Shown: piece by piece, positions 1 to 64,000 of the stretch
Numbering within the stretch: the first letter of the stretch is position 1
Layout of the letters: every line of letters begins with the position of its first letter
Assembly (NCBI GenBank): GCA_030430755.1
Contig: JAUIKO010000002.1
Location: 124,001 to 188,000, forward strand
Length of the DNA: 64,000 bases
Direction of reading: 5' to 3'
Source of the DNA: Fimbriimonadia bacterium
GTDB lineage: Bacteria > Armatimonadota > Fimbriimonadia > Fimbriimonadales > Fimbriimonadaceae
Position numbers and translations under genes: made by a program
The notes under the pieces: model-generated
What the model saw: the letters and a program-made list of their open reading frames with translations, nothing else
The model's database searches: none
What the model was told of the DNA's origin: nothing

Positions 1-1287
1 CTAGACTTAAATAATACCGCACTCTATTATTTATTTAGCAGAAACAATTTAAACGATAATCTCAACGTAATTCAAGAAACACTTATCAAAGATAATCTGC
101 TCGATATTCTTCGTGTCCTTACTATCTTTAGCCATTCTAACTGCTGGCAAAACGCTACTGTCAGAGAGAATGAGCTCGCTACAGTGATTGCTATGGAAAA
201 GCGAATCAATGAAAAGTTACAAGAGATCTTTTCAAACAATAACGAAGATACACTAACAGATGCTGCATATCCTATGTTAAGCAATTGGATTTATACACAA
301 TACAAATTATCTCTCGTCGATTTTAAACTACTCAATAGGGATAAAGACACCACTTCTCTTCTAAAAAACTTGCCTGATACAACCGAAAACCTTCATATTT
401 CCGAATTACCCTTAACTCCAGAAAATAATGAAATCTTCTCTAAGCTAATAAATCTAAAAGAGTTGTACATTTCTAATACACAACCTCTATCAGACGATAT
501 AGAACATCATTGGGAATTTGTAAAATTTCTCACCCCAGGTATCAGGATTCTCTCACTACCACTTAAATTTAGTATGCATAAGCTAGATAATAAATTATTC
601 AGCAAATTCAAAGAATTAGCCAAGTTATCCCTTTCTCATGTTAAAGATAATAACTGGGATTTTCTAAACTACTTACCTGAAGACTTAAAATCTCTCTCTT
701 TATGGTACTGTAATATCGATGACAATGGAATACAGTATTTAGCCAGATTTAATAGTTTGCAGAATCTAAATTTAACTGGAGCGAATGTTTCCAACTATGC
801 ATTTATAATCTCTCTTTCCAACACACTCAAACATCTTTGCTTGTCTTCCAAAGATATTCACCTACATCATTTGCAATGCTTACAGAATTTCATTCATCTA
901 AAAAGTATTGACTTTGGAGGATGCACCTTCGATCATTTAAACTTTATCAAGTATCTGCCCGAAAGCATTATATCTCTCAAACTAGATGGAATTAAACCTG
1001 ATTCTACAGATCTAGAAAAAATTATTTCTTCCGATATTGATATGTCTCATCTTTCTAACCTGAAAGAATTAAGTCTTTGCTGTACAAGGCTAAGCTCTTG
1101 GAAATTCTTAGAAACTATCCTGACAGAAAATCTAAAAACATTAGAGCTTGCATACAGCAATTTAACACAAGAAGAACTCGATATTCTCCCACGTTTCAAG
1201 CAATTAACACGACTATCCATTATGTCCATTCCATATGAAAATGATGCTTTCATAAAAAACTTGCCCCATAAGACTAGCCTTTTCTAA
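1..1287 (+). CDS. LRR protein, 5' end outside window
   Basis: The reading frame is open from base 1, so this is the 3' part of a longer gene; the internal ATG at 184 is not the start. The visible 428 residues carry irregular leucine-rich repeats in which two kinds of unit alternate: one around 'W.FLNYLPEDLKSLSL', the next around 'YLARFNSLQNLNL'. This is the same style as the three LRR proteins at 14.1-19.2 kb. LRR domains bind proteins; in host-associated bacteria such families are often surface or secreted, but no signal peptide can be judged because the N-terminus is missing. The last residues (KTSLF) stop abruptly after a repeat. A 9-bp hairpin follows, facing the convergent acyl-CoA synthetase gene. 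Function unknown. Confidence 0.85.
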   Translation, partial: LDLNNTALYYLFSRNNLNDNLNVIQETLIKDNLLDILRVLTIFSHSNCWQNATVRENELATVIAMEKRINEKLQEIFSNNNEDTLTDAAYPMLSNWIYTQYKLSLVDFKLLNRDKDTTSLLKNLPDTTENLHISELPLTPENNEIFSKLINLKELYISNTQPLSDDIEHHWEFVKFLTPGIRILSLPLKFSMHKLDNKLFSKFKELAKLSLSHVKDNNWDFLNYLPEDLKSLSLWYCNIDDNGIQYLARFNSLQNLNLTGANVSNYAFIISLSNTLKHLCLSSKDIHLHHLQCLQNFIHLKSIDFGGCTFDHLNFIKYLPESIISLKLDGIKPDSTDLEKIISSDIDMSHLSNLKELSLCCTRLSSWKFLETILTENLKTLELAYSNLTQEELDILPRFKQLTRLSIMSIPYENDAFIKNLPHKTSLF

Positions 1288-1325
1288 ACGCATTCATATC
1301 TGCAATTTATAATTTCACAAGCACT

Positions 1326-1359
1326 GGTCTATCCGCTTTTAATATAAGGTGGATAGACC
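1326..1359. terminator. Bidirectional hairpin terminator
   Basis: GGTCTATCC at 1326-1334 pairs with GGATAGACC at 1351-1359 (9 bp, 16-nt loop) in the short gap between two convergent genes. A T-rich stretch follows on the plus strand. Confidence 0.6.
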
Positions 1360-1379
1360 TATGATAGTTCTTATATTTT

Positions 1380-3221
1380 TTACAACATGGATTCTATCAA
1401 TTCATTATATTTTTGTTTAACAACTTTTCGTTTTACTTTCATGCTGGGAGTTAACTCACCAGTTTCCACAGAAAATTTGTCACTGATTATCTCAAATCGT
1501 TTTACTTTTTCATATGTTGCTAAGTTTTTATTAACTTCACTGATCTGTTCTTTCAGCATGCTCCGCACAACATCGCTTTTTGGCCAAGTCGATTCTAAAA
1601 TATCCTGCCTACCTAATTCTTGTAACTTCTTACGAACAGATTCAGTATCCAGTACAAATAAACCACATAAACATTCGGATTTATCTCCAAATAGCACTGC
1701 TTCTTGAATTAAGCTTTTTTGTTTTAGCTTATTCTCGATGGGTTGTGGAGCAACGTTTTTTCCATTTCCGAGAATAATCAGATCCTTCTTACGATCGGTA
1801 ATAACAAGATGCTTTCCTCTAAATTCACCAACATCACCTGTATGGAACCAACCTTCTTCATCTATCACCTCAGACGTCTCCTTAGGAAGATTATAGTAGC
1901 CTTGCATAACAACTGGACCTTTCACTAAAATCTCACCATCATCTGCTATTTTTATGTCTATTCCCCATGCTGCTTCTCCAACACTTTCGACATTATTACG
2001 TTCAGGATGATTTAATGTTGTATAAGCACATGTTTCTGTTAATCCATAACCTTGAATCATATTAAAACCAAATGCTAAAAAGAAGTTTGATACTTCAGGC
2101 TCTAAAGCAGCTCCCCCAGACACAAAATATCTAATATTCCCTCCAGTTCTAGCACGTATTTTTTTACCTACAAGTCTATCTGTTAACCACACTAGAGGTG
2201 CAAACTTACCTTGAGCCTTTTTAAGACCTTGGTCGAAAGCTAATTTGAATAAAAATTGATGTATAGCAGACTGTTTAGCAACATTATCTAATATTTTTTT
2301 CTGTATCGCTTCTAATAATCTTGGCACACATAACATTACTTCCGGCTTAACACTTTGTAGATCACTGGTTAAAGAGGCGATGTTCTGAACATATGCAACA
2401 CATGCTCCTAAACTTGTAGGAAGAATATGCCCTACCGCTCGTTCAAATACATGTGATAATGGTAAAAACGAGAGGTAAGTATCTTTTTGATTTATTGGAA
2501 GGACTCTCTGTGCAGCATAACAAACATGTAAAAAGGATTTATTTTCTAACATTACTCCTTTTGGCCGGCCTGTTGTACCACTCGTATAAATAATTGTCGC
2601 TACATCACTCTTATCTATTTTAGCAGTAGTTTCTTTCCACTGTTTATGAGTCATCGCTCCAACACCTTCTTTTAAGAACTCTTTAAAATCCGCATGTTGA
2701 GATTTGCCATCCTTTGTTTTAATAATATAAGATTTAACCCCTTTTATATCTAACAGCTTCTTCTGAATCTGTTCATTACCTACAAAAGCAAAATAAATTT
2801 GAGCATCTTTTAAAATAAATTCCATCTGATCAGGTGGAAGAGTCGTATAAATGGGAACTGTAACATAACCCATGGTTTGGCAAGCCCAATCGAGCAAAGA
2901 CCACTCTAGACAGTTCTCGCTGATGATTGCAACCCTATCCCCTTTCTTAATTCCAAGATTCTCAAGACCACAAGCAACTTCGAATACCATTCTATGAAAA
3001 TCCTCATAGGTAATAGATTTAAAACCAGCACCCTCATTTCTAAGGACTGCCTGACGTTGAGACCACTTACTACAAGTTGTATGTAATAAATCTCCTAAGG
3101 AATTTGAATCTAATATGTATTGATATGTTTTAGAAGTATTCACGAATAATTTCTCTCTTGTTTTAACGATAACAGGTCCAGACACAACTTTCTTAGAAAG
3201 AAGCTCAGATTTATTAGTCAT
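1380..3221 (-). CDS. Long-chain acyl-CoA synthetase (AMP-forming)
   Basis: Activates fatty acids to acyl-CoA through an acyl-adenylate. The ANL-superfamily motifs are all present: the P-loop YTSGTTGRPKGVML in the N-terminal third, then GGAALEPE, the GYGLTE motif, and WFHTGDVGE followed by DRKKDLIILGNGKNVAPQ near the hinge to the C-terminal domain. The length (613 residues) fits the FadD15/long-chain family. I start at the ATG at 3221 (MTNKSELL). The frame extends to a TTG at 3269, but that adds a poor segment and neither site has a clear ribosome binding site. It lies downstream of nuoD-nuoE on the same strand with a gap of about 100 bp, so it may be separately transcribed. There is no beta-oxidation operon nearby, only a thiolase at 42.5 kb. 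Phospholipid remodelling or use of host fatty acids is possible (inference). Confidence 0.9.
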   Translation of the reverse strand: MTNKSELLSKKVVSGPVIVKTREKLFVNTSKTYQYILDSNSLGDLLHTTCSKWSQRQAVLRNEGAGFKSITYEDFHRMVFEVACGLENLGIKKGDRVAIISENCLEWSLLDWACQTMGYVTVPIYTTLPPDQMEFILKDAQIYFAFVGNEQIQKKLLDIKGVKSYIIKTKDGKSQHADFKEFLKEGVGAMTHKQWKETTAKIDKSDVATIIYTSGTTGRPKGVMLENKSFLHVCYAAQRVLPINQKDTYLSFLPLSHVFERAVGHILPTSLGACVAYVQNIASLTSDLQSVKPEVMLCVPRLLEAIQKKILDNVAKQSAIHQFLFKLAFDQGLKKAQGKFAPLVWLTDRLVGKKIRARTGGNIRYFVSGGAALEPEVSNFFLAFGFNMIQGYGLTETCAYTTLNHPERNNVESVGEAAWGIDIKIADDGEILVKGPVVMQGYYNLPKETSEVIDEEGWFHTGDVGEFRGKHLVITDRKKDLIILGNGKNVAPQPIENKLKQKSLIQEAVLFGDKSECLCGLFVLDTESVRKKLQELGRQDILESTWPKSDVVRSMLKEQISEVNKNLATYEKVKRFEIISDKFSVETGELTPSMKVKRKVVKQKYNELIESML

Positions 3222-3325
3222 AAAGTAATTATAAAATTTTATGACAAACATCGGCACAACAATGGGCAAAATGACTATATTTACTAAAAAAAACTATATT
3301 TATTATCAGGAGTCTAGAGAATTAT

Positions 3326-3943
3326 TCAAGCCTTTTCTACATCCCTTAGATGAACCTGAACAACTTCATCTGCATATTTTACAACTGTTGAATCAGGTGT
3401 TTCTTTCAGCTTTCTAATCAGTTCATCAATAAATAGAGTATCCACCGGCCCCAAATATTCATCTCCTACCTGAAGCACTGGCGCTCGATCACAAGCATTT
3501 AAACATTCAACAGGATGCACCGTAAAAAGCCCATCAGAAGTCGTTTCCCCTGGTTTTATATCCAATTTTGCACATAAGTACTTTAAAATATTAAAACCAT
3601 CACACACCTGACATGTAAGACAAGTACAGACTTCGATAAGATGTTTTCCAACAGCATGTTTAGTGTTATACAAACTATAGAACGTAGCCACGCCTTCTAT
3701 CTCTGCATAACTTCGGTCCAAATGAAAAGCAACTTCAGCCATGGCATCTGCTGATAATGTTCCCCCATACTCTCTTTGTGCTAACCAAAGCGTTGGCAAT
3801 ATTGCAGCTTTTTTGTTAGGATAGTGTTTTAATAAAGCAGATAATTCCTTCATCGCTTTATCAGAAAATTTAAGTTCCAACTCTTCTTTTTTGGGAGCTT
3901 TTGGGCGAACAGTTAAATTGGATGCTGGTATTACATTTTTCAT
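3326..3943 (-). CDS. nuoE: NADH-quinone oxidoreductase subunit E
   Basis: The 24-kDa subunit of complex I, which carries a [2Fe-2S] cluster (N1a) in the peripheral NADH-oxidising arm. The thioredoxin-like domain is clear: an N-terminal helical region with YPNKKAAILPTLWLAQ, then GVATFYSLY, then the cluster ligands in EVCTCLTCQVC and ECLNACDRAP. At 205 residues it is slightly longer than usual, owing to about 20 extra N-terminal residues. It follows nuoD by 13 bp, so the two are co-transcribed. The usual next gene, nuoF, is not here; the next gene is an acyl-CoA synthetase. The remaining complex I genes must lie elsewhere. Confidence 0.95.
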   Translation of the reverse strand: MKNVIPASNLTVRPKAPKKEELELKFSDKAMKELSALLKHYPNKKAAILPTLWLAQREYGGTLSADAMAEVAFHLDRSYAEIEGVATFYSLYNTKHAVGKHLIEVCTCLTCQVCDGFNILKYLCAKLDIKPGETTSDGLFTVHPVECLNACDRAPVLQVGDEYLGPVDTLFIDELIRKLKETPDSTVVKYADEVVQVHLRDVEKA

Positions 3944-3956
3944 ATGATATTATTTC

Positions 3957-5174
3957 CTAACGGTCTATTTCTCCAAGTACAATGTCAATAGAACCTATAA
4001 TTGCTACTAAATCCGATAACATTTTTCCTATAGCCATTACCTCTAATGACTTAAGATTCATAAAACTACTTGGTCTTTCATGCCATCGATATGGTTTATT
4101 ACTACCATTACTTACAATATAAAACCCTAATTCTCCTTTTGAACCTTCTATTCCTACATAAGATTCCCCGACAGGAGGATAGTATCCTTCGGTATATAGT
4201 TTAAAGTGATGAATAAGGGATTCCATAGAAGTATCGAGTTCTTCTCTTGGAGGAGGAGCTATTTTCCTATCAGAAGTTCTCCACTCTCCTTCTGGTAATC
4301 CATCAATAGCTTGCTGAATAATTTTAATACTTTCAAACATTTCAGCAACACGCACTAAATACCTATCATAAACATCACCATGCTCTCCAATAGGTACATC
4401 AAAATCAAAATCTTCGTAGCTGGAATAAGGGTTTGTTTTTCTTAGATCCCATTCAACACCGCTAGCTCTCATGATAGGACCTGAACAACCTAAGTCTAAC
4501 ACCTGTTCTTTTGTTAAGACACCTACATTCTGCGTCCTTTCTACCCAAATAGGATTCTCAGAAAGCATATTTTGTAAATTTTCTAATTCTGGAATAAATT
4601 CATTAATAAACTTTCTTAATTTTTGTTCAAAACCTTCTGGCATATCTCCACGAAGTCCACCAGGAACGATCCAACTAGGCATCATCCTCACTCCGGAAAA
4701 CATTTCAAACATATCTAATATATGTTCTCGTTGAGTCCAGCAATAAAATAAGGGCGTCATAGCTCCCATATCTAATGCATGCGTACCAAGCCAAACCAGA
4801 TGCGATGCAATTCTACTTAACTCTGCTAAAATGACTCTTAAATATTGGCAACGTTTGGGAATATCACAACCTAGTAATTTTTCGACAGCTAATGCATGAG
4901 CTAAGTTATTTCCATTTGCATTTAAGTAATCCATTCGGTCAGTCATCACCACACACTTTTGGTACTGCTGATACTCTGCTTCTTTCTCCATACCCGTGTG
5001 TAAATAGCCAATTTTACATCTACACTGGATAATAGTCTCACCCTCTAGCTCACAAATAACCCGCAACACTCCATGCGTAGAAGGATGCTGTGGACCTATA
5101 TTCACAATCATGGTATTTTCGCCAATACGCTCCATGACCGTTTCAGTTGTAGGCATAAATGGTTGACTTTGCAT
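3957..5174 (-). CDS. nuoD: NADH-quinone oxidoreductase subunit D
   Basis: The 49-kDa subunit of complex I, which forms part of the quinone-binding pocket where the peripheral and membrane arms meet. Diagnostic motifs are NIGPQHPSTHGVLR near the N-terminus (with the quinone-site His), YLHTGMEKEAE, DRMDYLNANGNN, and the C-terminal IVLGEIDR. The length (405 residues) is normal. It begins a two-gene unit with nuoE; nuoA, nuoB and nuoC, which usually precede it, are absent, and a 350-bp non-coding stretch lies upstream. With menaquinone genes in the same window, the electron acceptor is probably menaquinone (inference). Confidence 0.96.
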   Translation of the reverse strand: MQSQPFMPTTETVMERIGENTMIVNIGPQHPSTHGVLRVICELEGETIIQCRCKIGYLHTGMEKEAEYQQYQKCVVMTDRMDYLNANGNNLAHALAVEKLLGCDIPKRCQYLRVILAELSRIASHLVWLGTHALDMGAMTPLFYCWTQREHILDMFEMFSGVRMMPSWIVPGGLRGDMPEGFEQKLRKFINEFIPELENLQNMLSENPIWVERTQNVGVLTKEQVLDLGCSGPIMRASGVEWDLRKTNPYSSYEDFDFDVPIGEHGDVYDRYLVRVAEMFESIKIIQQAIDGLPEGEWRTSDRKIAPPPREELDTSMESLIHHFKLYTEGYYPPVGESYVGIEGSKGELGFYIVSNGSNKPYRWHERPSSFMNLKSLEVMAIGKMLSDLVAIIGSIDIVLGEIDR

Positions 5175-5500
5175 AGATTAATTCCCTAATAGTTATATCA
5201 TCGGCATAAATAAAATGAAAACCAAGTACAGGTTACCGCAGGAAACATCCTTTTCTACAATAATTTGGAGTATTTCATGTATTATAAATAGCTTTATCCT
5301 TTTGTTGAGAGCAACAGATAATATATGCCCACGCTTGTTAATGGTTCATATCGTAATCACCTTGGTTTTAGGCATTTAGAACTACGTTCAATTTCTTTAA
5401 ACGATAAACTTTAACAGTTTTTCTTAAACAACTGATATTTATTTGAAATATAACATCTTTCAACAGTGACTTTGCTAATTTCTATATGCTGAAATATCCA
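5175..5500. other. Intergenic region upstream of nuoD and of the peptide gene
   Basis: This gap holds the nuoD upstream region (minus) and the leader of the tiny peptide gene (plus). I see no clear -35/-10 pair. A 29-codon frame at 5325-5414 has no ribosome binding site and no match to the peptide pair, so it is not called. A small GTTG/CAAC hairpin lies at about 5303-5314. Confidence 0.4.
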
Positions 5501-5516
5501 TGTAGAGACATCTACA
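5501..5516 (+). promoter_or_regulatory. Hairpin abutting the Shine-Dalgarno of peptide gene 1
   Basis: TGTAGA, loop GACA, TCTACA: a perfect 6-bp stem. Its last base is the first A of the AAGGAG ribosome binding site (5516-5521). The second peptide gene also has a hairpin just before its ribosome binding site, which suggests a conserved 5' leader architecture. Confidence 0.5.
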
Positions 5517-5527
5517 AGGAGTAAATA

Positions 5528-5617
5528 ATGAACAACAGAATCTTTAACAGAACAGACACCAGAGAAACAGAAATCAGAATAGCTAATGAAGTTATATATG
5601 ATATATCTACAGGATAA
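5528..5617 (+). CDS. 29-residue peptide, paralogue of the one at 62678
   Basis: A tiny gene, ATG to TAA, with a strong ribosome binding site AAGGAG ending 6 bases before the ATG. The product begins MNNRIFNRTD and ends IANEVIYDISTG. It aligns without gaps to the peptide at 62678-62767: 18 of 29 residues are identical, concentrated in the N-terminal NRIF.RTD and the C-terminal I.IANEVIYD block, ending in Gly. Where the residues agree, several codons differ only in the third base (Asp, Ala, Asn, Val, Ile, Gly), as expected for a translated product under selection. The peptide is hydrophilic, has no Cys and has no signal or membrane segment. It stands alone on the plus strand between two minus-strand genes. 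I do not recognise the family; a signalling peptide, a modified-peptide precursor or a small regulator are all possible. Confidence 0.75.
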   Translation: MNNRIFNRTDTRETEIRIANEVIYDISTG

Positions 5618-5627
5618 TACGATTATA

Positions 5628-5652
5628 GTGGTGTATTTTCTAATATCACCAC
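5628..5652 (+). terminator. Short hairpin after peptide gene 1
   Basis: GTGGTG (5628-5633) pairs with CACCAC (5647-5652), 10 bases after the peptide stop codon. The stem is only 6 bp and the following sequence is AT-rich without a clean T run, so it is a weak terminator candidate. Confidence 0.35.
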
Positions 5653-5757
5653 ATATTCTTAATATTATCTAGCTAGCTTAATCTCAAGACTATAAAAAAC
5701 AAAGAGAACAACTTATAAATTTAACAGGTTTTTTAAAATCCCACTAAGATACAACAT

Positions 5758-6654
5758 TTAAAACTCATCGTTTTCGGGGGAGAAAAAACTTATACGTCTT
5801 CCACTACTAGAATAACCTAATCTATTTGAAGTGCCAGATGATATAGAAGACCTATCATCCACTTCCCTTTGGAACTCCTTATTAAAATCCAATACCCCGA
5901 CAGAACCATCTGAAAAAACAACGAGAGCATGCTTTCCATATGCATTAAAACCTTCTTGATCCATCTTATAACTCCCTAATTGCTTAATATCACTCCCAAT
6001 TATAACAGGTGGGTAATCTAAACTGGATAATTGTTCGTTTGATGAAATTCTACCTGGGGTTTTTAAACAAGGATTGGTAATAGCAAATCCATTATAATTT
6101 GCCTTTCCCATTCCATTCCACATTAAAGGAGTTTTCGAAGGGTTTATAATTTGCTGCAAGGGTATCTGATGTAATAAACCATTGTAAGCAAAACCACAAG
6201 GAATAGGTTTTTTTGCTCTCACATTCCTTCCTTTTTTAACTTCTAGTGTAGGTAAACCAGGAGATATAAAATGTTCAGTTCTTTGTATATATGGAAGAAT
6301 TGCATGTGACCAATAAATTTTATCTCCGTCCATTATTTCTGGTAGATCATGATATTGATCAGAAATCCATCCTGAAGGCATAGCTACTGGAGCTGGAATA
6401 CCATCTAAACAACGTAAATTACCTGTATCGGAGTCGACAGCATATCCAGAAGGAAACATATGATCATGTTCTTGTGCATACATAATAGCAGCCATTCCAA
6501 GTTGTTTTAAATTTTTCGCTGCAGCTGTCTTATTGCCACTTTCCATAAATTTGGTTATCTGAGGAAAACTAATGACAAGTAATATAGTGATTATGAATAT
6601 GACTATCATCAGTTCAGCTAAACTATATCCATGTTCATTTCTTATATTCCTCAT
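5758..6654 (-). CDS. Type IV pilin-like protein (PVC-type pseudopilin)
   Basis: The N-terminus, MRNIRNEHG followed by YSLAELMIVIFIITILLVIS, is a class III signal: prepilin peptidase would cut after Gly9, and the mature protein has the conserved Glu5 and a long hydrophobic helix. The 250-residue globular part contains a helix continuing as KNLKQLGMAAIMYAQEHD and, near the end, KHALVVFSDGSVGVLDF. This resembles the His-to-DG motif of the large family of pseudopilins in Planctomycetes, Verrucomicrobia and Lentisphaerae. Such proteins assemble into type II secretion or pilus-like fibres. No other secretion gene lies nearby, so it is a stand-alone copy, as is common in those phyla. It supports, but does not prove, a PVC affiliation. 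Confidence 0.85.
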   Translation of the reverse strand: MRNIRNEHGYSLAELMIVIFIITILLVISFPQITKFMESGNKTAAAKNLKQLGMAAIMYAQEHDHMFPSGYAVDSDTGNLRCLDGIPAPVAMPSGWISDQYHDLPEIMDGDKIYWSHAILPYIQRTEHFISPGLPTLEVKKGRNVRAKKPIPCGFAYNGLLHQIPLQQIINPSKTPLMWNGMGKANYNGFAITNPCLKTPGRISSNEQLSSLDYPPVIIGSDIKQLGSYKMDQEGFNAYGKHALVVFSDGSVGVLDFNKEFQREVDDRSSISSGTSNRLGYSSSGRRISFFSPENDEF

Positions 6655-6791
6655 ATGTAGCCACCAAAAAAATAGAACCTAATTAACTTATTCCATAATT
6701 AGACAACTATGAATTCATTCCTATTCACAAATAGATACTAGTACATCTATTGGGAAAAATATTTTTTCTACTCTACTAATACAGATTTATG

Positions 6792-6935
6792 TTCTGGCAT
6801 AGACTAACCTTCTGGAATAGACTAATCTTCTGGCACAGACTAATCTTCTGGTATAGACTAACCTTCTGGAATAGATTAACCTTCTGGAATAGACTAATCT
6901 TCTGGTATAGACGAACCTTCCGGAATAGATAAACT
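6792..6935. repeat. 18-bp tandem repeat, 8 units
   Basis: Eight units of TTCTGGAATAGACTAACC with one to three substitutions each run head to tail. Because 18 is divisible by 3, the array stays open on both strands: a WNRLTF hexapeptide repeat on the plus strand (ATG 6789 to TAA 6932, 47 residues) and LFQKVS on the minus strand. Neither frame has a ribosome binding site and the changes are not biased to third positions, so it is probably a non-coding minisatellite just upstream of the AtpZ-like gene. Confidence 0.85.
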
Positions 6936-7001
6936 TCTATGAAGATAAAAAAACAGTCCGTGATTATATTTATCTTTAATGATTCTGAGTATTCTAAAAG
7001 C

Positions 7002-7388
7002 ATGGATAACAATCATAGAAGCGATATAAATCTACCCGATGATATTGATCATCAGGTAGAAACACTAAACAAAAACATATCTAAATTATCAGAATATTTT
7101 TCAGATGAGACAAAAATAAATATCCCTTTCTCAAAAAATAATCCCTTGGAAATAAAAAAGAGTCCCTCAAAAACATCACCATCTATCTCTGGTTTAGCCA
7201 TTGGTATTGCTGCAGCAAATGCATTAATAGCCCCTATTGCTATATGCTGGGGATTAGGTAAGTGGTGGGATGCTCACCATGGTAATATTCTCGGACAAAT
7301 GATCGGAGTACTTATGGGTATGCCAATAGGATTACTTGCTATTACTTTAACCTTGTCGAAATTACAAAAGAAAAAGTATAAAGAATAG
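7002..7388 (+). CDS. AtpZ/AtpI-like two-helix membrane protein
   Basis: A 128-residue protein with an acidic soluble N-terminus and two C-terminal membrane helices, SGLAIGIAAANALIAPIAIC and GQMIGVLMGMPIGLLAITL, joined by the loop WGLGKWWDAHHGN. This matches the 'ATPase gene 1' (AtpZ) family, whose members usually precede F0F1-ATPase operons and may act in ATPase assembly or Mg2+/Ca2+ transport. No atp gene follows here. The frame continues upstream to an ATG at 6939, but those residues are unlike the family and follow directly on the tandem repeat, so I start at MDNNHRSD (7002). The ribosome binding site is weak at both. Confidence 0.75.
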   Translation: MDNNHRSDINLPDDIDHQVETLNKNISKLSEYFSDETKINIPFSKNNPLEIKKSPSKTSPSISGLAIGIAAANALIAPIAICWGLGKWWDAHHGNILGQMIGVLMGMPIGLLAITLTLSKLQKKKYKE

Positions 7389-7451
7389 TTCCAAGCAATC
7401 ACGAAGTAATTTAAGACATACAATTATTTTTTTCATTTATAATATAAATGT

Positions 7452-7931
7452 ATGTACCATCAACGCCCATCTTGGGATACCTATTTTATGGAAATTGCGC
7501 AACTTGTAAAAACTCGTGCAACATGCCCAAGAAGACAAGTAGGAGCTGTACTCGTTAAAGATAAAAGATTAATTGCCACTGGCTATAACGGAGCTCCTAG
7601 TGGTTTAAAACACTGCCCTGATGATGGACCAACAAAAGATTGGCCTAATGGTTGTATGAAAGCAGGTCACTGCATTCGATCTCTACATGCAGAACAGAAT
7701 GCGCTACTTCAAGCAGCTAAAATAGGAATCCCATGTGAAAACTCTACGATGTATGTTACCTGTCAACCTTGTAACTCCTGCGCTAAAATGCTTATAAATG
7801 CTGGTGTTAAAAAAGTCATATATGAAGGTGACTATCCTGATGATTTTTCATTAGAACTTTTCAGAGAATCAAAACTAGAAGTTTTTAGATATATTAAACA
7901 TAAATTAGTACAAGTAAAAGAAACATTATGA
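7452..7931 (+). CDS. dCMP deaminase
   Basis: Deaminates dCMP to dUMP for thymidylate synthesis. It has the zinc-dependent deaminase signature: HAEQNA (zinc His and catalytic Glu) and PCNSC (two zinc Cys). It also has the dCMP-deaminase N-terminal block RRQVGAVLVKD and GYNGAPSGLKHC, a motif typical of ComEB/DCTD proteins. The length (159 residues) is normal. It overlaps the next gene by ATGA, so the two are translationally coupled, although their functions are unrelated. Confidence 0.93.
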   Translation: MYHQRPSWDTYFMEIAQLVKTRATCPRRQVGAVLVKDKRLIATGYNGAPSGLKHCPDDGPTKDWPNGCMKAGHCIRSLHAEQNALLQAAKIGIPCENSTMYVTCQPCNSCAKMLINAGVKKVIYEGDYPDDFSLELFRESKLEVFRYIKHKLVQVKETL

Positions 7932-8968
7932 ATTTTCTAACCTCGACATACCTTTATATTGAAAAACATCCACATATACCAAGAGATTGGATTATCCCCA
8001 TTATTATTATTGGTATATCTGCTTTTTGTACACTTTTAACCACACCACTTGTTCGTAAATATGCTAACTATTTTAAAATCCTAGATTTTCCAGACGACGA
8101 AGACCGCAAAATCCACCAAAAGCCTGTCCCAAGACTTGGAGGCATATCTCTCTTTACCGCAATCTTTTTCACGTTTCTAGCAACACATCTTACACAAAGT
8201 AGTAGTTATTCAGAAGCATCCTCTATCTATGCATTATTTATATGTAGTATGTGCATTATTGTTTTTGGATCTCTTGATGATAAATTTAATTTATCACCAA
8301 GAATTCAACTTATTTTTCTGATAGGGATAGGTTTTTTGGTTCAATATATATCCAATGCTAGTATACAAATTCCTTTGCATCACAATCAAATATTTGCACC
8401 ATTAGGAGAATTTTCATTCCTTCTTAGTTGGATCGCAACGGCTATCTATATTTTCTTTATCACAAAAACCACCGATACCATTGATGGCATCGATGGATTA
8501 GCAACAAGTTTAGCAATCATATCTAGTGCGACAATACTTATTTTTTCCACTTATATACATCACCATTTTTTAATGTTCCTCTCGGCAAGCATTATAGGTT
8601 CGTGCCTAGCTTTTCTAGTATTCAACTTACCTCCTGCTAAAATCTTTTTAGGAACCGGAGGATCACAACTTCTTGGCTTTCTACTAGCATCTTGCACACT
8701 CATTTTCCCTATTCATAACTTTCAAACGTACATGTATACAGTTCCTTTATTTCTATTCGGAGTACAAATTTTTGATATCTTTAACGTCATTGTAAGAAGG
8801 GTTTTATCTAGACAACCTATTATGCAAGCTGATAAAAGACATATCCATCATATCCTTATCCAGAAAGGATTAAGTCATACACAAACAACTTTTTTACTCT
8901 GTTTTACATCATTAATTCTATGCTTATCTCTTGTAGGCATGGTAATCTATCTACAAGGTAGGTTATAA
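7928..8968 (+). CDS. WecA-like UDP-GlcNAc:undecaprenyl-phosphate GlcNAc-1-P transferase
   Basis: A polytopic membrane enzyme of the MraY/WecA superfamily, with about ten hydrophobic segments in 346 residues. It would transfer a sugar-1-phosphate from a UDP-sugar to undecaprenyl phosphate, starting a surface polysaccharide. Family motifs are PRLGG in the first cytoplasmic loop, the Asp-rich TTDTIDGIDGLATS (metal site), FNLPPAKIFLGTGGSQ and the C-terminal His motif DKRHIHH. The HIHH form and the partner gene wecB directly downstream favour WecA over MraY, since no mur genes are near. It starts within the stop of the dCMP deaminase gene. Confidence 0.88.
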   Translation: MNFLTSTYLYIEKHPHIPRDWIIPIIIIGISAFCTLLTTPLVRKYANYFKILDFPDDEDRKIHQKPVPRLGGISLFTAIFFTFLATHLTQSSSYSEASSIYALFICSMCIIVFGSLDDKFNLSPRIQLIFLIGIGFLVQYISNASIQIPLHHNQIFAPLGEFSFLLSWIATAIYIFFITKTTDTIDGIDGLATSLAIISSATILIFSTYIHHHFLMFLSASIIGSCLAFLVFNLPPAKIFLGTGGSQLLGFLLASCTLIFPIHNFQTYMYTVPLFLFGVQIFDIFNVIVRRVLSRQPIMQADKRHIHHILIQKGLSHTQTTFLLCFTSLILCLSLVGMVIYLQGRL

Positions 8969-8969
8969 C

Positions 8970-10118
8970 ATTCTGACAGTTCCAAAAGTTTTATTTATAT
9001 GCGGTACAAGACCTGATGCTATAAAAATTGCACCAATTGTTATCGAGTTAAAAAAATTCAGTCATCTCATTGATTCGTTCTTGTTATCTACTGGACAACA
9101 TGGTTCTATTCTTAAAAAAAGCTTAGATGTCTTTGGATTAAAACTTGATGATGATCTCAAGATCATGTCATCAAAACAAAGTTTAAGTTCAATAACATCT
9201 AAATGCATTCTTGGAATCCAAGATACTATCCAAAACATTAAGCCATCCGTCATTGTTGCTCAGGGTGATACTACCACAACATTTGTAAGTTCTTTGGCAG
9301 CATTTTACAACAAGATACCTTTTATGCATGTAGAAGCTGGCTTAAGGACAAACTCCATCCAAGAACCTTTTCCTGAAGAATTCAACCGGAGAGCAACAAG
9401 CTTAATAACCACACATCATTACGCACCCACAGACGCTGCAAAACACCATTTATTAACCGAACGCATACATCCTAATAATATTTTTGTTACTGGAAATACT
9501 GGTATCGATGCGGTTCAGCATATTGCTGAAAAAACACCCCAATCATGGTATCAAGATTCAAAAGAAAAAATTATTCTAGTCACAACTCATAGACGTGAAA
9601 ATTGGGGACAATCACAAATAAATATAGCTAAAGCTTTATCTTCTCTATCGAAAAAATATATGCAAATGCGTATTGTAATCTGTTTGCATCCTAATCCAGA
9701 AATTCGAGAAACTATTTCACCATATCTAGAAAATCATCCGAATGTGGATCTAATAGATGCTCCAGATTACTGCCATTTTGTAAAACTTATGCAGAGGAGT
9801 TCTCTGATATTAACAGATTCAGGTGGAATACAAGAAGAAGCACCTTCTTTTGGAATTCCCGTGCTTGTTCTTAGAGAAAAAACAGAAAGACCGGAAGGCC
9901 TGTATACAGGCAATGCACGCTTAATAGGAACAGATGAAGAAGTAATTTTTAGAGAAACCTCTTATCTTTTAGATTCAGAATCAGCATATACAAAAATGTC
10001 CAATGCTTCCACCCCTTATGGTGATGGAAGAGCAGCAGCAAGAATCCGGTATTTACTGCTAAAATATCTGAATATAGATTCTCCTAAAGAGGAATTATGG
10101 ATACCTTCCAAGCAATAA
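8970..10118 (+). CDS. wecB: UDP-N-acetylglucosamine 2-epimerase, non-ATG start
   Basis: Interconverts UDP-GlcNAc and UDP-ManNAc for surface polysaccharides. Family features are VPKVLFICGTRPDAIKIAP at the N-terminus, QGDTTTTF, HVEAGLRT with PFPEEFNRR, TTHRRENWG, and LTDSGGIQEEAP near the end. The first conventional start (TTG, 9081) would delete the essential GTRP region, so the real start must be upstream. The frame is closed by TAA at 8943, and between 8946 and 9081 there is no ATG, GTG or TTG. The candidates are ATT at 8970 and CTG at 8973, both just after the wecA stop. AAGGTAGG at 8955-8962 gives a ribosome binding site 7 or 10 bases away. An assembly error at the junction is the alternative. 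It overlaps uppP by 22 bp. Confidence 0.9.
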   Translation: MLTVPKVLFICGTRPDAIKIAPIVIELKKFSHLIDSFLLSTGQHGSILKKSLDVFGLKLDDDLKIMSSKQSLSSITSKCILGIQDTIQNIKPSVIVAQGDTTTTFVSSLAAFYNKIPFMHVEAGLRTNSIQEPFPEEFNRRATSLITTHHYAPTDAAKHHLLTERIHPNNIFVTGNTGIDAVQHIAEKTPQSWYQDSKEKIILVTTHRRENWGQSQINIAKALSSLSKKYMQMRIVICLHPNPEIRETISPYLENHPNVDLIDAPDYCHFVKLMQRSSLILTDSGGIQEEAPSFGIPVLVLREKTERPEGLYTGNARLIGTDEEVIFRETSYLLDSESAYTKMSNASTPYGDGRAAARIRYLLLKYLNIDSPKEELWIPSKQ

Positions 10119-10918
10119 TCATAGGTCTAATACAAGGACTAACCGAATTTCTTCCTATCAGCAGCTCAGCTCATATGAGAATCATTCCTTCATTGCTCGG
10201 CTGGAACGATCCTGGAGCGGGTTTTACAGGAATCATTCAACTTGGTACATTCTTATCAACCTTAATCTACTTCCGACATGAAGTAATCGTTCTTTTTTCC
10301 AGCTGGATAAAAAGCATTTTCACTCTAGGAAAACATTACACCGTTTATACCAAATTATCATGGTCTATTATATATGGAACTTTTCCTATTGTCATCATTG
10401 GTTTGTTATCCAAAACATATATAGAAAACCATCTACGTTCTCAATATATAGTTGCAGCCAGTATGATTATGCTTGCTCTATTTATGCAATATACGGAAAA
10501 AATAAGTAAGAAGAAAAAAGATCTGAAAAAAATAAGTAAACGAGACGGGTTTATCATTGGTCTTTTTCAATGCCTAGCTCTTATACCTGGCTCAAGCAGA
10601 AGTGGTTCAACAATATGCGCTGCTCTCCTTACAGGATATAACAGAGAAACTGCAGCAACCTATTCCTTTTTACTCAGCTTGCCATCCGTGTTAGGATCAG
10701 GTCTTTATTGCATTAAAAACCATTCGGAAGATATATTACAGACATCTCCGATGCCACTATTAGCAGGTACCCTTACAGCAGGCATCGTAGGATATATCAT
10801 GTTAGATATTTTTCTTGGATATCTACGAAAAAACTCTTTACGGATATTTATTTGGTATCGTATTATTTTAGGGATATTGATTTTATGGTTACTTCAACTT
10901 AATATTATTCCCTCGTGA
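10097..10918 (+). CDS. uppP: Undecaprenyl-diphosphatase
   Basis: An integral membrane phosphatase that recycles undecaprenyl pyrophosphate, the lipid carrier used by the WecA-like enzyme and in peptidoglycan synthesis. The signature motifs are GLIQGLTEFLPISSSAH at the start and PGSSRSGSTI in the second half, where the catalytic Ser and Arg sit. The 273 residues with about eight hydrophobic helices match the BacA/UppP family. The start overlaps wecB, giving one run of carrier-lipid genes (wecA-like, wecB, uppP). Confidence 0.95.
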   Translation: MDTFQAIIIGLIQGLTEFLPISSSAHMRIIPSLLGWNDPGAGFTGIIQLGTFLSTLIYFRHEVIVLFSSWIKSIFTLGKHYTVYTKLSWSIIYGTFPIVIIGLLSKTYIENHLRSQYIVAASMIMLALFMQYTEKISKKKKDLKKISKRDGFIIGLFQCLALIPGSSRSGSTICAALLTGYNRETAATYSFLLSLPSVLGSGLYCIKNHSEDILQTSPMPLLAGTLTAGIVGYIMLDIFLGYLRKNSLRIFIWYRIILGILILWLLQLNIIPS

Positions 10919-10934
10919 GTATATTAAACGTCAT

Positions 10935-11531
10935 ATGTGGTTTTGGAAAAATAAATTAGATGAAAACAGTTATGCAATTATCGGACTTGGAAATCCAGGG
11001 CCCGAATATGTTGGAACACGACATAATATCGGTTTTGCGGTAATTGAAAGCTTGTCTATCGAACTTGGAATAGGACTTAAAGAAAGAAAATTTCAAGGAG
11101 TCATTGGTAAAGGCACTGTAGAAGACAAAAAAGTCTTTCTTGTTAAACCTATGACATATATGAACCGATCGGGACAATGTGTATCGCAAATTATAAAGTA
11201 TTATAAGATTCCATTAGAAAACATACTCGTGATTGCTGATGACCTAGATTTAGAATTAGGAAATATCCGTATACGACCATCAGGAGGACCTGGGGGGCAT
11301 AACGGACATAAATCTATATCGCAATCTCTGGGAACCAAAGAATATCCTAGATTAAGATTTGGTATCGGAAAACCAGGAGATGAAGAAATATCGGATTATG
11401 TCTTAAATAAATTTCAACGAGATGAGCTTAAAATTGTAGATGATACCGTCAAGCTAAGTCGAGATGCTACATGCAGTTTTATCCTAGATACTTTAGATAA
11501 TACTATGAACCATTATAATAGAAAAATCTAA
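10935..11531 (+). CDS. pth: Peptidyl-tRNA hydrolase
   Basis: Releases tRNA from peptidyl-tRNA that drops off the ribosome. It has GLGNPGPEYVGTRHNIGF with the catalytic His, KPMTYMNRSG, the Asp-bearing DDLDLELG, and RPSGGPGGHNGHKSI, all in the usual order. The 198 residues match the bacterial family. It follows uppP by 16 bp and ends the plus-strand block; a TATC microsatellite lies directly after it. Confidence 0.96.
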   Translation: MWFWKNKLDENSYAIIGLGNPGPEYVGTRHNIGFAVIESLSIELGIGLKERKFQGVIGKGTVEDKKVFLVKPMTYMNRSGQCVSQIIKYYKIPLENILVIADDLDLELGNIRIRPSGGPGGHNGHKSISQSLGTKEYPRLRFGIGKPGDEEISDYVLNKFQRDELKIVDDTVKLSRDATCSFILDTLDNTMNHYNRKI

Positions 11532-11562
11532 TATTCCGATGATCCCATTTCGATTTAATAGC

Positions 11563-11604
<42 letters not shown>

Positions 11605-11623
11605 TAAAAATCATTCATAAAAA

Positions 11624-12946
11624 TCATTTTTTAGTTTTCTTTACGATTTTCAAATAGGATTCTTCCAAAATAATAGATACCCTAGTAATCCTAGTCCGTG
11701 CCATATTTTCAATACGTACTAGCCCTAATTCAGTTACAATAGAATCACCAGTAACAGGAATATGTCTCAATCTTTCCATTACTATATTTGCAAGAGAATC
11801 TGTCGTAGGATCATCTACTTCTAAACCAAGAAAATCTAAAACTTCATCATATCTTACTTCTGCACGTGCAGATATACGGTTTGATGCAACCCATTCAATT
11901 GTAGGACGTTCACTTTCTAATTGATCTTGGAACTCACCAAATACTTCTTCAATAACATCTTCGAGAGTAATCATTCCACTTGTTCCACCGTACTCATCGA
12001 CAACAATAAGAATTTGTGATTTATTCTCTCTCATTCTAGCTAGCAATTTACTAAATCGTAAATTTTCTGGAATAACAACAACAGGATGCAGTATAGCTTT
12101 AAGTTCAAAATCTGGATTATCATAATACTTTGGAATATCTGGAAGATACAAGATGCCAATAGTATTGTCAATATCACCATCACATACCGGAATTCGTGTA
12201 TGAGGAATTTGAGCTAATTTCTTAAAAAGTTTTTCTTTAGGAGTAGAAACATCTAGCCACTTCATATCCAACCGATGCAACATCAAATCAGCAGCATCTA
12301 ATTTATCTAACTTAAGAGCTTTAGCCACCATCTGGGCATGTTCCTCTTCAAAAATCCCCTCACTGCCACTTGTTTTAATCAGCATCGCGATTTCTTCTTT
12401 GGACAATGTTTCTCTCTCAAATTTACTGATATCTACTCCAAACGGTGTAAGAATAAGGCCACCAACATGGCGCACAAACCAGATTAAAGGCTTTAAAATC
12501 AATATACATAACCTTAATGGTCTTATTAAGGTCAGAGCCATAGGTTCAGCAAATTTTAGAGTTATATATTTAGGAACAAGTTCTCCAAAAATAACAACAA
12601 AAATAACAATAAAAAATGTCGATACAAAGACAGAAATAACGACACTTATAGGTTTTTCTATATACCCATTTACAAAATTAGAAATAAAATGACTAATAAA
12701 AGGTTCCGTGATTGCACCAATACCGATCCCTATCATTGTAATAGCAATCTGTATACCTGCGATATAAGTACTTAAATCATCTATTGCTTTACTAAGAACA
12801 GTTGCAGATTTTGATCCCTTTTTGGCTAAAGTATCAATTCTACCTTTCCTAACCCCTATAAGCCCATATTCTGCGGCTACAAAAAAGAAACTACCTGCTA
12901 CTAAAAGCAAGCTAAACAACAAGTTTAAAAATGAATTATCTTCCAT
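11624..12946 (-). CDS. CBS-domain membrane protein, TlyC/CorC family
   Basis: 440 residues in the standard order: an N-terminal DUF21 (CNNM) transmembrane domain with four hydrophobic segments in residues 1-150, then two CBS domains (about 200-330, including DEYGGTSGMITLEDVIEEVFGEF), then the CorC_HlyC domain at the C-terminus. Proteins of this family are linked to Mg2+/Co2+ efflux and are often mis-named hemolysins. The DUF21 domain with AEYGLIGVRKGRIDTLAKKG is intact. It is not obviously in an operon: the gene upstream on the same strand ends 40 bp away but is unrelated. Confidence 0.9.
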   Translation of the reverse strand: MEDNSFLNLLFSLLLVAGSFFFVAAEYGLIGVRKGRIDTLAKKGSKSATVLSKAIDDLSTYIAGIQIAITMIGIGIGAITEPFISHFISNFVNGYIEKPISVVISVFVSTFFIVIFVVIFGELVPKYITLKFAEPMALTLIRPLRLCILILKPLIWFVRHVGGLILTPFGVDISKFERETLSKEEIAMLIKTSGSEGIFEEEHAQMVAKALKLDKLDAADLMLHRLDMKWLDVSTPKEKLFKKLAQIPHTRIPVCDGDIDNTIGILYLPDIPKYYDNPDFELKAILHPVVVIPENLRFSKLLARMRENKSQILIVVDEYGGTSGMITLEDVIEEVFGEFQDQLESERPTIEWVASNRISARAEVRYDEVLDFLGLEVDDPTTDSLANIVMERLRHIPVTGDSIVTELGLVRIENMARTRITRVSIILEESYLKIVKKTKK

Positions 12947-12986
12947 TACTACTATATGTAGTATATACAGAAACCTTTTTAATATG

Positions 12987-14024
12987 TTAAGAATTCAGAT
13001 TGATTAATACATTATCCCTAAGAGTTTTAGACTTCTCCCATAATTTGATATATTCTATATTATTCTCATTTCTCTTCAGCAAAGATTCCACAAGTTGGAC
13101 CGCTTTATGGGCTAATTTTAATGAGTGCCTATAATCTTTTAATCTACTTTTAATATCAGCATAATGATAGAGCGCATTTACATACATCGTGCCTGCATAC
13201 ATTTTTTCATCAGCTAAAAACTGCTCATACAGATCCGATGCATCTTGATACAAACCATTTTCATATAAATTCTCTGCATTTTTATATATCTTAACAGAAT
13301 TAGTATCATGATCATCATGATTGTTTATGGATTGAATATCAACCACTTCTCTATTATCAACATTTGAATCACTACGTATATTTTCATCTTCTAGTGATAA
13401 ATTATTTATCGTATGTGAATTCTTTAAATTTAACTCTACAGGAATTAAACCGTCATCTCCACTTCCTAACAGATTAGCACCATTTTCAGAATTTTCCAGA
13501 ATATTATTGTTTACACTAGATAACTTTTCAATCTGCTCATCTAAATTATTCTCAGGAATGAACCCTTCTTTCTTGACATTCTTTACTGTAGAATATTTAT
13601 CTAATAAAAAATCTTTAGAAGCATAATATTCTACTAATTCTGCATTATTAATATTTGGATCAGTATTAAAATATAATAAGTTAGATTCTTTTAAAAAAAA
13701 GAAAGAGATTATCAAAAATAATAGGACTGAAAAAATAGAACCCATAAGTGGATAGTATTTTAAACGCTTGTAAGACTTAATTATTTGCTTATTTTTTAAC
13801 TTATCCTGAAGAATCACTAGAATATCATCTGAAAAAGCTTTAATGATAGGATCGGAAGGATATTTTTCCTTTGCCATGGAGAAAATAAAATAAGCTTCTA
13901 AATAATTTTCTTCTTTAACATGTTCATAACACGTTTGAATTAACTCTGAGGCCTCCTGCATCGCTAACTCATTGTTATCGCAATGATTCGACATCCGTTT
14001 TTTTTCTTGACAATCTAACTTCAT
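12987..14024 (-). CDS. Unknown membrane-anchored protein with TPR-like ends
   Basis: 345 residues. The N-terminal 80 residues form helical repeats (LIQTCYEHVKEENYLEAYF) and are followed by one membrane helix (PLMGSIFSVLLFLIISFFFL). A polar, Asn/Asp/Glu-rich linker of about 100 residues leads to a C-terminal TPR-like region (AENLYENGLYQDASDLYEQF). I place the start at the ATG at 14024 because AAAGGTG lies 6 bases before it; the frame extends only to a TTG at 14045. TPR domains mediate protein contacts; the topology suggests a cytoplasmic N-terminus and a periplasmic TPR domain. No family is recognised. Confidence 0.75.
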   Translation of the reverse strand: MKLDCQEKKRMSNHCDNNELAMQEASELIQTCYEHVKEENYLEAYFIFSMAKEKYPSDPIIKAFSDDILVILQDKLKNKQIIKSYKRLKYYPLMGSIFSVLLFLIISFFFLKESNLLYFNTDPNINNAELVEYYASKDFLLDKYSTVKNVKKEGFIPENNLDEQIEKLSSVNNNILENSENGANLLGSGDDGLIPVELNLKNSHTINNLSLEDENIRSDSNVDNREVVDIQSINNHDDHDTNSVKIYKNAENLYENGLYQDASDLYEQFLADEKMYAGTMYVNALYHYADIKSRLKDYRHSLKLAHKAVQLVESLLKRNENNIEYIKLWEKSKTLRDNVLINLNS

Positions 14025-14100
14025 GAAAAACACCTTTAAGATCAAGATTCAACAACCTGATCATACCCTGTTATGTTTTTTCATGCTTTATATATTCCAT

Positions 14101-16146
14101 TCAATCATAAAATATTTCAACTCCTCGCTTTATCAGTTCCTTCTTTATCTTTTCAAAATTTAATTTTATATCCATTCTCTTACTTATATATAATTTCTTT
14201 AAGTTGGAGTATTTCATTAATGCTTGCAAACTATCTGGGCTGCAACACGTTCCACTTAAAACAATAACTTCAATATTATCTGGAAGATTATATATCACAT
14301 TGTCCCACTTAGCTTGACTCATCTTGCAACATTCAAAATTTATATATACTAATTTAGTCAGTTTCTTTAAATTTTCGGCAGCTACTCCGGGATATTTGGT
14401 CCAGGACAAATTTAATACTTCCAAATTTGGGTTCAGGTTCTCCAAGAGTCTTGTCCACTCTTTGCAAGACTCTCTGGTCAGAAAACGATTTGTATTAACA
14501 TTTAATATCTCTAAATTTCCTAGTTCCTTAAACCTTTCAACTCCTTCCCAAGAATAATCATTCATAGTAAATTCAAATACTTCTAGAGAAGCTGGTAACG
14601 AACAAAAAAAATCGTTCCAAATTATTTTAGAAACATGCCCACCAATAAAGCACCCTGCAGCATAAAACTGTTTTAAATTTTTAAAGTTTTTTAAATTTTG
14701 AACATCTAATTCCTTAGTTTGAATATTAGAAATATTTAATATTTCTAAACTTGAAGGCAAAGATGCAAATAATCTAGAAGAATTTATTTCCGATAATAGG
14801 CAGTTGTACAAGTTCAATATTTCTATATTCTGACAACTCTTAAATTCTTCAATACTCTCTCCATGATAATCAGATTCTGTAAATATTACAGTAGTTAACT
14901 TTTTTGGAAGATACCTTATTAATCCATTCCAAGCACAACTATCGTTAAAACAACATGTGGATATTTCAAGGGTATCAAGATCGATACATTGTATTAAATT
15001 TTTGCCCCGCTCTCCTTTGTAATTACATTTTTTTATAATTAATGTATCCAATAATGTAGGGATACCTTCGAATAATAAACCCCAGTCAGATGGTGTCGAA
15101 CTTATCTCTTCTAGTATTAAGCATTTTAAGTTCTTTAGTCTAGCAATATAATTCAAACCAAGGGCTAACACTTTATTACTAGGTCTAGAATAATATCTAT
15201 ATCCCCCTTTTATCCTTAACTTTTCTAAAGATTCAGGTAAATTAGCTACTAACTGAGGAAAATTTTCTTTATCTTTCACTGATGTAAATTCTAAAAAAAA
15301 TTCTTTCTGATGAACTAAACAGCTGAAATCACATTTACCCAGTAATAGATTACTACCCTGGAATCCAGAGTAATGGTTATCGTCTCCATATCTGAAGTCA
15401 TTAATGCTAAAGGATCCTAAGTAGAATTTTTCAACAGTATTGGGTAAATATTTGATAATATTGCTTAATTTACAACATTTAAAAAATCCACCAGTTAAAG
15501 TTAAAGCTTCTAAAGATTTCATATTCGAAAACAATTGCTCTAATAAATATAAGTACTCCTTAACATCCACTATTTTTGTATAGTTGATCTCATATCTATT
15601 AGTAAAAGGGCTATAACTTCTGACATTAGTAGTTGTATTTTCCGTTCCAAAGTGCCGAAAATCAATACCTACAAAATTTAAATATACAAAGTATTCTTGA
15701 ATATTTTTTGTTAATATCGCATCCTTATCCAAGTCAGCATCAAAACATAAATATAAATACTTTATAGGTAAACAGTATGAAGAATCGCCTAAGTGGATTC
15801 TAATTTTTTCTGTTATTTTTATAAGCTGCGGAACTGTTTCCTTGCTGTAAATAGTATAATTCCATATTGAAAGCGAAAGTATCCATTCTATATCTATTTT
15901 TTCTGGAGCTTTATCAAGGAGTATGTAAATACGATCTATAACATAAACTCCATCCATCCCATCATTCATGAAAACTGTTTGTGTATCCTTTAAATAATCC
16001 TGAATAACTTTTTCACAGATTTCATTGGAATAGATAGGTGTAGTATCTTCCACAGCTCTTATTCCTATAGAAACACTCAGTATGAGCGAAGCCATCATTA
16101 TCTTCTCAACAAAATAATAAATCATCTTTTTCCACATACTATCCAT
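14101..16146 (-). CDS. Secreted leucine-rich-repeat protein
   Basis: 681 residues, the largest complete LRR protein here. A hydrophobic N-terminal stretch (MMASLILSVSIGIRA) looks like a signal peptide placed about 17 residues in. From about residue 230 onward the protein is built of paired LRR units of roughly 48 residues, one centred on 'LPSSLEILNIS', the other on 'FKNLKQFYAAGC'. Trp, Tyr-x-Gly and Cys recur at fixed places (W..LI.YLP, Y.GE). It is one of three tandem genes on this strand that share this pattern and so arose by duplication. Export and LRR architecture suggest a protein-binding surface or secreted factor, possibly host-directed (inference). Codon use looks like that of its neighbours. 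Confidence 0.85.
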   Translation of the reverse strand: MDSMWKKMIYYFVEKIMMASLILSVSIGIRAVEDTTPIYSNEICEKVIQDYLKDTQTVFMNDGMDGVYVIDRIYILLDKAPEKIDIEWILSLSIWNYTIYSKETVPQLIKITEKIRIHLGDSSYCLPIKYLYLCFDADLDKDAILTKNIQEYFVYLNFVGIDFRHFGTENTTTNVRSYSPFTNRYEINYTKIVDVKEYLYLLEQLFSNMKSLEALTLTGGFFKCCKLSNIIKYLPNTVEKFYLGSFSINDFRYGDDNHYSGFQGSNLLLGKCDFSCLVHQKEFFLEFTSVKDKENFPQLVANLPESLEKLRIKGGYRYYSRPSNKVLALGLNYIARLKNLKCLILEEISSTPSDWGLLFEGIPTLLDTLIIKKCNYKGERGKNLIQCIDLDTLEISTCCFNDSCAWNGLIRYLPKKLTTVIFTESDYHGESIEEFKSCQNIEILNLYNCLLSEINSSRLFASLPSSLEILNISNIQTKELDVQNLKNFKNLKQFYAAGCFIGGHVSKIIWNDFFCSLPASLEVFEFTMNDYSWEGVERFKELGNLEILNVNTNRFLTRESCKEWTRLLENLNPNLEVLNLSWTKYPGVAAENLKKLTKLVYINFECCKMSQAKWDNVIYNLPDNIEVIVLSGTCCSPDSLQALMKYSNLKKLYISKRMDIKLNFEKIKKELIKRGVEIFYD

Positions 16147-16295
16147 ATTTTCAACCTATCACTTTTCTATCATAACTATTCAGCACTTCTCTGAACATCT
16201 TCTTGCAAGCAATCAGTCATTCTTAAATCACTTACATCACTATAATCATCCATCGAATCGACCTATTCACTTACTTCGCTGAAACAATCATCATC
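16147..16295 (-). pseudogene. Decayed in-frame acidic tail after an LRR gene
   Basis: Directly after the TAA of the upstream LRR gene (stop at 16296-16298), the same frame continues as DDDCFSEVSE, a TAG (16263-16265), then VDSMDDYSDVSDL and so on to a TAG at 16176-16178. All three segments are rich in Ser, Asp and Glu, like the gene's own last residues (EDSDDSSSTSA). This suggests a former longer C-terminal tail cut by two nonsense changes, or less likely stop-codon readthrough. Confidence 0.45.
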
Positions 16296-17918
16296 TTAAG
16301 CAGAAGTACTGCTAGAGTCATCCGAATCTTCTGGAGTATCACCCATAAATCCAGAACCACTTAATACCTTTACACCTCTTCCACTGATTGAAATGTATCC
16401 TTGGCTATGGTCATTAATATTATAATTATGAGAAGAATTCGGCATTGCTATCCGAATATTTTTCTTGCATACTTCTAGGTTATATGGAACGAGAAAATCT
16501 AAATTATCTACTACAAATAAATCCACCGAATCTGGCAATAAAGAGAAAATTCTTTTCCAACTAGATACTTCAGAAATAGGGCACTTTCTAAGCTTTAAAT
16601 AAACCAAATGTTTAAATGATCTAAATACATCTGGAGATGAACCATCATAGTCTGAACCTCCCAAAGAAATTTTTTCAAGAGACTTAGGGAAAGCATGTAT
16701 ACAATCACCCCAGCCAGTATAATTACTAGGCAGCGGTAAGCTCCATACTATTTTTTTTAAGTTTATACATCTACTTAAATCTAACATATCCACATTAACA
16801 GAAACATTTTTTAACACCAGCTCTTCTAGCTCTTCTGAAGGATTTACTTTTAAATAATCATTCAATGGTTCCATACCACTAGAAGGTGCCAAATAAACCT
16901 TTTTCATTCTGTATTTATTTAACAACGTGTCTATGCCAGAACCATTCCAATTGGTTTTTTGCAAATATATACTTTTCAATGAATCATGAAATGAACCTAT
17001 TAGATGATTCCAATTCTCTATGTCTTCGAAATAAAGATGATCTAATTTTATTGATTTTAAATTTGAAAACCTTTTAAAGGAACTTATATTTTCACCATTA
17101 TAATTGCTTTTAGATAAATCTAGCACTTCGATAGATTCTGGCAATTGTTCTAAGACTCTCACCCATTCTTTAGGTAATAAATTAACTTTGTGTAAGCAAA
17201 TACTTTTTAAACCAGTTAATTTTCCTAAAATCTGCTCTAATACATCATCATTTCCTTGACTCCTATATTCGCTTAGATCTACCTCTGAAACGTTTATCTG
17301 ATACTCAAACAAACTCCAAATACTCCCATTCTTCTGGCTCTCGTCTTTTAGAACAAACTTATCTAAGCAATGAATATCTAAAAAATTAAAAAATTGAAAA
17401 ATGGATCTATCTATGATTTTAAGAATAATAGTATGAACACTCTTTCCATTTATACATTTTTCATAAATCAATTCTTTTTCTGGACTTTGTTCTGAAGCAA
17501 ATAAGCAAAGTTCGGAATCATTTAAACCTCTGTTAAACTTTATATTAGATATATTAAATTGAAATTCTGGCATCCGATACTTCTCGGCAATTAAAGCTTT
17601 TAATTCAAACAATTTTTCAAAATCGTCCGGTTTAATAATCCTATCTTTCCAAGGATCTGAAGTATTTAGATATTCGATTATTTTCGGTTCATTATAAAAA
17701 GAAAGATAATCATCTAATAATATAATAAAATCTCGAGTATCGCTGCATTCTACAAGATCTTTTTTAAAAGATTCATACACATTTTCTTTCCTTTCTAAAA
17801 AATTCATGTTTGGTGCCTTTTTAAAAGACTTACATCCACACATGCCAAACCCAATAGAATTATTAAAAAAGAATTGTATTGATACTACGATAGCAAATAA
17901 AGTTTTTATTCTCCACAT
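16296..17918 (-). CDS. Secreted leucine-rich-repeat protein
   Basis: 540 residues from the ATG at 17918; a GTG one codon earlier is equally possible. The N-terminus has a basic start and a hydrophobic stretch (TLFAIVVSIQFFF) that reads as a signal peptide, followed by a Cys-containing segment (GFGMCGCKSF). The region from about residue 230 to 500 has paired LRR units such as VLEQLPESIEVLDLSKSNY and FKRFSNLKSIKLDHL, the same double unit as in the flanking LRR genes. The C-terminus is acidic and Ser-rich (EDSDDSSSTSA), and the frame continues past the stop with more of the same composition. It is the middle gene of a three-gene tandem family. Function unknown. Confidence 0.85.
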   Translation of the reverse strand: MWRIKTLFAIVVSIQFFFNNSIGFGMCGCKSFKKAPNMNFLERKENVYESFKKDLVECSDTRDFIILLDDYLSFYNEPKIIEYLNTSDPWKDRIIKPDDFEKLFELKALIAEKYRMPEFQFNISNIKFNRGLNDSELCLFASEQSPEKELIYEKCINGKSVHTIILKIIDRSIFQFFNFLDIHCLDKFVLKDESQKNGSIWSLFEYQINVSEVDLSEYRSQGNDDVLEQILGKLTGLKSICLHKVNLLPKEWVRVLEQLPESIEVLDLSKSNYNGENISSFKRFSNLKSIKLDHLYFEDIENWNHLIGSFHDSLKSIYLQKTNWNGSGIDTLLNKYRMKKVYLAPSSGMEPLNDYLKVNPSEELEELVLKNVSVNVDMLDLSRCINLKKIVWSLPLPSNYTGWGDCIHAFPKSLEKISLGGSDYDGSSPDVFRSFKHLVYLKLRKCPISEVSSWKRIFSLLPDSVDLFVVDNLDFLVPYNLEVCKKNIRIAMPNSSHNYNINDHSQGYISISGRGVKVLSGSGFMGDTPEDSDDSSSTSA

Positions 17919-18136
17919 CACAATACTAGTATGTGGTTAAAATCTAAAAACTTTATATTTTAATTTACCCTTGTAGAAATACTTGGCCTTTTGTAGGACC
18001 TATTCTACTTAATATAAGCACGTAATTTTATATTCAGATATATCTAAGCAACCATTCCAAGTATAGTTTTTGATTATTAAACATCTTATCTAAAAAGAAC
18101 AACACTTGGTAAGTTCTGAAATGTATTAAAACTTAA

Positions 18137-19216
18137 TCACTCTATTTTTTCTGGAGAAAGAAATCTATTGGTACAATCTAAAACGATCTGATCTAAATTA
18201 AAATCTGCAGGTAAATAAATTTCTCGTAAATTACAAAATTTACTTAAATAAATCATTCCATTCCCATTCCAATTCGAATGATCTAAATTAATAACTTCTA
18301 TAGAAATAGGAAGGTTCTCTAATAATTCATCCCAATTTTTGGGATCATCAAATATGCAGTAACTTAAATCAATCCCCTTTAGTTCTGTACAATTAGCTAT
18401 ATTATCAACAAGAACTCCTTGATAATTACTATTGCTAAAATCAAGATATTCTATATTTTTCGGCATTGAACAGAGTAACATCTTCCACACTTCTCTAAAG
18501 AGCTTAACTCTTTGCATATGAAGTCGTTTTAGATCTTGCAGTGAAGCAATGTAACTTACTAGTCCGTAATCATATTCAGCTACCTCACGCCCAGAAATAT
18601 CGAGCTCAGTGATATCACTGGTTAAAATCCTATGAAGGGCACCAAAAGGTCTTCGATTTAGCGCTCCGCATAAGACAATTTTTTTTAAATTGTCTTTCCA
18701 AGTTTTATTAATACATAGACATATATTCCAATCCCAAACACTAATAATAATTTCATTTAAATATAGACCCACTATATTATCTCGATGGGGATATTTTTCA
18801 AAATAAGCATATGAACCATAATTTTCAAATTCAGTACTAGTCATTTCTCGATTAAAGTGAAATTTACTAATACCTATTGTAAAATCAGGATCTTTTGTTA
18901 AATGCTTACATCTACAAACAAGATCCCTGAATACCATAAAAACATCGAGATCTACTGCTGTGTTTTCCCAATATTTTGGATCACTTATTTGCCTTATACA
19001 TTTTTTTTTGGGATGAAGCTGCAAAATAACATGTAAGTATTGTAACTTATTCGATATACTCGATGTATTTTTTAATTTCTCAATAATTTGATCAATATCT
19101 TCATCAAACTTTATGTTTTTCTTAGAAATACAGAAACAAGGATAAGCGATTAGAACTGAATTGAATAATATTAATAAAATATATATATTTAATAAAGCTT
19201 TATAGACTATCTTCAT
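18137..19216 (-). CDS. Secreted leucine-rich-repeat protein, short form
   Basis: 359 residues, the shortest of the three tandem LRR genes. A signal peptide is likely (LLNIYILLILFNSVLIAYPC). LRR units begin near residue 200: LTSDITELDISG, IASLQDLKRLHMQ, SMPKNIEYLDFSNSNY, LPISIEVINLDHSNW. The 'LP..IE.L/I..SN' phrase and the following Asn/Tyr-x-G spacing are shared with its neighbours. It looks like a version with fewer repeats, consistent with gain and loss of units after duplication. It ends without the acidic tail seen in the middle gene. Confidence 0.83.
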   Translation of the reverse strand: MKIVYKALLNIYILLILFNSVLIAYPCFCISKKNIKFDEDIDQIIEKLKNTSSISNKLQYLHVILQLHPKKKCIRQISDPKYWENTAVDLDVFMVFRDLVCRCKHLTKDPDFTIGISKFHFNREMTSTEFENYGSYAYFEKYPHRDNIVGLYLNEIIISVWDWNICLCINKTWKDNLKKIVLCGALNRRPFGALHRILTSDITELDISGREVAEYDYGLVSYIASLQDLKRLHMQRVKLFREVWKMLLCSMPKNIEYLDFSNSNYQGVLVDNIANCTELKGIDLSYCIFDDPKNWDELLENLPISIEVINLDHSNWNGNGMIYLSKFCNLREIYLPADFNLDQIVLDCTNRFLSPEKIE

Positions 19217-19325
19217 ATGTTAATTATATCAATACATACAGTGCTCTAGATAATTTCAGAAAAGACCTCTATTAAAGATATTTCTAAAAAATATTAATAA
19301 AATAGCACTGTATATAAAAATAAAG

Positions 19326-20642
19326 CTATCTAATGCCTTTTATAAATTTAAGTCCAACGGCACCTAGTAAAAAATACAAAGCAGAACATCCCATTAACAT
19401 AACATATCCCATGTAAGTATATTGTGTTGCTCCATCAATAAACTCTTTTCCTGGTAAACCTAACATAAACCCGGCAATAGGTGCTCCAATGGCCTGAGGC
19501 AAAGTAATAGCAACATGCCACACAGCCATTTCTTTACCGCTATTTGTCTTGGTTGGCAGAACACTGGTTCCAAGAGCCCAGTCCACGGTAGTATAAACTC
19601 CATAAAACAGACCAAAGAGTAAACCTACAATAAATACATGCGTTAGGTTTTCACAAAAAACAAATGCTAAGGTAAAAAATGCGATTAACGTGTTAGAAAC
19701 ATATAACATGTTAATCCTTCCAACCTTATCTGATAAAAATCCAGAAATGATGCTACTTATTGCCTGCCCTCCGATGATTAATACCATTAATGTTTGAAGG
19801 GGTGTCACGGTATCTTTTAAATGAATTACATCAGCCAGATACAACTTTAAATAGGGAGCCAAAGAATAAAATCCTAGCATAACCATAAATCTTGTTATCC
19901 AAACCCATGCAAAATTAGGATGATCTTTAGGGCTAATCCATATTGATTTTACATATTCACGAATATTAAATGGAGCTTCGATTTCACTAGGCGTATCTTT
20001 CATAAATAGCATTGTAAGTATTAATGTAATAGAAAGAACCATTCCTATTCCAATATACATATACAATAATTGAGTTTTAATTAAAGGGTTTGCTTTATCC
20101 AAATTACTTAAAAATGCACCAGAAATAAGGACTCCAGAAACCACTCCTAAAAGGTTCATAAAATTCATATATCCACTGGCAGCTCCTTTCTGATCATCTG
20201 GAACCTGATCGGGAATAATTCCTAAATAGGCACCGGATGCTGTATTCATACCAAGCTGTAAACAGACAAATCCTAGTACAAAAAAGAGAAGACTATCGGT
20301 TAATGCACTATTACTCATCATCCCTAATCCTAATAAAGCGATAACCGTACCATAAAACATATAAGGCTTTCTTTTGCCCCACTTAGATTTACATCTATCA
20401 CTTAATCCACCTGCTATCAGAGGAACTACCGTAGCCCATATTGCACCAGCCCCCATGGTATATCCAATTAACTTTGCCGTATCACAACCTATTGCTAAAC
20501 TTAACACCTCAGCATGAGTAGCAAAACCAACGGTTAATAAAGCTCCCCAAATAGCATTAAAACCACAACCATATGTACTTAGTAGAACTAAATACCATTG
20601 GGGTAATAAATGTGCCCCACTTTTATCTATAACCTGACTCAT
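19326..20642 (-). CDS. MFS transporter
   Basis: 438 residues with about twelve hydrophobic helices. The major-facilitator signature between helices 2 and 3 reads GGLSDRCKSKWGKRKPY, and a second copy (GFLSDKVGRIN) follows the central loop, as expected for the duplicated six-helix fold. The Arg/Lys-Pro ending and general layout resemble the sugar:cation (GPH/SLC45-like) branch, so a sugar or related solute is likely, but the substrate cannot be read from sequence. It is transcribed away from the cell-wall hydrolase next to it on the same strand. Confidence 0.85.
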   Translation of the reverse strand: MSQVIDKSGAHLLPQWYLVLLSTYGCGFNAIWGALLTVGFATHAEVLSLAIGCDTAKLIGYTMGAGAIWATVVPLIAGGLSDRCKSKWGKRKPYMFYGTVIALLGLGMMSNSALTDSLLFFVLGFVCLQLGMNTASGAYLGIIPDQVPDDQKGAASGYMNFMNLLGVVSGVLISGAFLSNLDKANPLIKTQLLYMYIGIGMVLSITLILTMLFMKDTPSEIEAPFNIREYVKSIWISPKDHPNFAWVWITRFMVMLGFYSLAPYLKLYLADVIHLKDTVTPLQTLMVLIIGGQAISSIISGFLSDKVGRINMLYVSNTLIAFFTLAFVFCENLTHVFIVGLLFGLFYGVYTTVDWALGTSVLPTKTNSGKEMAVWHVAITLPQAIGAPIAGFMLGLPGKEFIDGATQYTYMGYVMLMGCSALYFLLGAVGLKFIKGIR

Positions 20643-20739
20643 AATAAAATAACCTGAATTAAAATAATCCTTCCATCATTGTGACTCAAATATTGAAAAC
20701 CATGCTGTGTGAACTCTCTAGTTGTATTCAATAACTATT

Positions 20740-22014
20740 TTAGTTAACACTCATAAGTCTTCTTGCACCGGCATAAGTTCTCATATAATAGTTTTCATTT
20801 AAACCACTTACTGTTACCCGGCCGCGTCCACTGCTTGCATGAATAAATTGACCATCACCAATATATATACCAACGTGATTAATCCGCTTAACTTTCTGAC
20901 CTTTACCAAAAAAAACAAGATCTCCTTTTTGTAAATCTTTCTTTTCGATATGCTTTCCATAAGATGCTTGTTCTCTAGAAGAATGAGGTAGGTTAACACC
21001 ATGCTTAGCATAAACTGCAGCAGTAAACCCAGAACAGTCAATTCCAGATCGAGACGTTCCACAGAGTCTATAGCGAACCCCCAAGTACTCTCTAGCATTC
21101 TGTAGTAAAACATCATCAGCTTGTGAAGTCATCCCCGAGGCTTTGTCTAATTTATCTAAATCTTGTTGTCTAGAATAACCTTGACCTTTTTTATTTTTGT
21201 TATTAGATGCAACAAGTGTATTACTTTTAGCAATCTGTTCGGATGTAGGTGTTAAAAATCTGGATGAAACCCATCCCTTACTTTTATTATTTTCTAGTAA
21301 GCACCAGTCATTTTTCGATTCAATCACTCTAAAGACTTCCCCTAGAGTTGCCATTCCGATTTTAGTACTATGAGTGTTTGATGAAACCCGGATATTCACA
21401 TCATCAGAAACAACTTTAACATGCTCTACATGCATATTTAATGGACTTGAAATCTTTAAATTCTGCTTTTCTGATGCACCTTCTTTGGTTTTCACATCTT
21501 TGGTTTTTATATCTTTGGTTTTTACATCGGAAGATTGCGAAGAAATATTTGAACATTTCGGAAAGAATATCTTCTCTCCTTCTTGCAAACAATCCCAATT
21601 GATATCAGGATTTAATCGATATAATTCTTCTAAAGTAATGCCATGCTTTCTTGCAAGATCCCAATCATTATCTCCTTTAACAACTGTGTATTGTTTTAGT
21701 TGAACACTACTTTCATTAACTTTATTATTTTCTGATGCGCCATGAACATTATCTATGCTTTCAATAACATATACCGTGCGCCCTGGCATTAATCGATTCC
21801 AGTTTACAGTTGGATTCAGCTGGTGCAATCGATTCAATCTCATTCCAAATTTTCTAGCAATTGTGTAATCGTTATCTTTCTCATTAATAGTGTATGAGAT
21901 CTTTTTTTCACCACTACCATGATGATTTTTTATTGTCTGAGATGAAAAAATATGAAAATTAGATGAAATTAATAGTATGAATGAAAATGTTAAACATGTA
22001 AATAATCTATACAA
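20740..22014 (-). CDS. LysM-LysM-SH3b-NlpC/P60 cell-wall hydrolase
   Basis: A secreted peptidoglycan endopeptidase. In order: a signal peptide; LysM 1 (YTINEKDNDYTIARKFG, about residue 45-85); LysM 2 (YTVVKGDNDWDLARKHG, about 105-150); an SH3b domain (VNIRVSSNTHSTKIG, about 205-255); and a C-terminal NlpC/P60 domain with catalytic Cys in GIDCSGFTAAVY, His in RINHVGIYIGDG and a third polar residue in FIHASSGRG. The frame opens with a TTG at 22029, but a second TTG at 22014 lies 4 bases after GGAGG (22019-22023) and gives a cleaner signal peptide (YRLFTCLTFSFILLISS). Its role would be cleaving cross-link stem peptides during growth or division. Confidence 0.9.
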   Translation of the reverse strand: MYRLFTCLTFSFILLISSNFHIFSSQTIKNHHGSGEKKISYTINEKDNDYTIARKFGMRLNRLHQLNPTVNWNRLMPGRTVYVIESIDNVHGASENNKVNESSVQLKQYTVVKGDNDWDLARKHGITLEELYRLNPDINWDCLQEGEKIFFPKCSNISSQSSDVKTKDIKTKDVKTKEGASEKQNLKISSPLNMHVEHVKVVSDDVNIRVSSNTHSTKIGMATLGEVFRVIESKNDWCLLENNKSKGWVSSRFLTPTSEQIAKSNTLVASNNKNKKGQGYSRQQDLDKLDKASGMTSQADDVLLQNAREYLGVRYRLCGTSRSGIDCSGFTAAVYAKHGVNLPHSSREQASYGKHIEKKDLQKGDLVFFGKGQKVKRINHVGIYIGDGQFIHASSGRGRVTVSGLNENYYMRTYAGARRLMSVN

Positions 22015-22272
22015 AATGCCTCCAGTCAATTGTCAATAATTGAATAGCAATAACAGAAATAGAAATAAATCCTATCTAAAACTTACCTGGAACTTCATCT
22101 TTTGTCAATAGTATTGAATTAACTTTCAAATGTATAAAGATCCCCAAACACTTGTAAATACTAAAAACACCACTATTCCTACATCTTTCTTGAAATCTTC
22201 TTGCACTCATTATTTGTAAATGAACAAATGAAGTCTTCATAGAATATAGAGAAAAAGGTTAAACTAATTTAT

Positions 22273-22581
22273 ATGGATCAAGTAATTAATGAAAAACAAA
22301 CAGAACAAAGTGCAGAAAATCAAAAACCATTAGACACAAAACATGTTCTTATGGTTATGACGCAACAAATAGCTGTAGTAGCGTGGCAGAAAATGGGTTT
22401 ACAACCTGATTCCATAACAAATACCATACAAAAAGATCTTGAACAAGCTAAGCTTGCAATTGATGCAGCTAACAAACTTTCTGAAGTATATCAGGATTTA
22501 CTATCCAACGAAGAAAAAAATCTACTTCAAAATATGTTAAAAGATCTGAAATTAAATTTTGTCACTCAACAAAATTCATAA
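22273..22581 (+). CDS. DUF1844 protein
   Basis: A 102-residue cytoplasmic protein matching DUF1844: MVMTQQIAVVAWQKMG, then DLEQAKLAIDAANKLSEVY, then LSNEEKNLLQNMLKDLKL. DUF1844 proteins are small, all-helical and of unknown function, found in Deltaproteobacteria, PVC phyla and Acidobacteria. It is followed after 3 bp by an ABC permease gene, so the two form an operon with the TPR gene after it. Confidence 0.8.
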   Translation: MDQVINEKQTEQSAENQKPLDTKHVLMVMTQQIAVVAWQKMGLQPDSITNTIQKDLEQAKLAIDAANKLSEVYQDLLSNEEKNLLQNMLKDLKLNFVTQQNS

Positions 22582-22584
22582 AAG

Positions 22585-23373
22585 ATGAAAAACTCACTCG
22601 TTATATCTAGGGCAACTATTCAGGAAATAGTTAATAAGAAAACTTTCTTAATAACCATTTTCATTGCCCTATTATTTATGATTATTACTCCTGCCTTAGG
22701 CGTACTTTCAACCAGACAAGAGCATACAACGCTCACTAGTATCACGCTGGGTATTATACAAATTACTGCTATCATTCTATCGATTATTCTTCCAAGCACA
22801 TCATTACCAAACGAAATTGAACAGAAAACTATTTATCTTATTATTTCTAAACCAGTATCAAGAACTCAATTTTTCTTAGGGAAATTTATTGGGATATGGG
22901 CCACTATTTCACTAGTCATAGCTCTGATGTCCAGCATTCTCTTTTTACTACCGATTCTCTGGCAAAAAGAACTCTGGATAAAATCCATTCCTCTCATGTC
23001 TCAAGGAGTATGTATGTATATTGCACAAGCATCCTTACTCACTTGTTTATCTTTCTTTTTTTCCACTTTTCTGTCTCCAGTATTAAACTTTTTCTTATCC
23101 GGAGGAATTTATTTTTTAGGATCGATTATGAACCCTCTAATAACATCTTTAGAACGTGATCACACTCCTAAGATACTAAAGATGCTCTTTACTGTAATTC
23201 AAGCATGCATGCCTAACTTCTCTCATTATAACATTCAAAACAGTATTATTCATCCGGAACATCAACTTGTTAATCCAACATTATATTGGGTCTCTTCAGT
23301 ATCTTATACAATAGTATATATGTCGATCTTACTTATTCTTGGAAAGATAATTTTTGATAGGCGTGAATTATGA
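22585..23373 (+). CDS. ABC-2 type transporter permease
   Basis: 262 residues with six hydrophobic helices in the ABC-2/NosY arrangement: FLITIFIALLFMIITPALG, then an amphipathic segment with LPNEIEQKTIYLIISKPVSR, a phrase typical of this permease family, then four further helices. Such permeases pair with a separate ATPase to export lipids, drugs or polymers, or to support gliding and copper enzymes. No ATPase gene is adjacent. The stop overlaps the start of the next gene (4 bp), so the permease and the TPR membrane protein are probably translated together. Confidence 0.8.
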   Translation: MKNSLVISRATIQEIVNKKTFLITIFIALLFMIITPALGVLSTRQEHTTLTSITLGIIQITAIILSIILPSTSLPNEIEQKTIYLIISKPVSRTQFFLGKFIGIWATISLVIALMSSILFLLPILWQKELWIKSIPLMSQGVCMYIAQASLLTCLSFFFSTFLSPVLNFFLSGGIYFLGSIMNPLITSLERDHTPKILKMLFTVIQACMPNFSHYNIQNSIIHPEHQLVNPTLYWVSSVSYTIVYMSILLILGKIIFDRREL

Positions 23374-24575
23374 AAAAAAAAATACTCTTCTCTGGAATAA
23401 TCACTCTACTAGGTATTCTCTTTTTGCTTCAAGCATATATTCAGAACAAATACATCTATCCAGAATGGAAAAATAACATTTATGTTGAAAAAAAATGGGA
23501 ACCCATTGGCCTTAATCCTGATCAATTAATCCTCTCTTTTACAGGCTTTACTGAATTCCTTTCTGGCCTACTTTGGATTAGAGCAGATGAATTTTTTCAC
23601 GAAGGAAATTATGACGCGGTTTTACCGTTAATGCGACTATCTATTCTTCTCGATCCACACAATACTGAACTCTACACAGTTGGCATGTGGCATATGTCAT
23701 ATAATTTCACGGATTCATTTCACAAGTCAGATAAAAGATATATTCCTCTTGCATTAGCACTTGGTAAAGAAGGTACTGAAAAAAACCCAAACCATTCTGA
23801 TGTTTTTTTTGAGTTAGGATGGCAATGGTATCACAAAATTGATGATTTTCATGAAAATGCTGTTAAATGGTTTCAAAAGGCTACAGAGAAAAAAGATATT
23901 CTCCCGAGTAGAAAAAACATGTTGGCACATGCCATGGTTAAAAACAATCAGATTGATCATGCAATAGAAACCTTATACAAATTCAAAAAAGAAACAGCAA
24001 CTACTGATTTTAGTAGACATGAAATATTAGACCATAACTTAAATACACTTCTTACAAGAAGTGCATATCGAACCTATAAAGGAAATACATCCATAAAACC
24101 TAATCTATCTGGGGTAGTTAAAACAGTTAAACCCAAAATAATTGAAATCGATGGTGTGTGTGATACAGGCCTTGAAGCCGATAGAATCAAGATTATTTTT
24201 AGAGAAATCAATCCTTCTTTTTCAAATCCTGCTAGCCTAAACTGGGATTCTTTAAGTACTGTACAGATCGAACCTAACTATAATCTAACATACTACCAAG
24301 ATACTGCATATATCAGAAATGGTAAATTTAAATTCCGTATAAATATGAGTAAAGATCCTACATTCTATCCGCTTTTAACAGAAAATTATGTCTTAGAACT
24401 CCTGTATGATCCACGCTGCAGTAATCCATTCCAACAAGATTATATAGGATTGAATGGTGAGTTCCTTAAAGACAAATATTTAAGAAAAGATATTAGATCT
24501 GGAAGAAATGTCTTGTATCATGCCATTTATTTTGATAAAAAAAACTTATTTGAACCCTTTAATGCTAAATTTTAA
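23370..24575 (+). CDS. TPR-containing membrane-anchored protein
   Basis: 401 residues with one N-terminal membrane helix (LFSGIITLLGILFLLQAYIQ) and then TPR-like helical repeats over about residues 60-210: ADEFFHEGNYDAVLPLMRLS, ALGKEGTEKNPNHSDVFFEL, AVKWFQKATEK. The last 170 residues look beta-rich and have no match I can name. It overlaps the ABC permease gene by 4 bp, so it is probably a partner of that transporter, for example a scaffold in the periplasm (inference). Confidence 0.75.
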   Translation: MKKKILFSGIITLLGILFLLQAYIQNKYIYPEWKNNIYVEKKWEPIGLNPDQLILSFTGFTEFLSGLLWIRADEFFHEGNYDAVLPLMRLSILLDPHNTELYTVGMWHMSYNFTDSFHKSDKRYIPLALALGKEGTEKNPNHSDVFFELGWQWYHKIDDFHENAVKWFQKATEKKDILPSRKNMLAHAMVKNNQIDHAIETLYKFKKETATTDFSRHEILDHNLNTLLTRSAYRTYKGNTSIKPNLSGVVKTVKPKIIEIDGVCDTGLEADRIKIIFREINPSFSNPASLNWDSLSTVQIEPNYNLTYYQDTAYIRNGKFKFRINMSKDPTFYPLLTENYVLELLYDPRCSNPFQQDYIGLNGEFLKDKYLRKDIRSGRNVLYHAIYFDKKNLFEPFNAKF

Positions 24576-24700
24576 ACTAAAAACAAGTTTGCATCGATCA
24601 TATTTTTACTTAAATCGCTAATCTTCTAGTATTACTACATGGACATAAATCCCTAAACCATAAGTTCTATATATAAATATAGAAATATAATAAAACTAAT

Positions 24701-25693
24701 ATGTTAAGAATTTATTCAGTATTTTCATTTATTCTATTCGCTCAAGTATCATTTGGAGCTTCAGATAAAGCTACGACTATTCGGCCCACAAAACATGCCA
24801 AGCAGGAAAAGTCGATCTCGAACAGCTATGGCTACCGATTTTATCCAAGATTCTCATTATTAGACCAGAAATCTACAACCTTATACAAAGTACAATATAT
24901 TTCCAATCTAAAAGAAAGTGGAGATAGAAGTCGTATCTGGAATGGATATCTAAAAGAAGATTTAAACCCAAACAAAGATTGGAAAAACGAGGTACTTTAT
25001 TCCTATTCCAACAGAGATAGAAACTCTTTTAGACAAGTCGGAAAAATCATGTTTAACGACGATGGATCTATCGATTCCATAGAATCATATGAATCTACTT
25101 TTTCCATCCCCCTACTTCTCAATACCTTTTTAGAAGGTTTTCCGAAATATACAACCTGTAATGGTGTAATGCATCAACGCACTTCCATTATTGATACGAA
25201 AGATACCTGTTCTGACCTCGGAATTCAAACCATTAAATCAAATTTACCTACTTCTAGAAATTGGGAGATCGATTATAAATTTGTCAACATTCCTGAAGAA
25301 AATAAATTTTATGTCCACTGTAACGGAATTAGCAGATTATCAAACGGAGAAAGAAGAGGATTGAAAACTTCAAGAAAATCTTATTTTGAATTTAGCTGGA
25401 ATAATTGTCAAAATGGTATATACACTCTTCCTAAGCTGGATAAATCTATTATTTTGCTTACCAATCCAATCCAAGCATTTGATAAGATAGAACCTGAACA
25501 AAATACAGGATCAACCTCTTCTGAATATTCAGAAATACATAAATTACAAGAAGATTTATTATCCGATATTCCAAGTTATAATGAAGGAATGTTTGCATCT
25601 GCACTTAGCTACTTACATTCTGCTACTACTCTATTCAAAAAACGAATCGAGTTAGAGGAACATTATCTATTAACCTTAGAAGCTCTAAATTAG
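24701..25693 (+). CDS. Unknown secreted protein
   Basis: 330 residues with a signal peptide (MLRIYSVFSFILFAQVSFGA, likely cut after GA). The mature protein is polar, with Tyr/Arg-rich stretches such as YGYRFYPRFS, four Cys in the middle, and a helical C-terminus (SALSYLHSATTLFKKRIELE). I recognise no family. It is separated from the TPR gene by 125 bp and from rdgB by 303 bp, so it is probably a single transcription unit. Confidence 0.7.
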   Translation: MLRIYSVFSFILFAQVSFGASDKATTIRPTKHAKQEKSISNSYGYRFYPRFSLLDQKSTTLYKVQYISNLKESGDRSRIWNGYLKEDLNPNKDWKNEVLYSYSNRDRNSFRQVGKIMFNDDGSIDSIESYESTFSIPLLLNTFLEGFPKYTTCNGVMHQRTSIIDTKDTCSDLGIQTIKSNLPTSRNWEIDYKFVNIPEENKFYVHCNGISRLSNGERRGLKTSRKSYFEFSWNNCQNGIYTLPKLDKSIILLTNPIQAFDKIEPEQNTGSTSSEYSEIHKLQEDLLSDIPSYNEGMFASALSYLHSATTLFKKRIELEEHYLLTLEALN

Positions 25694-25779
25694 TAATACT
25701 GTTCTTATGTCAATGCTTTTCATTCAAGGAGCCACTCTGATGCTAAATAATAATAATAAAGAATAAAAAAATACTTTCT

Positions 25780-25895
25780 GATGGGTTTTGAGCGGTCTTC
25801 ATTCTTTGATTTTTTAATTTTTAAATGAAGACGAGGCATACCCGAGTCAACAGATTACATCCTCGACAAGATAATATGGTCATTTCAACCTTGTT
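25780..25895 (+). ncRNA. Possible structured RNA (three stems)
   Basis: Within the 303-bp gap before rdgB, three hairpins follow one another: GTCTTCATT with AATGAAGAC (about 25795-25831), CGAGG with CCTCG (about 25832-25865), and ACAAG with CTTGT (about 25866-25893). The stretch is less AT-rich than nearby gaps. It does not match tmRNA, RNase P, SRP or 6S RNA as far as I can see. It could equally be a leader of rdgB or an accident of sequence. The rest of the gap (25694-25779, 25896-25996) shows nothing. Confidence 0.25.
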
Positions 25896-25996
25896 TTCAC
25901 CAACATAACACCCTAGCAAACACACTCACACCATACAATGCTTATGATAGTAATTTAGGTTTTGCATTTCACAGGGTAACATAATTATGCCAATAT

Positions 25997-26608
25997 ATGA
26001 AACTTGTTCTAGCTACACACAATAAAGGGAAATCTATAGAAATGAAGGCTATACTTGAAAAGCTTCTACCTTCATTCACTCTATTGGATCTTAATCACTA
26101 TCCCTATTATCCCGAACCAGAAGAGATTGGCACCACCATGGAAGATAATGCCATTATAAAAGTTGAGTCAGCGTTTAATTACACTGGGCTTCCCTGCATT
26201 GCAGATGATGGTGGCCTTGAAGTAGATGCTCTAGGAGGCGCACCTGGTGTATATAGCAAAAGATTTGGCGGTGAACAACTTGGTTTTACAGAAAAAATTA
26301 AATTGCTATTAGAACTTTTGAAGGATACAGAGAATGCAAATAGGTCTGCGCAGTATAGATGTATTATGGCTGTTAAATTATCTCGTGAATCAGGTGTAGA
26401 ATTATTTAGTGGGACATGCGCTGGATCTATTGCTCATCAGCCTTCTGGAATACATGGATTTGGATTTGATCCCGTATTCTTTCTCAGCAAGTACAACTGT
26501 ACAATGGCAGAATTAAATCCAGACATTAAAAACACTATTAGCCATCGATATAAAGCACTCTGCCAAGCAGGTGAATTTTTATCCAAAGTAGAAAAGAACA
26601 AATTGTAA
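25997..26608 (+). CDS. rdgB: XTP/dITP diphosphatase (Ham1/RdgB)
   Basis: Removes non-canonical purine nucleotides (dITP, XTP) from the pool by hydrolysing them to monophosphates. Family motifs are LATHNKGK at the start, ADDGGLEVDALGGAPGVYSK, GIHGFGFDPVFF and the C-terminal SHRYKAL. The length is normal (203 residues). It stands alone on the plus strand, convergent with queG. Confidence 0.95.
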   Translation: MKLVLATHNKGKSIEMKAILEKLLPSFTLLDLNHYPYYPEPEEIGTTMEDNAIIKVESAFNYTGLPCIADDGGLEVDALGGAPGVYSKRFGGEQLGFTEKIKLLLELLKDTENANRSAQYRCIMAVKLSRESGVELFSGTCAGSIAHQPSGIHGFGFDPVFFLSKYNCTMAELNPDIKNTISHRYKALCQAGEFLSKVEKNKL

Positions 26609-26659
26609 AAACCGACTCTTTATTTCAAGCAATATCCAGATGCAAAAATAAGTTTGTCT

Positions 26660-27616
26660 TTATTTCTCCCGTTCATTATCAATATTAATTTCAGCATTCC
26701 GTTTTAAACACTCATAGCCCACTCTACGAACAGGCGAACCTTGTGTAAGGCCATCCCAATCTTCATATGACATACGATAAATGTCCACCAGTGAAGGCCA
26801 CACACGCTTATTTAGAAAATCATACTCCTTGGTTACTGGTGATCTCAAAGGTTGATGAGAACGAGGTTGATTAAAGGGACAGACGTCTTGGCAAATATCA
26901 CAACCAACGGTCCATTTACCTATTTTTTTTCGTAGACTTTCAGAAATAGTCCCTTTATACTCGATTGTTAGATAACTAATACAATCCAAAGCTCTTACTT
27001 GCCAAGTTCCATCTACATAAGCAATGGCACCCGTTGGGCAAGCATCGATACATTTTCTACAAGTACCACATCCTCCAACAGCAGGTTGAGATTTTTCAAT
27101 ATCTAATGTAGTTAAGAGTAAACCTAGAAAAAACCAACTTCCTCGGCGTGTATTAATAAGGCAGGTATTCTTACCATACCAACCCAGCCCAGCCCTTTTA
27201 GCATATTCTCTTTCTAAAATAGGAACAGAATCCACACAAGGCCTAAATAAAGCCTCTGGAAATCTCTCAGACAAAATATTTGAAATCTTTATTAGTTTTT
27301 TTTTAAGAACTTTATGATAATCTCTTCCTAATGCATATTTTGCGATATATGGATAACCTTGTCTGTACTCATTTTTCTGATAATAATTTAATCCTACAAC
27401 TATCACAGACTTAGCCCCTTTTAAAATAAATTCAGGGGATTTACGAAGGTCTATAGATTTCTCCATAAACTTCATATCTCCATGATATCCAGACTCCACC
27501 CATTTTTTATAAACGGAGTAACTTTCAGGGGGCTCAGCACTACAGACACCAAATAAATCAAATCCAATCTCTAGTGATATATTTGAAATATCAGATACGG
27601 GAACTTGATTATTCAT
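26660..27616 (-). CDS. queG: Epoxyqueuosine reductase
   Basis: Reduces epoxyqueuosine to queuosine in the wobble position of tRNAs, the last step of queuosine synthesis; it uses cobalamin and two [4Fe-4S] clusters. The cluster ligands are visible in CGTCRKCIDACPTGA and CDICQDVCPFN. The catalytic-domain phrase RAGLGWYGKNTC is present. The 318 residues are typical of the form without extra HEAT repeats. It overlaps the start of the strand's upstream gene rsmA by one base, giving the unit 3D protein-rsmA-queG. Confidence 0.93.
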   Translation of the reverse strand: MNNQVPVSDISNISLEIGFDLFGVCSAEPPESYSVYKKWVESGYHGDMKFMEKSIDLRKSPEFILKGAKSVIVVGLNYYQKNEYRQGYPYIAKYALGRDYHKVLKKKLIKISNILSERFPEALFRPCVDSVPILEREYAKRAGLGWYGKNTCLINTRRGSWFFLGLLLTTLDIEKSQPAVGGCGTCRKCIDACPTGAIAYVDGTWQVRALDCISYLTIEYKGTISESLRKKIGKWTVGCDICQDVCPFNQPRSHQPLRSPVTKEYDFLNKRVWPSLVDIYRMSYEDWDGLTQGSPVRRVGYECLKRNAEINIDNEREK

Positions 27617-28473
27617 TATCTATTCATCATTTCTCTAAGATATTCGAACAAAAGTATCCATTCATCGTTTGATATTTCATGAGCACGAACACTTTCATTA
27701 AAGGACAAAGATGTATAAATATCCATCCAAAGGCTTTTATTTAAATAGCCAGAATTTATTAGATTATTTAATAATTTTTTTCTTGGTTGTGCAAAAGCTT
27801 TTTTTAAAAAAGTAGAAAAATTTTTAGAATTTTCACATGCAATTCGTCTATCTTTTTTAGGGATAAATTTTAATACAATACTATCTATTTTAGGTGGGGG
27901 ATAAAACGATGAGGGTGGTACAGAACAAACTTTTGATATATCCCAATTTACTTGAAGAAACACGGAAAGCCAACCTCTATTCGCAACTCCAGGCAAATTT
28001 TTAATCCGTATACCTACCTCTTTTTGCATCATGAGAACTGTTCCATCAATATGCATAAATAAAGAACCTATACGCTCTAATAATACACCTGAAAGATTAT
28101 ACGGCATATTAGAAACAACCCAAATGGGTTTTGATAAGGAATGAATCAACTCTATAAGATGAATATTTAACACGTCATCATGAATAACAGTTGCCATTGG
28201 AGCAGTTTCTTTTAATACAGATACAGCTACCGGATCTAATTCTACTGCGGTTGTAGAAATCACCTTTAAAGATAGCTTTGAAGTAAGGGCACCAGGTCCA
28301 GGACCAATTTCTAACACATGCACATTACTGGGTATTTGATCGACTATCTGATGAACTATGCTAGAAGAACAAAGAAAATTTTGACCTAGTTTTTTTTTTG
28401 CTTCTAGGCCATGACTTATAAGCGTTTTTTTAAGAATATTTGGGTTGGTTATATCCGGAGGTAGTGAGTCCAT
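27616..28473 (-). CDS. rsmA: 16S rRNA dimethyladenosine transferase
   Basis: Dimethylates two adjacent adenosines near the 3' end of 16S rRNA (KsgA activity). Motifs are KKLGQNFLCSSSIVHQI, the SAM-binding EIGPGPGALTSKL, the acidic VELDPVAV, and NMPYNLSG, the active-site motif (usually NLPYN or NIPYN, so Met is a mild variant). The C-terminal domain has the usual PPPKIDSIVL. At 285 residues it is typical. It overlaps the preceding 3D-domain gene by 44 bp. Confidence 0.95.
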   Translation of the reverse strand: MDSLPPDITNPNILKKTLISHGLEAKKKLGQNFLCSSSIVHQIVDQIPSNVHVLEIGPGPGALTSKLSLKVISTTAVELDPVAVSVLKETAPMATVIHDDVLNIHLIELIHSLSKPIWVVSNMPYNLSGVLLERIGSLFMHIDGTVLMMQKEVGIRIKNLPGVANRGWLSVFLQVNWDISKVCSVPPSSFYPPPKIDSIVLKFIPKKDRRIACENSKNFSTFLKKAFAQPRKKLLNNLINSGYLNKSLWMDIYTSLSFNESVRAHEISNDEWILLFEYLREMMNR

Positions 28474-29221
28474 GCTGTTTAGAATGTTTTGTATTTTTTC
28501 TCTTTATTCTAGCATAGTCTAGTGAACTCTCACCTGGAGGTACAGAGAGTATATGAACTTTAACGACTTTTCTACCATATCGATTAGCCTGCTCCACTGT
28601 CTGATGGCACAAATCTATACGATCTCCTTTAATAGCTCCACCGATATCACAAGCAAGTGCTAATCCATACCCTTCTACATACAACCAACTATTGAGAGGA
28701 ATTACTCTAGGATCAATTGCTGCTATTCCATAATGAAGCGGATGCCCTGTTTTAGATGTTGTATATCCTCCATTCTCTTCAGGACTTGTACTATATGCAG
28801 AAGCTCGCATCGTAATACACTTTGTTCTATTAAACATCCCTCTACTCGTTTTATATCCTAGAGGACTTGCAAAGTATATTGCTTCCTTTGGTTTTACAGT
28901 ATTTGTAGACAAAAGTTCTTTCGAAATAACCTTTTCACCTTGTTTTGTAACAAGCAAAGTCTTTGTAATACATCCATCCTTACCTGGTTCACTGCAGACG
29001 ACTCTGCCTGAAGGTATAGAGTTCTTGACCAAAAATTTTACATTCTTAGGAATCACTGTTTTAGTAGTTTCTATCATGCATTTTTCTGCATTCACTTGAA
29101 AACTATTTAGAACTTTACTCTCTTCTGAATTGGTTATACTCGTTAAAACTAAAACACTTAACAAATTGAAAAATCTAATATATTTTTTAAATACTTCCAT
29201 ATAATCTCTCATAGAATCCAT
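28430..29221 (-). CDS. Secreted 3D-domain protein with G5-like region
   Basis: 263 residues. An N-terminal hydrophobic segment (FFNLLSVLVLTSIT) acts as signal or anchor. A G5-like stretch follows (ITKTLLVTKQGEKVISKELL, about residues 83-105). The C-terminal 3D domain has all three conserved aspartates: YGIAAIDPRVIPLN, ACDIGGAIKGDRIDL. 3D domains occur in MltA-type lytic transglycosylases and resuscitation factors, where the Asp triad is catalytic, so a peptidoglycan-cleaving role is likely. It is first in a three-gene unit with rsmA and queG, and its last 44 bp overlap rsmA. The exact start among the Met residues at positions 1, 4 and 8 is open. Confidence 0.82.
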   Translation of the reverse strand: MDSMRDYMEVFKKYIRFFNLLSVLVLTSITNSEESKVLNSFQVNAEKCMIETTKTVIPKNVKFLVKNSIPSGRVVCSEPGKDGCITKTLLVTKQGEKVISKELLSTNTVKPKEAIYFASPLGYKTSRGMFNRTKCITMRASAYSTSPEENGGYTTSKTGHPLHYGIAAIDPRVIPLNSWLYVEGYGLALACDIGGAIKGDRIDLCHQTVEQANRYGRKVVKVHILSVPPGESSLDYARIKRKNTKHSKQHGLTTSGYNQPKYS

Positions 29222-29506
29222 TTCTATAAAGCTTTACTTTGGAATATGATTCTATCATGTATTACATATAATTTCAACATTATATCTGATAATTGCACAA
29301 AATTCCCCAAAAGTACTACTCTTATGATGATAGAACAAGTTCAATCCATCTGTTTTTCTATTTTATATATATAAAAGCGTTCCGTATAGCATCGCTAAGT
29401 AAATAACATTCTCATCTCTACAACAAGGCTTTAATACACCCACCTTTTCTTGTTCAATACAGAATATCAAAGCTTAATTCCTTAGAATATATCACCTGAA
29501 CACCTA

Positions 29507-29989
29507 ATGAATACTATGTTGCTTTTTAAAAACATAAACAAAAAGGTACTCTTTTTTAAAATGGTTCCAAAAACACTTCTAAATAAAGAAATTGATATAA
29601 CAGATATCAAACAATTATATTTGTTAAGCAAAGAAATCTCTAAATTTATAAAAGCTAGTGATCTGTTTTTTTTAAAAGGAAATTTAGGTTCTGGAAAAAC
29701 TACTTTTGTAAGAATGATTTTAGAAAATTCAGGTTGGACTAAAGCTGTAAACTCACCAACATATAGTTTAATTCAACTATATCCCTTAACCTCTTATTCT
29801 ATATTACATTCAGATTTATACAGAACACAAACGGTAGAAAATTTAGATATCGAAGAATATTTGGAAACCCACGCTTGTTTTATAGAATGGCCTGAAATTT
29901 TAATCGACTGGAGAGGTGAAAATACTTACTTATGCAAGTTCAGTCATACTCCTACACAAAGATCTATCTATATTGAGTGTCTGGAATAA
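29507..29989 (+). CDS. tsaE: tRNA t6A synthesis ATPase TsaE
   Basis: The ATPase component of the complex that makes N6-threonylcarbamoyladenosine at position 37 of ANN-decoding tRNAs. It has a Walker A motif GNLGSGKTTF, then NSPTYSLI, HSDLYRTQ and FIEWPE, in the standard order for this small family. The first 18 residues of the open frame are atypical; the ATG at 29561 (MVPKTLL) would give a family-like 142-residue product, but neither start has a good ribosome binding site. A lipoprotein gene begins 5 bp after the stop. Confidence 0.92.
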   Translation: MNTMLLFKNINKKVLFFKMVPKTLLNKEIDITDIKQLYLLSKEISKFIKASDLFFLKGNLGSGKTTFVRMILENSGWTKAVNSPTYSLIQLYPLTSYSILHSDLYRTQTVENLDIEEYLETHACFIEWPEILIDWRGENTYLCKFSHTPTQRSIYIECLE

Positions 29990-29993
29990 GCAT

Positions 29994-31112
29994 ATGAAAA
30001 GTCTTTCTCATCAGATGATATATATTACGTTCATATTTTCTGTAGTACTTTCATGTACTACCAAGCCAACGATATCAATTGAAAACAAAGAGTATTCTTA
30101 CAAAATAACAATACCCATCCAAAAGTCGTCTCCTATACATGAGCTTTCAAATTACATACTATCACAATCTCTGTTCAAAGCAAATACAGAGATGATTCCA
30201 TCGGAATGGAAAAACATCTTCCATCAGATATCCATTGTCTTAAATTTAGATCACGTTGCCATATCTTTTAGATCTCATTACAATGAAAGTAAATGTAAAA
30301 AATTTATAAAAATTCTTTTAGAAAAATATTCACCAAATAAAAATCAAATTCTTTCTATACTCAATGAATATCTTTCCAATCCTTTAAATCAAGTAAACCA
30401 ACCTATCCATTTTTCAGAAACGAACTTCATTTTTAATTCAGACACTTTCTATAGATATATCTCAGGAATCTTTAAAAAATGCAGTGTTCATACTATTGAT
30501 TCACCCAAAAGTAATATGATAAATATTCCATCGGTAAATCTTTCTAAATCATCTTGCAATTGGAATATCGATATAAATACATTCATAAGTAAATTTCAAA
30601 TCACTGGATGGATGTCTTTGATATCTTTCTCTTCCATAATAGATATGCCTGTAGAAAACAAGCTGTTAACCTCAAATCAAATAGAAGATCTATACTGCTA
30701 TAACATATTATGCCGAGGGAAAACCAGCCTTAGTTATAATTACATAAGGGAAACAAAGGGACTCACCTATTTGATTGGAGAAAGGTTCTTATTTAAACAG
30801 AATTCTTTTCAGCCAGTACTCGTTTCCGTTTATCAAAATAAGCAGAATGCACTAAAATCAAAAACACTCCTAATAGAATGCCTTCAGTTGCTTAGCAAAA
30901 GAGAACTTATAACACATTATCAAAGCACCCTACGTAACTCTACTAATGAGAAAAATGGAAGAATAGATAGCATGAGCGTATTTAAAAATAATACAGCCCT
31001 TAAAGTATTAAAAGGAAATGAATCCAACTGGACAAATCCATCGGTCATGCAAAAAAATATTAGTAAAATTATATCTGCTTCCCAGGTAGAAGTTTATCCT
31101 TTATTCCGTTGA
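29994..31112 (+). CDS. Unknown lipoprotein
   Basis: 372 residues starting at the ATG at 29994, 5 bp after tsaE; the open frame reaches back into tsaE, but the signal sequence begins here. It has a lipoprotein signal: MKSLSHQMIYITFIFSVVLSC, with lipobox VLSC placing the lipidated Cys at residue 21. The mature protein is polar, with no domain I recognise; segments such as YKITIPIQKSSPIHEL look beta-rich. Its 3' end overlaps the convergent nuclease gene by 44 bp on the opposite strand. The sequence does not tell whether it is an inner- or outer-membrane lipoprotein. Confidence 0.75.
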   Translation: MKSLSHQMIYITFIFSVVLSCTTKPTISIENKEYSYKITIPIQKSSPIHELSNYILSQSLFKANTEMIPSEWKNIFHQISIVLNLDHVAISFRSHYNESKCKKFIKILLEKYSPNKNQILSILNEYLSNPLNQVNQPIHFSETNFIFNSDTFYRYISGIFKKCSVHTIDSPKSNMINIPSVNLSKSSCNWNIDINTFISKFQITGWMSLISFSSIIDMPVENKLLTSNQIEDLYCYNILCRGKTSLSYNYIRETKGLTYLIGERFLFKQNSFQPVLVSVYQNKQNALKSKTLLIECLQLLSKRELITHYQSTLRNSTNEKNGRIDSMSVFKNNTALKVLKGNESNWTNPSVMQKNISKIISASQVEVYPLFR

Positions 31113-31878
31113 GGCTTGCTTTTTCAACAAAAGAAGGATATTTAATACAGAGTCGCTTAAAATCACAATTCTCACACAATGGTTTAGGTTCAGGTTCTGA
31201 TTTTTCAGGATTAAACTTAAATATCTCATTTGCAATAAACTTAATATCATTTTCAAACTCATTCATTTCATCAGTGTTTAAAGAATAACTTGCTTCATCA
31301 CCTGTCTTAACAGCAATAATGGTTGCCATAATTTTTGATTCTGGATACAGTTTTCTCAATAATAACTGATAAATACTCATCGACACATCTTCTTTGACAT
31401 CTTCTTCACTGACAGTATCGCGACCCGTTTTATAATCAATAATCTCTAACATTCCATCTGAATGTTTGTCCACTCTATCAACTCTACCAATTAAATTAAA
31501 ATCATCATATTCATGTTTAAACTGCTTTTCTAAATATAGAGGAACAGCATCTCGTATTCTTTCTTGTTGCTTTGTAACATAATTTGTTAATATTTCTCTA
31601 GCTTCCATCATAGCCTCTTCCATTTCCTGACTACATGAATAACCTGCTGAAAGCCAATTCTGTTCCATATCCGAAAGTACTTGTTCTGCTGTTTTAACCT
31701 CAGGATATTTTTCACTATGATATTTTTCTAATACTCTATGAAGAGTTGTTCCAAAACTATAATAGTGCTTTGCACGTAAGAACCACTTCCCTCTTTTATC
31801 TAAATATGTCCACTTAAATTTATCTCTACAAGCAAGAAAAGTTACGATCTTCGTTGGGCTCAATAGTATTTTCTTCAT
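31069..31878 (-). CDS. PD-(D/E)XK nuclease, RecB/AddB/Cas4-like
   Basis: 269 residues of the RecB-like nuclease fold found in AddB C-termini and Cas4. Evidence: LSPTKIVTFLACRDKFKWTY at the start, then FGTTLHRVLEKYH, the catalytic GRVDRVDKH..LEIIDYKTG (Asp and D/E-x-K), and a C-terminal CENCDFKRLC which, with the early Cys, would hold a 4Fe-4S cluster. No helicase, AddA or CRISPR gene is near, so this is a free-standing nuclease of the kind sometimes found alone in bacterial genomes; its role (repair or recombination) is inferred. I start at MKKILLSP (31878) rather than the upstream ATG at 31932 because homologues begin at that motif. Confidence 0.85.
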   Translation of the reverse strand: MKKILLSPTKIVTFLACRDKFKWTYLDKRGKWFLRAKHYYSFGTTLHRVLEKYHSEKYPEVKTAEQVLSDMEQNWLSAGYSCSQEMEEAMMEAREILTNYVTKQQERIRDAVPLYLEKQFKHEYDDFNLIGRVDRVDKHSDGMLEIIDYKTGRDTVSEEDVKEDVSMSIYQLLLRKLYPESKIMATIIAVKTGDEASYSLNTDEMNEFENDIKFIANEIFKFNPEKSEPEPKPLCENCDFKRLCIKYPSFVEKASLNGIKDKLLPGKQI

Positions 31879-32042
31879 AATTTCTTCTTTTAGAGTACCT
31901 ACAGAAAAATTATTATATTTACTGAATACCATTCATCATGTTAATAGAAAAATTCACAGTTTTAAACTAGCAAATATTAAAGGCATATCCTTTCAGATAA
32001 CCCGTCTTTTTTTTCCAGTATATAGACAGGTATTATAAAAGC

Positions 32043-32930
32043 ATGCAAATTAAAATGGGACATAGTCCAGACAGCGATGATGAATTTATGTTCTGGGCTC
32101 TATCTTCCGGGAAAATAATTTCTCCCATGAATTTTGTTCATGTTTTGAAAGACATACAAACACTAAATGAGTGGGCATTAGAAGGATACTTGGAATGTAC
32201 TGGTATGTCAGCTCAAGCCTTGGCCCATGTCAGCGACAAATATACTCTTATTCGTCAAGGGGCATCGTTTGGAGAAAATTATGGACCTATTATTGTTGCC
32301 AAAAACAACATTTCACCTAAGGATCTAGCATTCTCTAGCATTGCTATTCCAGGAACGTTAACATCAGCATATTTAGGTTTAAATCTTTATTTTCATGATG
32401 TATTTGGAGACAAATATGATCCGATTTATAAAGTAATGGAGTTTGATCGTATTATGGAAGCAGTGGCATCTGGTTCTGTTGATGCAGGTCTACTAATACA
32501 TGAAGGGCAACTTTCATACCAAAATAAAAAACTCTTCAAACTATTAGATCTTGGATCCTGGTGGTACACCAACACTGGTTTACCTTTACCACTAGGTGTT
32601 ACTGCTGTTAAAACAGATCTAGGAGAAGAAAATATCGATTTACTTAGCAGAGATATTTATCGGAGCATAAGGTTTGGATTAGAACACCAATCTGAAGCAT
32701 TTCAATTTGCAAGAAAAGCTGCTAAGGATTTAGACAAAACAAATAGCCAACAGTACATTGATATGTACGTGAACAATAGAACTCTGGATATGGGAGATGA
32801 TGGAATAGATTCCATTAAATTATTCCTTAAGATGGGTGCAGATTTAGGATTGTTACCCAAATGCGAGATATCTGTTCATAATACAAATCATAACATTACA
32901 GAAAAAACACTTTCAGGAGCTCACAAATAA
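32043..32930 (+). CDS. MqnD-family menaquinone biosynthesis protein (copy 1)
   Basis: 295 residues of the MqnA/MqnD fold, a periplasmic-binding-protein-like fold used by enzymes of the futalosine route to menaquinone. Family hallmarks are GHSPDSDDEFMFWAL at the start (compare GHSP..D in MqnD) and LLIHEGQLSYQ, where the His of HEG is catalytic in MqnD. MqnD forms 1,4-dihydroxy-6-naphthoate from cyclic dehypoxanthine futalosine. It is followed after 2 bp by a second, diverged copy, so one may have a different substrate or they may form a mixed dimer (inference). menG and a polyprenyl synthase elsewhere in the window support menaquinone synthesis. Confidence 0.82.
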   Translation: MQIKMGHSPDSDDEFMFWALSSGKIISPMNFVHVLKDIQTLNEWALEGYLECTGMSAQALAHVSDKYTLIRQGASFGENYGPIIVAKNNISPKDLAFSSIAIPGTLTSAYLGLNLYFHDVFGDKYDPIYKVMEFDRIMEAVASGSVDAGLLIHEGQLSYQNKKLFKLLDLGSWWYTNTGLPLPLGVTAVKTDLGEENIDLLSRDIYRSIRFGLEHQSEAFQFARKAAKDLDKTNSQQYIDMYVNNRTLDMGDDGIDSIKLFLKMGADLGLLPKCEISVHNTNHNITEKTLSGAHK

Positions 32931-32932
32931 TA

Positions 32933-33784
32933 ATGAATACTGATCCATATTTAATAAATTTCGGACATACGAAAGATGCAGATGATGCATATATGTTTTG
33001 GGGACTTACAGAAAACAAAGTCAACTTAGATAACTTAACATTTAAGCATATCCTTACAACGATACAGGACTTAAATGAAAAAGCATTAGAAGAAGTATAT
33101 CAAGTATCTGCACTCTCTGTTAGCATGCTTCCTCATGTATCAGATAAATATGATCTTCTGAAAAGTGGCGGTTGCTTTGGAGAAGGATATGGACCTACGC
33201 TAATTAAAAAAAAGGATAAAGACTTTCAATTAGAGAATGCTAATATCGGATTCCCTGGCAAATACACTTCTGCTTTTCTAGCGTTTAATATCTACTATTA
33301 TCATTTGTTTAATAAAAAGCCTGAAGGAATTACTTTTCTTCCTTTTGATCAAATCTCCAAAGCAATACAAGAAGAAAAAATCGATGCTGGCATTCTTATC
33401 CATGAGGGTCAGTTATCTTTTGAAGAACAAGGATATGAATTAATTGTAGATCTTGGTAAATGGTGGACTGATAAAACAAGTCTTCCTCTTCCATTAGGAG
33501 TCGATGTTGTTCAGAAAAAATTACCTCATCCTGTAAAATCAAGAATTTCAGAAATCATCAGAGAATCCATTCTTGCATCAAAAAAACATCATGAAGAAGC
33601 TGTTGAATATGCCTTGAAATATGCCAGAGGAATGAATAAGACCAAAAGTGATAAATTTATAGGCATGTATATTAATGATAGAACCTTAAACATGGGTGAA
33701 GACGGAGTAGAATCCATCAGATTATTTCTTGAATACGGAAATAAGCTTGGTTTAAACCCTGAATTCAACATGGATCTTATATAA
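32933..33784 (+). CDS. MqnD-family menaquinone biosynthesis protein (copy 2)
   Basis: 283 residues, clearly paralogous to the gene 2 bp upstream over its whole length: FGHTKDADDAYMFWGL, ALSVSMLPHVSDKYDLL, GGCFGEGYGPTL, ILIHEGQLSFEEQG, WWTDKTSLPLPLGV, MYINDRTLNMGEDGVESI. The HEG His is kept. The pair is a tandem duplication that has diverged well past recent copies, suggesting that both are functional and specialised. It could be the dihydroxynaphthoate synthase or another step using the same fold. The 5' end overlaps nothing and no separate promoter is apparent. Confidence 0.8.
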   Translation: MNTDPYLINFGHTKDADDAYMFWGLTENKVNLDNLTFKHILTTIQDLNEKALEEVYQVSALSVSMLPHVSDKYDLLKSGGCFGEGYGPTLIKKKDKDFQLENANIGFPGKYTSAFLAFNIYYYHLFNKKPEGITFLPFDQISKAIQEEKIDAGILIHEGQLSFEEQGYELIVDLGKWWTDKTSLPLPLGVDVVQKKLPHPVKSRISEIIRESILASKKHHEEAVEYALKYARGMNKTKSDKFIGMYINDRTLNMGEDGVESIRLFLEYGNKLGLNPEFNMDLI

Positions 33785-33838
33785 AAATAGAAGTTTCTCT
33801 TTAAAACTTATTTTCTAATAATTGTGTAGAATAATGTC

Positions 33839-34945
33839 ATGAATACTTTAAATGAAGAACAAATTCTAAATGCATTAAAAAATGTTATAGATCCAGATTT
33901 GCATACTGATATTGTAAGCCTTGGATTTATAAAAGATATACATATCCAAGAGGATACCGTTTCATTTAAAGTAGAACTTACAACTCCAGCCTGCCCTGTA
34001 AAAGATATCTTAAAAAAAGAGTGTGAAGATGTAGTGCTGTCTCTTCCAAATGTAAAAAATGTTGAAGTGGAAATGACTGCTCAGGTAAGACAAAGGAACA
34101 CCGAATCCGAAGATCTACTACCAGATGTAAAGCAGTGTATAGCAATAGCATCTGGAAAGGGAGGTGTTGGAAAAAGCACATTGACGGTTAATCTGGCCAT
34201 CGTTCTTTCTCAAATGGGTGCAAAAGTCGGATTGTTAGATGCTGATGTATATGGACCAAGTATTCCCTTGATGCTGGGATGTGAGGATGAACGACCACTT
34301 ACACATAATGGGAAAATACAACCTATCGAAAAATTTGGTGTGCAAATCATGTCTCTTGGTTTTTTACTAGAACCAGATCAGGCGGTATTATGGCGTGGAC
34401 CAATGGTAGCTGGTACTGTTAAGCAACTATTATCAGATGTCGATTGGGGAGATCTTGACTATTTACTTGTAGATTTGCCTCCAGGAACTGGTGATGCACC
34501 AATGTCATTGGCTCAGTTAGCTCCTTTGACAGGAGTCGTTATTGTAACGACTCCACACTCCGTTGCTGCAAACATAGCAGCTAAGTCTGCAGGATTATTC
34601 AAGAAGTTAAATACACCTATTTTAGGTGTTATTGAAAACATGGCTACCCATGTATGCCCCAACTGTTCGCATATCTCACAAATATTTAGTGGGTTAAGTG
34701 GTAATGAACTTGCAGAATACATGCATATTCCCTTTCTAGGATCTATACCTCTTGATCCTAAGGTAAGCACAAGCAGCAGTAATGGCGTACCTGCTGTTAT
34801 TAGTTATCCTAATTCTGAACAAGCCATCGCTTTTACTGCAGTTGCTAAAGCTACTGCAGCTAAAGCGAGCATTATTGAGTTAGAAAAAAAAGATAAAAAG
34901 GAAAAAGTTATTAAAGAAAAAGAGCTAGATCCAACACTTTGTTAG
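33839..34945 (+). CDS. mrp: Fe-S cluster carrier ATPase (Mrp/ApbC)
   Basis: 368 residues. It has an N-terminal MIP18/DUF59 domain (IDPDLHTDIVSLGFI), then a deviant Walker A motif ASGKGGVGKSTLTVN, and a CxxC pair (VCPNCSH) in the second half that bridges a cluster between two subunits. These are the features of Mrp/ApbC/NBP35-type scaffold proteins that deliver [4Fe-4S] clusters. Likely clients in the window are QueG and complex I. A Lys/Glu-rich tail (KKDKKEKVIKEKE) is an add-on. It follows the MqnD pair by about 55 bp. Confidence 0.95.
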   Translation: MNTLNEEQILNALKNVIDPDLHTDIVSLGFIKDIHIQEDTVSFKVELTTPACPVKDILKKECEDVVLSLPNVKNVEVEMTAQVRQRNTESEDLLPDVKQCIAIASGKGGVGKSTLTVNLAIVLSQMGAKVGLLDADVYGPSIPLMLGCEDERPLTHNGKIQPIEKFGVQIMSLGFLLEPDQAVLWRGPMVAGTVKQLLSDVDWGDLDYLLVDLPPGTGDAPMSLAQLAPLTGVVIVTTPHSVAANIAAKSAGLFKKLNTPILGVIENMATHVCPNCSHISQIFSGLSGNELAEYMHIPFLGSIPLDPKVSTSSSNGVPAVISYPNSEQAIAFTAVAKATAAKASIIELEKKDKKEKVIKEKELDPTLC

Positions 34946-35072
34946 CAATAAAGTATATGCCACAGGTTAGATATTGATATATATTGTGTGCCATAATTTA
35001 AATATTATCTTATTTTATTTATAAGAGAATATTTAATAGTCAATATCCTATTTAACAAACAAAACCATACTC

Positions 35073-35103
35073 TAATAATGATATATTCATCATATCATTA
35101 TTA
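35073..35103. promoter_or_regulatory. 12-bp hairpin upstream of S41-like gene
   Basis: TAATAATGATAT (35073-35084) pairs perfectly with ATATCATTATTA (35092-35103), ending 14 bases before the ATG of the S41-like gene. It may end mrp transcription or fold in the 5' leader. It is AT-only apart from one G-C pair, so it is only modestly stable. Confidence 0.4.
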
Positions 35104-35117
35104 GCATTAATTACAAC

Positions 35118-37169
35118 ATGAAATTCATATACTATTATATTTTAATTTGTATTTTATTGGCAAGTTCCAATATATCATTTTCAAGAACATCGATAGCCCA
35201 AAGTCGTTCTCTTAACCATTCCAGTAGCGATGCTTCTAAAATACCTACAGAAGTACATTCTCCAACAAACTGCGTTGATCCTCTAAATCTATCTATTATT
35301 AAAACAGAAGAAAGTGCTTGTTTCAAAAAATACTATGTAGCATATTCCCCATATGGAATTGATTATAAACATTTTAACATCATGCTTGAACTTTTTTTGA
35401 AAAATATTCTAGAGTATTCTGAAAATTCCCCAAGTTTACACAGGTTATGCTATAACAAACAAATTAATTCTACGTTTCAACATTTGCTCCTAGATAATAA
35501 TATTCATGTAAAACTCAATTTAAAAAGACCCATCTCATCTTGTATAAAGGCAATAAAATATAATCCAGTTTTTCAATCCATTCTTCCAGGAACAGATATT
35601 AAATTTGAATATTCTACATCCTTAAAAAAGCTTGATTCACCTAAAAATTCGTTCACATATAGATATGAACTTGGCATCCATGGAAAATACTCTTCACATG
35701 GTTTTGATATTTTAGCTACTAAACCTAACAGTATCGCAGATAAATTAAATTTAAAGTCAGGAGATAAAATTTTACTATGTGGCCCTTTGCATATTATTGA
35801 TCAAGAAATTTATAACCAGATCAACCCACACTTAAATTTATTAAGTTCAAACATAACTCCCACTTCTGGTGAACAAAACTGTGAGATGGACTGTTCTCTA
35901 TACTCTAGTAATAAGAACTTCTCATTTCAAAATGTAAGCGTTCAAAAGGAAAAAGAACTTCTTATCATTTCTAATTTTTCATTAATCGCTCCCGATTCTG
36001 ATATGATTACATCTAATAATAAGGATTCTATCAACAACAACTATTTTGGCCTTGTTACTCAAAGACCTCTTTCTGATGCTTCATTCTCTTGGGATGGAGA
36101 AGAGAGATGGATTCTTCTAGTTGAGAAAAAAAACAAAGAACTCTACTGTTACATTCCTTTTCTTCTCGAAGACGAAAACTGGAGAAGAGCAGGATTCATT
36201 AGCAATGAAATCCCTATAAAAAAAAATAAGAGATCAAGAGTACAAAGTAAGTCGCTACGTGATAACATCGGATATATTAAAATCAATGACATTCCAAGAC
36301 CAATGTTTATAGACAAAGAGAACTGTAGCTTTTTCCCAGAATTCCTTAAGGCATTAAGTGATGTAAAATCTTCTTCAGGTCTTATATTAGATCTAAGAGA
36401 TTTAGGTATTCATTGTAAAATGGATTACCATCATCTACTACAATCTATTTATATCATAAAGCAACTTTTACCTCGCAATGTATCTCTAAAAACTGATTTT
36501 GGTCTTATTTTCGGAGAAGATTGCAAATTATTTTCTCAACAACTAGAATCAGACCATAAAACTCTTGCTGACTTTGCTAATTCCATGTATGATTTTATTA
36601 AAAATCCTAAGAAGAAAAAAGGGGGACGAAAGTACTTAAATGAAATCCATAAAACCATGGGGTATCGTTCGACATTAAAAGCAATGTTAGATCAAATCCC
36701 AAAACATTTTGATGAAAACTTTCCACATATTACTATTCTAGTGAATGAGCGAACAAAAGGAGCTGGTGAGCTCATCTCTCGTATTTTAGATGATTTTGTT
36801 TTGTGCACTGCAGGAAAAAGCACCTATGGTGAATGTACTCTTTACGAAGACACTCCTATTTTCGATAGTAATATGAAAATGAATGGTGTCCCCATCACGC
36901 ATGTAGAATGGTTTGAAGATACTGTATATCAACACAACGAAATGAAAACAAATTCTTTCAAAAAATCTGCTGATTGCAATATCATTTTCACTAAAATAGC
37001 TGCTCAACTTCTTATTTGGACAGTAGAAAAAAATCAACCACTCTTCCTGGAAAACAGACCTTTCATTCCATGCTATCACCTAGACACTGAGCCTTTACCA
37101 GATCAGATTTTCGGAGACTCTTGGATTAGATTATTACATACAAGATTATCTAGAAAAATATCGAAATAA
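35118..37169 (+). CDS. Secreted PDZ/S41-protease-like protein without active site (copy 1)
   Basis: 683 residues. Signal peptide: MKFIYYYILICILLASSNISFS. A PDZ-like domain lies at about residues 185-225 (SIADKLNLKSGDKILL). The C-terminal region (about 395-610) resembles C-terminal-processing proteases (S41): SSGLILDLRDLG, then ITILVNERTKGAGELISRIL, then GKSTYGECTLYE. In active enzymes these read NxGSASASE and GxxTxGKG, with catalytic Ser and Lys; here Gly stands at the Ser position and Glu at the Lys position, so it is probably not a protease. It is tandem with a paralogue 22 bp downstream having the same losses. A peptide-binding role is a reasonable guess. Confidence 0.75.
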   Translation: MKFIYYYILICILLASSNISFSRTSIAQSRSLNHSSSDASKIPTEVHSPTNCVDPLNLSIIKTEESACFKKYYVAYSPYGIDYKHFNIMLELFLKNILEYSENSPSLHRLCYNKQINSTFQHLLLDNNIHVKLNLKRPISSCIKAIKYNPVFQSILPGTDIKFEYSTSLKKLDSPKNSFTYRYELGIHGKYSSHGFDILATKPNSIADKLNLKSGDKILLCGPLHIIDQEIYNQINPHLNLLSSNITPTSGEQNCEMDCSLYSSNKNFSFQNVSVQKEKELLIISNFSLIAPDSDMITSNNKDSINNNYFGLVTQRPLSDASFSWDGEERWILLVEKKNKELYCYIPFLLEDENWRRAGFISNEIPIKKNKRSRVQSKSLRDNIGYIKINDIPRPMFIDKENCSFFPEFLKALSDVKSSSGLILDLRDLGIHCKMDYHHLLQSIYIIKQLLPRNVSLKTDFGLIFGEDCKLFSQQLESDHKTLADFANSMYDFIKNPKKKKGGRKYLNEIHKTMGYRSTLKAMLDQIPKHFDENFPHITILVNERTKGAGELISRILDDFVLCTAGKSTYGECTLYEDTPIFDSNMKMNGVPITHVEWFEDTVYQHNEMKTNSFKKSADCNIIFTKIAAQLLIWTVEKNQPLFLENRPFIPCYHLDTEPLPDQIFGDSWIRLLHTRLSRKISK

Positions 37170-37191
37170 TTTTTATTTATAGACAAAAAAC

Positions 37192-39354
37192 ATGATACAT
37201 AATAACAACCCTCTCACATCGATTTATTCTTGCTATCAAACAAAAAAAAGAATACTGATTTACTCCATATCTCTACTGTCATTGCATATACTACCAGTAC
37301 AAATATGTTCCATGATTGAATCAAACGTGAATCAAACGCTTGAACAAACAGGTACTAAAAAGATTTTACAAAATGGCCATACAGAAGAGGATCAAAATGA
37401 CAAAGATGCTTTTGGATTGTACTTATTTGGAGAACTCGTCCATAAAAATAAAAGAACCATCTATATGATACATCAACCTCATGGTCTAGACTTCCGACAT
37501 AAAGTAAATACCGTCAACTATATTCTAAAACTCTTGGGAGATTTTGAAAACAATCAACCTAGTTTTTTTAATATCATGCATAAACACATGCAAGCTCCTA
37601 CTTCATCTTCTTTATATTCTGAGATCAATTGTAAAAATGTGTTCTATCAAAATCGTGCAATGGCATTTATAAGAAAATTAGATGCCAAAGTCAAACTATA
37701 TATTGCATACTTCCCAGGTTCAGAATTATTCGTAAAACCAGATACTGCCCTTCATTCTCTGAATTTTCCGACAAATGTCTTCACACATCAATATTCCCTC
37801 GGTATTCATGGACAAATTATAGAAACTGGAATGAACATTATTACAGTTCCTGAAAATACTCTTGGTGAAAAGCTAGGCATTGCATCAAAGGATAATATTC
37901 TTTTACTAGGTGAACTTGCTATGGTGCTACAGGATAAGTGGCAACAATTCACCGATTATATTTCCAAAATTGATAGAAAAGTAAACATTCTCGAAGATAA
38001 ATCACGTGACATGAAATGCTGTTTATATAAAGCTAATGAAACACTTGTTTTGGATTTTCTTATCATACCAGCAGGAAATATTTTCTTACTTATAGATAAT
38101 ATAGAAGGCATGCTCGATGACATATTTGATGATGAATCTACAAAACAAATGATGAATATTGGATATGATACAGAAAATAAAAAAGCATTTTTTTTATTGT
38201 CCAAAAAACCTATTTCAGACTCTGATTTTAGATGGGATGGAATATGTAAACATGGAATGCTCCTTGAAAAGCAGGATGGAAAATTATTATTTTGTTGCCC
38301 AGATTTATATGTTCAGAAATCAGAAAGAGAACAGTATCGCTTAAACCAACTTAAGCCCCAAACTAAAACGATCTCAAATCATATCAAAAACACACAACTA
38401 AATAATAATATAAATCTTATCCAAATAAAATGTCTTCCTGACCCACTTCTGGTCGACAAAGATCATTCTATATACTTTCCAGAGCTAATTAAAATAATAA
38501 AAAATCTACAAAACAGTTCTGGAATTATACTTGATTTAAGAAAACTCGGTTTAGATACGTATCTTACAGTAGAAAAATACATACAAGTAATATATATTCT
38601 TAAACAACTCTTACCTAAAGATACTCCCTATTTATCTAATACTGGACTTATCTACGGCGAAGATATTCATGCATTTGACATTGCATGTGGCATGCAGATG
38701 GTTCAGCCATCTAATATTAATAATTGCATGTATTTTCTTATCCATCATGATGTAACCATTAATAATTACGCTAAGAAAAAATTTGAAGGAACTATTAAAA
38801 AAAAGCAAATACCTACTGATAAATATATAAATCATTGGCACAAGGATGTTGGTTATCGGTTAAAATTGCAAGATATCCTAAACTTCATTCCTAGAGACCA
38901 CGATGTTGATTTACCTGAAATAGTACTTCTCGTCGATGAGACGACAAAAGGAGAAGGAGAATTGCTTGCACACCTTTTATCAGATCATCATGTTTTATCA
39001 CTAGGACGTTCGACGTATGGCGCTTGCACACTTTATGAAGAAAAAAAACTTTTAACCAAAGTATCTGATTTAGGTTCAATAGATTGGATACAAAATACCA
39101 GTGATATGAGTACAGGAAGAAATGGAAACATGATATTTAAAACAGCCAAACCAGAAATCTGTTATAAAAAAATATTTGCTCAAATATTACATACTTCCAA
39201 GTTTAAAAATACTTCTATCTATGCATCCCATCTAGAAAACAAGCCTTTTATTCCTGATAAGTACTACAATAAACCATATCAAAAAAATGGAATTGATACT
39301 TGTGTCTCAAATGCTTGGAAATATCTAGTTAGACAGGCTTTGAAAACTAAATAA
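37192..39354 (+). CDS. Secreted PDZ/S41-protease-like protein without active site (copy 2)
   Basis: 720 residues, paralogue of the upstream gene. The shared order is: hydrophobic signal (ILIYSISLLSLHILPVQIC, some 20 residues in), YSLGIHGQ with a PDZ-like turn (TLGEKLGIASKDNILLLGEL), SSGIILDLRKLGLD, LPEIVLLVDETTKGEGELLAHL and LGRSTYGACTLYE. Again the Ser of S41 proteases is Gly, and the Lys is Ala. Matching losses in both copies mean the inactivation came before the duplication or the family never used this site. Conserved FRWDG / FSWDG and FIP(C/D) phrases mark further shared regions outside S41. Function unknown; export to the periplasm or surface is predicted. Confidence 0.75.
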   Translation: MIHNNNPLTSIYSCYQTKKRILIYSISLLSLHILPVQICSMIESNVNQTLEQTGTKKILQNGHTEEDQNDKDAFGLYLFGELVHKNKRTIYMIHQPHGLDFRHKVNTVNYILKLLGDFENNQPSFFNIMHKHMQAPTSSSLYSEINCKNVFYQNRAMAFIRKLDAKVKLYIAYFPGSELFVKPDTALHSLNFPTNVFTHQYSLGIHGQIIETGMNIITVPENTLGEKLGIASKDNILLLGELAMVLQDKWQQFTDYISKIDRKVNILEDKSRDMKCCLYKANETLVLDFLIIPAGNIFLLIDNIEGMLDDIFDDESTKQMMNIGYDTENKKAFFLLSKKPISDSDFRWDGICKHGMLLEKQDGKLLFCCPDLYVQKSEREQYRLNQLKPQTKTISNHIKNTQLNNNINLIQIKCLPDPLLVDKDHSIYFPELIKIIKNLQNSSGIILDLRKLGLDTYLTVEKYIQVIYILKQLLPKDTPYLSNTGLIYGEDIHAFDIACGMQMVQPSNINNCMYFLIHHDVTINNYAKKKFEGTIKKKQIPTDKYINHWHKDVGYRLKLQDILNFIPRDHDVDLPEIVLLVDETTKGEGELLAHLLSDHHVLSLGRSTYGACTLYEEKKLLTKVSDLGSIDWIQNTSDMSTGRNGNMIFKTAKPEICYKKIFAQILHTSKFKNTSIYASHLENKPFIPDKYYNKPYQKNGIDTCVSNAWKYLVRQALKTK

Positions 39355-39366
39355 TATTAAATAGTT

Positions 39367-40140
39367 TTAATTAATAAACTTTGTGGTTCTATGAGGTTTA
39401 TGCCATAACTCTAACTTTGGCCAAGATGTAAACATTAAACCAATTTTTTGAACAATTTCTGAAGAAGAATCTTCGGGACTTCTCCCTTCACGCAGATTAT
39501 GTGTGTGCTGGAGAAGTTTTCCAAAATCAATAAGAATCTCCTTTAAGTGATCAATCTCCTGAATATACAAATTCATCTGTTCAATACTTGATACTAATAT
39601 ATCTTGCAATAACATTCGATTTACATATGAAAAATCTAATACATGAGCTAAAGTATGATCACTATCAACACAAAAACTTTCCAAGGTAATTTTAGGTATT
39701 AAATATTCTATATGATGCTCATCATCTAATTTGCTATGTAATTTCCAAGAAATAACTTCTCTAAATACTCCCTCTTTATTCCATTCTGCTTCATCGATCA
39801 TCGAATGAATATTTTGGATATAATCCTGAATATCGTTCACTATTAAGCAATCATCCTGATTTTCGATATCTTTTTGAAAATGATATAATTCGTTTTGAAT
39901 ATTGAAAAAAATAAAATACAACCATTTTATAAAACAGAAATCTTTTTGAAAATTTTCTAATTCTAACTCATGATCTATAATATCATGACCACCTTGACTA
40001 TAAGAGTTATGATGAATAAATTCATCATACTGAGCCATTTTTGTTGAAGAGTCTTTGGATGTTTTTTTAAGCCACTTTCTCTCAGGTAATTCATGATTAT
40101 TCGTTGGCTGTCTAAAATTAGCATAAGTGAAAATACTCAT
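39367..40140 (-). CDS. Unknown cytoplasmic protein
   Basis: 257 residues, rich in Asp, Glu, His and Ile, with no signal peptide. Long helical stretches (LENFQKDFCFIKWLYFIFFN, SIEQMNLYIQEIDHLKEILI) suggest an all-alpha protein. No family recognised. It is convergent with the S41-like pair, with only 12 bp between the stop codons. An upstream region of 440 bp and the 82-bp repeat array separate it from glgA. Confidence 0.65.
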   Translation of the reverse strand: MSIFTYANFRQPTNNHELPERKWLKKTSKDSSTKMAQYDEFIHHNSYSQGGHDIIDHELELENFQKDFCFIKWLYFIFFNIQNELYHFQKDIENQDDCLIVNDIQDYIQNIHSMIDEAEWNKEGVFREVISWKLHSKLDDEHHIEYLIPKITLESFCVDSDHTLAHVLDFSYVNRMLLQDILVSSIEQMNLYIQEIDHLKEILIDFGKLLQHTHNLREGRSPEDSSSEIVQKIGLMFTSWPKLELWHKPHRTTKFIN

Positions 40141-40581
40141 AAACTCCTTACTCTCCCATACTCAGTCCCATTTTTCATCTATTATAATAAATTCTCTTTA
40201 TAATAAATTATGTTGATTATTATTGCAGTTATCTTATCATATCTTATATTAATATTATCTTATTACACTCCTTATTCACGAATAATCTTGATATTTTCAC
40301 CCTCAAAAAGATGTAATGCCAAGATAGACTCAAAATTACGAAAAATTAACCGAACAGAAATAATTTTGAAGTTTTCTCTTACCGAATTAATATATTTCAA
40401 CAAATTTTCTTGTCGGATTTTTATATCGGAATAAAAATATTCCTTCTAAGATATAAGATGTAGCCTTGTATATCTTATATCTTTTCAGCATATTGAAAAA
40501 CTTCCAACTAAATAATCATACTAGTGCACTTATAAGTATTAGATAAACTTTTAATTCTCAGTCACTAAAAAAACATATATT
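40141..40581. other. AT-rich gap before the repeat array
   Basis: It holds the upstream region of the minus-strand gene ending at 40140. A 74-codon frame at 40210-40434 lacks a ribosome binding site and has an arbitrary composition, so I do not call it. I see no clear hairpin or promoter. The 82-bp repeats begin at 40582. Confidence 0.4.
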
Positions 40582-41010
40582 ATGAAAGGATGATATATAA
40601 CCCGTATATCTCAGTATCTAAAAGTATATATAGCAAACTCAAAATTCATAACCAGTTAGACTTATGAAGGGATGCTATATAACCCTGATATCTCAATATC
40701 TAAAAGTATATATAGCAAACTCTATGTTCATAACCAGTTAGACTTATGAAAGGATGCTATATAACCCGTATATCTCAATATCAAAAGGTATATATAACAA
40801 ACTCAAAATTCATAGCCAACTAGAATTATGAAAGGATGCTATGTAACCCTTATATCTCAATATCTAAAAGTATATATAACAAACTCAAAATTCATAGCCA
40901 ACTAGAATTATGAAAGGATGCTATATAACCCGTATATCTCAATATCTAAAAGTATATATAGCAAACTCAAAATTCATAGCCAACTAGAATTATGAAAGGA
41001 TGCTATATAC
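40582..41010. repeat. 82-bp tandem repeat, 5 copies plus 19 bp
   Basis: Copies start at 40582, 40664, 40746, 40828 and 40910, each exactly 82 bp, with a partial sixth at 40992-41010 ending just before the glgA stop (41028). Each copy contains an inverted repeat, TGCTATATA with TATATAGCA or a one-base variant, about 27 bases apart. Copies 3-5 are the most alike. Copies 2-5 each contain a 25-codon frame starting ATGAAAGGATGC (ATGAAGGGATGC in copy 2); copy 1 has TGA at codon 4. There is no ribosome binding site and the changes are not synonymous, so the frames are probably incidental. The array sits in the 3' region of glgA. Confidence 0.95.
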
Positions 41011-41027
41011 TATAATTCCGAACGTAG

Positions 41028-42473
41028 TTAAGCAACCTCAGATTCTTTTTTTCTATTAATCTGACTTACCATTTGAGCTTTTTGGTACAGCTTCTGATAC
41101 TTTAAAGCACTTTTTTTCCAAGAAAAATCAGTTTCCATAGCTTGACGAACCATTTTTTCCCATATTTCTCTCTCTTCGTTATAGATATAAGCTATTCGAT
41201 TAACAGTATTTTGGAATTCACTAACATCTTGTGCTTCAAAAACAAAACCATTATAGAGATCTTTTACCGTATCTGCGAGCCCTCCTGTTTTACGAACTAG
41301 AGGAAGCGTGCCATATCTCATTGCTATCATCTGTCCTAAACCACAGGGTTCATAATTACTAGGCATTAAAATAACATCCGCTCCTGCATATAAGCGCTGT
41401 GCTAGATCTGCATCAAATTTATTAAAAATTCTTAATAACTCTGGTTTTTCTTTCTCTATCTTCTCTAATTCATTCGCTAAATGCTCATCACCCTTTGCCA
41501 AAATAATGAGTTGAATATTCTTTTCTTCTAATAATTTCAATGATTCCAAAATATAGTGAAATCCTTTCTGAGAACTCAACCTAGTCACCATTGTAGCCAA
41601 CAGTTTTGTGCTCTTTTTCCATCCCATCTCCTGCTGAACCGTTGCTTTACAAACTTCTTTTCCCTCAGTATTTAAGGGATTAAAATTCATCGCAATACTT
41701 GAATCCTTTTCTGCACTGAAAAAGTCAATATCTATGCCATTTACTATTCCAAATAAACGCTCTTGAGAGTATAGGTGTTTCATTAAGCCTTCTAACCTAC
41801 AACCATACTCCGGTCTCTGGATTTCTTTTGCATAATTCTCACTTACCGTATTTACAACATCAGAATAAACGCATCCTGACTTTAAAAAATTAACAGAACC
41901 AAAACTTTCTGTTTTATCCATTCTGTATAGAGATCTTGGGAGGTCAATAACATCCAAAGTATCCTCTCCAAATTCTCCTTGGTACCCTAAATTATGTATA
42001 GTAAAAACAGATGCTGAATTTGAAAAAGTATTTATCCATCTTTCTTTGAGCAGTACAGGTATAAATCCAGTGTGCCAGTCATTACAATGGAATACATCTG
42101 GCTTCCATTGCATTGCGTTACATACCTCAAAAAGTGATTCAGAAAATCTAAGATAAGCATCTCTGTCCACTGCATATAAAGTATCACTAGAGACTGAATC
42201 TTTAAAATCCCCTTCTCGCCCTTCAATCAGCCAGACCTTACAAGTATTAATATGTGTTTCATAGAGATTAATACCTTTTTTTTCTAAAACCTTATGATCT
42301 TTTTTAACTACTTTTAATTCCTTATGATTCAACAACATAGGATAAGCAGGTATCGCTATATGAGTTTCTACCCCTAATTCATTCAATGCCCTTGGTAGTG
42401 AAAAAGCCACATCGGCAAGTCCACCTACTTTTGCAAATGGAGCTAATTCTACGGTTATAAATAATGTTTTCAT
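41028..42473 (-). CDS. glgA: Glycogen synthase (ADP-glucose)
   Basis: Extends alpha-1,4-glucan chains from ADP-glucose (GT5 family). It starts MKTLFITVELAPFAKVGGLADV, where the KVGGLADV motif binds ADP-glucose. The C-terminal part has GxxP-type motifs EPCGLGQMIAMRYG and RKTGGLADTV. The length (481 residues) is normal for bacterial enzymes. It overlaps the thiolase gene by 4 bp, though the two have no metabolic link. No glgC or glgB lies in the window. The gene ends just before the 82-bp repeat array, whose hairpins could act in its 3' untranslated region. Confidence 0.95.
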   Translation of the reverse strand: MKTLFITVELAPFAKVGGLADVAFSLPRALNELGVETHIAIPAYPMLLNHKELKVVKKDHKVLEKKGINLYETHINTCKVWLIEGREGDFKDSVSSDTLYAVDRDAYLRFSESLFEVCNAMQWKPDVFHCNDWHTGFIPVLLKERWINTFSNSASVFTIHNLGYQGEFGEDTLDVIDLPRSLYRMDKTESFGSVNFLKSGCVYSDVVNTVSENYAKEIQRPEYGCRLEGLMKHLYSQERLFGIVNGIDIDFFSAEKDSSIAMNFNPLNTEGKEVCKATVQQEMGWKKSTKLLATMVTRLSSQKGFHYILESLKLLEEKNIQLIILAKGDEHLANELEKIEKEKPELLRIFNKFDADLAQRLYAGADVILMPSNYEPCGLGQMIAMRYGTLPLVRKTGGLADTVKDLYNGFVFEAQDVSEFQNTVNRIAYIYNEEREIWEKMVRQAMETDFSWKKSALKYQKLYQKAQMVSQINRKKESEVA

Positions 42474-43648
42474 ACTTTCTCCAATAATACTGCAGTAGCT
42501 TCACCACCACCTATACATGGCGTAGCTATTGCATATTTTTTTCCAAATTTCTGTAACTGATATGCAGCCGTTAATATCAGTCGTGTTCCAGTCATGCCGA
42601 TTGGGTGTCCTAAGGCTACAGCACCACCATATAAATTTAATTTTTCTTCTGGTATATTGCATTGCCTTGCGACAATCATTGCCACAACCGAAAATGCTTC
42701 ATTTACTTCAAATATATCAATATCATTCACTGTTAATCCAACTTTATCTAACAGTTTCTGGATGGCAAAAGCTGGAGCAGTGGTAAACCATTCTGGATTC
42801 CCTGCATATGTTACTGCAGATACTATTTTAGCCAGAGGTTTAGAATCTATTTTATTCAACCCTTCTTCCGAAGAAATAACCAATGCTGCAGCTCCATCAT
42901 TAATACTGCTAGCATTACCAGCAGTAATAACCCCATCTTTATTAAAAGCAGCTCTCAAGAGAGAAAGTTTTTCAGGATTTGCCTTTAATAGTTCTTCATC
43001 CTTCTCTACAATTAATGGATCACTCTTTTTTTGTGAAACTTCTACTGGACATATTTCTGCCTCTAATGAACCATTTTCGGAAGCATTAAGAGCTTTCTTA
43101 TAACTATTGTATGAAAAAACATCTAGATCCTCTCTGGTAAAATGATATTCTTTAGCGGTTTTATCACCACAGTTACCCATATGAACATTGTGATAAGGAT
43201 CCCATAAGCCATCTACTATCATTGAATCAACAAGAGTACCATTACCCATTCGATATCCTGTTCTAGCTTTATCTAACAGGTATGGAGCATTACTCATAGA
43301 TTCCATTCCACCTGCAACTACAATGTCAGCATCCCCTACACGAATCGATTGAGCTGCTAACATAACCGATTTCATGCCTGATCCACATACTTTATTGATA
43401 GTCAAAGCCGGAACATTCTCAGGAACCCCTGCATACATGGCAGCTTGCCTAGCAGGCGCCTGCCCTACTCCTGATGATAAAACGTTACCCATGATCACTT
43501 CATCTATCGCATTCAATGAAACTCTTGATCTGTCTATAGCAGCCTTTATAGCAGTAGCTCCTAATCTGGTTGACGATATAGATGAGAACAACCCCATAAA
43601 TGAGCCTATCGCCGTTCTTGCACCTTGAACTATGTATACATCCTTCAT
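42470..43648 (-). CDS. Acetyl-CoA acetyltransferase (thiolase)
   Basis: Thiolase II type: condenses two acetyl-CoA to acetoacetyl-CoA or the reverse. Catalytic residues are visible: Cys in NKVCGSGMKS (residue about 88), His in GGAVALGHPIG and the second Cys in CIGGGEATAV near the end. The N-terminal VYIVQGARTAIGSFMG is standard. The length is 392 residues. It could serve fatty-acid breakdown together with the acyl-CoA synthetase at 1.4 kb, or storage-polymer synthesis; no neighbouring gene decides this. It is the first gene of a unit with glgA. Confidence 0.94.
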   Translation of the reverse strand: MKDVYIVQGARTAIGSFMGLFSSISSTRLGATAIKAAIDRSRVSLNAIDEVIMGNVLSSGVGQAPARQAAMYAGVPENVPALTINKVCGSGMKSVMLAAQSIRVGDADIVVAGGMESMSNAPYLLDKARTGYRMGNGTLVDSMIVDGLWDPYHNVHMGNCGDKTAKEYHFTREDLDVFSYNSYKKALNASENGSLEAEICPVEVSQKKSDPLIVEKDEELLKANPEKLSLLRAAFNKDGVITAGNASSINDGAAALVISSEEGLNKIDSKPLAKIVSAVTYAGNPEWFTTAPAFAIQKLLDKVGLTVNDIDIFEVNEAFSVVAMIVARQCNIPEEKLNLYGGAVALGHPIGMTGTRLILTAAYQLQKFGKKYAIATPCIGGGEATAVLLEKV

Positions 43649-43812
43649 ATTGATTCTAATTCTTTAAATTTAATAAACCTAAATCTAAATAGATTAATTT
43701 AATTATTGACAAATAAATGCGATACGATCACTCCTAGCTATACTATGTTTCTTATGATTTTCTGTTAGATATATGTCGAAAGCAAATATACATTTGAATC
43801 ATCCATCAGATG

Positions 43813-43839
43813 CCATGCCAGTAAAAATACTGGTCATGG
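43813..43839. promoter_or_regulatory. Stable hairpin upstream of MFS gene
   Basis: CCATG-CCAGTA, loop AAAA, TACTGG-(T)-CATGG: an 11-bp stem with one bulge, about 65 bases before the MFS start codon. No T run follows. It also lies within a 25-codon frame (43773-43850, ATGTCGAAAGCA to TGA) that lacks a ribosome binding site. It may be an attenuator or leader element of the MFS gene. Confidence 0.45.
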
Positions 43840-43902
43840 GACCATTCTGAAATTAAAGTATAATAAAACATAAACAGCAATCTTTATACATTAAACGCCG
43901 AT

Positions 43903-45162
43903 ATGTCCTTATTTAAACCACTCTATACATTAAATACAAAGTTAAAAGAAACTTCTATCGATATGATCGTAGCCATATACTTTATATTTAACCTTGGTGC
44001 ATATCTATCAAGATCCATTCATAGTATATGGTTTGAAATGAACAATCAGCTAGAATTATATACAATTACATGTATCAGTATGTCTGTTACTGGACTTCTA
44101 TCGTTCTTGTTCAGCAAAATCATTAATCGTTACTCATTTCTTACACTTTTAATATTATCTAGCACCACTTTTGGAGTAGGTTTAATATTTAGAACTTTAA
44201 CTTTTTCGTGGTATATTGCTATTTTTTCTGGAGTCATGAGTGGAATGGGAATTAGTTTATTTTTAATGACCTGCAAAACAATGATCTATGGGATTAGAAA
44301 TGAGACTGAAAAGAAAAAGAAATACGGAGATATAGGTATTTTTGTTAGTCTAGCAAATCTTTTTGGCACCATTCTGGCAACTAATTTTGTGAGTTTAGCC
44401 ATCTTAGGAAACCATTCTATCACGGCTATTCTCTTATCTGCAGGAATTATTTCTGGTCTCAGCTGGATTCCTTATTGGTATGCCAATAAAAAAAAATCAG
44501 ACTTTTACGTTCATACATTCAACTACCATTCCCCATCGTTTCTAACATATAAAAAGTTATTTGAGCATTCGAGATACTTATTTTTATTCATAACTATTTA
44601 CAATTTTTTAAGTGGATTAGCATTCTATTTTATTCATCCATTTTTTGCAATATTTTTAAATAGAACTGGTATAGATATTTCTCATATTGGAATCATTACA
44701 TCCGTACCGATCTTACTAGGAGCTATCATACAAAAAAATATTAGCCTAACAAGTCTTAGAGATAAACTACTTTCTGGTTTTTTTTATGGAAACATTTCAC
44801 TTTTTACAATTACAATATTTATATATATCTATCTAAAATCTAGTGTATACCTTCCATATGCAATCTTTATGTTCTACATTGTTTCGATCGTTACAACATA
44901 TTTTGAAAAAATAATAGAACTCAACCTTTATCCTAAACAGTACGCAACTTCTTGTTTTGGACTTGCCTTAACATTTAATCTTATTGGAAATATTATCGGA
45001 ACAAGAATTGGTGGAACACTCTTGAAGAACTACCAAGAAGAATATGCTGTACAGTTATCAGCAATTACATTCATCATAGCTTTATCTGCTGGTTTTGTCT
45101 TTCTCTTCAAACATGCTTCTTGTAATAAAGCAAAAATAATTGAAAATACATATCTTAAATAA
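43903..45162 (+). CDS. MFS-like transporter
   Basis: 419 residues with about eleven or twelve hydrophobic helices spread evenly along the chain. The layout, with a central charged loop (NKKKSDFYVHTF at about residue 196), fits the major facilitator superfamily, but the classic loop-2 signature is not obvious, so this is a fold-level call. Substrate unknown. A stable hairpin lies in its upstream region. Confidence 0.7.
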   Translation: MSLFKPLYTLNTKLKETSIDMIVAIYFIFNLGAYLSRSIHSIWFEMNNQLELYTITCISMSVTGLLSFLFSKIINRYSFLTLLILSSTTFGVGLIFRTLTFSWYIAIFSGVMSGMGISLFLMTCKTMIYGIRNETEKKKKYGDIGIFVSLANLFGTILATNFVSLAILGNHSITAILLSAGIISGLSWIPYWYANKKKSDFYVHTFNYHSPSFLTYKKLFEHSRYLFLFITIYNFLSGLAFYFIHPFFAIFLNRTGIDISHIGIITSVPILLGAIIQKNISLTSLRDKLLSGFFYGNISLFTITIFIYIYLKSSVYLPYAIFMFYIVSIVTTYFEKIIELNLYPKQYATSCFGLALTFNLIGNIIGTRIGGTLLKNYQEEYAVQLSAITFIIALSAGFVFLFKHASCNKAKIIENTYLK

Positions 45163-45212
45163 GATATTTCATTCTTTCATGTTTTTTTATATTTATATGG
45201 AATAAATTACGT

Positions 45213-46091
45213 ATGAAGGCGATTTTATCTAAATTTAACATAACAATTATTTCATCTGCACTCATTTTGTCCACGCAATTTGCTTCGATAAATGTATTTA
45301 ATAATTTTATTGGATTATCAAATGATGAATCTAATAATATGGTACGTATCGTTAGCAATTTTTTATCTAAATTTGATTCTTTAAAATCTTTTGAAGATTC
45401 GGACGCAATGCCTTCTGCTAACGGAATAATAAATGACTTGAAAGAATTCTTAGTTAATTTTGAGAAGACCACTATACCTGAATATATAACAAACTATAGA
45501 AGATTTGACCAAGATACTCTAAATGTTTTCATTGTTCCGCTAAGAGATACTATTTCAATATTGCAAAATATGTCTAAAAAGCTGCCAGAAACCGACAGGC
45601 TTAGACTCGATTTAAACAGAATATTAGGAAGCATACATGCTATATTCTCAAAAGTTAATAATCAAAAAGATTTATTAACTATCTCTGCTGCTGACCTTAA
45701 TAATTTTGCGATGGCTGTCATATGTTTTGGTTACAAAGATATAGAAAATGATATTAATATCACAAACTCACTACAGAATCTTATTTCTATAACAAAAGAA
45801 GTCAGCAATAAAATCATTGAATTAGATAAACAATACAATTCAGATTTTCAAAATCAGAACTTACGTAAAATCGTCGAAGATCTACAAGAAGAATATCTTC
45901 CTAGATCCTTTATGGCCGCAACAATATTATCCTCTCTTCTTAGAGAGAAAGAATACAAATATTCAAAGGAAGACATGGAAAAATACAAAGAAATGTACAA
46001 AGAGGATTGGGAAAAATTAATGAATCTTATAGAGCAAACCGAACATTTAGCAAAAATCACTCTCATCCGTAATGAGTCTGTTCAAGATTAA
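45213..46091 (+). CDS. Unknown secreted helical protein
   Basis: 292 residues. The N-terminus (MKAILSKFNITIISSALILSTQFASI) resembles a signal peptide. The rest is predicted all-helical, with heptad-like stretches (LQNMSKKLPETDRLRLDLNR, KEDMEKYKEMYKEDWEKLMN). No Cys beyond one, and no known domain. The opposite-strand frame over its first part is a shadow. It is followed by a strong hairpin terminator and then another small secreted protein. Confidence 0.65.
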   Translation: MKAILSKFNITIISSALILSTQFASINVFNNFIGLSNDESNNMVRIVSNFLSKFDSLKSFEDSDAMPSANGIINDLKEFLVNFEKTTIPEYITNYRRFDQDTLNVFIVPLRDTISILQNMSKKLPETDRLRLDLNRILGSIHAIFSKVNNQKDLLTISAADLNNFAMAVICFGYKDIENDINITNSLQNLISITKEVSNKIIELDKQYNSDFQNQNLRKIVEDLQEEYLPRSFMAATILSSLLREKEYKYSKEDMEKYKEMYKEDWEKLMNLIEQTEHLAKITLIRNESVQD

Positions 46092-46153
46092 TAATCATCT
46101 CGAAAAAGTAATCAACAGGCATTTGTGCCAGATATTATGACGATCTGAAAATA

Positions 46154-46218
46154 AAATAGTTCTCTATCAGTTACTCTTCCATATAACAGAAAGATGAGTA
46201 GCTGATAGAGAACTATTT
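46154..46218 (+). terminator. 17-bp stem terminator
   Basis: AAATAGTTCTCTATCAG (46154-46170) pairs with CTGATAGAGAACTATTT (46202-46218); the stem may extend inward with mismatches. It follows the secreted helical protein gene by about 60 bp. Confidence 0.7.
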
Positions 46219-46278
46219 ATGATCATAGGTTAGTGACCATAACAATAGATGTTTTTTTAAGTATAATAATAAATTATA

Positions 46279-46821
46279 ATGTTTTCTGATTTATTAAAGT
46301 GTTTTTCTTTTGTATTGATTGTATCAGTGTCTAATCTTTTTTCCTATTCAGCAGAAGTCAATAACATTCAAATTCTATTTGATGATAAATACTCTCAAGA
46401 AGAAGAACTACAAAGTGCAGCTATTCAATGGTTCTCAAGAATAAAGAATTTAAATGTAAAAAGAATTGAGTATTATCATGGACTCATCCAGATTTCTCCA
46501 TCTATAGACGTAACCTCTGCTGTATGCACAATTGATAGAATGCAAGAAATAGAATTTAGTGATGATAAAGATCTTAAAGATTTACTTATGCAATTCTATG
46601 AAAATGAAAAAAAATATTTATCAATAGTACTCTGTATATACAACGCAGACTCAAATACTTTTTCATATGAATCTCTAATCAACCATTTCATAACATTTTT
46701 TGATTATTATAAAAACATGACGACTATTAAAAGATTAATAGGTGAGTACCTAAAAAATAAGAACTTAACAAAAAGTTCACTTCAAAAAACAGATGCGTAT
46801 CTTATGCTATTTAGAATTTAA
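46279..46821 (+). CDS. Unknown small secreted protein
   Basis: 180 residues with a likely signal peptide (CFSFVLIVSVSNLFSYSAEV). The mature part is acidic and helical, with Phe/Tyr-rich patches (HFITFFDYYKNM). No family recognised. Its size, signal and context are like those of the secreted proteins at 45.2, 48.2 and 54.6 kb; they may be distant relatives but I cannot align them by eye. Confidence 0.6.
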   Translation: MFSDLLKCFSFVLIVSVSNLFSYSAEVNNIQILFDDKYSQEEELQSAAIQWFSRIKNLNVKRIEYYHGLIQISPSIDVTSAVCTIDRMQEIEFSDDKDLKDLLMQFYENEKKYLSIVLCIYNADSNTFSYESLINHFITFFDYYKNMTTIKRLIGEYLKNKNLTKSSLQKTDAYLMLFRI

Positions 46822-46950
46822 TTTATAAACTCATGGAAAATAATTCCATTTCTCTTTATAATACAGAATCTCAAAATCTGATTTTCATAAAGACAACCTC
46901 TATACCAGTAACTTGAAGTTAAAAAATACAGTTTATTAATTTTGTAACCA

Positions 46951-47514
46951 TTATTTATGTAGTAACTGCATAGATATTCTATCTAGATCCTGCACAGCAT
47001 CAGAAACAGTAACATTCACTATTGAAGTTGAATAAAAATCTTGTTGATCCATTTCCCAACTCGCTTTTGCTAACCTTCTCTTCATACTTTCCTTATTTTC
47101 TGTTCCACGTAAAAACAAACGTTTTTCTAATTCCTCTAAGCTAGGTGGAGCAATGAATATTCCTTTTAGATCTGGATATTTTTTGAAACAGTCTATTGCA
47201 CCCTGTACATCAATTTTAAGAATTGTTATTCCACCCTTACTAACAGTCTCTTCAATAGACTTAAAAGATGTTCCATAATAATTTCCGTACACGTTTTTAT
47301 ATTCAAAAAAGTAATTCTTATCAATGCTCTCTTCGAAAAATTTCGTATCTACAAAATAATAATCAACATTATCTTTTTCATTCTCACGTGGAGATCTTGT
47401 AGTATACGTAACTACCCTATTCACATTTGGATTCAGTTTGTACCAAGCAAGTAAAAGTGTATCTTTACCCACACCGCTAGGTCCACTAAAGACTAAAACT
47501 CTACTAATATCCAA
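46951..47514 (-). CDS. gmk: Guanylate kinase
   Basis: Phosphorylates GMP to GDP. P-loop FSGPSGVGKDTLL at the start, TTRSPRENE with VDYYFVDT (GMP binding), and IDVQGAIDCFKK. The length (187 residues) is standard. It overlaps a 71-codon upstream frame by 11 bp and may be the last gene of a small operon with the YvlD-like gene. Confidence 0.95.
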   Translation of the reverse strand: MDISRVLVFSGPSGVGKDTLLLAWYKLNPNVNRVVTYTTRSPRENEKDNVDYYFVDTKFFEESIDKNYFFEYKNVYGNYYGTSFKSIEETVSKGGITILKIDVQGAIDCFKKYPDLKGIFIAPPSLEELEKRLFLRGTENKESMKRRLAKASWEMDQQDFYSTSIVNVTVSDAVQDLDRISMQLLHK

Positions 47515-47719
47515 ATTTAAAACCCCTCCCTAACATAAAGCAAAGACAAGTAAGGAATACAACTTGCTTTTTATATAAGTAATATTGATATTCCGTGAAT
47601 AAATCAAATCTAACACTCGCAAATACTCTTGGATCTTTAAATACAAGCATAAATAGTAAACCTTTATGAATAATCTCTTCTAAAGTCCAAAGTAATATAT
47701 GAAATTTATAAGTCAGCAT
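47504..47719 (-). CDS. Possible 71-residue protein before gmk
   Basis: An open frame of 71 codons that fits tightly between the YvlD-like gene (19-bp gap) and gmk (11-bp overlap), with a modest ribosome binding site (ACAGG, about 6 bases from the ATG). The product is rich in Phe, Leu, Tyr and Cys (YYLYKKQVVFLTCLCFMLG) and matches no family I know. Position supports it, composition does not; it may be a chance frame. Confidence 0.35.
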   Translation of the reverse strand: MLTYKFHILLWTLEEIIHKGLLFMLVFKDPRVFASVRFDLFTEYQYYLYKKQVVFLTCLCFMLGRGFKFGY

Positions 47720-47738
47720 TTGAAACCTGTTTAATATA

Positions 47739-48131
47739 CTATTTTAATAATCCAATTAATGAGAAAATAAATTGGAGTATACCTCTCATCATTGTCATTA
47801 GAATAGTAAATAGCAAAACACCTAAAAAGTTATCTAAAACCATTAAATTTGTAAACACAGGTGCTATCCATATCATATAAGCTGTTATCAATATATTAAA
47901 CAGACCTAACGTAATACATCTAAGAGGAATACTAATAAATCTTAATATGGATCCCAACGTAATGTCCAAAGCATATATTGTTGCAAAACCCACTAATAAC
48001 TCATAACTTAATACTAAATACTCTACTTGAAAAGTAATGCCTAAGTTCCAATCAAAATAGTTAAAAATATGATATGTTCCCAGGAACGAAACGATAAACA
48101 GAATATATCCTAGTAATAACTTTATTAGCAT
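47739..48131 (-). CDS. YvlD/phage-holin-4 family membrane protein
   Basis: 130 residues with four hydrophobic helices. The phrase ISIPLRCITLGLFNILITAYMI matches the 'P...LTLGLF..vIna' signature of this small membrane-protein family of unknown function, widespread in bacteria. Likely in one unit with the following small frame and gmk. Confidence 0.75.
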   Translation of the reverse strand: MLIKLLLGYILFIVSFLGTYHIFNYFDWNLGITFQVEYLVLSYELLVGFATIYALDITLGSILRFISIPLRCITLGLFNILITAYMIWIAPVFTNLMVLDNFLGVLLFTILMTMMRGILQFIFSLIGLLK

Positions 48132-48238
48132 ATATATACATTAGCACAGCTTAATCATATTAAATGCTAATACGCTTCTATCTAAGACTACAAGAGTACA
48201 ACAACTATTTCATGTATGGACAATGTGTTAGATTTTAA

Positions 48239-48877
48239 TTATTGTTCTAGAATTTTTTCATACTCTTCTAGGTTTTTCACAGTAATAAAATCTATATTTT
48301 TATCTATCTGAAAACAATATTCTAACAAATATTTATAAGTACATAAAATCTGACAAATCGGCAAGCCTTCATCGCCATCATCTAAATTTTCTGTTGAATA
48401 ATCTAATATCAAATTTAACAAAAAACGAACTTCTAAAACAACATCCTCTAATTCTTGAATATCTTCATATGAGGATATATATCCTTTCATAAAATCATGA
48501 CTGGGGTGATTTAGTTTTGCTTCTAGCGGAGAATACCCCTTTTTAAGAGTTCCTAAAAAAAAATCACATTTCTTATCTAAATCTGTTACTAAACATTTCA
48601 AATCAGATAGAGTCAAAGAGTTATCCGATTTTTTATTCATTATTAAATCATGAAATTTTTTCCAATAAATTAAACCTGTTTTAGATATTTGCAACGATTC
48701 TGAATTTAAAAAATCTAGCTTTTCCTGAGAAATATAAATTTCTAAATCATTCTCAATATACTGCTTATCAGAATAGAATGGCAAATTTGCAGTAGTACAA
48801 TCAGACTTATAAAACAAAAACACGGCAAGAAAAATTGTAGCTATATGTACAATATTGTGTAAACCCTTTCTCTCCAT
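48239..48877 (-). CDS. Unknown secreted protein
   Basis: 212 residues. A hydrophobic N-terminal stretch (NIVHIATIFLAVFLFY) suggests a signal peptide or anchor. The rest is acidic and helical with repeated Leu/Asp segments (LSDLKCLVTDLDKKCDFFLG). No family recognised. Its start region shares the short AATATACTATG context with the lipoprotein gene just upstream, which may be coincidence in AT-rich sequence. Confidence 0.62.
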   Translation of the reverse strand: MERKGLHNIVHIATIFLAVFLFYKSDCTTANLPFYSDKQYIENDLEIYISQEKLDFLNSESLQISKTGLIYWKKFHDLIMNKKSDNSLTLSDLKCLVTDLDKKCDFFLGTLKKGYSPLEAKLNHPSHDFMKGYISSYEDIQELEDVVLEVRFLLNLILDYSTENLDDGDEGLPICQILCTYKYLLEYCFQIDKNIDFITVKNLEEYEKILEQ

Positions 48878-48940
48878 AGTATATTATGATAATAATACAC
48901 TCTAAACTATAGAATAAAGCAGAATCTTTTTACTTTAAAA

Positions 48941-48972
48941 TAAAAAAGAGGAGTTTAAACCCCTCTTTTTTA
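48941..48972 (-). terminator. Rho-independent terminator of small lipoprotein gene
   Basis: TAAAAAAGAGG pairs with CCTCTTTTTTA (11 bp, 10-base loop). It lies 20 bp after the stop of the minus-strand lipoprotein gene and a T-rich run follows on that strand. Confidence 0.75.
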
Positions 48973-48991
48973 TATAAAAAATTATTTATTA

Positions 48992-49207
48992 TTAATGACC
49001 AGAACCATGTGCTTCTTTTTCTGCTGCTGCTGCTGGTTCCGCTGCTGCTGGAGCTGCACTCTCATCTTTATTTGCTTCAGCTGCTGCTGGAGCTGCATGC
49101 TCATCTTTATTTGCTTCAGTATGCTCTGCTTTCTTTTTATCACAACCTGTTACGAATAACCCAGCAAACATAAAACCTGCTAGTAATTTTGCTACTTTTT
49201 TGTTCAT
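48992..49207 (-). CDS. Small Ala-rich lipoprotein
   Basis: 71 residues: lipoprotein signal MNKKVAKLLAGFMFAGLFVTGC, with the lipidated Cys at residue 22 in the lipobox FVTGC. The mature part is only 50 residues and is low-complexity: EANKDEHAAPAAAE is followed by a near copy, EANKDESAAPAAAE, then an Ala/Glu tail ending in HGSGH. GGAGG lies 13 bases before the ATG. Extended Ala/Pro/Glu sequences of this kind usually act as spacers. It has its own terminator, so it is probably expressed alone and possibly abundant. Confidence 0.8.
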   Translation of the reverse strand: MNKKVAKLLAGFMFAGLFVTGCDKKKAEHTEANKDEHAAPAAAEANKDESAAPAAAEPAAAAEKEAHGSGH

Positions 49208-49584
49208 AGTATATTATTATCCTCCAAATATTCTTTAGCAATAAACATCATTGCTACACCTTAACCAGGTAAGGCCATCTATTCGATAGTACCAGATATT
49301 TTACCAGTTTGTCACTTTCAACTAAAATATCGTAATATTTTAAATATTCCATACCCCTTAAATAAAATATTCCTCGATCTTATTTATTTTCCAGTATATC
49401 GAACACAATGCAATAAGACCTATAAACAATCTTCCATGTTTTTCAAAAAAATAAACACTAAATTTTACAAAACAATCTTTCTAAAACAACAAAGCATACA
49501 AAAATAACCTTTTTACACGCTTATTACCTAATGATTTACTTCTACTAATCCAAGAATAAATTAAATTTAAAAGCGAGGTAATGT
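49208..49584. other. Divergent gap between small lipoprotein and next gene
   Basis: It carries the leaders of the minus-strand lipoprotein gene and the plus-strand gene at 49585. On the minus strand, TTGAAA (49316-49321) and TATCTG (49293-49298) are 17 bases apart and could be a weak promoter for the lipoprotein. Nothing else stands out. Confidence 0.35.
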
Positions 49585-50844
49585 GTGTTAAAATTCTTCT
49601 TGACTATATTAACAATCTGTTATATTTATCAGAATAGCTTTGCATTTGCATATCATCACCTTCTGAAGTTCCAAGATGGTTTAGATGCAGCAGAACATGT
49701 ATTTGATAGCATAGGAGAAGGAATTTTAAACAAAAATTCTCCATTAAAATCCAACCCGATTCCACTCGCATTATTAACACCTAATAAAGCGATAAGCCTT
49801 GGTCATAAAAACGATATTGATATCCAATTTGATTCTGTCATTTTTCATGATAAAGTATATAAAATCACATCCAAAGAGGACATTCCTCATACTTTACTTG
49901 CTATTTATACATTACAAGAAAATGTTGAAGACCATATTGATCCAGTCACCTTTTATAGAGATGTATACGAAAATGAATATATCATTAATGAAGATAATTA
50001 TCGTATTCCTGAGCAACCAACATTCTACGTGATAAGTTATGGTAATTTCATCGAAGAACACAGCAGAAAAATAATTTCAAATAACAAAAAATCTCTCGGA
50101 ACTACTCAAGTTTTCCAAAAAGATGATACATCTCTATACACTAATTTTGAAAAACCAAGTTTAAATGCCAGAAAGGATTGGCTAGTTCCACCAACTCCTC
50201 TCAACTGCAAACTACTTCCAGAAGATGAAGGAGCTATCATGCTAAAATCTGCTAATGGAAAGCTACAAATTATAGGTATAGCAGAACACATAGAATCATC
50301 TTTTATATTAAATCCTTATAAGAAATATTATGGATATATCGATCGCTATAGAAGAATAAGTTCTATAACGAATGATATTGATACTATCCTTGGTATTTCA
50401 AGAATTCAAGAAGCCAATTTTTTCCTTTTAAATAACCCTCTTTCTGTCCAAAGAAACATGATCTTACTAGAAATAAATTTGCAGAGTGAACTAAAATATC
50501 AGAAAAAATATTCTATCCTACAAAATGAAATCCTTTACCTTACCAATAACTCTGATCATCAAGTAGAGTCATTGGAATATCTTCATCTGGAGTTAGATAA
50601 ATCTAAAAAAGAATGGATAAATCAACATCAAATATGCGTAGAACATATTGAACTTAAAAAAGCGTTCTGGGAATCAATTTTCAGAACTGATGATTTAAAG
50701 ATACTAAACGACTTTATAGCTTTAGAAAATAATGTTAATGCAAAAAACGTTATTGAAATACTTCATCACTACCATCTTAGTCAAGTTTCTGCACAAGTAT
50801 CAGAATTGGGTTCTGACACCGATTCGATCTCTGACACTGACTAA
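49585..50844 (+). CDS. Unknown secreted protein
   Basis: 419 residues starting at a GTG; GAGG (49575-49578) lies 6 bases upstream, which decides the start. The signal peptide is LKFFLTILTICYIYQNSFAFA. The mature protein mixes beta-rich segments and a long helical part (YQKKYSILQNEILYL, VESLEYLHLELDKSKKEW), and ends in an acidic Ser/Asp tail (SELGSDTDSISDTD) reminiscent of the LRR gene ending at 16296. No family recognised. A strong terminator follows. Confidence 0.7.
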   Translation: MLKFFLTILTICYIYQNSFAFAYHHLLKFQDGLDAAEHVFDSIGEGILNKNSPLKSNPIPLALLTPNKAISLGHKNDIDIQFDSVIFHDKVYKITSKEDIPHTLLAIYTLQENVEDHIDPVTFYRDVYENEYIINEDNYRIPEQPTFYVISYGNFIEEHSRKIISNNKKSLGTTQVFQKDDTSLYTNFEKPSLNARKDWLVPPTPLNCKLLPEDEGAIMLKSANGKLQIIGIAEHIESSFILNPYKKYYGYIDRYRRISSITNDIDTILGISRIQEANFFLLNNPLSVQRNMILLEINLQSELKYQKKYSILQNEILYLTNNSDHQVESLEYLHLELDKSKKEWINQHQICVEHIELKKAFWESIFRTDDLKILNDFIALENNVNAKNVIEILHHYHLSQVSAQVSELGSDTDSISDTD

Positions 50845-51193
50845 TTCCTTATAGAATCAATAAAAAAGATAGACCTTCCATCAACATAGTTTTCACCGCA
50901 AAGACAATACACTTATTTTAATCACGCACCATATTCAATAACATCCTGCCTGCAAAACATTGCTGCAAAAAAAGCAATGTTTTGTTTTTCTACAAATCAA
51001 CGTTTAGAAAAATAAAAAAATATCCGATACATGCCTAGAGATGGAATGGATCTACTAGTAATTGCACCTGATAGAGTTTTAGGATGTCTCTATGTACATA
51101 AAACCTATCCATTCACAAGTTCATATCCATACATCAAAAACATTCAAAATAAAAATTACTTCATATAAAAGGCATTACAAATTTGGAGAAAAA
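50845..51193. other. Gap with terminator and lipoprotein leader
   Basis: It contains the terminator at 50953-50989 and the leader of the Asp/Met-repeat lipoprotein. A 45-codon frame at 51031-51168 has no ribosome binding site and is not called. The long frame's extension upstream of 51194 is also not used. Confidence 0.4.
50953..50989 (+). terminator. Rho-independent terminator
   Basis: CAAAACATTGCT pairs with AGCAATGTTTTG (12 bp, 8-base loop), followed by TTTTT at 50985-50989. It is about 110 bp after the stop of the secreted protein gene. Confidence 0.85.
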
Positions 51194-53293
51194 ATGAAAG
51201 AAAATAGAAACCAAAAAATTTTTCACATAGCTGGAGCAGTTGTTTTAATGGGATTAGTAGGGTGTGGTGGAACCAATACAGTATCTACTACATCCATATC
51301 GAATAATAAAAATGGTACATATAAGAACTTTATAACCAGAATGGATAATACTCCCTCTGATATTACTGCTGAAACAATCTACAACAAAGTATTTAACTAT
51401 CAAAAAATAACTCCAGAAGATGTAAAAGCCTTAGAAAAAAACGGTTCAAATGAAAACGGCTGGGTTGTAAATACATCACCAAGTGGTACTGTAATCATAA
51501 AAATTGTAATGAGTACACCTTCTGTACTTATTACAGCAGAAGAAATTAACGCAGATGAAACGAGTGATGTTGATACAAAAAAACAATCTTTCTCATACTA
51601 CTGGAACGAAGACAACACAATGTTAATACCAGAAGGATACAAAGGTAGTAGTGCTGTTCAAGTACAGAACGTAGAAAATCCTACACTAGAAAAAGAACCT
51701 ACAGTAGAAAATGATAGCATAAGTTCTAATAGTACTGCTACTAATCCAACAATAAATCCTACACTAGAAAAAGAACCTACAGTAGATCATAATGGCATAA
51801 GTTCTAATGTAGTAAAACAAATGGATGGAGACGAGGAACAACTAAGTAGCCCAACAACAGAACTGCCAGTATATACAAAACATAAAGATGACATGAATTC
51901 TGACGATCCAGAATATATTAGTACAGAAGATCACAGGAGTCTTGATAAAGAACAGTACGCTTCGCCAGAAAACGATTATAAAGATAATCGCCAATACATG
52001 TACGAAGAAAATAATATTTCAGAAGGAGATCGGCAACATACCCCATCAGAAAATGATATAAATGAAGATGTTTACTACACTACGAATTATTCTCCAGACA
52101 GTTATTCAGAAGAGTATCCTCAGCATGACTCCGTAAGAAATTCACCTCCTTCTTCACCATATAATTCTACTAATTTTAAAGAAGATGTAGAAAACCTCAC
52201 TAAAGTTATGCTGCTTGCAGGTAATCGAGATAATCCAAATATAGGTGATATGCCAAATCCATTACATCTTGCACAAGGATTATTAGGGGCATTACACAAT
52301 AATGCTTATCCTGAATTATTAAAAGATCTTCAGCCAGTATTCAATAAAAATGAAGAAAGCGATGCAGAAACTGATGCAGAAAAAGAAGCTGATGTAATAG
52401 CAAGATTAAAGAATATCGATTTCACTCAAATGGAAGAATATCAAGACCTAACAAGAGCCTTTGAAGAAGCTAAAAATAAAAACAAAGAAGACTCAAACGA
52501 ATCTGGAGAAACTCATGAAAACTCTCTAGATGATCTACGAAAAGCTTCTGTTATTCTTCTTGACGGATTGGCTAAAGCTAGAGAAATGATGTCAAGAGAA
52601 CACCCAGTCGAAAGCCCTAACGATGATTCTATTGGAAATGATATGCCAGGAGACTTGCCAACTGGAGATATGCCAACTGGAGATATGACAGGTGACATGC
52701 CAACGGATATGCCAACTGGAGACATGACAGAAGATATGCCAACTGGAGACATGACAACTGATATGCCAGAAGACCTGCCAGAAGATATGCCAACTGGAGA
52801 CATGCCAGAAGACATGCCAGGAGATATGCCAACTGGAGACATGACAACTGATATGCCAGGAGATATGCCAACTGGAGATATGACAGGAGATATGACAACT
52901 GATATGCCAGGAGATATGTCAACTGGAGACATGACTGGTGACATGCCAACGGGAGACATGACAGAAGATATGCCAACTGGAGACATGACAGAAGATATGC
53001 CAACTGGAGACATGACAACTGATATGCCAGAAGACCTGCCAGAAGATATGCCAACTGGTGACATGCCAACTGGAGACATGGAAACTGGAGATATGCCAGG
53101 AGACATGACAGAAGATATGACAACTGGAGACATGACTGGTGACATGCCAGGAGATATGCCAACGGGAGACATGCCAGAAGATATGCCAGGAGATATGCCA
53201 ACTGGTGACATGCCAACTGGAGACATGGAAACTGGAGATATGCCAGGAGATATGACAGAAGATATGACAACTGGAGATATGACAGAAGCGTAA
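51194..53293 (+). CDS. Lipoprotein with Asp/Met pentapeptide repeat domain
   Basis: 699 residues from the ATG at 51194, chosen because GGAG lies 5 bases before it and the lipoprotein signal (IFHIAGAVVLMGLVGCGG) begins here; the frame itself opens at 51092. The lipidated Cys is about residue 24. A conserved-looking domain of about 130 residues is followed by an acidic, Ser/Asn/Glu-rich region containing NPTLEKEPTV twice, then a helical stretch, then about 215 residues made only of pentads such as GDMPT, GDMTE, EDMPT. The C-terminal domain is about one-fifth Asp and one-fifth Met with no Lys or Cys. It is likely surface-exposed or periplasmic. Met/Asp-rich arrays could bind metal ions, or simply form an extended stalk; no family is recognised. 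Confidence 0.82.
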   Translation: MKENRNQKIFHIAGAVVLMGLVGCGGTNTVSTTSISNNKNGTYKNFITRMDNTPSDITAETIYNKVFNYQKITPEDVKALEKNGSNENGWVVNTSPSGTVIIKIVMSTPSVLITAEEINADETSDVDTKKQSFSYYWNEDNTMLIPEGYKGSSAVQVQNVENPTLEKEPTVENDSISSNSTATNPTINPTLEKEPTVDHNGISSNVVKQMDGDEEQLSSPTTELPVYTKHKDDMNSDDPEYISTEDHRSLDKEQYASPENDYKDNRQYMYEENNISEGDRQHTPSENDINEDVYYTTNYSPDSYSEEYPQHDSVRNSPPSSPYNSTNFKEDVENLTKVMLLAGNRDNPNIGDMPNPLHLAQGLLGALHNNAYPELLKDLQPVFNKNEESDAETDAEKEADVIARLKNIDFTQMEEYQDLTRAFEEAKNKNKEDSNESGETHENSLDDLRKASVILLDGLAKAREMMSREHPVESPNDDSIGNDMPGDLPTGDMPTGDMTGDMPTDMPTGDMTEDMPTGDMTTDMPEDLPEDMPTGDMPEDMPGDMPTGDMTTDMPGDMPTGDMTGDMTTDMPGDMSTGDMTGDMPTGDMTEDMPTGDMTEDMPTGDMTTDMPEDLPEDMPTGDMPTGDMETGDMPGDMTEDMTTGDMTGDMPGDMPTGDMPEDMPGDMPTGDMPTGDMETGDMPGDMTEDMTTGDMTEA
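52640..53286 (+). repeat. 15-bp degenerate coding repeat, about 43 units
   Basis: Units of the form GATATGCCAACTGGA, with variants GACATGACAGAA and so on, run head to tail through the 3' third of the lipoprotein gene. Larger blocks recur (for example the segment around 52735-52810 is repeated around 52985-53060), so units have been copied in groups. All changes keep the reading frame. Confidence 0.9.
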
Positions 53294-53471
53294 TACCAAA
53301 CAGAATAGAATATAAAGTAGTGGACCCAGAACATGACAAAAAGATTTCTGAAGAAAATATGACCACTCTTATTTTTTCAGAAAACTCATTTGATTAGCAT
53401 GAAATCTGTTTGATATTACTAAAACACAAAAAGCATCACAACCGATGCATTAAAAACAAGACAGTACATAT

Positions 53472-53519
53472 TTTTCATAGGTTAGCAGTTAAGCTTGTAT
53501 AACTGCTAACCTATGAAAA
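53472..53519. terminator. 20-bp perfect stem, bidirectional terminator
   Basis: TTTTCATAGGTTAGCAGTTA (53472-53491) pairs with its exact reverse complement at 53500-53519 across an 8-base loop, between the convergent lipoprotein and unknown-protein genes. Confidence 0.85.
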
Positions 53520-53545
53520 TAAATCTCATTTATCCAACAAATCTT

Positions 53546-54589
53546 TTAACGAATAATCACTTGACCTGATTCACCAGGTTTTCCAATAATTGTCAAATAA
53601 GCAGGTATAAACTGTTTTACAATGTAGGATGAAGTGACTAGTGAATTATTTACTTGTCCAACATTAAAACGAGTACTAAGTCTATTAAGTATGATGGGAG
53701 ATATATTCAACCACTCATAACCATTAGGAAAAATACTCCCTGAATTCAACCACTTTAAAAAATCATTCAAGTACCAATCTACATGCGATAAATCCTTGGA
53801 GCAGAGAAAACTAAAACCTCCGATCCCTCCTTCATATTCCGAACTTAGGTTAACAAATACATTATTTGCATTAAAATCATTTTCAATTAAATCAAGTCTT
53901 AGATTTAATCCTTCAATCTCTAATCTTTTCTGTATTTTACTAAATATCAGTCTCGCATATTTTTCATTCTTTTCATTATGCATAATGGTTAGTTTTGAAC
54001 TCGTTAGATTTCCTAAAAAACCTTCACTGTCAACATTTACCAGACTAGGTTCTATATCTAATCTACAAGTGATTTCATCATGAGAATAATGAACATCAAC
54101 TGCAACCTCTAGTCCTATTTTTTTAAACATTATCGTAGATAAATATTTAAATCTATTTATCCCTACAAAGGTTTCCGTATTATTAGAAAAACGAATATTT
54201 ATCGTAGAATAATCTTGTTGACTAGATAATAAAATCGTAAGTAATTCAAGAAAAAAAACCTGATAACCGACTGAACCTCTAACTTCAATTTCTCTTTCTA
54301 TTTTATGCTCGGGCAAATGATTTGGATAAAACAAGAAATAAGTACTATTAGGCTCATCCATTAAGCTATTATCACCAACTAAATTTTTAAGGATATTTAT
54401 ATATTGATGATTATATAATAAAGGACTAATCTGCTTAGAACTACGATTTTCCATTTTTAATGGAATTGATTCAACCGACCAAGGTTGTTGGGTCAAACAA
54501 CTTATGAGTAGTCCAGTCGTCAAAAAAACATCTAAATCAAAACTATCTCTATAACGAGTAATTATAGGTTCCTTTATATGTTTATGCAC
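53546..54589 (-). CDS. Unknown protein, possibly a lipoprotein
   Basis: 347 residues from a GTG at 54589. After about 20 polar residues there is a short hydrophobic stretch ending LLISC (VFLTTGLLISC), which could be a lipobox with Cys at residue 31; the actual start might then be later and non-ATG. The body is beta-rich with phrases such as IEREIEVRGSVGYQVFFLEL and EGGIGGFSFLC, and ends in PGESGQVIIR. No family recognised. Convergent with the repeat lipoprotein. Confidence 0.65.
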   Translation of the reverse strand: MHKHIKEPIITRYRDSFDLDVFLTTGLLISCLTQQPWSVESIPLKMENRSSKQISPLLYNHQYINILKNLVGDNSLMDEPNSTYFLFYPNHLPEHKIEREIEVRGSVGYQVFFLELLTILLSSQQDYSTINIRFSNNTETFVGINRFKYLSTIMFKKIGLEVAVDVHYSHDEITCRLDIEPSLVNVDSEGFLGNLTSSKLTIMHNEKNEKYARLIFSKIQKRLEIEGLNLRLDLIENDFNANNVFVNLSSEYEGGIGGFSFLCSKDLSHVDWYLNDFLKWLNSGSIFPNGYEWLNISPIILNRLSTRFNVGQVNNSLVTSSYIVKQFIPAYLTIIGKPGESGQVIIR

Positions 54590-54644
54590 ACGGTAAGTCT
54601 ATCATGAAAAAAGAACTAAGAACAAGCAAATCATCAAGAACTCT

Positions 54645-55598
54645 TTATGCCACTGACGATCTAGTGATGAGATAAATATAATTTATCTCATCACTAGATC
54701 TTACAAAATCGAACATTTCTTTTGTTTTAAATTCAAGTTCTCTAACCAAAATTTCTTTACTATCTACAGGAATACCCTGATTCAGGAAAGATATTTCATA
54801 ATGCAAGGCAAGTAATATCGCAATGACACGTTTGCTCATAATGCATAACTCTGTATAATCTTCCACAATTACATCTGAATCTATCTTATACTTAGATCTA
54901 AGACTTAGTACATAAGCATATATGTCATCTAAATTAATACGGTTATCATTTTCTACACGATCTACTAGGAACTTAAAATTTTCTGAAATAAATTCAGCCA
55001 GCAATGCGATGTTATCTACTCTACTTGATAAGGAACGTAACGATATTTTATGAATATTCTTACTAATTTTAAAAGTATTATTCACAAAAAATATTCTACT
55101 CTTACCATTTTTTATATTCTTCTCGAAAAATTCATCTACCCACTTTTTAAACTCCATATTTTTTTTATTTAGTTTTACTATATATTTAAAAGCAGAGTTA
55201 AAAAAATCTTCTTGAAAAATTTCTAACAAACATGTCATCCAGTACAAACATGCTATACGTTTTACTTCTTCAAAACGCATAAACTTTTCGATCAACATAG
55301 AATTTCCACCATGTTTTTTCAAAATATGAATAATCATAACCATATTCGTATCGTATTCTTGCACCATGTACGAGTATATATCTGAATATTCTTTGTTTCT
55401 AATTCTTAAATATTTATCTAATGCATCTACACTTTCATCAGATAACTCCATACATTCTAATGATGTAGGCAACATAATCTCTGAACATTCTATATTACGT
55501 AATTCTAATCGATCTAAAATGAACTCATCTACTGAAAACAGAATAGAATGTAATACTGAAAAGAAAATAACTACAACTATTTTATAAAATACATTCAT
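54645..55598 (-). CDS. Unknown secreted helical protein
   Basis: 317 residues with an N-terminal hydrophobic segment (FYKIVVVIFFSVLHSILFS) and an all-helical, charged remainder. The last codons (from RSSDEINYIYLI to RSSVA) are encoded by a 20-bp perfect palindrome, so the terminator is inside the gene. No family recognised; similar in style to the proteins at 45.2 and 48.2 kb. Confidence 0.63.
   Translation of the reverse strand: MNVFYKIVVVIFFSVLHSILFSVDEFILDRLELRNIECSEIMLPTSLECMELSDESVDALDKYLRIRNKEYSDIYSYMVQEYDTNMVMIIHILKKHGGNSMLIEKFMRFEEVKRIACLYWMTCLLEIFQEDFFNSAFKYIVKLNKKNMEFKKWVDEFFEKNIKNGKSRIFFVNNTFKISKNIHKISLRSLSSRVDNIALLAEFISENFKFLVDRVENDNRINLDDIYAYVLSLRSKYKIDSDVIVEDYTELCIMSKRVIAILLALHYEISFLNQGIPVDSKEILVRELEFKTKEMFDFVRSSDEINYIYLITRSSVA
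54658..54700 (-). terminator. 20-bp palindrome inside the 3' end of a gene
   Basis: GATCTAGTGATGAGATAAAT (54658-54677) pairs with its exact reverse complement at 54681-54700; the loop is only 3 bases. It starts 13 bp before the stop codon of the minus-strand gene, so it is translated as well as likely acting in termination or 3' stability. Confidence 0.65.
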
Positions 55599-55653
55599 CT
55601 TTAATTTAACTATTATAAATCATATATGAAAAAAAATGTTTTTAAATTTTTTC

Positions 55654-56337
55654 TCAATCTCTTTCAGTGAGTACAATTATTTTTTTAATAACTTTATCTA
55701 ATGTTAAATTTGTAGAATCAATATATAAAGCATCTGGATGCCTTGTTAAAGGGCTCTCTTTTCGATTAGTATCCCTTTCATCTCTAGTCTTAATATTTTG
55801 GTACATTTCATCCCAAGAAATCATAATCCCTTGATTATGCATCTCTTGTTTTCTTCTTTTTACTCGCTCTTCGATATCTGCAGTCAAAAAAACCTTTAAA
55901 TCAGCATCCGGAGCTACTACTGTCGTAGTATCTCTTCCTTCTAAAATATGCCTTCCAGAACTTATAACTTCTCTCTGTAGTCGAAATAAAAATGATCGCA
56001 CTTCTTTAAATGCACTGATTCTACTAGCAAATTCAGAGATTTCAGGAGTTCTAATCTTACTTGAAACAGATAGATTATTGACAAATATTTCATTATTCAC
56101 ACCACTCCTATGAAAATGAATCGATATATTTTGAAGGATATCAACGATTAACTTTTCATCAGTCGGTTCAATCTGATTTTGAATACATGTGAAAGCAATA
56201 GCGCGATACATGGAACCTGTATCTAAGTAATCATATCCATACTCACTTGCAATCATTCTGCTTACGGTACTTTTTCCTGCTGCGGCAGGTCCATCGATGG
56301 CAATAACAAATCTATCTGCGAGTTCCATAAATATCAT
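55654..56337 (-). CDS. cmk: Cytidylate kinase
   Basis: Phosphorylates CMP and dCMP. P-loop IDGPAAAGKSTVSRMIA, YLDTGSMYRAIA, and LEGRDTTTVVAPDA (family consensus GRDIGTVV, so two residues vary), then DPLTR-like ESPLTRHPDA near the C-terminus. The length (227 residues) is typical. ATGs at 56337 and 56328 are both possible starts. Together with gmk and the dCMP deaminase it shows nucleotide conversion is retained. Confidence 0.94.
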   Translation of the reverse strand: MIFMELADRFVIAIDGPAAAGKSTVSRMIASEYGYDYLDTGSMYRAIAFTCIQNQIEPTDEKLIVDILQNISIHFHRSGVNNEIFVNNLSVSSKIRTPEISEFASRISAFKEVRSFLFRLQREVISSGRHILEGRDTTTVVAPDADLKVFLTADIEERVKRRKQEMHNQGIMISWDEMYQNIKTRDERDTNRKESPLTRHPDALYIDSTNLTLDKVIKKIIVLTERD

Positions 56338-56488
56338 TTTATTCTATAATTACTCATTATATATCAGAACCATCTCATCCTCTTTTAAATGAAATGTTCA
56401 ATTTCATTACCATTTGTTGTATAGTATTAATATCTTATCTAGAAAATATAGTAAGAAAGCAAACTCTAGTTCCATTCATTGATCTACT

Positions 56489-57220
56489 ATGGAAAAAAAA
56501 CATTATAAGGAAAATTTATTTTCTAATAATAAACATAAAAAATCTGAAGCTATACAAAACATGTTTGCTTCTATTGCTACCCATTACGATTCCTTTAATC
56601 ATCTCATGAGCTTTGGCAAACATCATGAATGGAGAAAAATTGCGGTAGAAAAACTCTATTTAAACCCTACAGACTCTGTTCTTGACTTATGTACTGGAAG
56701 CGGTGATTTCATAAAACCCTTATCTGAAAAAATTTGCTCTACCGGTTCCATAACAGCAGTCGATTATTGCAAACCACTTCTTGATATATGCAGAAAAAAA
56801 TATCAACAAGAAAACATCAACATTATAGAATCTGACGCATTAAATCTACCTTTTAATGATCATTCTTTCGATGCGGTTACGATTGGATGGGGACTCCGAA
56901 ATTTAACAGATCTAGATAAAGGTATCTCAGAAATATCTAGAGTTCTTAAGAAAAATGGAAAATTTGTCAGTATCGATATGAGCACACCACATAATAAAAT
57001 TTATAAATTTATATCACATAAAATACTCTCATGGCTGATACCAGCAATATGGAAAATAGTAAACAATTCAGATGCTGGATATTATCTTTTTAAAAGTACA
57101 GAAAAATTTGCAGATATTCATCAGCTATGCGATAGACTGAATAGTGTAAGCATTCGATCTATAAAAACAAAATCATTTATGTTCGGAAATATAAGTATTA
57201 TTTGGGGAATAAAACATTGA
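56489..57220 (+). CDS. menG: Demethylmenaquinone methyltransferase
   Basis: Adds the last methyl group in menaquinone (or ubiquinone) synthesis; MenG/UbiE family. Evidence: MFASIATHYDSFNHLMSFG at the start, SAM motif I VLDLCTGSGDF, SITAVDYCKPLL, DALNLPFNDHSFDAVTIGWGLRNL, and the ending SFMFGNISIIWGIKH. The length is normal (243 residues). With two MqnD-type proteins and no ubi genes in the window, the menaquinone reaction is more likely. It is followed directly by the polyprenyl diphosphate synthase gene, which makes the side chain. Confidence 0.93.
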   Translation: MEKKHYKENLFSNNKHKKSEAIQNMFASIATHYDSFNHLMSFGKHHEWRKIAVEKLYLNPTDSVLDLCTGSGDFIKPLSEKICSTGSITAVDYCKPLLDICRKKYQQENINIIESDALNLPFNDHSFDAVTIGWGLRNLTDLDKGISEISRVLKKNGKFVSIDMSTPHNKIYKFISHKILSWLIPAIWKIVNNSDAGYYLFKSTEKFADIHQLCDRLNSVSIRSIKTKSFMFGNISIIWGIKH

Positions 57221-57234
57221 AGACATTAAACAAC

Positions 57235-58239
57235 ATGAAAAATAGTTTACTTACATCCACTTATTCCGAACAAGTAAATAAAGCCATTAGCATACAGATG
57301 GATAAAGTAGAGCAATGTCTTATGGAAGCGACTACCTCAAAGATATCCAGCGTAGAAGAAATATCAAGACACACTCTTCTTGCAGGGGGTAAGAGATTAA
57401 GACCACTCCTTACTATTTTATCATTTAATGCAATTAATCTTTCGGATAACAGTATATCCCCAACAAAACTAGCAGCATGTATGGAAATGCTGCATATGGC
57501 TACTCTTATCCATGATGATGTTATCGACCATGCGGAAACACGAAGAGGTGTACCTACCGCTTCTAATATGTATGGAAATACAAAAAGCATTCTCTCTGGT
57601 GATGTACTTCTAGCTAAAGCCATGAGACTCATTACTACATACAGAGATATTAATATCATTAAAGATGTTAGTAATGCCATGGTTGATCTATCTGAAGGAG
57701 AAGTTTACGAGCTCCAAAATAGATATAACTTTGATCTATCTGAACAAGAATACTTTGAAGTTATCAGACTGAAAACAGCATCCTTATTATCAGCATGTTG
57801 CAAAATTGGTGCTACTCTAGGCGGAGGTAATTTTCAAGAAATACAAGCTCTTCAGGAATATGGCAATAGTATCGGGATAGCTTTCCAGATTGTTGACGAT
57901 CTAATTGATTACAAAAACGATAGAACTCAATCAGGAAAAACACCCATGATTGATTTTAGAGAAGGTTGTAGCACCCTATGTTTAATGCATCTAAAAGAAC
58001 ACCTCCATCAACATGATAATCAATATATTCGAAGTCTATTCGGAAAAGAATTACAGGAACAACAAATCCAAGAGATAAGAATTCTTATGGCAGAACACGG
58101 ATCTTTTGAATTTGCAGAAACTTTGGCTTCAAAATATATTGATCGTAGTATCGAAGCATTAAAAATAATTCAGGATAGCGATTATAAGGAAATGCTTATT
58201 CAAAGCTCTAAAATGATTACTTTAGCTATGCAATCATAA
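57235..58239 (+). CDS. Polyprenyl diphosphate synthase
   Basis: Builds the long isoprenoid side chain of the quinone. It has the trans-prenyltransferase motifs GGKRLRPLL, the first Asp-rich motif LIHDDVIDHAETRRG and the second FQIVDDLIDY. The length of about 334 residues matches IspB/HepT-type enzymes. The frame opens at a TTG at 57202 inside menG; another TTG at 57217 overlaps the menG stop; I use the ATG at 57235 (MKNSLLTS), but the choice is uncertain because none has a strong ribosome binding site. It is coupled to menG. The last residues LAMQS come from a palindrome shared with the convergent ROK gene. Confidence 0.92.
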   Translation: MKNSLLTSTYSEQVNKAISIQMDKVEQCLMEATTSKISSVEEISRHTLLAGGKRLRPLLTILSFNAINLSDNSISPTKLAACMEMLHMATLIHDDVIDHAETRRGVPTASNMYGNTKSILSGDVLLAKAMRLITTYRDINIIKDVSNAMVDLSEGEVYELQNRYNFDLSEQEYFEVIRLKTASLLSACCKIGATLGGGNFQEIQALQEYGNSIGIAFQIVDDLIDYKNDRTQSGKTPMIDFREGCSTLCLMHLKEHLHQHDNQYIRSLFGKELQEQQIQEIRILMAEHGSFEFAETLASKYIDRSIEALKIIQDSDYKEMLIQSSKMITLAMQS

Positions 58240-58265
58240 TTTTTTTCTTATGATTGCATAGCTAA
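58222..58265. terminator. Palindromic terminator shared by two genes
   Basis: TTAGCTATGCAATCATA (58222-58238) pairs with its exact reverse complement (58249-58265) across a T-rich 10-base loop. The left arm lies in the end of the polyprenyl synthase gene, the right arm in the end of the ROK gene, with both stop codons at or next to the loop. It has T runs in the loop but none beyond the stem. Confidence 0.8.
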
Positions 58266-59252
58266 TGCAGCAGCACCTAAAATTCCAGCACTATCTAAAT
58301 GACTAGCAGCTTGAATAATAGTCCCCTGAAAATGGTTAGGGGTGGTGCATTTTTTTGCTTCACTAATAGCATTTTTTTCCATATATTTCCATGCCTTTGC
58401 TATCTTGCCTCCGATAGATATCATATCCGGAGAAAAAATATTTATACAATTTCCTAAAAGAATGCCTAAATACCTTCCTGTTTCATTCCAAGTTTCTATA
58501 GCAATTTCATCATTCTGCTCTGCAGCTAAAAATAATATTTTTGGAGTAATATTTTGCAATTGATTATCCACCATTTCTCTCAGTATTGACTTACATGGAT
58601 ATCGTAATTTATGAATAGCTCTATCAATAATTGCTTGTTTTCCACAATAAGATTCTACTGTACCATACAGTCCTGCTCTGCTAGATAAACCATCCGGCTT
58701 AATACACAAATGACCAAGTTCTAACCCTGCATGATTTCCTCCTAATAACAACAAAGGACCTCTTGAATTGCCGCTTATACACTTACTATCCATGACAACC
58801 CCAGACCCTACTCCAGTCCCTAAAGTAATCATGACCAAACATTCCGCAGTATTTCGACCAATACCAAATGTATATTCAGATAATGCTGCAAGATTTGCAT
58901 CATTACCTATATAAATTTTATTATTTACTTTTTTTTTCAAATAGGACACAACGGGGACATTCTTCCAGCAGGTAAATTCAGACCCTTTATAAGATCCTAA
59001 GTTAGGCGACCACTTTACGATTCCATGATTTGAATCTACGTGTCCAGGTATAGCTAATCCTATATTAATATCTGATTTATTATTTCCCAAGATTTGATTA
59101 ATAACACCTACTATATTATCAATAACAGTATCTACTCCACACGTACCTCCTGATTTAATCTCTATCCGATCACTAACCAACTCTCCCTTCTTGTTCACAA
59201 GAGCTGCCTTAATATTTGTGCCTCCTAAATCGATCCCTATAACCTTATCCAT
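58248..59252 (-). CDS. ROK-family sugar kinase (glucokinase-like)
   Basis: 334 residues with the ROK ATP-binding start IGIDLGGTNIKAALV and the catalytic-Asp region YIGNDANLAALSEY, then ITLGTGVGSGVVMDSK. The ROK zinc-site motif CxCGxxGCxE is replaced by SSRAGLYGTVESY, so the zinc Cys residues are all missing, though the GH of ELGHL remains. Such Cys-less ROK kinases exist, but the loss makes the substrate uncertain; glucose is the best guess, which would feed glgA. It is convergent with the polyprenyl synthase gene and divergent from manC. Confidence 0.88.
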   Translation of the reverse strand: MDKVIGIDLGGTNIKAALVNKKGELVSDRIEIKSGGTCGVDTVIDNIVGVINQILGNNKSDINIGLAIPGHVDSNHGIVKWSPNLGSYKGSEFTCWKNVPVVSYLKKKVNNKIYIGNDANLAALSEYTFGIGRNTAECLVMITLGTGVGSGVVMDSKCISGNSRGPLLLLGGNHAGLELGHLCIKPDGLSSRAGLYGTVESYCGKQAIIDRAIHKLRYPCKSILREMVDNQLQNITPKILFLAAEQNDEIAIETWNETGRYLGILLGNCINIFSPDMISIGGKIAKAWKYMEKNAISEAKKCTTPNHFQGTIIQAASHLDSAGILGAAALAMQS

Positions 59253-59322
59253 CGTGCTTCCTAATTAACAATTATTGGCTGAATAATATGAATATATATT
59301 TATTCGATGTAGACTTAATAAT

Positions 59323-60420
59323 ATGAACACACCAAACTATGTAATTATCATGGCTGGAGGATCTGGAGAAAGATTTTGGCCTATGTCCACATCCAAAAGA
59401 CCGAAACAATTTTTACCTTTTGGGAATAATGGTGAATCACTTATACGGATGACATGTGATAGAATAGCAAAGATTGTAGGAAAAGAGAACATACTTATCG
59501 CCACTCTGGAACAGTTCGAAGAAGGTATTCAGCAAGAAGTACCTTATCTACATCCATCACAAATTATTAGTGAGCCTTTAAAGCGGGATACTACTGGTTG
59601 TATTATATGGGCACTATCATATCTAGAATCTATTCATTCTGAAAGCAAGTTTACAACAGCGATTATTTCTGCAGACAGTTTTATAGGAGATGATAAAGCA
59701 TATGCGGAAGATTTATTATCTTCCATTAAGTTTGCAAGAGAAAACGATGCCATTGTCACTCTCGGAATGAAACCCTCTAGACCTGAAACAGGTTATGGAT
59801 ATATACATCGAGGAGAAAAACCATCAGATCTAAAAGGTAAAATTTGGCCAGTTCACCATTATGTTGAAAAACCCTCTAAAGATATCGCTTTAGAAATGAT
59901 GTTAGATGGAAAATATTTTTGGAATTGCGGATCATATATTTGGTCGAATGTCACGTTTTGGAAAACACTCGAAAAATTTGCCCCTCAAATACATTCAACT
60001 GCTTTAAAAATTAGAGAGAGTTCGAAAACGGATCACCGCGAAACGGCTGTTAGCTTATTTTCAGAATTGCCAAATATATCCATCGACTATACTATAGCTG
60101 AAAAAGCTGATAATATTTATGTATGTCCAGGAAACTTTGTCTGGGATGACATTGGCTCCTGGGATGCACTACCTGGTGTTTTAAAAACGGATGAAAACAA
60201 CTCCTTTGTTTTAGGGAAAGTTCAGTGTTGGGATTCAAAAGAATGTGTTTTCATTAATGAATCAGATCATGAGCTATACACTTTAGGTCTAGATAAAATG
60301 GTAGTTATCCAAACCCATAACAAAACATTTATTTGCCCACGTAGTGAATCTCAAAACGTAAAAAAAGTTGTTAAATTAATTAATAAAACTATTCAGAAAG
60401 AAATAAAAGAACCCCTATAA
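59323..60420 (+). CDS. Mannose-1-phosphate guanylyltransferase
   Basis: Makes GDP-mannose from mannose-1-phosphate and GTP. Nucleotidyltransferase motif MAGGSGERFWPMSTSKRPKQFLPFG at the start, then ISADSFIGDD, GYGYIHRG, HHYVEKPS, WNCGSYIW, and VCPGNFVWDDIGSWDAL. At 365 residues it is the short form, without the C-terminal phosphomannose isomerase domain. GDP-mannose would feed surface glycans, as would the WecA-WecB products at 8-10 kb. Confidence 0.92.
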   Translation: MNTPNYVIIMAGGSGERFWPMSTSKRPKQFLPFGNNGESLIRMTCDRIAKIVGKENILIATLEQFEEGIQQEVPYLHPSQIISEPLKRDTTGCIIWALSYLESIHSESKFTTAIISADSFIGDDKAYAEDLLSSIKFARENDAIVTLGMKPSRPETGYGYIHRGEKPSDLKGKIWPVHHYVEKPSKDIALEMMLDGKYFWNCGSYIWSNVTFWKTLEKFAPQIHSTALKIRESSKTDHRETAVSLFSELPNISIDYTIAEKADNIYVCPGNFVWDDIGSWDALPGVLKTDENNSFVLGKVQCWDSKECVFINESDHELYTLGLDKMVVIQTHNKTFICPRSESQNVKKVVKLINKTIQKEIKEPL

Positions 60421-60434
60421 ATACTTCTTCAGAA

Positions 60435-60484
60435 AAATAACTAATGTTCATGATTTCACTTAAAATCATGAACATTAGTTATTT
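60435..60484. terminator. 21-bp stem between convergent genes
   Basis: 60435-60455 pairs perfectly with 60464-60484 around an 8-base loop, in the gap after manC. The right arm covers the stop codon of the minus-strand hydrolase gene (60475-60477), another stem that enters a coding sequence. Confidence 0.85.
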
Positions 60485-61368
60485 AAAATTTTGTCTCCAA
60501 ATTCTAATAGCTTATGAACATACTTATTGAGATACACTTCCGATCCTTGTACATGCCCTACACCAGGAAGATGCCATAATTCTCCTCCTGATATCTCTGA
60601 AAGATAAGTTGATTCGCTTAAAGTAACTAAATGGTCTTTTTCAGAATGAATAATTAATGCAGGCTTTCCTTTCCAATTTTTTGCATTTTCCACAGGTGCA
60701 GCATCACTCATCCTTCTCCCAATGAGTAATTCTGTCATCTTCGGCATAGGTTTAAAAATATATTCCCCACCTAAAAGCACATTTGCTATCCATCTATCAC
60801 CACTAACAACAGCATCGATAAAAGTACCATCAGATACAATACCACTAACTCTATAGTCTATGAATGAAGTTAACCAACAAGTAGCTCCTCCTAAAGATGT
60901 TCCTACGAGCACTATTTTTACTTCCATTTTTTTATACTGATTAAACACCCAGTCGATAACAGAAGATAAATCTTTAGACTCATCAATTCCATAACAAGTA
61001 TGAGGATAAGGATGATTATCATGCCCTCTTAACGTTGCAACTAGTACCTCATGACCTTTTTGAGCTATATTAGTAGCCACTTCACTCCAAAAACTTCTAC
61101 AGCTTCTATATCCGTGTACCAGTATATATACCAAGCAACTTTCTGGCGTCTTTTTTAACAAATTATTTGATACCCAAACAGGCATATCCCCTCCTGAAGT
61201 ATCAATTTTTAAATTTTCAAAACCTTGCGGAGGAGAACTAGAAAATTTTCTAGGTGGAGATGCATAAGTTCTTGCTACAAAATAATTAATAATTCCATAT
61301 ACACCAACCATCAGCAGGCAGGTGACAAATATCTTTTTTTTTCTTAATTTCCCACGCTGCAAAAACAT
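60475..61368 (-). CDS. Membrane-anchored alpha/beta hydrolase
   Basis: 297 residues. One N-terminal membrane helix (IFVTCLLMVGVYGIINYFV) anchors a hydrolase domain: LVHGYRSCRSFW (oxyanion region), VGTSLGGATCW with the nucleophile Ser in GTSLG, an Asp in the HSEKDHLVTLSES segment, and the His in PGVGHVQG. All three members of the catalytic triad seem to be present. The substrate is unknown; the family includes lipases and esterases. It lies just after trpS on the same strand (19 bp), perhaps co-transcribed. Confidence 0.85.
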   Translation of the reverse strand: MFLQRGKLRKKKIFVTCLLMVGVYGIINYFVARTYASPPRKFSSSPPQGFENLKIDTSGGDMPVWVSNNLLKKTPESCLVYILVHGYRSCRSFWSEVATNIAQKGHEVLVATLRGHDNHPYPHTCYGIDESKDLSSVIDWVFNQYKKMEVKIVLVGTSLGGATCWLTSFIDYRVSGIVSDGTFIDAVVSGDRWIANVLLGGEYIFKPMPKMTELLIGRRMSDAAPVENAKNWKGKPALIIHSEKDHLVTLSESTYLSEISGGELWHLPGVGHVQGSEVYLNKYVHKLLEFGDKILNN

Positions 61369-61387
61369 ATAAACTCCTATTATTCAT

Positions 61388-62383
61388 TTAACTAAAATAG
61401 CTGAAACCTATGGATTTTCTCACTAATTCCATGGTTACATTTGCTTTTTCTCTAGCTTTTTGAGTACCAGAAAATAATATATCTTGTACATCTTTCTTCG
61501 AAAAAAGTTCTCTTTTTTCCCGAAATGGCGTCGTTAACTCCGTTAAAGTTTTAAGCAAAATTTTCTTGATAGTTACATCTCCAAGCCCACCTTTTCTATA
61601 CTGAGCTTTTAATTCCTCTACCTCTTCTTTATCTTGATGGAATGCATCTAAATATGAAAAAACAACATTCCCTTCAACTTTCCCCGGGTCTTGAACGTGA
61701 ATATGCTCAGGATCGGTATACATTTGAAATACTTTTCTCTTAATTTCTTCAGGCGAATCGGATAAATATATTGCATTCCCTAATGATTTGCTTGCTTTAG
61801 CTTTACCATCTATCCCGACTAATCTACCTGTTTTACTTAAAATTGCTTTACATTCTTTCAGACATTCAGTCTGATAAATCCTATTAAACCGTCGAACAAT
61901 TTCATTCGTTTGTTCGATCATAGGCACTTGATCCTCTCCTACAGGAACATATTCTGCCTGGAAAATAGTTATGTCTGCAGCTTGACTTATAGGATAGCAT
62001 AAAAACCCTGCAGGAATACCTTCATTAAAACCTTTCTGTTTAATTTCATTTTTAACAGTTGGATTACGTTCTAATCTCCCCAAATTCACTAGATTCATAT
62101 AATATATAGTCAATTCAGTTATTTCTGGAATTTGAGATTGAATAAAAATACTTGTTTTTTCAGGATCTATACCTACTGATAAATAATCCAGTGCTATATC
62201 GTAAACACTTTCAGTTATTTTTTGAGGATTTTCAAAGTTATCTGTAAGGGCTTGTACATCAGCAATCATTACATACTGCTCATAATCATTTTGCAACAAC
62301 ACCCTATTTTCCAAGGATCCTACATAATGACCTAAATGCAACCTACCACTTGGCCTATCACCTGTTAAAATAATACTCTTCAT
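61388..62383 (-). CDS. trpS: Tryptophanyl-tRNA synthetase
   Basis: Charges tRNA-Trp. Class I signatures: GDRPSGRLHLGHYVG, carrying the HIGH-type HLGH, and KASKSLGNAIYL, carrying KMSKS (as KASKS). Also GEDQVPMIEQTNEIVRRFN. At 331 residues it is a typical bacterial enzyme. Upstream lies the 500-bp gap with peptide gene 2. Confidence 0.96.
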   Translation of the reverse strand: MKSIILTGDRPSGRLHLGHYVGSLENRVLLQNDYEQYVMIADVQALTDNFENPQKITESVYDIALDYLSVGIDPEKTSIFIQSQIPEITELTIYYMNLVNLGRLERNPTVKNEIKQKGFNEGIPAGFLCYPISQAADITIFQAEYVPVGEDQVPMIEQTNEIVRRFNRIYQTECLKECKAILSKTGRLVGIDGKAKASKSLGNAIYLSDSPEEIKRKVFQMYTDPEHIHVQDPGKVEGNVVFSYLDAFHQDKEEVEELKAQYRKGGLGDVTIKKILLKTLTELTTPFREKRELFSKKDVQDILFSGTQKAREKANVTMELVRKSIGFSYFS

Positions 62384-62630
62384 AATATAGCAAACAATAA
62401 CATTTTACTGCGAATAACATACATTTTACTTGCCAAATATACGAAATAAGTTTCTATAGTTAGTATTTAATTTATTACCCTGAAAAATTATCAAACGAAC
62501 TTTTCTCCTAAAGTCCTATTAAAAATTACAGCTTCCCTTTAACTTTAAACAGGATACATATATATATAGAAAAAAAACAAAAAACTTTTCATTTTTTTAC
62601 CTAAAGTACATAACAATATGGTGTACTAAC

Positions 62631-62656
62631 TTATGCAGGTATTTACACTTGCATAA
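62631..62656 (+). promoter_or_regulatory. Hairpin before the Shine-Dalgarno of peptide gene 2
   Basis: TTATGCAGGT pairs with ACTTGCATAA (10 bp with one G-T wobble) around the loop ATTTAC. It ends 9 bases before the GAGG ribosome binding site (62666-62669). Peptide gene 1 has a hairpin in the corresponding place. Confidence 0.55.
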
Positions 62657-62677
62657 TTATTTAGAGAGGTGAATATG

Positions 62678-62767
62678 ATGAAAAACAGAATCTTTGAAAG
62701 GACAGATGTTTCCGACTTGACAATCACAATAGCAAACGAAGTCATTTATGACAACGGAAGTGGTTAG
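62678..62767 (+). CDS. 29-residue peptide, paralogue of the one at 5528
   Basis: Two ATGs occur in a row (62675, 62678). The second gives exactly 29 residues, the length of the paralogue, and sits 8 bases after GAGG. The product begins MKNRIFERTD and ends IANEVIYDNGSG. It shares 18 of 29 positions with the peptide at 5528-5617, including NRIF, RTD, and IANEVIYD. Of the shared residues, eight (Arg8, Asp10, Ala, Asn, Val, Ile, Asp25, Gly29) use different synonymous codons. The variable middle (VSDLTIT against TREETEIR-like residues) is polar in both. It stands alone on the plus strand between trpS and the MotE-like gene, both minus. A very long hairpin follows. I do not know the family. Confidence 0.78.
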   Translation: MKNRIFERTDVSDLTITIANEVIYDNGSG

Positions 62768-62775
62768 AATAGGAG

Positions 62776-62845
62776 AAAGCTAGTTTTTATCTAAGAAAAA
62801 TCGATATTAGCAAAGTATATTTATTCCTAGATAAAAACTAGCTTT
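62776..62845 (+). terminator. 18-bp perfect stem after peptide gene 2
   Basis: AAAGCTAGTTTTTATCTA (62776-62793) pairs with its exact reverse complement at 62828-62845. The 34-base loop is unusually large for a terminator. It begins 8 bases after the peptide stop codon. Confidence 0.7.
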
Positions 62846-62895
62846 TCGACACTAAACATTTTAACTTAAATACATTTTTTTCAGTGAATGAAACC

Positions 62896-63483
62896 TCATT
62901 CAAACTTCAGTGCTCCAGAACCCACAGATTGAATTAACCTGCTTATTCTAGCGGATCTTTCAGCTTCCATAATTTTTAATAATTCAGCAGTAACACCAGA
63001 ATCCATATAAAAAAGCACAAACGCTAGCCTTCCATCATCCCATTTTTGAATAATTTCATTTAAATCCTTGGGAGGGATTTCGTTCCATATCTTTGCTAGT
63101 TTTTTTGCTCCTCTAACAGGATCAATATCTTCATTTATATCCTTTTTAGCTTGAACATTCTTTTTATCTTCGATAGGCTTCTCAATTTTTTCCTTTTCTT
63201 GAGTATTATTTTTTTCTACATCTTTCTGATCACTTTTGGGAACATCACTCTCATCTACTTGTTTTTCATCTTTTAATTTATCTTTTTCTGGGATATCTTT
63301 GTTATTTTTTTCTTTTGGTAATTCTGTAAAAACAGGAACCAACCCAGAATTAAGCAATCCTTCCAAAGGAGTTTCCTTCACAAAAGATACATCTATAAAT
63401 CCATTTTTACCTGCAACTAAAACACCAAAAAAAGTAAAAGCAACAAGTATTATGAATATTAATAATCCTTTAACAAACCTCAT
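62896..63483 (-). CDS. Membrane protein with MotE/MgtE-N-like domain
   Basis: 195 residues. One N-terminal membrane helix (GLLIFIILVAFTFFGVLVAG), then a linker of about 60 residues made mainly of Lys, Glu and Asp, then a helical domain of about 75 residues: GAKKLAKIWNEIPPKDLNEI, WDDGRLAFVLFYMDSGVTAE, LLKIMEAERSARISRLI. This layout and the 'ILxxMexxrAaxI' rhythm resemble MotE, a flagellar stator chaperone with an MgtE-N-like domain, or the related flagellar FliG-contacting proteins. The neighbour is a lytic transglycosylase, as often seen in flagellar operons. The match is moderate. Confidence 0.6.
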   Translation of the reverse strand: MRFVKGLLIFIILVAFTFFGVLVAGKNGFIDVSFVKETPLEGLLNSGLVPVFTELPKEKNNKDIPEKDKLKDEKQVDESDVPKSDQKDVEKNNTQEKEKIEKPIEDKKNVQAKKDINEDIDPVRGAKKLAKIWNEIPPKDLNEIIQKWDDGRLAFVLFYMDSGVTAELLKIMEAERSARISRLIQSVGSGALKFE

Positions 63484-63584
63484 CGACTCACCTATAATTT
63501 TTATTTTTTTAATTAAATTGTATTTATTCTAAGAAAGAATACTTTTTTATATCAAATATCAAATCACACTTCTATCTTTCGATA

Positions 63585-64000
63585 TTACTTTTGAAATAAA
63601 TTCATAATTCTTCTTACGTAATTTTGTGTTTCCTTATATGGTGGTATACCATTATATTTTTTCACTGCTCCAGGTCCAGCATTATATGCAGCTAAAGCCT
63701 TTGGAATGCTTTTAAATTTCCCAAGCATCTGAGAAAGATACTTTGCTCCTCCTCTTAGGTTCTCTTTGATATCAAATGGGTTTTCAACACCCAATAATTT
63801 TGCAGTTCCTGGCATCAATTGTGACAGTCCCATAGCACCGGCCTTAGAAACAGCGTCTGGTTTAAAATCACTTTCTGTTTTTACGAGAGATTCAAATAGC
63901 TTAGGATTGACTCCATATGTTTTTGCTGCATTATGAATCTGAGACTTTAAACGTTCATGAGATCCTTTATTATTTTCAAGTTCTTTTCCAAAACTAAATG
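63585..64000 (-). CDS. Lytic transglycosylase (SLT), 5' end outside window
   Basis: The frame is open to the last base, so the N-terminus lies beyond the window; the ATG at 63833 is internal. The visible part is an almost complete SLT domain: [20 protein letters not shown], the catalytic Glu in [21 protein letters not shown] (read across the motif), [24 protein letters not shown] and [21 protein letters not shown]. It cleaves the glycan strands of peptidoglycan and ends shortly after the domain. It is followed by the MotE-like gene about 100 bp downstream; together they hint at a flagellar or envelope-spanning operon continuing outside the window. Confidence 0.9.

Follow-up and report, generated by a model that had tools for sequence, protein, structure and literature searches.

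At least 14 genes for 29-30-residue peptides in one bacterial genome, eight of them tail-to-tail with genes of an MFS transporter subfamily

The mini-gene at 5528-5617 on the plus strand of the window, by which we mean the entire 64,000-nucleotide stretch under analysis (C7:124001-188000), is genuine and encodes a soluble small protein of 29 residues, its translation being judged from selection. It belongs to a family with at least 14 members, all encoding peptides of 29-30 residues, in the genome of a single bacterial species, and eight of the copies converge on genes for MFS-type transporters. We tentatively interpret the peptide as a small protein that acts in the cytosol as partner or regulator of the paired transporters, a reading that is supported by linkage and to which we assign a probability of roughly 0.4. 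The transporter pairing makes the gene more interesting than the initial annotation had it. What emerges is a well-supported small-protein family that standard annotation has missed, with at least 14 copies, mosaic partners, deletion scars and a clear candidate partner. The window contains the following features:

5368..5527, plus strand: leader/promoter region of about 160 nt, common 5' boundary TTAGGNATTTAG, common to 12 copies
5497..5520, plus strand: hairpin abutting the Shine-Dalgarno sequence (-10.5 kcal/mol, z -3.9)
5516..5521, plus strand: Shine-Dalgarno sequence AAGGAG, conserved across the leaders of all 12 copies that share this region
5528..5617, plus strand: 29-codon peptide gene MNNRIFNRTDTRETEIRIANEVIYDISTG, ATG...TAA, codon frame under purifying selection over 13 copies
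5621..5658, plus strand: hairpin after the stop codon (-12.2, z -4.6 versus shuffles)
5696..5745, plus strand: scar, the promoter region of a deleted MFS transporter gene, judged by its similarity to regions upstream of intact transporters
43903..45162, plus strand: distant MFS paralogue that shares about 23% identity with the transporters of the peptide-linked subfamily and has no nearby peptide gene
62631..62656, plus strand: hairpin of different sequence (TTATGCA.../...TGCATAA) before the Shine-Dalgarno sequence of the second copy
62678..62767, plus strand: second copy in the window MKNRIFERTDVSDLTITIANEVIYDNGSG, with a further in-frame ATG at 62675
62775..62845, plus strand: strong terminator-type hairpin after the second copy (z -5.9)

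Copies of the gene and selection on the reading frame

All properties initially ascribed to the gene at 5528, namely its 29 codons, a strong ribosome binding site and hairpins before and after it, were reproduced. The core of the 5' hairpin is the stem TGTAGA-GACA-TCTACA (5501-5516), and the three outer base pairs of the hairpin can engage the GGA of the Shine-Dalgarno sequence. Both hairpins are stronger than shuffled sequence, and of the window's 41 ordinary gene starts just three have a 36-nt upstream fold with z < -2; the hairpin after the stop has no U tract and does not score as an intrinsic terminator. The gene lies in a 583-bp gap between two minus-strand neighbours, nuoD (which starts at 5174) and a DUF1559/prepilin-type gene (which ends at 5758). 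It had been described as standing alone, but it is one half of a convergent peptide/MFS unit from which the transporter has been deleted.

An ungapped alignment with the peptide encoded at 62678 yields 18 identical residues out of 29, eight of which (R8, D10, A19, N20, V22, I23, D25 and G29) are specified by different codons; these are exactly the counts claimed at the outset. The coding signal of this single pair is modest, with 56 of 2000 shuffles being as low. The terminal glycine is shared by the two window copies but is not conserved, as it is absent from all other copies.

The two-member family proposed in the initial annotation turned out to be an undercount. In the draft assembly of this genome (1,478,458 bases, 19 contigs), a DNA search found 12 copies and a peptide profile search 13, that at 62678 included, all of the latter being exactly 29 codons long. 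An intergenic mini-gene scan of the examined stretches added a divergent 30-residue relative, MKNISICERSDVTLTPIKIKSSVHYLPWEP, on contig C9 (L074:8844-8936), in which the motifs [E/N]R[T/S]D[V/I] and I-x(3)-V-x-Y align with those of the family and which has a hairpin, ribosome site and terminator of its own; since the later profile that recovered this relative already contained it, the E-value obtained there is not independent evidence. The concern that the genome might hold no further copies is thus answered by 12 of them, and because the contigs C5, C7 and C12 start inside the gene family, the copy number is a lower bound. One copy (L033:378-467) carries ATT instead of ATG, and its 3' flank runs directly into the leader of the next unit; it is probably a defective, fused copy. 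A secreted protein of 266 residues that adjoins a peptide unit ends in ...YFNRTDIENLL (L031:9829-9855), resembling the FNRTDI of the peptide; at an E-value of 0.6, this echo is possibly due to chance.

Over codons 2-25 of 13 copies, pN/pS is 0.29 compared with a shuffle mean of 0.73, and none of 500 column shuffles was as low; the value is 1.1 in both wrong frames and 0.94-1.11 in the leader. By this small-protein test, the frame is under purifying selection. The earlier claim that the peptide is translated and kept by selection is therefore borne out, and on the codon pattern of the 13-copy family it is clear, indeed conclusive. Residues 18-24 (I-x-N-E-V-V/I-Y) form the most constrained block, in which changes are nearly all synonymous except at residue 19, and constraint is far looser over the final four codons (0.69). 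Residues 1-24 are constant and residues 25-29 variable. The block IANEVIYD, which had been singled out as the conserved C-terminal part, is borne out for residues 18-24.

In the genome of a sister species (G001; same genus, 97% complete), we found five related MFS genes but neither peptide nor leader, and no related peptide-like mini-genes at its MFS loci or its trpS locus. Related genomes had been named as the place to look for further copies; beyond that of the sister species, none turned up in 112 further genomes of the class, in the GTDB r220 genome contigs, in IMG/VR or in plasmids. A search of phages yielded no relative, its two matches of 42% identity (E 6) being attributable to chance, and the peptide has no match in Pfam or NCBIfam. 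The reach of 29-residue queries is limited: The first profile missed even the L074 member, and very diverged relatives could escape. As the copies are absent from relatives and many in this genome, we regard the pattern as species-level novelty and not as an artefact. The family is not described in the libraries searched, and its absence from the sister species makes it a case of recent small-protein origin.

Leader, transporter partners and scars

The leader shared by 12 copies has a common 5' boundary that reads TTAGGTATTTAG... and occurs essentially only together with the peptide: It is found nowhere else in this genome or in G001, apart from one partial fragment. AAGGAG directly follows the final hairpin of the leader, TGTAGA-GAYA-TCTACA, which has a weak outer stem capable of pairing with GGAG. 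Compensatory base-pair changes or covariation were not found within this group, whose sequences are too alike. The diverged orphans at 62678 and L074 carry hairpins of unrelated sequence at the same place, so that the architecture has been kept although the sequence has not. At L033:1211-1259 (G000:C5), the start of a leader is fused directly to a truncated MFS gene, which on its sequence we take to be another recombination or deletion scar.

Eight peptide copies lie tail-to-tail with MFS-type genes of about 400 codons, two of which are truncated by a contig end or a deletion, and a peptide gene accompanies eight of the eight genes of this MFS subfamily. The stop codons of the pairs are separated by 7, 7, 10, 14, 14, 17, 18 and 83 bp. 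In seven of these cases the gap is too small for a terminator between the genes, and with stops only 7-18 bp apart overlap of the two transcripts is unavoidable unless transcription stops within coding sequence. The partner protein matches MFS_1 (PF07690) and has no sequence match among solved structures at E 0.01; its subfamily is confined to this genus among the 41 related genomes searched. More distant MFS paralogues, including that at 43903-45162, have no peptide gene. Two further distant paralogues in tandem (L074:4350-6871; G000:C9) are located one TPR-domain gene away from the peptide gene at 8844.

The partner genes are mosaics: Their residues 1-52 are nearly invariant (pN 0.00-0.04 versus pS 0.13-0.62), beyond which the middle is of two types and the end of several. 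The transporter of unit U4 joins a middle of one type to a different end, and this unit combines a U6-like leader (92%) with the tail DISEQ and another transporter end. In unit U7, the leader and codons 1-20 are 96% identical to those of U2 (tail SIWQD), but the unit has its own tail, HIAEE, and a transporter end nearest to that of U8. These mosaics imply that the head of the peptide goes with the leader and its tail with the neighbouring transporter end, an association that may be one of function or of plain linkage.

Over 50 bp, segment 5696-5745 shares 98% identity with the sequence that precedes an intact MFS gene (L032). A core of 36-37 bp recurs with 94-97% identity upstream of three other MFS genes (L031/L032 subfamily transporters) and with 84-86% identity at three further sites (L030/L033 transporters); a core of 26 bp has one exact match in the window, where none is expected. 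This similarity indicates that the transporter that once faced the peptide gene at 5528 was deleted and its promoter region left behind. The orphan copies without an adjacent transporter (5528, 62678 and L074) are still recognisable, which means that adjacency is not required.

Several other genes were recorded in the window and around the peptide units. Leucine-rich-repeat proteins are encoded at 184-1287, 14101-16146, 16296-17921 and 18137-19216 of the window, and others occur next to peptide units (L030) and in the sister genome; several of them in a reduced genome of 1.5 Mb suggest a host-associated life. A long degenerate repeat of the TGDMP/TTDMP type (52500-53300) forms the C-terminus of a putative lipoprotein (51092-53293). 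The product of 53546-54589 matches RNA 3'-terminal phosphate cyclase weakly (PF01137, 28 bits), and a probable relative is encoded beside trpS in the sister genome (L094:2050-3090). Between two peptide/MFS units, the region L031:6548-9882 (G000:C7:26547-29881), a candidate RiPP cluster, comprises a 52-codon ORF MENILNEITEEMSQK..., a TIGR04267 HExxH hydroxylase (48 bits, cut-off 40), an ABC transporter and a secreted protein. A second HExxH hydroxylase (53 bits) is found together with an ABC transporter and an 84-codon ORF at L072:2479-5014 (G000:C8). The third, at L073:9270-10124 (G000:C7:257269-258123), scores 29 bits, below the cut-off; its ortholog in G001 (L075) neighbours the same transaldolase gene.

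Proposed function and rival explanations

The peptides are hydrophilic (GRAVY -0.22 to -0.74) and by inspection have no signal peptide or transmembrane segment; being short as well, they most likely act in the cytosol. Their steady linkage to one transporter subfamily, together with the constraint on the peptide head and on the transporter N-terminus, points to a partner or regulator. The ancestral unit would have been a convergent pair, in which the leader and the peptide gene ran into an MFS transporter gene at the 3' end of the latter. Since then, this unit would have been duplicated at least eight times and shuffled by recombination, with orphans such as that at 5528 left over. The constant head (residues 1-24) would perform a common job, and the variable tail (residues 25-29) would sit with a particular transporter end; the hairpin in contact with the ribosome site might control expression, and the 3' ends of the two genes, overlapping in antisense, might add a further layer of control. 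Both the contact between peptide and transporter and the cytosolic action are what we infer from this arrangement. Co-duplication alone can, however, account for the pairing and plain linkage for the association of tail and transporter end, the three orphans persist without an adjacent transporter, and the sister species keeps its five related MFS genes with no detectable peptide. A more elaborate version, in which each variable tail would be matched to the variable half of the partner MFS protein and the constant peptide head and transporter N-terminus would serve as recombination joints for the swapping of matched tail/transporter cassettes, seems to us quite unlikely; it would constitute a new kind of diversifying gene pair, and tail/transporter matching, if functional, would offer a reduced-genome bacterium a new route to diversify its transport.

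The conserved, structured leader and the presence of a selected small ORF within a structured transcript might instead suggest that the locus is mainly an RNA element, either a dual-function small RNA of the SgrS/SgrT or VcdRP type or a cis-antisense RNA acting as a control on the mRNA of the convergent transporter, for which the closely spaced stops and the resulting transcript overlap would be well suited. There are precedents: VcdP is likewise 29 residues long and is encoded by an RNA that represses mRNAs for sugar uptake (PMC8672173); SgrT is listed with transporters (PMC4021124). Pairing of the leader or coding sequence with the MFS start region is, however, not predicted above shuffles in five units (z -0.53 to +0.44), a result that also counts against the partner reading; the leader group contains no compensatory base-pair changes, and codon-level selection implies that the peptide itself matters. 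We deem a mainly RNA-based role rather unlikely. The same codon-frame constraint, together with the invariant length, speaks against a passive or selfish repeat, in which the peptide block would be a recombination hinge or a mobile mini-element and the ORF would have no cellular role. Such a repeat would account for the sharp common 5' boundary at -160 and for the junctions and scars inside and beside the peptide block, but the genes at 62678 and L074 have the same peptide pattern and architecture in spite of unrelated leaders. We find this explanation very doubtful, and the mobile mini-element in particular is disfavoured by the codon signal.

Two further explanations assume that the peptide leaves the cell or attacks a membrane. 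As a RiPP-type or exported peptide, it would consist of a leader (residues 1-24) and a core (residues 25-29), be matured by an alpha-ketoglutarate HExxH hydroxylase and be exported by the neighbouring MFS or ABC transporter; its constant head and variable tail fit this division, the genome holds three HExxH enzymes, and one of these lies with an ABC transporter between two peptide units. This idea is weakened because the HExxH clusters have small ORFs of their own as candidate precursors, directly upstream of the enzyme in L031 (6548-6706, 52 codons) and likewise on C8 (L072:4760-5014), because 12 of the 14 peptide genes have no such enzyme next to them, and because SPASM and PqqD domains are absent from this genome and the sister genome, control genomes being positive. 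Moreover, the sister species has an HExxH enzyme and no peptide, and the tail comprises only five residues, none of them Cys; we hold this route to be unlikely. Even less probable, in our estimation, is a peptide bacteriocin with a convergent membrane immunity or efflux gene, diversified by cassette exchange in the style of pore-forming colicins, which have their immunity gene on the opposite strand (PMC9517006). All eight pairs do place the peptide gene tail-to-tail with that of a polytopic membrane protein, and the variable tail is co-inherited with the transporter end, but a hydrophilic 29-mer with no toxin domain in Pfam or NCBIfam and no recognised export signal does not look membrane-active. 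In addition, the transporter is most conserved at its N-terminus and not in the part co-inherited with the tail, and orphan peptides persist without a linked transporter.

Other candidates are not supported. A type I toxin-antitoxin system is disfavoured by GRAVY values that leave no hydrophobic membrane-spanning peptide, a leader peptide or attenuator by the lack of a co-oriented gene directly downstream, the facing neighbour being convergent at the loci examined, and a precursor of the PQQ or mycofactocin type by a genome devoid of SPASM and PqqD.

Comparison with known systems

Among the systems considered, pore-forming (ionophoric) colicins share with the peptide units the convergent arrangement of a variable gene of secreted type and a gene for a polytopic membrane protein (PMC9517006); unlike these large, multi-domain proteins, the peptide has 29 hydrophilic residues, and its partner is a full MFS transporter. 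The precursors of alpha-ketoglutarate-HExxH RiPP pathways, such as the PflA/PosA, ChlBH and BpmH clusters, are similarly small, with constant and variable parts, in genomes with HExxH hydroxylases (PMC12636437), but at nearly all of our loci the peptide gene and the enzyme gene lie apart. Examples of small soluble proteins acting on transporters are few, and most come from enterobacteria. SgrS/SgrT and VcdRP/VcdP resemble the family in combining a short structured transcript, a small soluble protein and a link to transporters (PMC8672173, PMC4021124). They are single-copy, trans-acting and gammaproteobacterial, whereas here at least 14 copies occur in tail-to-tail association with a transporter, the search for base pairing with the start region of the transporter gave none, and the collections searched revealed no sequence similarity. 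Without claiming membership in either group, we consider SgrT and VcdP to be the closest working analogies for this peptide family.

Follow-up and report, generated by a model that had tools for sequence, protein, structure and literature searches.

Background

Anchored lipoproteins with fast-changing repeat tails are a known theme in bacteria. The multiple banded antigen (MBA) of Ureaplasma joins a conserved lipoprotein N-terminus to a C-terminal tandem-repeat domain that includes a 12-bp period, and its superfamily is described as having periods from 12 bp and members with different repeats (PMC3511179). A second point of reference is the Met-rich MXKDX repeat peptide of Brucella, which is linked to hypochlorite resistance (PMC8315932). 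We analysed a lipoprotein gene in a stretch of DNA of 64,000 nucleotides (the window) that adds to this theme a distinctive repeat, an Asp-Met pair every 4 to 5 residues, in a bacterium of a reduced-genome lineage. The genome that holds the window is referred to as G000, and one genome of the same genus as G001.

Gene and protein layout

The gene lies at 51194-53293 on the forward strand and, from its open reading frame and translation, encodes 699 residues. A Shine-Dalgarno-like ggaga at about 51185-51189 precedes the ATG. An alternative upstream start at 51092 is possible, in which case the lipobox would be buried. A promoter scan gave fewer sites than were found in shuffles, and an Rfam search of the window returned no match. 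Residues 1-26 (51194-51271, forward strand; MKENRNQKIFHIAGAVVLMGLVGCGG) form a signal peptide and lipobox that resemble those of other family members. By inspection, the lipobox is LVGC at residues 21-24, so that the protein carries both the signal peptide and the lipobox Cys by which a lipoprotein is recognised. We infer a surface position from the lipobox together with the Gly directly after its Cys, a sorting rule by residue after the Cys that comes from E. coli.

Four further regions follow on the same strand. Residues 59-147 (51368-51634) form an alpha/beta domain of about 89 residues, identified by leave-one-out HMM and AlphaFold2. An acidic linker, residues 148-327 (51635-52174), is predicted to be disordered and is nearly without secondary structure in a five-sequence model of very low confidence. 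Residues 328-468 (52175-52597) make up a helical segment, for which helices are predicted with low confidence and which matches a 356-residue lipoprotein of G001 by BLASTP (34% identity over 114 columns, E 8e-10). The Asp-Met repeat tail, residues 482-699 (52637-53290), was characterised by unit count, codon comparison and shuffles. No match of the whole protein in Pfam or NCBIfam cleared the cut-off of its family, the NCBIfam MXKDX family was not among the matches, and a PDB sequence search gave no match at E of 1 or less. A 16-bit match to a topoisomerase I N-domain fell below the cut-off and was taken as chance, as was a Cry1Ac_D5 match of 13.6 bits, also below cut-off, for the gene upstream.

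Downstream of the gene, an inverted repeat seen by eye at 53475-53520 (ggttagcagtt...aactgctaacc) may be a terminator common to two converging genes. The 347-residue protein encoded at 53546-54589 on the reverse strand matched RNA 3'-terminal phosphate cyclase at 28.1 bits against a Pfam cut-off of 27 bits; with cmk (55654-56337) about 1 kb from its gene, it could be a divergent EPSP-synthase-fold protein, the aroA-cmk gene neighbourhood being the basis for the suggestion. Elsewhere in the window, an 82-bp tandem unit (5.3 copies, 91% matches) lies at 40579-41009 between open reading frames 39367-40140 and 41028-42473, and an 18-bp tandem repeat (8.2 copies) at 6781-6938 separates a prepilin-like gene from the next open reading frame. 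A prepilin shows weak DUF1559 similarity, at 23.1 bits slightly below the cut-off of 23.3, which gives no more than a hint of the Planctomycetes-Verrucomicrobia-Chlamydiae group, with which that family is associated. Three adjacent exported-looking proteins are encoded on the reverse strand at 14101-19216, among them those at 14101-16146, with no Pfam match, and 18137-19216; the middle protein of the trio has weak leucine-rich-repeat matches below cut-off.

Composition and copying of the Asp-Met tail

The 218 residues of the tail comprise 49 Asp, 46 Met, 41 Thr, 32 Gly, 30 Pro, 14 Glu, 3 Leu and one each of Asn, Ser and Ala. This gives 63 acidic and no basic residues, and neither Cys nor His occurs. 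Met accounts for 21% of the tail, compared to 2.5% in 21 window genes. The tail resolves into 49 D[ML] units (46 DM and 3 DL), with a step from unit to unit of 4 residues in 28 instances, 5 residues in 20, and never more than 5. It is a mixed tetrad/pentad array in which D-M adjacency is fixed and the pentad is not. When the tail was shuffled with its composition preserved (n = 2000), D[ML] pairs averaged 11 with a maximum of 20, and exclusive 4/5 spacing arose in 0 of the 2000 shuffles; the spacing pattern is beyond chance.

Copying is evident at larger scale. TRF returned a 147-bp higher-order unit in 3.4 copies, a block of 39 codons recurs 87 codons away with 95% identity, and the longest exact internal repeat of the array, 92 bp, occurs at 52706 and 52967. 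As a common read of 150 bp would span this repeat, the assembled length of the array is plausibly correct. An earlier note on this DNA had described the protein as a lipoprotein that ends in a long repeat of Asp and Met, with these two residues at set positions, few other amino acids in use and units copied in groups. These points are borne out by the lipobox, the 49-unit array and the repeats just described. Its figure of about 43 pentapeptides is replaced by the 49 units with their mixed steps.

Possible constraint on the Asp-Met pair

Codons were compared among all 49 units, for which no p-value is claimed, the units being defined by D[ML] and related by copying. The Asp codon is GAT in 27 units and GAC in 22, and Asp is lost in none; in 21 other window genes, GAC makes up 14% of Asp codons. 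Among the 1176 unit pairs, which are not independent, the Asp codon showed 594 synonymous and 0 nonsynonymous differences, and the two flanking codons showed 615 and 620 nonsynonymous differences. The residue preceding Asp is Gly in 32 units, Glu in 11, Thr in 5 and Asn in 1, and the residue following Met or Leu is Pro in 30, Thr in 16, Glu in 2 and Ser in 1. No Asp-less unit was overlooked inside the array, because no spacing above 5 occurs. Neighbouring residues and silent sites have so had time to mutate, with the Asp-Met core kept apart from the 3 Leu. The pattern is suggestive of possible selection on the pair. It is best read as a constraint on a hydrophilic, acidic and extended chain with regular Met contacts.

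A lipoprotein family with differing tails

Relatives of the protein were searched for in 61 genomes with the region ahead of the tail, and matches were confined to its own genome and G001. Two are encoded elsewhere in the own genome, on contigs C14 (at least 1154 residues, the contig end falling inside its repeats) and C19 (806 residues); two are adjacent lipoproteins of G001, with 356 and 1003 residues. The C14 protein shares the N-terminal 130 residues with the window protein at 28% identity. In the genome search, the C19 protein aligned with residues 4-59 (E 1.8e-4); pairwise BLASTP of the two gave no significant match (best E 0.27), and the C19 protein matched the 1003-residue protein of G001 at E 6e-14. 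All five members, from two genomes, begin with a similar signal peptide and lipobox, and GCGG at the lipobox is invariant in 5 of 5. A start this short would by itself be weak evidence of common descent.

The tails differ from member to member. The C14 protein carries DPNMDPNHNPGMEGEHTEE-type repeats, the C19 protein an acidic tail of His, Gly and Asp, the 1003-residue protein a PVPVMPEMENDVVSTVPGIN-type repeat and the 356-residue protein a short acidic tail. All five tails are high in Asp plus Glu with few or no Lys and Arg, and the Asp-Met motif is absent from those of the relatives, including both in G001. Counted per 100-residue tail block, the window protein has 21-22 Met, C14 has 9-11, the 1003-residue protein 2-9 and C19 4, and the final 56 residues of the 356-residue protein have 0; Met richness is raised in 3 of 5 tails and is not a family trait. 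Homologues with the same N-terminal domain and an unrelated low-complexity tail were what the earlier note had said would speak against its reading, and the four relatives, with a similar lipoprotein N-terminus and unrelated acidic or low-complexity tails, are of this kind.

A small lipoprotein of 71 residues (P0002, 48992-49207, reverse strand), encoded 2 kb upstream and unrelated to the 699-residue protein, has a tail in which a 13-residue unit, ANKDE(H/S)AAPAAAE, is twice repeated. Its homologue in G001 (L019:1286-1579, reverse strand) keeps the signal peptide and has HAEAN-type 5-residue repeats instead. In this genus, lipoproteins seem habitually to turn over their repeat tails.

The 89-residue domain and structure prediction

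Among 61 genomes, the 89-residue domain turned up in one, its own, with one copy in the window protein, four in the C14 protein and three in the C19 protein. Searching the own genome with the domain model (A3) returns the model's own training rows, so that E-values are not independent, and the same holds for A1. In leave-one-out scoring, the window copy reached 15.9 bits, a value reached by 0 of 200 shuffles. For the eight copies together, the shuffles that reached the real score numbered 0, 7, 0, 0, 0, 3, 3 and 11 of 200, an uneven support in which four copies stood above all shuffles and all eight above most. AlphaFold2 predicted two helices followed by a beta-sheet, with a mean pLDDT of 76.8. 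Foldseek with this model gave a best E of 0.23 and no match at E of 0.001 or less, and VIA-align a best Z of 4.8 (rmsd 3.8 over 70 residues). Neither search gave a clear fold match for the domain, and a known fold is still possible. The whole-protein model had a mean pLDDT of 33.9, very low confidence throughout, and was used solely for the absence of regular structure in the tail, where no secondary structure was predicted.

Searches for the tail elsewhere

A search of 61 genomes with the tail matched the own genome and G002, and a search of 291 genomes of the phylum matched these and G233. Both G002 (RDFGGDRPQ-type repeats) and G233 (TGDVTGN repeats) were set aside as composition look-alikes, leaving no relative of the Asp-Met tail in the 291 genomes beyond the own one. 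A scan of 84,980 species (genome_contigs, which may omit the own genome) yielded 15 pattern matches, 1 of them confirmed, and viral_contigs yielded 3, none confirmed. The confirmed match is a three-unit MPTGD linker in an unrelated 738-residue membrane protein of Rhodococcus. This linker is all that came of looking for DM-pentad repeats in other genomes, as the earlier note had proposed. Literature searches on Met-rich scavengers, Met-rich or tandem-repeat lipoproteins and MXKDX turned up no Asp-Met repeat of this kind.

Repair and metal-handling partners

We searched the own genome, which is 97.7% complete, for proteins expected to accompany a methionine-based sink or a copper route. MsrA was not found there (the same search was positive in 12 of 14 control genomes), nor were MsrB (10 of 14) or the MsrP-type domain PF00174 (9 of 14). 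The heavy-metal (HMA) domain, which bears on HMA-type copper handling, was likewise not found in this genome, and the search was positive in 13 of 14 controls. MsrA was found in neither genus member, G000 or G001; all 17 genomes searched from other genera of the family have it, as do 7 of 12 genomes that belong to the order but to other families. With MsrA missing from both genomes of the genus, the presence of 46 Met in an exported tail is puzzling. No metal gene was recognised by eye among the window open reading frames. Because these expected partners, the Msr families and HMA, were not found, both a repairable Met sink and the standard copper route are disfavoured.

Function of the tail

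With moderate confidence, we favour the reading that this lipoprotein, restricted to its genus, probably sits at the cell surface and that the tail forming its C-terminal third, intrinsically disordered, polyanionic and expanded by repeats, serves as an extended spacer, a brush or a low-affinity contact surface. As an extended, charged and disordered chain, the tail would most likely coat or hold the surface of the cell. It would grow and turn over as units of 12-15 bp and larger blocks are copied, and in this way each family member or species would come to carry a tail of its own on a lipid-anchored base similar to that of the others. P0002 and its G001 homologue favour this reading by showing the same pattern, a conserved signal peptide with differing tails. 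We consider a spacer or surface coat more probable than a trap dedicated to metal or oxidants. The spacer, which the earlier note had offered as the plain alternative, thus fits best, similar anchored starts carrying different tails, and the dedicated roles in copper or soft-metal binding and in oxidant scavenging that it had put forward are unsupported. A pure spacer is nevertheless disfavoured in part, because it would not need an Asp and a Met or Leu fixed in 49 of 49 units with variable neighbours. Met is also prone to oxidation, and the C14 and 1003-residue tails are Met-raised as well, at 8-11 per 100 in parts.

Thioethers and carboxylates every 4-5 residues could instead act as many weak surface sites, making the tail a multivalent buffer for Cu(I), Ag, Ca or Mn. 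Asp and Met are indeed the two near-invariant positions, and the abundance of acidic residues and Met without any basic residue would suit such a role. Still, we regard it as unlikely: the tail lacks Cys and His, its motif is missing from the relatives' tails, and neither an HMA domain in the genome nor a recognised metal gene in the window was found. Known copper sites are spaced MxxM or MxM, and the adjacent D-M differs from both.

In a bolder reading, the Asp-Met pair would itself be the functional unit, the tail being a linear, disordered chain of 49 carboxylate-thioether pairs, tethered to the surface and kept under purifying selection for multivalent binding of soft or divalent metal or of a host ligand, in a lineage without methionine sulfoxide repair. 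We offer this as speculation to which we attach a low probability. If the constraint on the pair is functional, the tail would represent a natural polymer of thioethers and carboxylates, and an unusual one.

The array could also be a non-functional low-complexity expansion, a product of slippage tolerated at the C-terminus, with the fixed Asp-Met as a founder effect. High-order block copying fits such an origin, as does the confinement of the tail to one genome, the three-unit linker aside. We consider it quite improbable, as the many amino-acid differences in flanking codons and the many silent ones in the never-lost Asp codon count against it, as do the absence of any gap over 5 residues and a frame maintained up to the stop codon.

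An oxidant sink of the MrpX/BcrX kind, in which surface Met is sacrificially oxidised and the cell protected, has the raised Met content and the Brucella MXKDX peptide, as outlined in PMC8315932, in its favour, but is very improbable given that no MsrA, MsrB or MsrP-type domain was found in the genome, that MsrA is missing in the genus and present in all 17 family genomes of other genera, and that Met is not conserved across the relatives' tails, a one-way sink without repair being the possible form.

Comparison with known systems

The pentapeptide repeat consensus is A(D/N)LXX, and the tail resembles pentapeptide repeat proteins (PF00805) in having Asp followed by a bulky residue and, in part, 5-residue steps. 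Unlike in PF00805, Met is mostly followed by Pro or Thr. This fold was rejected, as only 20 of 48 steps are of 5 residues and 28 are of 4, and no match was obtained at E up to 0.1. The RTX calcium-binding nonapeptide is GGxGxDxUx; the tail has no GG, no RTX model was among the Pfam matches, and this candidate was rejected as well.

With MrpX/BcrX, the window protein shares export and a short repeat with Met and Asp at fixed positions. It differs from the MXKDX repeat in that D and M are adjacent, Lys and Arg are absent, the spacing is a mixed 4/5 and the repeat belongs to a 699-residue lipoprotein. In addition, the domain of the MsrPQ partner (PF00174) was not found in the window genome.

The nearest known design appears, by analogy, to be that of Ureaplasma MBA. 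The relatives of the window protein are scattered over the genome, unlike those of MBA. Similar N-termini joined to differing tails are nonetheless seen in five proteins from two genomes, and in architecture the window lipoprotein can be likened to MBA as outlined in PMC3511179, with a conserved N-terminus for signal peptide and lipid attachment and a variable repeat tail.

Follow-up and report, generated by a model that had tools for sequence, protein, structure and literature searches.

A 29-residue peptide gene family with 13 copies in one Fimbriimonadia genome and a putative link to MFS transporters

We detected two members of one family of genes for a 29-residue peptide in the window, i.e., the whole 64,000-nucleotide stretch of DNA analysed here, and a profile search of the genome assembly to which it belongs (1.48 Mb, 19 contigs) recovered 13 copies, each at E 2e-16 or better. 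The two window copies match each other at the peptide level (E about 5e-6), which together with the 13-member profile bears out the proposal of an earlier note on this DNA that they form one family. The same count rules out the view of the two loci as nothing but an old dispersed pair, several of the copies being tandem or part of units with genes for transporters of the major facilitator type (MFS). Our overall account, to which we give a probability of about 0.4, is that the family encodes a soluble peptide which is linked to MFS transporters and would act in trans.

The family appears to be lineage-specific and, as far as searched, limited to one species. No member was found by profile search in 40 relatives, a congener included, and two matches in other genera in the same search (E 0.07-0.09) were taken as chance. 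Viral contigs and phage and plasmid records yielded nothing credible (two phage matches at E 6 were disregarded), and neither did searches of Pfam, NCBIfam, PHROGs, PADLOC and the PDB (three PDB matches, E 0.4-0.5, disregarded). The peptide was also absent from the flanks of trpS matches in a further contig collection, in which those flanks alone were covered. Within the genome, 12 of the 13 copies run towards a gene on the other strand and the thirteenth is a tandem copy, so that the expected placement of the family in convergent gaps holds in this one genome. Since contigs C5, C7 and C12 break within arrays of the MFS family, further peptide copies may be absent from the assembly.

The second window locus has the layout that had been described for it, namely a 5' leader hairpin, a GAGG, the peptide gene and a long stem, and it lies alone on the plus strand between two minus-strand genes, trpS (61388-62383) and a MotE-like gene (62896-63483). 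The leader hairpin (62631..62656, plus strand) has 10 pairs and a 6-nt loop in a structure scan, and the surrounding segment 62625-62700 folds with a z of -3.0 relative to shuffles. It is followed on the same strand by the Shine-Dalgarno GAGG read from the sequence (62666-62669) and by the 29-codon gene MKNRIFERTDVSDLTITIANEVIYDNGSG (62678..62767), assigned by profile and alignment, in which ATGs occur at 62675 (the alternative start) and 62678 and the stop at 62765-62767. The AT-rich stem-loop between the peptide gene and the convergent MotE-like gene (62775..62846, without assigned strand; 19 pairs, 34-nt loop) is much more stable than shuffles on the plus strand (z -6.4) and on the minus strand (z -7.0). 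The trpS gene is, after that of the congener, closest to trpS of Rickettsiales and Legionella in a collection of named genomes, which suggests its acquisition by horizontal transfer.

The stem sequence of this second copy is found solely at its own site in the genome and bears no relation to that of the 3' hairpin at the first window locus. Comparable AT-rich stems, with 18-22 pairs and loops of 6-8 nt, stand where convergent genes end at three further sites in the window (53472, 58222, 60435), and the stem at 62775-62846 therefore looks like an ordinary terminator, probably a bidirectional one. The suggestion that its 34-base loop is unusual and has a role beyond termination thus loses its footing, AT-rich stems of 18-23 pairs being common at convergent ends in the window. 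A 3' stem was likewise rejected as a feature of the family because it varies from locus to locus and stems of this kind also follow other genes. We regard the second window copy as an outlying, diverged member with a leader of its own and an ordinary terminator.

The first window copy carries the repeat element shared by the family (5368..5605, plus strand), which comprises about 160 nt of upstream and leader sequence and most of the peptide gene; its identity to copies elsewhere in the genome is 73-79%. On the same strand follow a 5' hairpin of the family type, TGTAGA-GACA-TCTACA (5501..5516), with AAGGAG directly after it, the peptide gene MNNRIFNRTDTRETEIRIANEVIYDISTG (5528..5617; profile and alignment) and a 3' hairpin, GTGGTG...CACCAC, detected by a fold scan at about 5628..5652. 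The order of hairpin, gene and hairpin is thus common to both window loci, as had been claimed, but the likeness goes no further: the leader of the first folds no better than shuffled sequence (z -0.7), and the 3' hairpins differ as described. Similarly, the flanks of the two window copies are indeed unlike each other, but those of the first are not unlike everything else, since it shares its ~160 nt with 11 other copies and also has, on the minus strand, a 50-nt piece of MFS leader (5696..5745) that matches the conserved form of this leader at 98% identity and has no MFS gene attached. This orphan leader suggests that the first copy, which like the second is an outlying member of the family, probably derives from a peptide-MFS unit whose transporter gene was lost.

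The MFS genes themselves have a strongly conserved leader of ~80 nt (e.g., L096 10247-10296, minus strand, and 5696-5745 in the window). Its reverse complement contains AACAACTTATA, a sequence that also occurs upstream of many peptide genes and is possibly a shared regulator site. Repeats of other kinds occur elsewhere in the window: an 18-bp tandem repeat of about 8 copies (6781-6938) just upstream of a frame at 6939, a tandem array of an 82-bp unit (40579-41009; 5.3 copies, 91% alike) in the gap between two minus-strand genes, and long degenerate repeats (52656-53288) with units such as GATATGCCAACTGGAGACATG.

The short frame is very probably a real small-protein gene, as judged from its pattern of substitution and its fixed length. 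For codons 2-25, the stated frame gives a pN/pS of 0.29 and the two remaining sense frames give 1.13 and 1.04, and the observed in-frame value lies below all of 200 column shuffles (mean 0.73, lowest 0.34). One antisense frame reaches 0.37, as expected from its mirroring the sense third positions. Of 24 codons, 20 vary at the third position and 9 at the second, and the stop falls at codon 30 in all 13 copies despite wide divergence of codons 27-29. Constraint persists in copies that lack an MFS neighbour, including the most diverged ones: the two transporter-less window copies (L003 and L005) differ at 9.3 of 14.5 synonymous sites and at 13.7 of 57.5 nonsynonymous ones. A canonical Shine-Dalgarno sequence of the AAGGAG type lies 6-7 nt ahead of the ATG in 12 copies (6-8 nt when similar sites are counted as well), and a single copy (L010) has ATT in place of ATG. 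This purifying selection specific to one frame, together with the fixed length, leads us to take the peptide as the product of a real gene, which standard gene callers would probably pass over. An open frame arisen by chance in AT-rich intergenic DNA would agree with the shortness of the frame and with its want of a database homologue, but it is contradicted by 13 conserved copies, the selection and the constant length, and is scarcely credible. The peptide is charged and has neither a hydrophobic stretch nor a recognisable motif; a type I toxin of a toxin-antitoxin system was considered and rejected on account of the charge, the missing hydrophobic stretch and the lack of a PADLOC match.

The ~160 nt ahead of the ATG are common to 12 copies, the second window copy being without this leader. 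In these 12, TGTAGA-loop-TCTACA, or a one-base variant, abuts AAGGAG; the hairpin partly covers the Shine-Dalgarno sequence, with which its 5' flank is able to pair in most copies as well. A hairpin just upstream of the Shine-Dalgarno sequence was found in every copy, in agreement with the earlier note, which had further reasoned that the structure matters because the 5' hairpins differ in sequence. This reasoning does not survive the larger set, in which 12 of 13 hairpins are nearly identical and that of the second window copy (62631-62656), without sequence similarity to them in the alignment, is the exception. Covariation, proposed at the same time as a check, was not seen: none of 10 pairs in 11 sequences changed on both sides, a comparison of little power with four pairs invariant, and 92% of the cells over the 11 rows are paired. 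The leader has no match in Rfam. Synonymous variation is lower in codons 2-10 (pS 0.28) than in codons 11-25 (0.63), which fits constraint at the RNA level near the start. Since no both-sided change is present, a conserved RNA structure in the leader is possible, short of demonstrated. The leader also contains an 8-codon frame, GTG...TGA, with the consensus VTLLISVR (L004 1439-1465; window 5466-5492), in which TGA is invariant in 12/12 and GTG present in 11, and second positions vary least (2/8); it lacks a Shine-Dalgarno sequence and is too short to judge.

The conservation of ~160 nt upstream in 12 copies and the low pS of the first codons would also be accounted for if the upstream region and first codons formed a regulatory RNA that also yields the peptide, much as SgrS also encodes SgrT, and that acts in trans or as an antisense RNA at the 3' end of the MFS gene. 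The short distance between the stops of peptide and MFS genes (7-18 nt) adds to this, because convergent transcripts would overlap unless they ended at once. Nevertheless, we consider such a dual-function RNA unlikely, as the hairpin has no both-sided changes and no Rfam match, the conserved upstream block may in part be a mere promoter, and duplex scores with MFS start regions are not clearly favoured. In the scores for pairing of the peptide RNA in trans, these start regions rank 3-18 of 61, with no clear standout.

Eight copies lie tail-to-tail with members of one lineage-specific MFS transporter family (Pfam MFS_1, E 8e-10), the two stops being 7-18 nt apart in seven cases and 83 nt in one. 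A ninth copy (L010) belongs to a tandem 226-nt duplicate at C5:381/607, of which it is the first copy, with ATT for ATG, the other being intact. The four copies that do not face an MFS gene are the two window copies, C5:13246 and C7:198488, the last of which sits at the end of an MFS array. The transporter family is expanded in the source genome, and MFS proteins of the congener reach merely 23-26% identity to it. We tentatively propose that the peptide is a putative partner or regulator of MFS transporters, by analogy with known small proteins. In this scheme each peptide gene would have its own promoter, the leader hairpin would tune translation of the peptide, the peptide would be a small cytosolic product that acts in trans on MFS transporters, as their partner or regulator, and its gene would have spread together with theirs. 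The constraint on transporter-less copies suggests that the peptide works away from any neighbouring MFS gene and fits action in trans.

A serious rival is that the tight linkage between peptide and MFS genes could be passive co-duplication. The peptide gene would then be a real, non-essential passenger unrelated to transport, copied with the MFS units and kept alike by gene conversion. The spacing of the arrays at about 1.6 kb, the tandem duplicate whose first copy is without its ATG, and the incongruence of the trees of peptide bodies and MFS proteins, consistent with conversion, all suit a passenger. We nonetheless find it rather doubtful, given that in-frame constraint extends to the copies lacking an MFS gene and that the position of the stop is fixed in 13/13. 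For the peptide bodies, an AU test against the MFS tree rejects grouping the three clade-A peptides together (p 0.004), whereas residue 25 follows the neighbour, with S beside MFS clade A (3/3) and D or H beside clade B (5/5). A body off the MFS tree and a residue 25 on it suggest that bodies have been exchanged among loci while the tails stayed put, eight loci being few. These data could be read as a paired system, in which each transporter would have a private, tail-to-tail regulator peptide with specificity in its variable last residues, the body spreading by gene conversion and the tail staying with the transporter. This is quite improbable in our judgement, and the correlation of residue 25 with clade is confounded by physical linkage, as at most a few tens of nt separate the tail from the MFS stop.

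The scattered sites of a conserved block of ~240 nt, always in gene gaps, might also point to a small mobile repeat (MITE- or REP-like) with an incidental open frame. We consider this very unlikely, because neither terminal repeats nor target duplications were noticed by eye, the synonymous pattern is restricted to one frame and most copies travel inside a peptide-MFS unit. In an empty-site comparison, the congener shows no synteny at the trpS-MotE site.

A gene for an ATP/ADP translocase of the TLC/NTT family (G000:C7:311225-312853) is also present in the congener and in 0/9 other relatives, and its limitation to these two among 11 genomes makes an energy-scavenging intracellular life likely; from this translocase, we take the bacterium to be a likely ATP-scavenging intracellular organism with a reduced genome. 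Gene loss is expected in such genomes, whereas here a transporter family and a 29-residue peptide have expanded together. If the peptide controls transporters, it would allow an intracellular bacterium to govern the flow of nutrients between itself and its host, an idea that should be easy to test thanks to the pairing of the two genes.

Considering known systems, the peptide has no hydrophobic stretch, unlike MgtS, which is membrane-embedded, and unlike AcrZ. It shares its size class and proposed role with MgtS, MntS and AcrZ, with no sequence match found to them. These three are small-protein regulators of transporters, and AcrZ is likewise membrane-embedded (PMC10710835). SgrT, a 43-aa peptide whose frame lies within the 5' part of SgrS, inhibits the glucose transporter PtsG (PMC10710835; PMC3901232). 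It resembles the present peptide in being short and soluble, with a transporter as the target (here a proposed one) and a conserved RNA context. Unlike SgrT, which acts on a PTS transporter, our peptide has as its putative target an MFS transporter, and it occurs in 13 copies, most of them adjoining such putative targets. As judged from the family libraries, homology to SgrT finds no backing, the peptide having no credible Pfam, NCBIfam or PDB match, and we regard the two as comparable in proposed mechanism and not homologous. Lineage-restricted families of small ORFs, including short orphan frames, are described in a global small-protein catalogue (PMC11364881). Like them, the peptide is a short orphan, but it occurs in multiple copies that have a leader in common and repeatedly adjoin a transporter gene.
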